From: a virus
Virus record (IMG/VR): IMGVR_UViG_3300009068_002116
Coordinates: 1-20,799 of that record
Reading direction: 5' to 3' (one strand)
Length of the DNA: 20,799 bases
Below are positions 1 to 20,799 of the stretch, piece by piece (position 1 is the first letter of the stretch; every line of letters starts with the position of its first letter). The notes below the pieces were generated by a model, which was not told the origin of the DNA, made no database searches, and saw nothing but the letters and a program-made list of their open reading frames with translations. A program made the translations under genes and the position numbers.

Positions 1-840
1 AATACCTACTTCGTTTAGACCATCGCCCTCCCAACGAATTTTTAATCCAAAAAATGGAGCACATTTTTCAACGAATTCTTTTACTGAATATTGTTCACCT
101 GTAGCAATAACAAAATCGTCAGGAACATCTTGTTGCAACATTAGCCACATTGCGTTGACATAATCTTTAGCATGTCCCCAATCTCGCATAGCATTTAGAT
201 TGCCAAGATACAAACACTCTTGTTTACCTTCACTAATTGCCTTTAAAGCATTTACAATTTTCTTAGTTACAAAATTATGTCCTCGGCGAGGAGATTCGTG
301 ATTAAATAGTATGCCCGAGCAAGCAAACATATTATACGACTCTCTGTAATTTTTTACAATCCAATAAGCATACATTTTTGCAACACCGTATGGGGATCTA
401 GGATAGAACGGAGTTGTTTCTTTTTGCGGGATTTCTTGAACCAATCCAAATAGTTCAGAAGTAGATGCTTGATAAATTTTTGTCTTTTTATCTAGATTAA
501 GCAATCTTACAGATTCCAATATTTTTAACGTACCCATTGCATCAACCATACCTGTGTATTCAGGAGTTTCAAAAGAAACTTTAACATGACTTTGGGCAGC
601 TAAATTATAGATTTCATCTGGAGAATGTTTTTTTAGAACATTCATTAATGACAATGAATCAGTTACATCTCCATAATGTAATTCTAAATTTGGATGATTG
701 AATATATGGTCAATTCTAGAAGTATTAATCGAAGAACTACGCCTAATAATACCATGAACTTCGTATCCTTTTTCCAATAGAAGTTCTGCTAGATAGGAAC
801 CATCTTGTCCTGTGATTCCTGTAATCAATGCTTTTTTCAT
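1..840 (-). CDS. gmd: GDP-mannose 4,6-dehydratase, C-terminus cut by window edge
   Basis: Converts GDP-D-mannose to GDP-4-keto-6-deoxymannose, the first step to GDP-fucose and related deoxysugars. I translated 280 codons, open to the window start; the usual length is about 345-370 residues, so only the C-terminal part is missing. The N-terminus has the Rossmann motif GITGQDG (residues 8-14) and the NADP-binding RRSSS stretch typical of this family. The catalytic STSELFG segment and the YGVAK (YxxxK) pair follow. Later blocks HESPRRG and [16 protein letters not shown] are also strongly conserved in GMD. A T4-type late promoter lies about 35 bases upstream, so it is probably expressed late, perhaps for a surface or DNA sugar. 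GMD genes are known in several T4-like cyanophages. Partner genes such as fucose synthase would lie beyond the window. Confidence 0.95.
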
Positions 841-874
841 TTCAAACCTTATAATGAATTAATAACGACTTAAA

Positions 875-882
875 TATTTATA
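875..882 (-). promoter_or_regulatory. T4-type late promoter (TATAAATA) for gmd
   Basis: The minus strand reads TATAAATA exactly, the consensus -10 box recognised by the T4 late sigma factor gp55, about 35 bases before the gmd ATG. It lies just after the terminator that closes the cobS-like gene. A gp55 gene is present in this window, which supports the reading. Confidence 0.75.
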
Positions 883-897
883 AGTCTAAAATAGGTA

Positions 898-919
898 AAA
901 GGGCGCATAAGCGCCCTTT
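898..919 (-). terminator. Rho-independent-type terminator after the cobS-like gene
   Basis: A perfect 9-bp stem (AAAGGGCGC pairing with GCGCCCTTT) closes a four-base loop, 17 bases past the stop of the cobS-like gene. On the minus strand the stem ends in TTTT followed by a T-rich stretch. The hairpin is symmetric enough to work in both directions, though no plus-strand gene needs it. Confidence 0.8.
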
Positions 920-936
920 GGTTAAATTAAAAATTC

Positions 937-2118
937 TTAGAATGGAATTTCATCTTCGGGAGGAGTAATAGGAACAATTTTTTGCTCATCTACTTTTTCT
1001 TCTTCTTTAGGTGCTTCCATTTTCTTATAGAGATCCATAAAAGAATTCTTCGTGTCTCCATCAAAGCGATTGATACAAAGCTCAATTGCCTTTTGACGAT
1101 CTTTAAACATTGAGAATGCTTTTACAATGTGAACAAGACGTCGGGTAGAAATCAGTTCATCAATCGCATCTTCAAGATATGTCTTACGAATAACTTCAGC
1201 CCAAGTAACCAACTTGTCTGCAAAATCGGCATCTTCACATCCCAACTCTTTCATGTTGTTGATAATAATCTTATGCTCGATTTTAGCATTAGGATATTCT
1301 TGTTCAACAGTAATAGGGAAACGCTCAAGGAATGCCTCATCAAGAATTTGTGCTGCAATATACTTGCCGCTATCAGAGCCTTGACCTTTAGTATTTGCTG
1401 TAGCAACAACTGTAAAACCAGGTGCAGGATAAATTACGTCGCCATTCTTTTTATTGAAATATGGCTTGCCTTCAAGAATACCTTGAATACACATTAGTTT
1501 ATTACTACCACGATCAATTTCGTCAATTAACAAAACTGCTCCACGTCGCATTGCGAGAATAACTGGACCTTCACGGAAAGTTACGTTACCGTCAATCAAT
1601 GTAGATCCACCAACAAGATCATCCTCATCTGTTTCAATAGAAACATTAACCCGGACACACTCTCGTTTTAGTTTAGAACAAACTTGTTCAACCATAGTTG
1701 TTTTACCATTACCAGTTAGACCAGTAATGAAAACAGGATAAAACACTTTAGATTTAAGGATGGATTCTAGATCTCGGAAAAATCCGAAAGGAACATAATT
1801 GTCATCTTTAATAGGTACTAGATTTTCCACTTCTGTAACCAATCGCTTTTGCCGAAGGGGAACAACTTGTGCATGCAATGCGGGCATTTCTTCTTTCATA
1901 ATATTCGTATTTGTAGTAGTTTTAGGGATATCGTTATCTGATACATCTAGATTTAATACACCGCGACTTGCTCGGTATTTAGCACCATTAATCAACCAAA
2001 AAGGAGTTTTAATTCCTTTTTGTTCAAGATAAGCAATGACAGCTTTTCGCGATGCCGTCTTACCAAAATTAGTTACTAGATCTGTAATAAGTTGTTTTTT
2101 ATCAATATCGGTTTTCAT
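937..2118 (-). CDS. CobS-like MoxR-type AAA+ ATPase
   Basis: AAA+ ATPase of 393 residues related to CobS, the ATPase subunit of aerobic cobaltochelatase, and to MoxR proteins that remodel partners carrying VWA domains. Visible motifs are Walker A GLTGNGKT (133-140), Walker B VLLIDEID (195-202), sensor 1 ATANT (239-243) and a likely arginine finger in EAFLERFP. The first ~100 residues are a separate, Lys-rich N-terminal region. The preceding gene encodes a CobT-like VWA protein, the classical partner. CobS-like genes are common in T4-like cyanophages; a role in cobalamin synthesis is not proven there, and a chaperone role on a phage or host complex is equally possible. The ATG has AGGA 7 bases upstream. 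The gene has its own sigma70 promoter and a repeat-filled leader. The C-terminus is rich in Glu, Lys and Pro. Confidence 0.88.
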   Translation of the reverse strand: MKTDIDKKQLITDLVTNFGKTASRKAVIAYLEQKGIKTPFWLINGAKYRASRGVLNLDVSDNDIPKTTTNTNIMKEEMPALHAQVVPLRQKRLVTEVENLVPIKDDNYVPFGFFRDLESILKSKVFYPVFITGLTGNGKTTMVEQVCSKLKRECVRVNVSIETDEDDLVGGSTLIDGNVTFREGPVILAMRRGAVLLIDEIDRGSNKLMCIQGILEGKPYFNKKNGDVIYPAPGFTVVATANTKGQGSDSGKYIAAQILDEAFLERFPITVEQEYPNAKIEHKIIINNMKELGCEDADFADKLVTWAEVIRKTYLEDAIDELISTRRLVHIVKAFSMFKDRQKAIELCINRFDGDTKNSFMDLYKKMEAPKEEEKVDEQKIVPITPPEDEIPF

Positions 2119-2125
2119 AATATAG

Positions 2126-2129
2126 TCCT
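2126..2129 (-). promoter_or_regulatory. Ribosome binding site of the cobS-like gene
   Basis: The minus strand reads AGGA, 7 bases before the ATG. It directly abuts the hexamer repeat, so any structure formed by the repeat RNA would touch the ribosome landing site. Confidence 0.6.
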
Positions 2130-2182
2130 GGGGATGGGGATGGGGATGGGGATGGGGATGGGGATAGGGATAGGGATAGGGA
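2129..2182 (+). repeat. Telomere-like G-rich hexamer tandem repeat (9 units)
   Basis: Nine perfect hexamers in a row: six TGGGGA followed by three TAGGGA, read on the plus strand. The G-runs (3-4 G) are separated by two-base AT/TA loops, which fits the G-quadruplex consensus with more than two complete sets. The repeat lies between the sigma70 promoter and the start codon of the cobS-like gene, so it is transcribed as a C-rich leader from about base +7 while the G-rich strand is the template. Nothing similar occurs elsewhere in the window. Confidence 0.95.
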
Positions 2183-2194
2183 TTTCACAAAATA

Positions 2195-2223
2195 ATTATA
2201 ACATCTTTTGAAGATCGTGTCAA
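2195..2223 (-). promoter_or_regulatory. Perfect sigma70 promoter of the cobS-like gene
   Basis: TTGACA (2218-2223), a 17-bp spacer and TATAAT (2195-2200) match the consensus in all 12 positions, with an extended -10 (TGTTATAAT). The -35 box overlaps the stop codon of the upstream CobT-like gene. The predicted transcript begins near 2188, giving a leader of about 70 bases that contains the hexamer repeat. Confidence 0.9.
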
Positions 2224-4388
2224 GCGATTTCTTCAATAAATTTGTTCAAAAGTATCCGATTCATCAATTTAGATTTACGATTCTTAATAAAAGCCTTCAT
2301 AAGATCTTTTTTCGATGTATCGCTGGTCACTACCATTTCTCCATCTTCAATAACTAGATCATCCGAAACAACCAAAAAATACTTATCATATGCATATGTT
2401 GATAAAGAATAAAATTTGTCTTTTCGAATTTTGCCAATAATATTTGTAGAATCTTCTTTATTTTGCAGCCCACTTGTATCCAAAATTCTTTGCACAACTC
2501 CTCTTGAAGATCTGCTCATAATATAATATCCTACAAGATTTGTGTCTGTACGTTTTTTGAGCAAATCTAGAAGAGCTGCGGTAACAGGTTGACCAGGTGC
2601 AGCGTATCCTGATATTTTTGTTTTTGGATCAGTTACTACAATATTTGAAGATATTCGATAACCTAATCCATAATATGAATTTGCATCTCTTTGTGTACCT
2701 TCGGGAGTAACTATTTGATTCAAATAATTACCTTCTCCGTCTGTAAGGAAAATAGTATTAACAATATCCAATTTATACATTTCTTTAAACACGGGTATAA
2801 AATGATTTGCAAATATAACCGCTTCATTTAAAGGAGTCGAATTTAGCTCCCATCCAGCTGGGATATCAGCATATCTTATATACCGAGAATTAGTATAAAT
2901 TGCACCAAATTGTAATAATTTTTTCTGCGCAAAATTATATTGAGCAGTTGTCATACTATTGGATAACAATTCAAAACTTTTATAAGCGTAACCATTTATT
3001 GCCAAATCTAATGGATTCTTTGAAAAAGTTGCATGATGTTTACCTGCAAGATATCCAGGAAGACCATACTTATTCTTAATAAATGATTCAACGACTCCGC
3101 CTGATGAATCTGTAAAAGAAAATACTCGGAAAGGAATATTTACTTTTTTGCAAAAATCTGCAAGCACTAGCGTCTGTTCAATTGTTTGAGTAATATTGTC
3201 GGTCATTGAACCTGACCAATCTATAAACATTATCATTCCATGATTCTTACCACCTGGAATTTTAGTAACACGTTTAAAAAGATCTTCATTATATTTGTAA
3301 CTAAAAATTTTATCTAGATTTAATTCTCCAGTTTTAGAAACTTTTGCTCGAGCAAATTGAGCTGCGTTTCGTTTTAGTTCAAACTCTTTAACAAGATATT
3401 GAATAAACTTGCCATTAGTTTGTTTGTAGTTTGCAAGGAGAGTATTTGCATCTTTGTGCCGGTCATTATTATCGAGCGATTCCCAATTAGTATTCTTATA
3501 TAGGTAATCGTGAGGAATAATTACATCCTCAATTTTTACATTTGGTAAATTGAAATACTTATATGGGCGAACATCATTCGATAACAAATCTGCTTCACGA
3601 CTGCGAAATTCTTGATCTGTAATAGAACTTGGATCGTTCTTACCGGCATTTTTATTTTTTGCTCGAGATTCGCCTGTCTCACCGTCTTCGCCGTCTTGGT
3701 CATCATCGCCAAAATCATCAGAATCAGAATCAAATTCAATATCAAAGTCATCAGAGAATTCTCCATCGAGATCTTCGATGTCGCCGGTGATTCTAAGTTT
3801 TTTACGTTGTTCTAATTTTACCTCATCCTCATTTATTGCCTTTTGATTGTTATACAATTCTTTTGCAATAGTTAGAACCTCGTCCCAAGATTTTAGAGAG
3901 TCAATTCGTTTGATGTAAACCTGTTCCTCATCTGAAAAAGGTACAGCCATAAAAGGACCTACCTTAAAATGCAGATTGATACGATCAATGAATGGCAGAG
4001 TATTTACATCAATATCGTTGATACCGAAGAAATCTTTTTCAACTAAATCTTTATATGCTTTATAAAAAGATGAACGTAGACCAGGGTATCGAATTTTAAT
4101 ACATTTCTCGATGCGGGCATCTTCGATTACGTTAAGATAAGATTTGAATCCTGGAGTATGGCCACGCACCGCGTCGTGCCAACCATCGGGAGGAGTTTCC
4201 CAAGCATGCCCTACTTCATGCCCAACAAGAAGGTCATATATATCACCGCTCATTTCTTTCCAAATAGGAAGAACAAGAATTCGGTTCTTAGGATCAAAGT
4301 ATGCGGTAGAAGTTTTCTTATGTTGCACAGAGATGTTTTCTTGTGCAAGCAGCTTTGCAAGAATAGATTTTGAGTTTGCTAGTGACAT
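2220..4388 (-). CDS. CobT-like protein: metallopeptidase motif plus VWA domain
   Basis: A 722-residue protein with two recognisable parts. The N-terminal region carries HEVGH (57-61), a zinc-metallopeptidase HExxH-type motif, followed by NVIEDARIE (86-94), which supplies a plausible third ligand and resembles the matching segment of CobT. Residues about 203-240 are very acidic (Asp/Glu/Ser-rich), as in the linker of CobT. A VWA domain follows with the MIDAS motif DWSGS (390-394) and a later FLTDGEG. It is often labelled peptidase or VWA protein in T4-like aquatic phages. The downstream gene is the MoxR/CobS-like ATPase that normally partners such proteins, so the two probably form one remodelling complex. 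Its own sigma70 promoter lies just upstream, and AAGGA precedes the ATG. The true substrate is unknown. Confidence 0.85.
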   Translation of the reverse strand: MSLANSKSILAKLLAQENISVQHKKTSTAYFDPKNRILVLPIWKEMSGDIYDLLVGHEVGHAWETPPDGWHDAVRGHTPGFKSYLNVIEDARIEKCIKIRYPGLRSSFYKAYKDLVEKDFFGINDIDVNTLPFIDRINLHFKVGPFMAVPFSDEEQVYIKRIDSLKSWDEVLTIAKELYNNQKAINEDEVKLEQRKKLRITGDIEDLDGEFSDDFDIEFDSDSDDFGDDDQDGEDGETGESRAKNKNAGKNDPSSITDQEFRSREADLLSNDVRPYKYFNLPNVKIEDVIIPHDYLYKNTNWESLDNNDRHKDANTLLANYKQTNGKFIQYLVKEFELKRNAAQFARAKVSKTGELNLDKIFSYKYNEDLFKRVTKIPGGKNHGMIMFIDWSGSMTDNITQTIEQTLVLADFCKKVNIPFRVFSFTDSSGGVVESFIKNKYGLPGYLAGKHHATFSKNPLDLAINGYAYKSFELLSNSMTTAQYNFAQKKLLQFGAIYTNSRYIRYADIPAGWELNSTPLNEAVIFANHFIPVFKEMYKLDIVNTIFLTDGEGNYLNQIVTPEGTQRDANSYYGLGYRISSNIVVTDPKTKISGYAAPGQPVTAALLDLLKKRTDTNLVGYYIMSRSSRGVVQRILDTSGLQNKEDSTNIIGKIRKDKFYSLSTYAYDKYFLVVSDDLVIEDGEMVVTSDTSKKDLMKAFIKNRKSKLMNRILLNKFIEEIA

Positions 4389-4411
4389 GGTTTTTTCCTT
4401 ACTGATGCTAT

Positions 4412-4440
4412 ATTATAACACCTTTTAGTAAAGAAGTCAA
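4412..4440 (-). promoter_or_regulatory. Sigma70 promoter of the CobT-like gene
   Basis: TTGACT (4435-4440), a 17-bp spacer and TATAAT (4412-4417), with an extended -10 TGTTATAAT. The segment AAAAGGTGTTATAAT differs by one base from the matching part of the cobS-like promoter, so the two partner genes appear to carry sister promoters. The start of transcription should be near 4405. Confidence 0.88.
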
Positions 4441-4447
4441 GCACTTT

Positions 4448-4852
4448 TTACGCCGCGGGCGGACGTGTGATAGCCAAAATTTTAGATATTTGAGCTTCTA
4501 TAATGGGTTTTCTGTTCGGCCATTTGATAAAATCTTTATCGGGATTCTTCAAAAGATTTGCCAAAAGGGGCATGATTAAGGCTTCAACTTTGCTTAATTT
4601 TTCAGCAACATCTTTTTCAATTAATTGTCGATATGCATCGGTATCAAAATTTGCACCAGAACCAGCTTTTACAAGTTCTTCCAAATTATCAACCTTATTT
4701 AAAAGTGCAGCAATTTTATTTTCAATACCCGAGGTATCTACAACAGGAGCAGCTACTTGTACAGGTTTTTCAACTATGGATTCTTCCGAATCTACAGCAG
4801 TAAACCCAAAATCAAATATTTCAGTATATTCAGTTGGAATCTTTGTGCTCAT
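4448..4852 (-). CDS. Small conserved-looking phage protein of unknown function
   Basis: A 134-residue protein I cannot assign. The first 40 residues are acidic and low in complexity. The middle (about 41-65) is a short heptad-like helix (ENKIAALLNKVDNLEELVK) that may form a coiled coil. The C-terminal half holds the segment DFIKWPNRKPIIEAQISKIL, which I believe recurs in small proteins of T4-like aquatic phages, though I cannot search. It overlaps the end of the deformylase gene by 23 bases and has AGAGG upstream of its ATG, so it is probably translated from the same message. There is no signal peptide or membrane segment. Confidence 0.7.
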   Translation of the reverse strand: MSTKIPTEYTEIFDFGFTAVDSEESIVEKPVQVAAPVVDTSGIENKIAALLNKVDNLEELVKAGSGANFDTDAYRQLIEKDVAEKLSKVEALIMPLLANLLKNPDKDFIKWPNRKPIIEAQISKILAITRPPAA

Positions 4853-5405
4853 TTAGTGCCTCTACCATTGTTTTAACTGCGTACTTTTTAATTATCTTTT
4901 TACGTTTATTTTCAAATTTCTTTTTTGCAAAATCTAATTTAAATTTAGAAACTCGGTGTGTAAAATCTGTTCCATTCATATGATCAAATTCATGTTGGAA
5001 AATTCTAGCTGTTAGTCCTTTGAATTCATTCTCAACAACTTCGCCTTTTTCATTTTGATATTTAACTTTAACGGTTGTTGGGCGTTTAATATTTAGCATT
5101 ATACCTGGATATGATAAACAACCTTCGTTATAATTTTCTTCTTTAACATTGTATTCAACAATTTCTGGATTGAATATTGCAATTTTTGTATCACCTAAAC
5201 CCATTACAAATACTCGCATATCAAGTCCTACTTGGTTAGCACTTAGACCAACGCCTCCCAATTGTTTCATTCTTTCAAATAGAACATTTGAAACATTAGT
5301 AGCACTTTTGCCATCCTTCTTAAAATCAAAAAGATTTGGAGTTTTTGTCATAACCTCCGCAGTAGGTTCAACTAAAGTTAATTTGTCTTTTCTTAATATA
5401 ATCAT
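4830..5405 (-). CDS. def: Peptide deformylase with a basic C-terminal tail
   Basis: Removes the N-terminal formyl group from new proteins at the ribosome exit. All three family motifs are present: GVGLSANQ (51-58; usually GxGLAAxQ), EGCLS (94-98, with metal ligand Cys96) and HEFDH (138-142, with two His ligands and the catalytic Glu). The catalytic core ends near residue 150. A tail of about 40 residues follows that is very rich in Lys and Arg. Marine T4-like phage deformylases are often short and lack the C-terminal helix, so this tail stands out and could contact ribosomal RNA (inference). The start overlaps the gp46 stop by four bases (ATGA). Confidence 0.95.
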   Translation of the reverse strand: MIILRKDKLTLVEPTAEVMTKTPNLFDFKKDGKSATNVSNVLFERMKQLGGVGLSANQVGLDMRVFVMGLGDTKIAIFNPEIVEYNVKEENYNEGCLSYPGIMLNIKRPTTVKVKYQNEKGEVVENEFKGLTARIFQHEFDHMNGTDFTHRVSKFKLDFAKKKFENKRKKIIKKYAVKTMVEALNEHKDSN

Positions 5406-7120
5406 ACTACTATTCTACTAAAATTTTGATACTTTTGAAATTTAATCACTGATTTAAATTTGTCAATCAATTGATCGCCTTTATGTGAAATTACAAACAC
5501 ATTTGTATCATCACTTATGGTATTCAACAAATTCATAACGTAATCCGTACCGTTTGCATCTAATGAGGAGTCAAATACTTCATCCAATAGTAATAGATTG
5601 GTACTTGCACTATTCTTCATCTTTGCAATTGTTCGCCATGTAAATAACAGCGCCAAATCAATTCTTTGCTTTTCACCTTCACTAAAAGATGCATAACTAA
5701 ATTCATCTCTATGTCTAGATTTAATTGTCTCATTAAATGATTCATCTAGTTCAAAGTGGACAAAGAAATCCATTGCTGTTAAATACTTATTTACTAACTT
5801 ATTTATTACCGGCAAGTATTGTCTAATAATTTTAGTTTTAATGCCCGTATCTTTTAATAAAGAACCAGCTGCTTCGTGATAAAACTTATCCTCATTTATC
5901 TTTGATCTATCAGAAACTAAATCTACAATTTCTTTTGCCATTGACTTTAAATTTATTTTCTCATTAGTCAATGATGTTAGCGTGTCATCTTTTTGTTCTA
6001 GATCAGCCATCAATTTTTTAATGTAGCTTTGAGACGCAATCATAGAATTGTTTACTCTCAAAATTGATACTTGAACATTTGACATTGATTTTTTAATATC
6101 CTCAATCTCAGTAAGACGTGTCTCAACTTCTGTAATTTTTTCGTTAATTTGATCTAATGCAGATGTAACTTCTTCAATTTTATGTGTATGTTTTTCAACA
6201 GTTATTGTCTTTAGATCATTGGAAATATTCTGATTACAGGTTGGACAATTGTCGTGTTCCTCGTAAAAATTAATTTCGTTTTTAGCTTTTTTAATTCTAT
6301 CAGTAAGATTCTTATACAGATTATTTAATTCTGTTTTCTTTTTTGCTTGTTCATCAGAATCAGATACACTCAATTCATACACTGCATATATATCTTGTAG
6401 ATCTTCTAATTGTGTAGACAATGCTGCAATTTCTGCAGTTGATTCATCAATCTTAGTTTGGACATCATTTTCACGTTTCTTTTTATCTTCTTCCAACTGA
6501 AGAATGTATCCTTGTTGTACTTTTACTTTGTGCTTTCCGATTTCAATCTTGCCATCTAAATCTTTAATTGCATCCTTTAAAGAATTTATCTTATCCTTAA
6601 GCACAGTATTCATTACAGAAAATATTTGAATATCTAAAATATCCTCAATAATTTCTCTTCGATACCCTAGGGATAATTGCATAAAGGGAGTAAAAGAAGC
6701 GGATCCTAAAATTACAATCTGAGTAAACGATTTATAATTTAATTTTAGAATGCTTTCTTCTAAGTATTTCTGATAATCTCTTGATGCTGCATCTTGATTA
6801 AGAATAACACCGTCGCAATAGATTTCAAAAACATTCGGTTTCATTCCCCGAACAATTCTATAATCTTTTTTACCAATAGAAAATTCTACCTCAACCGCAA
6901 GATTCTTGCCGTTGATAGTATTCATTAGTTGCGGTTTATTAATACTACGAAATGGTTTATTAAAAAGACCAAAGCAAATAGCATCAAGAATTGTACTTTT
7001 GCCGGCACCGTTTTCACCAACAATTAAAGTAGATGGCGATGCCTCAAATTCTATTTCTGTAAATTGGCCGCCGGTTGATAAGAAATTTTTCCATCGTATT
7101 TTTGTAAATCTTATACTCAT
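5402..7120 (-). CDS. 46: gp46 recombination nuclease subunit, SMC/Rad50-like ATPase
   Basis: The Rad50/SbcC homologue of T4-like phages. With gp47 it resects DNA ends for recombination-dependent replication and helps degrade host DNA. At 572 residues it is close to T4 gp46 (560). Walker A GENGAGKST lies at 35-43, a zinc hook CPTC at 292-295 sits between two coiled-coil arms (about 170-290 and 300-410), the ABC signature FSEGE is at 479-483 and Walker B LLLLDE at 509-514. The start overlaps the gp47 stop by four bases (ATGA), as expected for two subunits made in fixed ratio. Confidence 0.97.
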   Translation of the reverse strand: MSIRFTKIRWKNFLSTGGQFTEIEFEASPSTLIVGENGAGKSTILDAICFGLFNKPFRSINKPQLMNTINGKNLAVEVEFSIGKKDYRIVRGMKPNVFEIYCDGVILNQDAASRDYQKYLEESILKLNYKSFTQIVILGSASFTPFMQLSLGYRREIIEDILDIQIFSVMNTVLKDKINSLKDAIKDLDGKIEIGKHKVKVQQGYILQLEEDKKKRENDVQTKIDESTAEIAALSTQLEDLQDIYAVYELSVSDSDEQAKKKTELNNLYKNLTDRIKKAKNEINFYEEHDNCPTCNQNISNDLKTITVEKHTHKIEEVTSALDQINEKITEVETRLTEIEDIKKSMSNVQVSILRVNNSMIASQSYIKKLMADLEQKDDTLTSLTNEKINLKSMAKEIVDLVSDRSKINEDKFYHEAAGSLLKDTGIKTKIIRQYLPVINKLVNKYLTAMDFFVHFELDESFNETIKSRHRDEFSYASFSEGEKQRIDLALLFTWRTIAKMKNSASTNLLLLDEVFDSSLDANGTDYVMNLLNTISDDTNVFVISHKGDQLIDKFKSVIKFQKYQNFSRIVV

Positions 7121-8172
7121 GCTTCTTCGTAGTGTTGTGCTTCGACATACAATGTCTTAAGCAATGTCTTCAATCGTTCTTTGTCCGCATCTGTTTCAAT
7201 ACTATCAACATAACCAGTAAGCAATGTCATAGTATCTTCTAGATCAATAGCATCATCCAATGCCTCAGATTCAAACTCGGAAAAATCCTCAATAATTTTA
7301 ACTTCAAGTGGATCTTGTTTATAGATACGTTCTATAAACTTATCAAACTTGTGAAAGTCTCTCTTCTTAACTACAACAATTTTTATATGTTGTGCCTCAA
7401 AAGTTTTAACATCAATAGTATCAGGATCCGTTGTTTCATCATTATAATAATACTTTGTAAAAATAGTATATGGATTTTGTACAAACTCTAAAGAATGATC
7501 TTCAGTATCAAAGATAAAGAATCCTTTTGGATCGCTTTCATCATTCCATGTTAATTCGTAAGGAGTACCTAGATATGAGATATTTCCCTCACTAGATTTA
7601 GTATGAAAATGTCCGCTTAATACGTGTTTGTACTGTTTAAAATAACTACGATCAAATCCTTCATGGTTATCAATACCCCGCATCATTTGAAATCCGGAAA
7701 TTTCAAAATGTCCGATACAATAATCAGAAGAACTTGCATCCATAAATGCAGCAATTTCTGTTTCGTTATCTTTGCAAATCCAGGGAATTATATCAAACTG
7801 AACACCATCAAATTTTATTATACCTGGCTCTTGGAAAATAGTAATGTTACCATAGTCCTTTAACAATAAATCTGGAGAATTTACGCTAAGACTTTCTTTC
7901 CAGAATATATCATGATTGCCAACCAATGTAATTAGTTTAATACCATTGGCTTCCATGGGATCAAAGAAATACCGTCGGGATTCTGCAAGCGAATGAAAAT
8001 TAATATACTTCCTGCGATCAAATAGATCTCCTAATTGAACAACAGTATCAATATTGTTGTCTTTTAGATACGGAAATAATATATTGGTATAAAATTTTTC
8101 ATAGTACGCATGAAATGCTTTTGAGTCATTTCTAACTCCAAAATGCGTATCTCCCAACAAACAAATCTTCAT
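7117..8172 (-). CDS. 47: gp47 recombination nuclease subunit, Mre11-like
   Basis: The Mre11/SbcD homologue and partner of gp46. At 351 residues it is near T4 gp47 (339). The metallophosphoesterase signature is complete: GDTH (D8, H10), GDLFDRR (D49), GNHD (N86, H87), H155 in GHFE, and GHFH (H188, H190), which together hold two metal ions. The C-terminal 100 residues are acidic and would form the cap and gp46-binding part. Only one base separates it from the queD stop, so it is probably read from the queD promoter. Confidence 0.97.
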   Translation of the reverse strand: MKICLLGDTHFGVRNDSKAFHAYYEKFYTNILFPYLKDNNIDTVVQLGDLFDRRKYINFHSLAESRRYFFDPMEANGIKLITLVGNHDIFWKESLSVNSPDLLLKDYGNITIFQEPGIIKFDGVQFDIIPWICKDNETEIAAFMDASSSDYCIGHFEISGFQMMRGIDNHEGFDRSYFKQYKHVLSGHFHTKSSEGNISYLGTPYELTWNDESDPKGFFIFDTEDHSLEFVQNPYTIFTKYYYNDETTDPDTIDVKTFEAQHIKIVVVKKRDFHKFDKFIERIYKQDPLEVKIIEDFSEFESEALDDAIDLEDTMTLLTGYVDSIETDADKERLKTLLKTLYVEAQHYEEA

Positions 8173-8173
8173 A

Positions 8174-8647
8174 TTAATCTTTAAATTCGTTATCTTCTCT
8201 ATGTCCTACACGCATTGCCATGTTAGCATCAGTTTCTCTTACTTGCACTTTGCAACACCATACACGATCCTTTTCACCATAGTTAGGTAAGAAAATTGTG
8301 TTTATGTATTCATAAAGAAAATCGGCAATGCCCTCACATCCAGTCTTTTCAACTTCTGTAATCTTTGCTAATTTTAATGTGCCTAGATGCAATAGATGTT
8401 CTCGCATTGGATCATCCTGTGCAACTAACAATGTGTGGTCAAACCAGTCTTCAAGTAGACCTTTAAGTGGTTTTAGTCCACCAAAGTCCATACACCAATT
8501 GCGGGCATCTAATGTATCACACTCAAATTCTAAATGGAATGAAAGTGCATATCCATGAATTAAATTGCAATGACTATCTGCACGCCATTGTCTATATGCT
8601 ACGGGACCAATCTGATTATAAGTTTTTGTAGAAATGTATTTTGCCAT
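8174..8647 (-). CDS. queD: QueD-like 6-carboxytetrahydropterin synthase with altered zinc motif
   Basis: Second enzyme of the 7-deazaguanine pathway: turns dihydroneopterin triphosphate (the FolE product) into 6-carboxytetrahydropterin. In its 157 residues the family pattern is clear: WRADSH (H26), then C27, HGY (31-33), DFGGLKP (54-60), DH (70-71), CEG (104-106, where the family usually has a conserved Glu) and VRET (catalytic Glu138). In typical QueD the zinc is held by His in the FsaaH block plus both His of HGH; here the second is Tyr33, and the loop between the first His and the catalytic Cys has collapsed. It may bind metal differently. It has its own promoter and a short hairpin at its ribosome site. 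gp47 and gp46 follow at once. Confidence 0.87.
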   Translation of the reverse strand: MAKYISTKTYNQIGPVAYRQWRADSHCNLIHGYALSFHLEFECDTLDARNWCMDFGGLKPLKGLLEDWFDHTLLVAQDDPMREHLLHLGTLKLAKITEVEKTGCEGIADFLYEYINTIFLPNYGEKDRVWCCKVQVRETDANMAMRVGHREDNEFKD

Positions 8648-8656
8648 GTTTATTCT

Positions 8657-8672
8657 CCTATGTTATCATAGG
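8657..8672 (-). promoter_or_regulatory. Hairpin at the queD ribosome binding site
   Basis: CCTATG and CATAGG form a perfect 6-bp stem with a four-base loop. The minus-strand 3' arm runs straight into the Shine-Dalgarno AGGAG (8654-8658), which lies 6 bases before the queD ATG, so the hairpin covers part of the ribosome site. It could tune queD translation; this is inference from position. Confidence 0.5.
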
Positions 8673-8705
8673 CGGCGGAATTTATAAAGCGGGACGATGC
8701 CGGTA

Positions 8706-8748
8706 GACCGCTATGTGATATATTATATATTACTTAAACATAGCGGTC
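8706..8748 (-). promoter_or_regulatory. 11-bp inverted repeat bracketing the queD promoter (possible operator)
   Basis: GACCGCTATGT (8706-8716) and ACATAGCGGTC (8738-8748) are perfect reverse complements separated by 21 bases. The right arm overlaps the -35 box and the left arm sits at the predicted transcription start, with the -10 between them. The arms are 32 bp apart centre to centre, about three helical turns. This looks like two half-sites for a repressor. The right arm lies inside the end of the glycosyltransferase gene. A hairpin terminator is less likely because no T-run follows. Confidence 0.6.
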
Positions 8749-8750
8749 AA
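8722..8750 (-). promoter_or_regulatory. Sigma70 promoter of queD
   Basis: TTGACC (8745-8750), a 17-bp spacer and TATAAT (8722-8727): 11 of 12 consensus positions. It overlaps the 3' end of the upstream glycosyltransferase gene. The transcript would start near 8715 and probably carries queD, gp47, gp46, def and the small gene after it. Confidence 0.8.
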
Positions 8751-9803
8751 TACATTAGCAGAAAAGAATTTTTCCGTTAAGTACGATGCTTGTTTGCGAA
8801 CGTGATACTTATATTGATCGTGATTATTCATGTATTGAACAATTTTATAACATAAGTCTTGTCGATGCACTTCGTATGCTTCAAATGATTCTGTCCATTC
8901 ACTAGGATATTTGAACATATCATTGTACATTTCCGTATAGGATAAACGATCTGGCACCATAGGAATAGCATCTACAATGGCACCTTCGTAACAACTAATA
9001 CCCAATGTTTCTTGTAGGTTTGCACTAAATACAATCTTAGCACGACCTAGCAGTTTGTGATATTCATGTTTATCTAATTGCGTATCTTGACAAACAACAA
9101 ACTCATATTGAGGTAAATGTTTAGCCAAGTCTCGGAAAATTTCAACTTGTTTTTCTGGTGCAAGTCGATGAGGGAACAAAATTAATTCGCGCTTCGGAGT
9201 TGTATTATAGTTTTCTAATGTGTCAACCATATATTCCATCGGCCAACCTGAGCGAACAATCTTACCTTGTTCAATCATAGTGATCTTCCATTCGTCATCC
9301 ACTGTTTCGCTAAATGTCTCAGCAAACAAATCAATATGAAAATCAGTAGCAAAATAGTTATGGTCAATAGCGTGAAAGAAACTTTGTTCGGCATGTCTCA
9401 CCCAAGGAGCATCTCCAATGAGACGACCTAAAAAGTCTTGAGGATCATAACTGCCAGCGTGCCATAGTGCGTGAATAGTTACAGGAATCTGTAACAGCTC
9501 ACTCATGTATTTTAAATTAATAATGCCAGGATGCCAAGCGTCAGTAAATAGAAAGTGATCACCAGCATTAATGGATCCGCTACAAAACAGGCGACCCATC
9601 TGCTCAACTTGACTAGATTTGTATATATTAGTCCCGCCAAAATTAAGGAAAGCACCAGGGGTAGTAACACTAGGAATATTAGTAGGTCCGCATATAACTT
9701 CAATATCCGCTGTCTTTTTAAGTAATTGGGGTACATGATATTTCCATTGTTCAGTGTATCGTGTGTCTACTGCCTCTAAATCAACAATAAATATTTTAGC
9801 CAT
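8730..9803 (-). CDS. GT-B glycosyltransferase (GT4-like)
   Basis: A 357-residue protein when begun at the ATG at 9803; an upstream in-frame TTG at 9857 would add 18 residues but lies deep in the preceding gene. The C-terminal half has the GT4-type nucleotide-sugar domain: LILFPHRLAPEKQ, then KIVFSANLQETLGISCYEGA, an E-x7-E motif that binds the donor sugar nucleotide. The N-terminal half would bind the acceptor. The substrate cannot be told. It overlaps the preceding small gene by eight bases and sits between dpdA and queD, which invites the idea that it acts on a modified base, but surface glycosylation of virion or host is also possible. Confidence 0.85.
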   Translation of the reverse strand: MAKIFIVDLEAVDTRYTEQWKYHVPQLLKKTADIEVICGPTNIPSVTTPGAFLNFGGTNIYKSSQVEQMGRLFCSGSINAGDHFLFTDAWHPGIINLKYMSELLQIPVTIHALWHAGSYDPQDFLGRLIGDAPWVRHAEQSFFHAIDHNYFATDFHIDLFAETFSETVDDEWKITMIEQGKIVRSGWPMEYMVDTLENYNTTPKRELILFPHRLAPEKQVEIFRDLAKHLPQYEFVVCQDTQLDKHEYHKLLGRAKIVFSANLQETLGISCYEGAIVDAIPMVPDRLSYTEMYNDMFKYPSEWTESFEAYEVHRQDLCYKIVQYMNNHDQYKYHVRKQASYLTEKFFSANVLTAMFK

Positions 9804-10218
9804 GTGTTTGTTCAAAGTGAATTCTGCAACCGTTTTCGCCATCTTCTGATACTTCAATTACATAAGCACGTCCAGGCCATTTTGCAATTAATTTATCATA
9901 TAGATCGTTTGCCATCATTTCACATGATTTATAATCCAATTGTAATGTGCCATCGCTATACCAGCGCTCCATAATTCTTTTTGCTTGAATAAATTCAACA
10001 TCTCGATTGTCATGAAATACTTCCATTTCGACCCGAAAATGGAACATATGCCGATGGCGATCTGCAAGAAAACTTACATCAAGCCAATGATCTTCTGGGA
10101 CTCCAAATCGACGTGTTGCCAATGATGGATCTGTTGCGGCATCGGGGTAACGATGAATGCCTTCTTTCTGAAAGGTAACCCAAATAAAACTACTCTTTTT
10201 AACAATACTAGTATTCAT
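9796..10218 (-). CDS. Unknown His-rich small protein in the 7-deazaguanine block
   Basis: A 140-residue protein, started at the ATG at 10218 with AGGA 7 bases upstream; a TTG at 10236 gives a less likely longer form. I do not recognise it with certainty. It carries FLADRHRHMFHF, a His-dense block followed by alternating beta-type residues (RVEMEVF), then DRDVEFIQAK, SCEMMANDLYDKL and a final beta strand AYVIEVSEDGENGCRIHF. This order of a HxH block, an acidic segment, a helix and a last strand with Glu loosely resembles the T-fold of QueD/6-pyruvoyltetrahydropterin synthases, so a distant second T-fold enzyme is possible. It lies 10 bases after dpdA and overlaps the next glycosyltransferase gene. 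Confidence 0.75.
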   Translation of the reverse strand: MNTSIVKKSSFIWVTFQKEGIHRYPDAATDPSLATRRFGVPEDHWLDVSFLADRHRHMFHFRVEMEVFHDNRDVEFIQAKRIMERWYSDGTLQLDYKSCEMMANDLYDKLIAKWPGRAYVIEVSEDGENGCRIHFEQTHG

Positions 10219-10228
10219 AATATAATCC

Positions 10229-11515
10229 TTATGCAAATAAATTTTCTAATGACATCCGAGGCTGATGGCTTACAGATTCAGATTCCATATATTTACCAAC
10301 GTGCTTTTCCCAATGAGAAAAGTCTCCAATATCTTTAACTTCAAACAATGTAGCATACTCATTTTCGCAACCCTTATCTCTACAAAATCTAAGTAACTCG
10401 TCTTTAGATTCTAATAGGGTTGTAACATCAAGTGTGAAATTATGCACATTTGTCAATATGAAACAAAGACGTGCTTTCATAATGTCAATAAACTTGCCGC
10501 CATTTTCAAGATACTTACCTACAGCAATGTTCATTAATTTATGATATTCTTCTGGAGTATATTCGGTACCACAAACACTATTGATTTCATCTACAACTGT
10601 TCTATAGATGTTAGAATATTCTCTGCCCATTTTTACAGATGAGCCGCCATAACCATGTCGTGTTTTTTTACTATACGAGAAATAAAACAATCCATTATCT
10701 AATGACATTGAATGTGTTGTAGAATCATAAGAGATTTCAATGTTCTCATACATTCCAGTCTGACTAAAAACCATATAGGGAAGCATACGACGCAGTGCGC
10801 CTACCCCTAGAATGTGAAGATGAAATGGTTTCTTAAAGGGCATTACCTTAACATAGAATGCTCGTTTAACATCTTCAAGTTGCCCAGTACCTAGTGCAGC
10901 AGATGCCATTGACACACCGCCGATACGATCATGATATGGTGCAGTGATTTCTTCAAGTAAAATATTTGCCCACTCAGCATAAGTCTCATGACAAGCACCT
11001 TGAATGATTGCGAAAGGTCGACAATCACTTTTCATTTCAATAAACTTTTCAATCTGAGATTTAATATTTTGTCCCGTTTGCTTGGCATAACTAGCAAAAT
11101 TATCTCGGTCAAAATATCTACCCTTAGTATCAAGCTTTGCAGACTTGCCACTTGCATTAGTAATTATTACTGGGATCTCATCAAAGGACATTCCAATGTC
11201 TGCATGGGATGCTTGATTCTCATAAACGCTATTACGAACTTCTGGCGAATTAGGAATGCCACGTGTAATAATTTGCAGACCGCCAGAGTCGGCATGTATA
11301 TTTTTAATCGCGGGTCTAAATTTTTGTAGACGTTTTCCAAATTGTTTTTCAGTAAACCCGTTATACAATAATGAGAACTGATGATTATTCATATTATGAA
11401 CAGTCTTACCAATAAGGTCATTGATCATCTGCAATACTGCAGGATCATTACATTGTTCTGCACCAAGACGTAAGTACGCCGGTCCAGAAATTACATATTC
11501 CATCTGTCTGCTCAT
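10229..11515 (-). CDS. dpdA: DpdA-like DNA 7-deazaguanine transglycosylase (TGT superfamily)
   Basis: A 428-residue member of the tRNA-guanine transglycosylase superfamily. Catalytic landmarks are ADSGGLQ (75-81, with the conserved Asp76), SFDE (110-113), IIQGA (170-174), GGVSMAS (199-205), HILGVGALRRMLPYM (234-248) and SYDSTTHS (262-269), whose Asp264 matches the nucleophile position. The C-terminal CxCxxC...H zinc site of true tRNA enzymes is not seen, which fits DpdA, the branch that exchanges guanine in DNA for preQ0-type bases. With FolE, QueD and QueE nearby, DNA modification against host restriction is the best reading (DpdA systems in phages are established). It overlaps the upstream glycosyltransferase stop by four bases and has a perfect sigma70 promoter about 90 bases upstream. 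Confidence 0.87.
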   Translation of the reverse strand: MSRQMEYVISGPAYLRLGAEQCNDPAVLQMINDLIGKTVHNMNNHQFSLLYNGFTEKQFGKRLQKFRPAIKNIHADSGGLQIITRGIPNSPEVRNSVYENQASHADIGMSFDEIPVIITNASGKSAKLDTKGRYFDRDNFASYAKQTGQNIKSQIEKFIEMKSDCRPFAIIQGACHETYAEWANILLEEITAPYHDRIGGVSMASAALGTGQLEDVKRAFYVKVMPFKKPFHLHILGVGALRRMLPYMVFSQTGMYENIEISYDSTTHSMSLDNGLFYFSYSKKTRHGYGGSSVKMGREYSNIYRTVVDEINSVCGTEYTPEEYHKLMNIAVGKYLENGGKFIDIMKARLCFILTNVHNFTLDVTTLLESKDELLRFCRDKGCENEYATLFEVKDIGDFSHWEKHVGKYMESESVSHQPRMSLENLFA

Positions 11516-12879
11516 TCGAATAAACTTTCTAAAGTGCTTGAGGTATTTTGTTCATTGGGAACAAAATTTTTATCTTTTGATAGATAAGTGTGATTGTCTG
11601 TATAGATTATATTATACTTGTGCTTGTTTGTCAATACAGAACGGACATCATCAATAGATAAATCTTTTCTATTTAGATCAGTTATATACTTTTTGTACTG
11701 AACCGTTTCGTATTCGTTAATTTTTGCTTTGCTAGAATTAGACTTTGTTGGTTTGAACAAATCAAATACATTAAACCATTCTCCAACACCATTTAAGTCC
11801 ATGGTCACTACGCGTTCTAATGCGCCAGTATTGTACCAATCAAACGGGCTTTTGTATTGTTCATACAATTTAAGTATTGTACTACTAACATCTTTTTTAT
11901 CTACGCTAAAAAAATCTGTACCATTAAAGTTTTCTAACCAAGACATTCCTTTAAGTGCAACTGTTGGCATATGTCCAATACATTCATAGAATGCTAAGCC
12001 AAAACTTTCTCGTATTGCGGGATTATAAGCAACTCTAGCAGATGTTATAAAATCAACTTTTTCCTGTCCATATATCTCTGAGCGAATTTCAAATTTAGCA
12101 TTAATTTCCTTTAACGCTGCTTCAAATTTTTTCGCACCAGTATCATTTGTAATAATTTTTGCAGGCAATTTTGTTTCTGCAATCATACGAACAAATTCCT
12201 CAGGATTCTTCCTTGGCTCCCAGCGACCAATCCATAATACACCTTCTCTAGATTTAGTATGAGGAGACAGCAATTCTTTTTCCGTCATTTGTATAGGTGT
12301 ATAGTATGCGTCTTTACCTGACAATTTAATCTCATCAACATTTCTACGTGTTTGTGTGCCAATATAAATGCCGTTTACATCCATCAACTTAATAAAAAAT
12401 TCATTGAAAGAATCTGAGAATTTGCTTTTTTGAGGACTGTCTTCCATAAAGACCAAATTCTCGTGATGCGTATAATATATGACTTGTACTGAATCTTGAA
12501 TAGATAGGGAATAGATTGCGGGAAATGATTCCACGGTGTTACAAATAACTACATCGTATAGATTGTCATTTAGAGCAGTCATAAAACATTCTCTAAAATT
12601 AATCATTTTTTCAAAGTTATATGAATCCTCAAACATAAAAGTTTTGGCGTGTTTACTATAACTAAGTGGCTCTTTAGGTGCAATAACATTAGCACCTTTA
12701 GATTGAAGATATGCACTAAAGTCTTTATTGGATGCCGGTTTATCCAATATAATATCAATTTTTATTCCAATAACAGAACAAGTCTCTACAAAGGATTTTG
12801 CAAATTGTCCGATGCCACCATATGGAATTAAATGCTGATCGCTAATACAAAAAGCAATTCTCCTGTTGTAAATATTCAT
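11512..12879 (-). CDS. GT-B glycosyltransferase (GT4-like)
   Basis: A 455-residue retaining-type glycosyltransferase. The N-terminus has IPYGGIGQFAKSF (about 18-30), a glycine-rich loop typical of GT4 enzymes. The donor domain shows GVLWIGRWEPRKNPEEF and RESFGLAFYECIG, the E-x7-E motif. It is longer than the second GT-B enzyme downstream and does not look like a simple duplicate. It starts one base after the exonuclease gene and overlaps the dpdA start by four bases (ATGA), so it is translationally tied to dpdA. The acceptor is unknown: a modified DNA base or a surface structure are both open. Its last third hides the dpdA promoter. Confidence 0.87.
   Translation of the reverse strand: MNIYNRRIAFCISDQHLIPYGGIGQFAKSFVETCSVIGIKIDIILDKPASNKDFSAYLQSKGANVIAPKEPLSYSKHAKTFMFEDSYNFEKMINFRECFMTALNDNLYDVVICNTVESFPAIYSLSIQDSVQVIYYTHHENLVFMEDSPQKSKFSDSFNEFFIKLMDVNGIYIGTQTRRNVDEIKLSGKDAYYTPIQMTEKELLSPHTKSREGVLWIGRWEPRKNPEEFVRMIAETKLPAKIITNDTGAKKFEAALKEINAKFEIRSEIYGQEKVDFITSARVAYNPAIRESFGLAFYECIGHMPTVALKGMSWLENFNGTDFFSVDKKDVSSTILKLYEQYKSPFDWYNTGALERVVTMDLNGVGEWFNVFDLFKPTKSNSSKAKINEYETVQYKKYITDLNRKDLSIDDVRSVLTNKHKYNIIYTDNHTYLSKDKNFVPNEQNTSSTLESLFE
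11606..11634 (-). promoter_or_regulatory. Perfect sigma70 promoter for dpdA, inside the glycosyltransferase gene
   Basis: TTGACA (11629-11634), a 17-bp spacer and TATAAT (11606-11611), all 12 positions consensus. A second TATAAT at 11611-11616 would leave only 12 bp and is not the functional one. The transcript would start near 11599, leaving a leader of about 84 bases before the dpdA ATG. Confidence 0.8.
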
Positions 12880-12880
12880 A

Positions 12881-13390
12881 TCAATTACCCAAGATTTTAA
12901 TTAAGTGTTTTGTTTGATGCATTGCGTCATCCAATGCATTGTGATATGTTCCTTGCCGTTCATCAGCAGGAATCCATTTGAATAATGCCTTTACAGTTCT
13001 GTAGCAACGATCGTCCCATGGATGCCATGGTGGTTTTCTGCCTGTATTGAAATAAGCATTTCCAAGAATAGTATTATCAAATACTGCACCATTGCCCCAC
13101 AAAGGAAGACTCTTTGGACCAAACCAAATTTCGAATTTGTCTAGTGCTTCTTGTAGTGAGATGTTGTTTTTTGTTAACTCTCGGAATGCTTCTTTGTTTT
13201 GCTTTGACCACCATTCAACAGTATCCTTGGCAATATGCAGGCCTGCTTCTTTGCATGACTTTATATCAATAGTGCAGTAAAACGTATCCAGTATTTTATC
13301 CCCTTCAAATTTTACTGCACCAATGGAACAAATTGCCGCATTTGATCTTGTTGACATTGTCTCCAAATCAACCATTACGTTTATAGTCAT
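12881..13390 (-). CDS. DEDDh 3'-5' exonuclease (Rv2179c-like)
   Basis: A 169-residue exonuclease of the DnaQ-like fold, closest in pattern to the Rv2179c-like 3'-5' exoribonuclease family that many phages carry. The acidic residues are visible: VDLET (D8, E10), AVFDNT (D105) and YHNALDDA (H150, D154), giving the DEDDh set. It is smaller than T4 DexA (227 residues), which is related in motif. The start overlaps the folE stop by four bases (ATGA), so it is co-translated with folE. Its role may be nucleotide recycling or RNA processing; DNA is also possible. Confidence 0.85.
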
Positions 13391-14076
13391 TTTGAACGGG
13401 CGATGCTTAAGAATTCATTTCGTAGTGCAGGATCAGTTTTAAATCCGCCACCTAATTTACTTGTAACTGTAGAGCTACCAGTATCTTCTACGCCTCGGCT
13501 CTTAACACAGTAATGCTGAGCATCAAGCATAACTGCAACATTATCTGTTTCCAAGATAAATTGCAGGGCATGGTAAATTTGTTCTGTCAAGCGTTCTTGA
13601 ATCTGAGGACGCTTGCTAAAGTATTCTACGATACGATTGATTTTACTCAATCCAAGAACTTTATCTTTTGGGACATAAGCAACAGTTGCCAATCCATCAA
13701 TAACTACAAAATGATGTTCACAATTACTTTGGACATTAACATTGCGCTCAACGACCATTTCATTATATTTCATCTTGTTATCAACTGTGGTACATTTAGG
13801 GAATGCGTCATAATCAAGTCCCCAAAAGATTTCATTGACATACATTCGGGCAACACGTTTTGGAGTATCACATAAACTATCATCTTCTAAATCAAGGCCC
13901 AGCACTCGCATAATTTCTGAAAAGTGAGACTCAATTACTTCAATCTTTGTTTTGCGATCAAGATCTAATCGAGTATTAGGATCTAATCGGGTAGGAGTCT
14001 CGACTCCCATTGCAACTAAATGCTGATGAACTTTTTGCCCCAATTCTGGGTCTGTTTTTGTCTTGTTATATGACAT
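13387..14076 (-). CDS. folE: GTP cyclohydrolase I
   Basis: Converts GTP to dihydroneopterin triphosphate, the entry step to both folate and 7-deazaguanines. In 229 residues it shows the zinc ligands Cys119 and His122 in NCEHHF and Cys190 in QHYCVKSRG, plus the conserved [13 protein letters not shown] and [11 protein letters not shown] blocks. The first 40 residues are an extra polar segment with a short [10 protein letters not shown] near-repeat. AAGGA lies upstream of the ATG. In this phage the neighbours queE, queD and dpdA say that the product feeds base modification rather than folate. Confidence 0.96.
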
Positions 14077-14115
14077 TTGAATCCTTCCTTACACGGATAT
14101 GATGATTGAAAATTT

Positions 14116-14133
14116 TGTTACCTTTGTGTAACA
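14116..14133 (-). other. Small hairpin between queE and folE
   Basis: TGTTAC and GTAACA form a 6-bp stem with a six-base loop, 8 bases beyond the queE stop; the minus strand continues AAAATTTT. It may be a weak terminator or a message-end structure. No clear promoter for folE was found after it. Confidence 0.35.
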
Positions 14134-14140
14134 TTATTAT

Positions 14141-14998
14141 TTATGTTCCCCACTCATTCTTAAAAAGTGGTACTTGTAAACGATCGCTATATCGAAGACC
14201 ATTCTTCATTGCCATTTCTGCAACCTTTCGATTGTTCATAGCATAAACGCTTTCGACACCGCCTACCGGCATCAAATAAACAGGACCTTTAAACCCTGCA
14301 GATTTATATAGTTCAATTGCTTCCATTGCTTCTTCAGCATCTTCTTCAGTTGCAACTACAAACTTAAGATAAGTGTATCCAACGTCTTGATATGCTGATA
14401 CAATGTCGGGGCAAATTGCTTCTTCCCATTTTTCGCCGCTGACACTTAATTTTGGACTAACAGAAAATGTTAGTGCATTATATCCTCTGTCTTTACGACC
14501 AAGAGACCAATTAAGAAGAAATTGTCTGAATTCAGATGACAATGCCTGTGTACCATTTGTTTCAAACGTAATCTCTTTTAAAGATTTCATTTTTTCATTA
14601 TCTAGAAGATCTGGATACGATCGTTGCCAACCAAGTAATGGTTCGCCGCCCGTTATTACAAGATGTTCGTCTTCCCATTTCTTGTACGGAAGTATATCCA
14701 TAATTGTATCGGCAATGTTATCAGTATCAAGTACAGGGCTAAGATGCTTAAAACGAGGATCCCAGCTAGCGTAAGAATCGCACCCTGTACTAACAAGAGG
14801 CAAATCTTTATAGGAAAGAAACTTACGTACGTCAGCCGCGATATAATCAACTTCATTGCTAAATTCCCCTTTTGGCATTCCAAATCCACTACAAGTGAAG
14901 TTACAACCAAATGTACGAAGAAAAACACTAGGTACGCCCATGTAGCGGCCTTCACCTTGTATACTATAAAACAATTCTGCAACTTTAAGCTTTGCCAT
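14141..14998 (-). CDS. queE: QueE-like radical SAM 7-carboxy-7-deazaguanine synthase with split cysteine motif
   Basis: Converts 6-carboxytetrahydropterin to 7-carboxy-7-deazaguanine by radical SAM chemistry. In 285 residues from the ATG at 14998 (GGAG 5 bases upstream; the TTG before it is not needed) the hallmarks are SIQGEG (about 12-17), VFLRTFGCNFTC and TGGEPLLGW (SAM-binding GGEP). Normal family members hold the iron-sulphur cluster with CxxxCxxC. Here only CNFTC (Cys32, Cys36) is present, and the third Cys appears about 37 residues later in TGCDSYASW (Cys73), a segment that looks like the canonical CDSxxTW ending. So about 34 extra residues seem inserted in the cluster loop. The gene has its own sigma70 promoter overlapping the gp55 end. 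Confidence 0.88.
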   Translation of the reverse strand: MAKLKVAELFYSIQGEGRYMGVPSVFLRTFGCNFTCSGFGMPKGEFSNEVDYIAADVRKFLSYKDLPLVSTGCDSYASWDPRFKHLSPVLDTDNIADTIMDILPYKKWEDEHLVITGGEPLLGWQRSYPDLLDNEKMKSLKEITFETNGTQALSSEFRQFLLNWSLGRKDRGYNALTFSVSPKLSVSGEKWEEAICPDIVSAYQDVGYTYLKFVVATEEDAEEAMEAIELYKSAGFKGPVYLMPVGGVESVYAMNNRKVAEMAMKNGLRYSDRLQVPLFKNEWGT

Positions 14999-15026
14999 CA
15001 AGACTCCAATAATTTAATTAACACTT

Positions 15027-15056
15027 ATTATATAGTAAATTAGTCATCCATGTCAA
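15027..15056 (-). promoter_or_regulatory. Sigma70 promoter of queE
   Basis: TTGACA (15051-15056), an 18-bp spacer and TATAAT (15027-15032). The -35 box lies inside the last codons of gp55. The transcript would start near 15020 and could carry queE, folE, the exonuclease and the first GT-B gene. Confidence 0.8.
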
Positions 15057-15654
15057 GAGGATTGTCTGAATCTATTTCAACTTTTTTAACCTTTTTAGGG
15101 ATATTTATGTTGCGTTTTTCAATATCAATATTGTCCATTTGCCGTTTTAAGTAATCCAAAAATTGGTGACTAAATTCACCGTTATCATGATCTTGCAAGA
15201 TCAAGGAATCAATATCCATATTCTCAATCATCTTATACTTAGTGGCCTGTTGTTTCTTTTCCTTTTGAATTCTGCGAATAAAGGCAAAGTAAATAATCTG
15301 AGTATAATATGCAAATGGATTTGAAGATTTACTTGGGTCAAATTTTTGTACTGCAGTTAAACAATTTTCAATCCCGTCCGAAATCATATCATCTTTAAAA
15401 GTATAATTAATAAAATTAGATTTGTATGAAAGGTGTGTAGCAATCTTTATAAAACATTCGCCAATATATCTAGTAACAACGGGGGTTTCTTCTCCTCGTT
15501 CTTTAGCAGCATCGACTTGTTCTTTATATGCTATTAAGGCTTCTAAAAACTCTTTATTATTTACATAATGTGCAGTAACCGAAGGTTTCTTTTCCTTAAT
15601 GGAAAGTTTTCCTTCGTCTGATTCTATTATTCCCATAGTCGTGTCTTTCATCAT
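15040..15654 (-). CDS. 55: gp55 late-transcription sigma factor
   Basis: The T4 late sigma factor, which directs host RNA polymerase to TATAAATA promoters. In 204 residues it matches T4 gp55 (185) in HYVNNKEFLEALI near the start, in KDDMISDGIENCLTAVQKFD and in NPFAYYTQIIYFAFIRRIQKEKK, the sigma-2-like core. In T4 the C-terminus ends in a hydrophobic motif that binds the sliding clamp; here the tail is DSDNPLDMDD and no such motif is visible. The start is one of two adjacent ATGs (15654 or 15651); MGIIES at 15636 is an alternative. It overlaps the preceding gene by 59 bases. Two matching late promoters are present in the window. Confidence 0.95.
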   Translation of the reverse strand: MMKDTTMGIIESDEGKLSIKEKKPSVTAHYVNNKEFLEALIAYKEQVDAAKERGEETPVVTRYIGECFIKIATHLSYKSNFINYTFKDDMISDGIENCLTAVQKFDPSKSSNPFAYYTQIIYFAFIRRIQKEKKQQATKYKMIENMDIDSLILQDHDNGEFSHQFLDYLKRQMDNIDIEKRNINIPKKVKKVEIDSDNPLDMDD

Positions 15655-16012
15655 TTTCTTCTTCTAAAATTGAGTCTCTTATTTCATCTGTTACATCAAT
15701 TGCGTTTTCTTCTGCTTCTTTACGGGCATCAAGATATTTAATATAATTTTCTGTAAGTTCTTCGTTGGCTTTTGCGTATGATATAATATTTCGAACAGGA
15801 ACCTCATAAAATTCTTCTTTGGTTAATGCAAACCAAGGAGCAAGTGTATACGATTCAATTACAGCTCTTCCAACATTTGATCTAATTTGATTTAATACCA
15901 AAGGATCTTTTATAAAAAGACTAAAGGTATTTTTTAAATCTATTACTTCATCCGTTTTACATACTATATCTTCACCACTATTTAACTTCAATATTTTATA
16001 ACTTAGGATCAT
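15596..16012 (-). CDS. Small Sm-like protein upstream of gp55
   Basis: A 138-residue protein of unknown function. The first ~75 residues (YKILKLNSGEDIVCKTDEV, then FSLFIKDPLVL and FYEVPVRNIISY) read as five short beta strands with a conserved-looking SGEDI turn, the pattern of an Sm/LSm fold, which is seen in small proteins of T4-like aquatic phages. The C-terminal third is acidic and then ends in a basic RIRRRK stretch. It overlaps uvsW by four bases (ATGA) and gp55 by 59 bases. A role in RNA binding is inference from the fold guess only. Confidence 0.75.
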   Translation of the reverse strand: MILSYKILKLNSGEDIVCKTDEVIDLKNTFSLFIKDPLVLNQIRSNVGRAVIESYTLAPWFALTKEEFYEVPVRNIISYAKANEELTENYIKYLDARKEAEENAIDVTDEIRDSILEEENDERHDYGNNRIRRRKTFH

Positions 16013-17493
16013 TGTAATTGAACTTTTATAAGTTTGTAGTCAAAATGTTCATCATTGTAAATTTTTATCCGTTCAATCATATGAAGTAACGTAAAGTTCT
16101 TTTTAGATTTCCAGGTTAAATCATCGCCTATATCATATAGATTGCAACTGTCTTTGTCTTTGGTTGTTCTCAAACCACGTCCAATAGATTGCAAATTTCT
16201 TATCCGAGATTTAGAAGGAGATGCAAATACAATATTATGCAAATTCTTAATGTTAATCCCGGTAGAGAATGTTCCATATGAAGCCACTATTATAGCATTA
16301 TTTTCGAGTTCTGTCAATGCTCGAATTTTTTCTCTTTGCTCCGTATCTGTTCCCCCATAAACAAAAAATACTTTTCTATTTTCTGCTTTGGCATTAATCA
16401 TTTCATATAGATTTTTGCCATGTTTTTCTACATACTGAAATAATACAAGACTGTTACCTTCTTGTTTAAGAGTCAAATTTCTAATAAATTTGTTTCTTGG
16501 TTCGTATTGAACAAGAAAATCCATTTCTTCTTGATACGTTTTACCCTTCATAGCTTTTTTAATTTCATCCGGATAATCTAATATCAAATTATAGATTTTT
16601 AAATCAGATAATGTTTTGCTTGTAATAAGTTTCTTAGTTGTTGTGACTTTATAAACAGGACCAAAGATACCTTCAAGAACTAACTTATGCGTTTGTGTAC
16701 CATCCAATGTACCAGTAGTCCCTACTCTATAAGGAGCGTCTGGGCATTTATTTAAAATTCCAGTTAAAGATTTTGCTTTAAATTGATGAGCTTCGTCTCC
16801 ATAAACAACTTGGAATTTTTCAAAAAATTGTTTTGGTAATTTATAGATAGATTGCCAGGTACTAATAACAACATTACAATCTGTAGATTTTTCATGCCCG
16901 CCATAAATGCGATGGCAATGGGATGCTGCATCCCATCCATTTAAACAAGAATAATCTCGAAAATCTGAAAACATCTGTTCTACCAAAGATGTTGTAGGTA
17001 CAATAATTAATTGCCTTCTGTCAAATTCATAGTGCCAACGAATTATACAATAAATTATTAAAGATTTTCCAGATCCGGTGGGAGAAAGTAATAACCTTCT
17101 ACCGTCGCTAATTGCTTTATGTACCGCTTCTATTTGATATTCTCTAATTGGAATCGGTTCGCCTTTTGAGCCAATGTTTAACTTTTCACAAAATTCTTTT
17201 ACAGATTCAAAAGTACATTCATCTGCAGTTTTTTCATACTCAGATAAATCTACAGTGTATTCTCTTTCTTTTGCAAAATGTTCAACATACTCTTTTAAGC
17301 CAACATAAAGCTCTTTAGTAAACATAGAAAAAAGCCTGACACGGCCATCCCACATCTTTGATCTATACAAAGGGTGAAATTTTGCACCAGGTACTTCGAA
17401 GGAAAAATGATTATTTAATTCCTGAGCAATTGAAGGCTCAGCATCAATATTCAAATATACTTCATTCTTTTTTCTTATTTTTATATCGGCCAT
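16009..17493 (-). CDS. uvsW: UvsW superfamily 2 DNA/RNA helicase
   Basis: The T4 UvsW helicase family, which unwinds branched DNA and R-loops, shuts down origin replication and drives recombination-dependent replication. It has 494 residues against about 503 in T4. The N-terminal substrate-binding part (1-110, including KFHPLYRSKMWDGRVRLF) is followed by Walker A SPTGSGKS (137-144), DEAH (233-236), GTTGTL (258-263) and motif VI QSIGRGLRTTK. The start shares one base with the uvsY stop (TAATG). The gene contains an internal sigma70 promoter for the genes that follow. Confidence 0.97.
   Translation of the reverse strand: MADIKIRKKNEVYLNIDAEPSIAQELNNHFSFEVPGAKFHPLYRSKMWDGRVRLFSMFTKELYVGLKEYVEHFAKEREYTVDLSEYEKTADECTFESVKEFCEKLNIGSKGEPIPIREYQIEAVHKAISDGRRLLLSPTGSGKSLIIYCIIRWHYEFDRRQLIIVPTTSLVEQMFSDFRDYSCLNGWDAASHCHRIYGGHEKSTDCNVVISTWQSIYKLPKQFFEKFQVVYGDEAHQFKAKSLTGILNKCPDAPYRVGTTGTLDGTQTHKLVLEGIFGPVYKVTTTKKLITSKTLSDLKIYNLILDYPDEIKKAMKGKTYQEEMDFLVQYEPRNKFIRNLTLKQEGNSLVLFQYVEKHGKNLYEMINAKAENRKVFFVYGGTDTEQREKIRALTELENNAIIVASYGTFSTGINIKNLHNIVFASPSKSRIRNLQSIGRGLRTTKDKDSCNLYDIGDDLTWKSKKNFTLLHMIERIKIYNDEHFDYKLIKVQLQ
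16289..16317 (-). promoter_or_regulatory. Perfect sigma70 promoter inside uvsW
   Basis: TTGACA (16312-16317), a 17-bp spacer and TATAAT (16289-16294): all 12 positions match, and the -10 is extended (TGCTATAAT). It lies in uvsW coding sequence about 275 bases before the Sm-like gene, so it could supply gp55 early, before late promoters can work. Confidence 0.75.
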
Positions 17494-17933
17494 TACATCA
17501 TACCGTTAGTGAATTTTGTCCATTCTAAACAGTTCTTAATATCCCATGTTCTACTATTCAATGACCGAATAATTTGCTCCAATTGGTACTGAACAATTTT
17601 AAAATATTCAACCTTATCTTCTAATAAAATAAGATCGTTATCTACCTGCAGGAACTCATCCATTTCATTTTTTAATGGTTTGTTTCCCTGCCATTGTTCC
17701 CATTCTTCTGCAGCTAATTCGGCTTGTGTCATTTCTCCTCTGTAATACTTATATTTCTTACGTCGGAGGTTTAAATAGTCAGACTCGGCTTTTCGTAAAT
17801 TAAGACGAGTAGATGATAAAAAATTCAAATACTTTGAATGTAATAAAGGAGTGCGAGCAGATTCTTGCCCTAGATTAGTTTCATTAATCTTGCAATCATC
17901 TGCCCACGATGACTGTAGGTCAGACAATTTCAT
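17493..17933 (-). CDS. uvsY: UvsY recombination mediator
   Basis: Loads the UvsX recombinase onto single-stranded DNA covered by gp32. At 146 residues it is close to T4 UvsY (137). It shares the start pattern (MKLSDLQ against MRLEDLQ), the LLHSKYLNFLSSTRLNLRKAE helix and the YYRGEMT loop with the T4 protein, and is mostly helical, as expected for a hexamer-forming mediator. The uvsY-uvsW neighbourhood is the same as in T4. It starts three bases after the glycosyltransferase stop. Confidence 0.92.
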   Translation of the reverse strand: MKLSDLQSSWADDCKINETNLGQESARTPLLHSKYLNFLSSTRLNLRKAESDYLNLRRKKYKYYRGEMTQAELAAEEWEQWQGNKPLKNEMDEFLQVDNDLILLEDKVEYFKIVQYQLEQIIRSLNSRTWDIKNCLEWTKFTNGMM

Positions 17934-17936
17934 GGA

Positions 17937-18821
17937 TTAACCAATTTTGATAATTTGATTAGGATTACCTTGGAAGTTGAAAGAACCGAAGTGGTTTAGC
18001 GAGATTGACGGATCAAGCCAAATATCACCGCCAATACCTTGCCAACGACGACTAAAGGTATAATCCTCAGACAAATAACGACGATCTTTAGGATCAATCA
18101 TTGTGTCAAAGAATGCATAGAAAAAGTCTTGCAAATCTGGAGGAGTATTCAAATCGTTGTTATATTTGAGTTCCGGATATGCTGCAATCATCTTGTCAAT
18201 TGCTTCGCGCTTAATCATCATAAATCCTGTAGCGCCGTCATGCAATTTGATAACGCCACTTTCAATAGCAATTTGCTTCATATCTGCATTAACAAATTTA
18301 AAGTTAATAGCATAATCACTTCCTGAAGCTGCGATCATTCTATCGTCCATAGGGGCCTGTCCATTAGACAAAACCGCATCACGGATACGTTGCCAGTTAA
18401 CACCCTTCTTAGGATATGCACCAACGCATACTTCTTTATTGTGTGCAATAAGTTTCAAGACATCTTCAACTTGAAATTCAATGTCAGCATCAATAAACAA
18501 TAGACGAGTATAGTTGCTTTGCAAAAAATATGCAACTAAAACATTTCGAGCACGAGTAACAAGAGACTCATTTGCAATTGTTCCAAATGCAACTGGAATT
18601 TGATGTTGGTTGAAAAATGTCAATGTGCGAACCATTGAACGGAAATACGCTTCTGTTAGCATACCACCATAACAAGGGGTTGCAATAAAAAGTCGTTCTT
18701 TGCGAAGATCTTCAATGTTTATTTGAAGTTGACTTTGTTGGTTTTCTGCTGGTGCGGCAGGTTTATTAAATTTTGGCACCGGTACTTTCGGAATGTTTTT
18801 CAAAGGGTTGTTTTTAGCCAT
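17937..18821 (-). CDS. GT-A-type glycosyltransferase
   Basis: A 294-residue putative glycosyltransferase. After a Pro/Lys-rich linker (1-35) the domain opens with RLFIATPCYGGML, contains the nucleotide-binding run ESLVTRARNVLVAYFL and the DxD motif LLFIDADIEF (Asp111, Asp113) that binds metal and sugar nucleotide. YLSEDYTFSRRW near the C-terminus resembles the catalytic EDxxF..R segment of GT2-like enzymes. It is unlike the two GT-B enzymes lower in the window. GGAG precedes the ATG. Located between a tail gene and uvsY, it is probably read from the late promoter and may decorate virion proteins, but the acceptor is unknown. Confidence 0.85.
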   Translation of the reverse strand: MAKNNPLKNIPKVPVPKFNKPAAPAENQQSQLQINIEDLRKERLFIATPCYGGMLTEAYFRSMVRTLTFFNQHQIPVAFGTIANESLVTRARNVLVAYFLQSNYTRLLFIDADIEFQVEDVLKLIAHNKEVCVGAYPKKGVNWQRIRDAVLSNGQAPMDDRMIAASGSDYAINFKFVNADMKQIAIESGVIKLHDGATGFMMIKREAIDKMIAAYPELKYNNDLNTPPDLQDFFYAFFDTMIDPKDRRYLSEDYTFSRRWQGIGGDIWLDPSISLNHFGSFNFQGNPNQIIKIG

Positions 18822-18840
18822 ACTATCTCCATATTATTAA

Positions 18841-19425
18841 TTAAAGTTTCTCCACCTCAAACAAGGTATATTTAAATGAGGCAATTGCGGTAAAATATTC
18901 AACGCTTGCAGATGCAATATCAAAGTCTAAAGCTTCCAAGGACACAGGGAATATGTCTTTAAACATTATATTTACTTTAGGCGTATTTGTCGAGTCTAAA
19001 ATGCACAAAGTTGCATCCGAGTATGCCAAAACTTCAGTAATTCCTTTAGAAGTTACTTTAAATGGAAATGCACTTGGCTTATTCGCAGTAAATGCGCCGA
19101 ATTGGGTATAATCTTTTGGAAACCCCAATGCAACTAACCATTTATATATTTCCATATAGTTTGACATATCTTCTGCGATTAAAAATCTAATACTAAGATC
19201 TCCAAATTGCAGCTTGTCTCCAATGCGAGGAATATCGGTAAAGGGCGAGGGTTGAGATGCAAACCCTAAAGCCAATTGAGGTAAATTTGCAGATTGACAA
19301 GTAAACGATACATTTGGTATATCCTTTACAGAAAATCTGAAAGCGTTTGGCCTTAGATAGTCGTGAGTTGTTGGCAAATTATTTGCATAATTTTGCTGAA
19401 GCACACTTATATTTGAAGTAAACAT
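18841..19425 (-). CDS. gp19-family tail tube (or tube-initiator) protein
   Basis: A 194-residue structural protein of the T4 gp19 tail-tube family. Shared patterns are RPNAFRFSVKDIPNVSFTCQ followed by SANLPQL (in T4 a similar phrase reads RPNLFQVEI then CKATALP), IGDKLQFGDLSIRFLIAEDM with a conserved WLVALG helix, and the C-terminal strand set IMFKDIFPVSLEALDF plus a final aromatic KYTLFE. T4 gp19 has 163 residues. It could instead be a gp54-like baseplate tube initiator, which has the same fold. A TATAAATA late promoter lies 27 bases upstream, as expected for a virion gene. Confidence 0.78.
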   Translation of the reverse strand: MFTSNISVLQQNYANNLPTTHDYLRPNAFRFSVKDIPNVSFTCQSANLPQLALGFASQPSPFTDIPRIGDKLQFGDLSIRFLIAEDMSNYMEIYKWLVALGFPKDYTQFGAFTANKPSAFPFKVTSKGITEVLAYSDATLCILDSTNTPKVNIMFKDIFPVSLEALDFDIASASVEYFTAIASFKYTLFEVEKL

Positions 19426-19451
19426 TTTAAAACACCTTCTACTGATACTTA

Positions 19452-19459
19452 TATTTATA
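19452..19459 (-). promoter_or_regulatory. T4-type late promoter (TATAAATA) for the gp19-like gene
   Basis: Exact TATAAATA on the minus strand, 27 bases before the ATG and just past the hairpin that follows gp23. This arrangement of terminator then late promoter separates gp23 from the tail/uvsY/uvsW transcript. Confidence 0.8.
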
Positions 19460-19465
19460 AGGCAG

Positions 19466-19490
19466 AAAAGGGGGAAAAATCCCCCCTTTT
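19466..19490 (-). terminator. Terminator-like hairpin after gp23
   Basis: A GC-clamped stem, GGGGGA pairing with TCCCCC around a four-base A loop, is extended by AAAA/TTTT with one bulged C. On the minus strand the stem ends in TTTT. It lies about 70 bases past the gp23 stop. Confidence 0.75.
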
Positions 19491-19519
19491 AAAGAACAGC
19501 CTGTAGACTGTAGATATAC

Positions 19520-19537
19520 GCCGGTCTTAATGCCGGC
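19520..19537 (-). other. Small GC-rich hairpin close to the gp23 stop
   Basis: GCCGG and CCGGC pair around an eight-base loop, 20 bases past the gp23 stop codon. No T-run follows, so it is more likely a message-stabilising 3' structure than a terminator; the stronger hairpin downstream would stop transcription. Confidence 0.45.
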
Positions 19538-19557
19538 TTTATCAATGTAATTTTTGA

Positions 19558-20799
19558 TTACATTAAATTCAATACTTGCGTACGACGATAGTATTGATTA
19601 CGGTTAGCTGTAAAGCTATCTGCGTCATTTGCGCCTGCTGAGTTAACAACATATGGGTTAGCAATTAGACCGTAACGTGTCTTAAAGCCAATCTTTGGCT
19701 GGAAGCTGTTAGGATCAACTGCGCGAACCATTTGTAGAGGAACATATGGGCAATAGAACATACCTGCATCATAAGGAGAAGAACCCTTATAACCAACCAT
19801 GTAGAATTGGCTTGCTGCGCCTAGATTTGATGAATACGGATCAATGTAAACTCTGTAACGTCCATTTAGAACACCAGCGAATGTATTGCCTGTATCGTCA
19901 ACATTTAGACCTGTGCTCAATGCTGGAGCGTAGTCTAGAACACCGGACATAGCTAATGCGCTTGCAACGTCTGCAGAGCAAACGATGAAGTTACCTTTGC
20001 CACGACGTGTGTCTTGTGCAATGTGGTTAGCATCACGTTCAATGTTGAACAATAGACCTTTGAAACGCTCTACAGACCAACGTCCGTTAGAATCAACGTC
20101 TAAGTCAAATGTACCTGCGGTCGCTGTTGCAGGAGAACCTGGCTTAGCTACACCATAGATTGTACGAACAACTTCGCGGTTAATTTCAAACATGAATTCT
20201 TGGGATAGAATGTTTGACAATTCTGCTTCAGCGTCAAGACCATGAATTGCTTTCAAATCTTGTGCTAATTCAACGGTGTATTCTGCTTTTAACGCACGTG
20301 ACTTAGCAGTAACTGTAGTCTTGTCAATGCTGAAAGACATTTCGTTAAATGCTTGGCCGCCGGATGTACCTTGAGCTTCAGCCGCTGCTGTCGTTGTACC
20401 TGCACCAGTTGTATAAGCACCAGAAACTGGGTTATTACCTGTTGTGCTAACTGCGTTACCAGAGAACGATGTATTTGCTTCGTTGAACAATGCTTCTACA
20501 CGTGTTGTAGTATTAGCACGCTCGCCGCTATACATAGATCTCATTGCAAAGATTAAGCCTGTTGGACCAGTCATTGGCTGAACACCGCAAATGTCATATG
20601 CCATTAAGTTAGGCATTGCACGGCGAACTAAACCAATCATGATTGGGTCATACTTGTCAATACCGCCAGTTGCGCTGATATTGTTGCCTGGAGCTGCCTC
20701 GAACAATGCATTACGCTCTTCACGCAATGAACGTTCTTGGTTCTCTAAAAGAACAGAAGTAACAGCCTTCTTGTAGCTATCTTTGATCTCTGGAAGATC
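19558..20799 (-). CDS. 23: gp23 major capsid protein, N-terminus cut by window edge
   Basis: The main hexamer protein of the T4-like head. 413 residues are visible and the frame stays open to the window end, so the true start is outside; the leading LPEIKDSY...ENQE segment matches residues near 21-40 of T4 gp23, so roughly 20 are missing. Conserved blocks are GLVRRAMPNLMAYDICGVQPMTGPTG, IDKTTVTAKSRALKAEYTVELAQDLKAIHG, ELSNILSQEFMFEINREVV, GRYRVYIDPY and QPKIGFKTRYG. A gp21 protease site LFE/AAPG (in T4, LTE/AEIG) lies about 36 residues into the visible part. The T4 insertion domain is reduced to a Thr/Gly/Ala-rich stretch, making the protein about 90 residues shorter. Confidence 0.97.
   Translation of the reverse strand, partial: DLPEIKDSYKKAVTSVLLENQERSLREERNALFEAAPGNNISATGGIDKYDPIMIGLVRRAMPNLMAYDICGVQPMTGPTGLIFAMRSMYSGERANTTTRVEALFNEANTSFSGNAVSTTGNNPVSGAYTTGAGTTTAAAEAQGTSGGQAFNEMSFSIDKTTVTAKSRALKAEYTVELAQDLKAIHGLDAEAELSNILSQEFMFEINREVVRTIYGVAKPGSPATATAGTFDLDVDSNGRWSVERFKGLLFNIERDANHIAQDTRRGKGNFIVCSADVASALAMSGVLDYAPALSTGLNVDDTGNTFAGVLNGRYRVYIDPYSSNLGAASQFYMVGYKGSSPYDAGMFYCPYVPLQMVRAVDPNSFQPKIGFKTRYGLIANPYVVNSAGANDADSFTANRNQYYRRTQVLNLM

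Follow-up and report, generated by a model that had tools for sequence, protein, structure and literature searches.

A T4-like phage sequence of 20,799 nucleotides (hereafter the window, i.e. the whole stretch of DNA analysed) encodes predicted enzymes of 7-deazaguanine synthesis, a putative DNA transglycosylase, and two glycosyltransferase-like proteins, while no QueC was found in it. The synthesis enzymes would lead as far as 7-carboxy-7-deazaguanine (CDG). To our knowledge, the deazaguanine bases found in DNA so far carry small groups only (cyano, amido, aminomethyl, and amidino).

Layout of the locus and the predicted route to CDG

According to the gene calls, the genes form one compact block on the minus strand (8174-15001) within the T4-like stretch. 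The block sits between gp47-like and gp55-like genes, which is the slot of the α-glucosyltransferase gene in T4 (order 47 - a-gt - 55). The features are as follows, with the two border genes named by resemblance and synteny.

15040..15654, minus strand: gp55-like late sigma factor, upstream border (T4 gp55 lies at the same border)
14141..15001, minus strand: QueE-like radical SAM enzyme, 286 aa (phrog_2076, 2e-54; PF04055, 30.5 bits, cut-off 29.5)
13387..14076, minus strand: FolE, GTP cyclohydrolase I, 229 aa (NF006824, 322.7 bits, cut-off 202; TIGR00063 passed)
12881..13390, minus strand: Rv2179c-like 3'-5' exonuclease, 169 aa (PF16473, 5.2e-46; phrog_255)
11512..12879, minus strand: GT1, GT-B-like glycosyltransferase, 455 aa (PF00534, 16.7 bits, below the cut-off of 26.4; PDB profile match to TreT, E 0.009)
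10229..11515, minus strand: predicted DpdA2-type DNA transglycosylase, 428 aa (tblastn matches in KVP40, 6E35.1a, ACP17, and BUCT-ZZ01)
9796..10236, minus strand: p146, QueD-fold protein of the unnamed family phrog_17812, 146 aa from TTG (AF2 model and Foldseek; proposed CDG decarboxylase, DpdL-like)
8730..9857, minus strand: GT2, glycosyltransferase-like protein, 375 aa from TTG (PF00534, 15.2 bits, below the cut-off of 26.4)
8174..8647, minus strand: QueD-like 6-carboxytetrahydropterin synthase, 157 aa, HGY variant (PF01242 (PTPS), 56.6 bits, cut-off 22.4; phrog_2389, 1.2e-40)
7117..8172, minus strand: gp47-like recombination nuclease subunit, downstream border

A preliminary description of this DNA had recognized a T4-like phage with FolE, QueE, QueD, and DpdA, and all four were recovered on the minus strand by gene calls and profile matches. 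It had seen these genes as spread through the T4 core region, where we find a single block, and its gene list omitted the QueD-fold protein p146 (9796-10236). Dozens of IMG/VR contigs show the same gene order, indicating that the set is not a chance assembly; a DNA-level search of the phage collection gave no match. Within the block, the exonuclease gene overlaps FolE by 4 bases and adjoins it in most, not all, relatives, and the DpdA gene shares 4 bases with the end of GT1. The QueE-like protein may start at TTG 15001 or ATG 14998, p146 has an alternative start at ATG 10218, and GT2 likely starts at ATG 9803, overlapping p146.

The assignment of FolE, QueE, and QueD to the pathway from GTP to CDG, made in the preliminary description, stands. 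The QueD-like protein scores below the TIGR03367 cut-off (35.4 vs 89.25), and its residues C27, D70, H71, E105, and E138 are invariant in 16 homologues. Likewise, the QueE-like protein falls below the QueE equivalog cut-offs, with C33 and C37 invariant and C74 nearly so in 23 homologues, and is predicted from its sequence to convert CPH4 to CDG. The idea that an HGY-variant QueD depends on p146 was rejected because Moby encodes an HGY QueD with QueC and without a p146 match.

A predicted transglycosylase of the DNA type

DpdA is homologous to the KVP40 and 6E35.1a proteins (tblastn E 7e-49 and 2e-51, each alignment covering 83% of the query) and matches phrog_10773 (6.5e-98), a PHROG family without a name; it had no Pfam match at E up to 1, and a PDB sequence search with its profile gave no match. 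The preliminary description had noted a DpdA-like transglycosylase with conserved Asp residues, and two candidate catalytic residues, D76 (HADSGGLQ) and D264 (SYDSTTH), proved invariant across 17 homologous sequences; we take them to be the equivalents of the TGT catalytic Asp pair. The CxCxxC zinc motif, a mark of tRNA-guanine transglycosylases, was searched for in DpdA and is absent, and the protein scores 21.7 bits against the tRNA TGT profile TIGR00430, far below the cut-off of 306.75. On these two grounds, we rejected DpdA as a tRNA TGT. Clustering with tRNA-modifying enzymes, which had been raised earlier as an argument against DNA modification, was not seen, as judged from the KVP40/6E35.1a-type homology and the TIGR00430 score rather than from a tree. 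Together, these features predict a DNA-type transglycosylase. It is very improbable that the genes boost a queuosine precursor for host tRNA, with DpdA as a tRNA enzyme: phages that have the pathway without DpdA may raise tRNA queuosine (PMC6884629), but the profile score, the missing zinc motif, the polymerase-like tail described below, and the failure to find QueC all speak against this for the window.

Among the other proteins called TGT at related loci, the PA5oct type of the GT2-anchored set shows a relationship to DpdA2 by hhalign (probability 96.5, E 8e-10) and has DSGG in 60/60 sequences, with no Pfam, PHROG, or NCBIfam match. The short phiST-type TGT-like protein, phrog_20335, has an hhalign probability of 1.4 to DpdA2 and resembles a TGT by eye only. 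Roos orf78 matches phrog_887, queuine tRNA-ribosyltransferase, and gave no hhalign match to DpdA2. RHph_I1_18 and Bakedbeans yielded no PA5oct-type TGT and, among the loci compared, no DpdA2 match.

p146 as a probable replacement for QueC

In agreement with the preliminary description, the window has no detectable QueC. In 21 related records, possibly incomplete contigs that include the 202,665-bp sister contig G001, no QueC (PF06508) was found above the cut-off. Other signals comprise one match below the cut-off in X1 (16.2 bits), one weak match in 20 large contigs, in G029, which exceeds the cut-off only together with its neighbours (23.5 bits), and one distal match in Vibrio phage D479 that covers part of the profile (32.8 bits). 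A local QueC profile, built from just two sequences, found QueC in 0/80 loci in each of three sets anchored on p146, GT1, or GT2 (best 80 relatives each). None of p146, GT1, GT2, and GalE occurs in the 15 QueC loci, a set collected with two queries and including KVP40 and Moby themselves, of which 13 have DpdA2 and two the phiST type. p146 and QueC are mutually exclusive across the loci that we examined. D479, which has neighbouring genes in common with KVP40, carries p146 after FolE, a position that KVP40 fills with DpdA, a QueF-like gene, and QueC. Because of this exclusion, the QueC gap is best explained by the neighbouring p146.

The preliminary description had instead suggested that the host supplies QueC or that DpdA uses CDG directly, which would give dPreQ0 or dCDG. 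For phage Bipper, which lacks QueC, modification by CDG has been raised (Hutinet 2019, PMC6884629). In several lineages, however, p146 replaces QueC, which together with the D479 arrangement makes this explanation improbable here, and we rejected it as the main reading on the p146/QueC exclusion.

The p146 model (AF2, pLDDT 86) has E. coli QueD (4ntk) as its best Foldseek match (E 3.1e-5), and VIA gave a Z of 11.9 to 2dtt with an rmsd of 2.1 over 93 residues, with dihydroneopterin aldolases close behind (Z 10.7); hhalign between p146 and QueD gave a probability of 88. Judged by the nearest solved structures, the modelled protein is a T-fold member of the QueD/PTPS superfamily. Its HRH motif aligns with the HGH pair of a PTPS (E 0.5), and E131 is invariant among homologues. 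The residues that we take to be the catalytic Cys and Asp-His pair of QueD have no conserved counterpart in 25 p146 homologues. The protein is also homologous to phiST CGPG_00067 (33% identity, E 1e-7), which may be the protein reported as the decarboxylase DpdL. We propose that CDG is the substrate of p146, which is probably a DpdL-like decarboxylase. If it is a simple decarboxylase, an ordinary O- or N-glycosyl link would have no handle, because position 7 of plain 7-deazaguanine bears neither a hydroxyl nor an amine. That difficulty would disappear if p146 installed another group on CDG, or made a carboxyl ester together with a glycosyltransferase, such that the new 7-substituent became the sugar acceptor; the modelled fold and E131 suit pterin or deazaguanine binding, and the retention of the zinc-site histidines with loss of the QueD catalytic residues fits as well. 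We nevertheless regard this as unlikely, given that p146 homologues also occur at a site that yielded neither GT1 nor GT2, the locus of Cellulophaga phage phiST, for which a decarboxylase has reportedly been described.

Glycosyltransferase-like proteins and polymerase-like tails

The preliminary description had noted glycosyltransferases, but overlooked that they are conserved members of the module and that GT1 and DpdA have a common polymerase-like tail. GT1 and GT2 owe their names to Pfam matches below the cut-offs; for GT2, a structure model of low confidence (pLDDT 55.7) adds a weak GT-B fold match to BshA (E 4.7e-5). Linkage was assessed in three IMG/VR scans that yielded 418, at least 596, and at least 469 relatives. 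From each, the best 80 were kept, near-duplicates included, so that the counts lean to close relatives. Among the loci of these best-80 sets with >6 kb on both flanks, all 34 anchored on GT2 contain p146 and a PA5oct-type TGT; the 36 anchored on p146 contain a TGT-like gene in 35 cases and GT2 in 33; and the 37 anchored on GT1 contain a TGT in 35, p146 in 36, and GT2 in 37. The flanked GT1 loci without a TGT match are L179 and L185. Across all GT1-anchored loci, 10/80 lack a TGT: five end at most 1 base from the GT1 match, two (L169 and L181) are short, and three (L179, L184, and L185) have none despite ~10 kb downstream. In each of the six GT2 loci without p146, the flank towards p146 is shorter than 325 bases. 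A TGT-like gene is present in 75 p146-anchored loci, 12 of which rest on the phiST type. In the phage collection, p146 accompanies GT2 in 16/20 records and was not detected in the other 4. These patterns place GT1 and GT2, as far as sequence can tell, in the p146 branch rather than the QueC branch. Where the diverged GT2 type occurs, an epimerase directly follows GT2 in 49/54 loci, and 3/3 epimerases tested passed the GalE cut-off.

DpdA ends in SLENLFA and GT1 in TLESLFE; the DNA polymerase of G001 ends in TLEGLFS, and the T4 termini SLDFLFG (gp43) and SLDFLYEAND (gp55) are similar. The tail is found in 69/70 DpdA2 proteins and in 59/75 (strict) or 70/75 (loose) GT1 proteins. It is absent from p146, FolE, and QueE, from KVP40 DpdA, from the distal GT1-like protein of X1, and from 113/113 PA5oct-type TGTs; the strict pattern occurs in 0/137 GT2 proteins with complete ends and the loose one in 3/58 GT2 tails. 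A count over 1,807 ORFs gave 65 DpdA, 49 GT1, and 3 polymerase tails in loci chosen largely by DpdA. The fairer test is a scan of the 523 ORFs of G001, in which the matches were GT1, DpdA, the polymerase, and one 67-aa ORF, against 0.27 expected from shuffled tails. G001 also carries a gp45 clamp gene (PF09116), while PF02916 gave no match above the cut-off in 5 records. By its sequence, the tail is a probable sliding-clamp peptide. T4 α-glucosyltransferase has no such C-terminal tail; it co-purifies with gp45 (PMC13216743), and in T4 its dominance does not stem mainly from clamp binding.

These data also bear on whether the DNA contains plain 7-deazaguanine (dDG) only, with the glycosyltransferases acting on another base, e.g. 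hydroxymethylpyrimidine, or on an unrelated glycan. In the p146-anchored best-80 set, 14/80 loci have p146 without GT2 (several are incomplete, and 12/14 have the phiST-type TGT-like protein), and the base may therefore be complete without a glycosyltransferase; G001 has a separate nucleotide-sugar gene island, so some glycosyltransferases may serve glycans. We consider this reading doubtful: GT1 and GT2 are missing from 15/15 QueC loci and, given long flanks, nearly always accompany p146 and a TGT, GT1 carries the polymerase-like tail, and 0/7 IMG/VR contigs contain PF00303, to which T4 dCMP hydroxymethylase belongs and which covers one hydroxymethylation route only. PA5oct and Phosso encode a PF00303 protein. 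A Tet_JBP search gave 0/11 matches, with the control likewise empty.

Proposed modification and comparison with known systems

From gene content and order, the p146/QueC exclusion in the loci examined, the linkage of the glycosyltransferases, and the tails, all observed in the sequences, we infer the enzymatic steps and the clamp binding of a possible route. FolE, QueD, and QueE would convert GTP to CDG, and p146, replacing QueC, would process CDG, most likely by decarboxylating it to 7-deazaguanine. DpdA, tethered to new DNA through its polymerase-like clamp tail, would swap guanine for 7-deazaguanine. Glycosylation would follow: GT2 and GT1, the latter with a tail like that of DpdA, would act on the modified base or on a sugar that it already bears. 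In relatives with the other GT2 version followed by a UDP-glucose 4-epimerase, the sugar would be changed. The effect would be protection against host restriction. We lean towards such a post-replicative hypermodification module, in which clamp-tethered base exchange precedes glycosylation; exchange of guanine for a 7-deazaguanine in the viral DNA is likely, and the sugar would go to the deazaguanine rather than to another base. Only tentatively do we propose the more specific version, in which guanine is replaced by a sugar-bearing 7-deazaguanine, the TGT and a glycosyltransferase ride the clamp, and swaps of glycosyltransferase/epimerase cassettes change the sugar. The sugar might then be linked via carbon 7, since nothing but C-H would remain there once p146 has decarboxylated the base.

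Relatives of the module parts occur in hundreds of environmental stretches and several isolated phages; isolates with the module include Synechococcus phage BUCT-ZZ01 (host PCC 7942), which has p146, DpdA, GT1, and GT2, and Sinorhizobium phage Phosso. If the proposal is true, a sugar-bearing deazaguanine would be a new viral DNA disguise, the module would hold new DNA-modifying enzymes, and it would predict which restriction and type IV systems succeed or fail. Among the papers listed in our literature searches, titles and abstracts contained no report of glycosylated deazaguanine DNA.

The DpdA2 systems compared (Schizotequatrovirus KVP40 and 6E35.1a, and Stenotrophomonas phage Moby) have a homologous DpdA near FolE, as in the window. 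In KVP40 and Moby, QueC lies close to DpdA and p146 has no match; in the window type, QueC is missing and p146, GT1, and GT2 are present. PMC6884629 and PMC12028318 report deazaguanines measured in the DNA of nt-1, also a Schizotequatrovirus, and 6E351A, with ~15% of dG present as dPreQ1 in 6E351A (PMC12028318), a phage that we equated with record 6E35.1a of the tblastn comparison. Cellulophaga phage phiST resembles the window type in having FolE, QueD, QueE, a p146 homologue, and no QueC match, but its 16-kb locus has no GT1 or GT2 match and its TGT-like neighbour no hhalign match to DpdA2. In Cui 2023, the phiST-type system is reported to make dDG via DpdL. PA5oct, already noted for a system of deazaguanine synthesis and incorporation (PMC7824862), has a TGT-like gene, GT2, and p146 side by side with QueE nearby, resembling the window module. 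The Pseudomonas jumbo phages PA5oct, Paride, and MIJ3 differ in that GT1 was not found, and the 540-aa PA5oct TGT, remote from DpdA2, is of the type without the polymerase-like tail. The T4 α- and β-glucosyltransferases are likewise phage DNA glycosyltransferases, the α-enzyme being encoded in the same slot and bound to gp45, but they act on hydroxymethylcytosine, and at E up to 1 neither GT1 nor GT2 hits the Pfam families of these enzymes. The queuosine tRNA glycosyltransferases QTMAN and QTGAL attach mannose or galactose to a nucleoside with a 7-deazaguanine base (PMC12518689), albeit in animal tRNA and on cyclopentene-ring hydroxyls that the predicted phage base would lack. If our reading is true, the sugar strategy of T4 and the deazaguanine strategy would meet in a branch that pairs a QueD-like enzyme substituting for QueC with linked glycosyltransferases and clamp tails.

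The gene block and its phage setting

The window spans the full length of a viral record of 20,799 bases, and its T4-like gene order bears out the T4-like phage proposed in the preliminary description; its major capsid protein and that of Methylophilales phage Melnitz share 65.7% identity. FolE, QueE, QueD and DpdA, which that description had also claimed, are all real and were located on the minus strand, where an exonuclease, two glycosyltransferase-like proteins (GT1 and GT2) and a 146-residue protein (p146) are interspersed among them:

14141-15001, minus strand, QueE
13387-14076, minus strand, FolE
12881-13390, minus strand, exonuclease
11512-12879, minus strand, GT1
10229-11515, minus strand, DpdA
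9796-10236, minus strand, p146, 146 residues
8730-9857, minus strand, GT2
8174-8647, minus strand, QueD

Overlaps of a few bases between several adjacent genes give the block an operon-like layout. It is flanked by gp47-like and gp55-like genes; in T4 the slot between gp47 and gp55 is filled by a-gt, and all three T4 genes share a strand.

A DpdA-based scan yielded 60 IMG/VR loci. The order UvsW, gp55, QueE, FolE, exonuclease, GT1, DpdA, p146, GT2, QueD, gp47, gp46 is kept in three of them (L001-L003), whose DpdA is 98-99% identical and one of which, L003, is part of a 202,665-bp contig, G001. Most remaining loci show the same order with modest changes, and a group including L022 and L027-L029 has a diverged FolE and gave no exonuclease match in the locus comparison.

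In the window QueE (14141-15001), the last two of the three radical-SAM cysteines, C37 and C74, stand 36 residues apart, a long spacing common to most T4-like QueE homologues, though not to those of ACP17 and Phosso. Phage QueD (window 8174-8647; loci L092 and L104) carries HGY in place of the canonical HGH, often without the first His, and PA5oct encodes HGH and HGY paralogues approximately 2 kb apart.

p146 and the fate of CDG

FolE, QueD and QueE would lead from GTP to 7-carboxy-7-deazaguanine (CDG) by the established pathway, and p146 is our candidate for the step from CDG to 7-deazaguanine. The protein found no match in Pfam or NCBIfam profile searches, and its PHROG match, phrog_17812, has no annotated function. 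Its AlphaFold model is good (pLDDT 86), and the solved structures closest to this model are E. coli QueD and PTPS. H28, H61, H63, E106 and E131 are invariant in 25 p146 homologues, and H61 and H63 align weakly (E 0.5) to the HGH pair of PH0634; as in the QueD family, these two histidines would be zinc ligands and E131 the base-holding residue. The catalytic Cys and Asp-His of QueD have no conserved counterpart in the 25 homologues; the neighbouring window QueD retains C27, D70 and H71. p146 is homologous to a protein encoded by phiST, in which 7-deazaguanine DNA and the CDG decarboxylase DpdL were reportedly described by Cui in 2023, and we regard p146 as a putative DpdL-like CDG decarboxylase. 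In Chryseobacterium phage MA9V-3 (L072, 8431-9312) and Vibrio phage Bakedbeans (L069, 8233-9384), p146 forms the C-terminal part of a longer protein.

A search for QueC (PF06508) covering 21 records, 15 of them IMG/VR contigs and the other six isolates with p146, gave no match over the cut-off; X1 has one match under it. Twenty further large contigs gave one weak match in all, and six additional p146-bearing isolates gave none in five and one partial, distal match in the sixth, D479. KVP40 and Moby carry QueC close to a homologous DpdA, with no p146 match in either. Using KVP40 QueC or Moby DpdA as queries, we found 15 QueC loci, all with QueC and a transglycosylase (TGT)-like gene and none with p146, GT1, GT2 or GalE (each 0/15). 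Since p146 and QueC were not found together in the loci examined, CDG appears to take one of two alternative routes, via p146 or via QueC. In Vibrio phage D479 (L071, 8989-9363), p146 and a short TGT-like gene, recognized by eye, follow FolE, whereas KVP40 has DpdA, QueF-like and QueC genes at this position.

Exchange of the base into DNA would be carried out by DpdA, as supported by the deazaguanines measured in phages with a DpdA of the same subfamily, as reported in two studies (PMC12028318, PMC6884629).

Linkage and possible role of the glycosyltransferases

GT1 and GT2 resemble GT-B enzymes only at scores below curated cut-offs, and comparing their two profiles gave a weak match (probability 60); the GT2 structure model is poor, with the GT-B enzyme BshA as its top match. 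Their linkage to the module is strong. In separate scans for each anchor gene, restricted to loci with >6 kb on both sides, p146 and a TGT each accompanied GT2 in 34/34 loci; p146 was accompanied by a TGT-like gene in 35 and by GT2 in 33 of 36; and GT1 by a TGT in 35, p146 in 36 and GT2 in all 37. GT2 was matched in 20 of 50,697 phage-collection records, and the 16 that also carry p146 span five lineages (Phosso, PA5oct-like, ACP17, X1 and BUCT-ZZ01). Because the TGT of the GT2-anchored loci is of the PA5oct type (DSGG in 60/60 sequences), only remotely related (hhalign probability 96.5) to DpdA2, the type found in the window, the GT2-p146-TGT link extends over two diverged transglycosylase families. 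In Sinorhizobium phage Phosso (L061, L349), the PA5oct-type TGT lies approximately 170 kb from p146 and GT2.

p146 also occurs without GT2, and no flanked GT2 without p146 was seen in the 34 GT2-anchored loci, which suits an action of GT2 downstream of p146. Four phage records depart from this, in that they have a GT2-like gene but gave no p146 match (Erwinia Ep032 and PhiXhv-12, -15 and -16); the locus inspected was that of Xanthomonas phage PhiXhv-12. There (L081, 9800-10903), the GT2-like gene adjoins annotated glutamine-fructose-6-phosphate aminotransferase and GlcNAc-malate deacetylase genes, with an annotated leucyl/phenylalanyl-tRNA-protein transferase gene at greater distance; this is perhaps a different hypermodification cluster.

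The GT2 cassette may be exchanged among relatives: the window and L001-L003 share one GT2 type, and the remaining GT2-bearing loci have a diverged type (~24% identical) with an epimerase directly 3' in 49 of 54 cases; three of the other five have a shortened GT2 frame. All three epimerases tested exceeded the curated GalE cut-off of 262.3 (286.9, 267.8 and 320.1 bits). Finding a UDP-sugar epimerase among the genes of the block favours a pathway that includes sugar transfer. GT1 and GT2 might instead act on a base other than deazaguanine; a PF00303 member was found in none of seven IMG/VR contigs, though PA5oct and Phosso have one. Such a base may also arise by other routes, and the Tet_JBP search, whose control did not work, is uninformative here. 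With deazaguanine as the acceptor, GT1 and GT2 would glycosylate it through a C-glycosyl bond at C7, at another ring atom, or on a group left or added by p146.

Other sugar genes lie outside the block. At 1-840 on the minus strand the window holds the beginning of a gene for GDP-mannose 4,6-dehydratase, which runs off the window end and scores 477.6 bits with TIGR01472 (cut-off 415), and in G001 such a gene heads a run at ~129.5-145.8 kb with several nucleotide-sugar dehydratase/epimerase genes. A third glycosyltransferase-like gene (17937-18821) matches phrog_1574 and, weakly, Anp1 and GT8.

Polymerase-like tails and comparison with known systems

DpdA and GT1 end in SLENLFA and TLESLFE, resembling the C-terminal peptide of phage DNA polymerase. 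A survey of the window and 80 loci, covering 1,807 ORFs of at least 100 aa, found this ending in 117: 65 DpdA, 49 GT1 and 3 DNA polymerases. In G001, it occurs in 4 of 523 ORFs, namely GT1, DpdA, DNA polymerase (TLEGLFS) and a 67-aa ORF that is likely spurious, with 0.27 expected by chance from shuffled tails. All three proteins of BUCT-ZZ01 carry FF-type tails (polymerase TLDDFFS, DpdA SLDSFFD, GT1 SLEDFFND). Later counts gave 69/70 for DpdA2 and 59/75 (strict) or 70/75 (loose) for GT1, and none for FolE (0/77), QueE (0/77), p146 (0/153) or the PA5oct-type TGT (0/113); KVP40 DpdA and a distal GT1-like protein of X1 also lack the tail.

T4 gp43 and gp55 carry the same type of tail, which binds the sliding clamp gp45. 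Unlike the window GT1, T4 alpha-GT has no such tail; it does bind gp45, and this binding is not the main cause of its larger share, according to PMC13216743. The window encodes a probable 7-deazaguanine DNA system, an already known kind of system. Novel in the module is the p146 branch, in which DpdA bears a clamp-type tail and glycosyltransferases are linked; DNA containing a deazaguanine with a sugar attached, if true, would be new as far as our literature search reaches.
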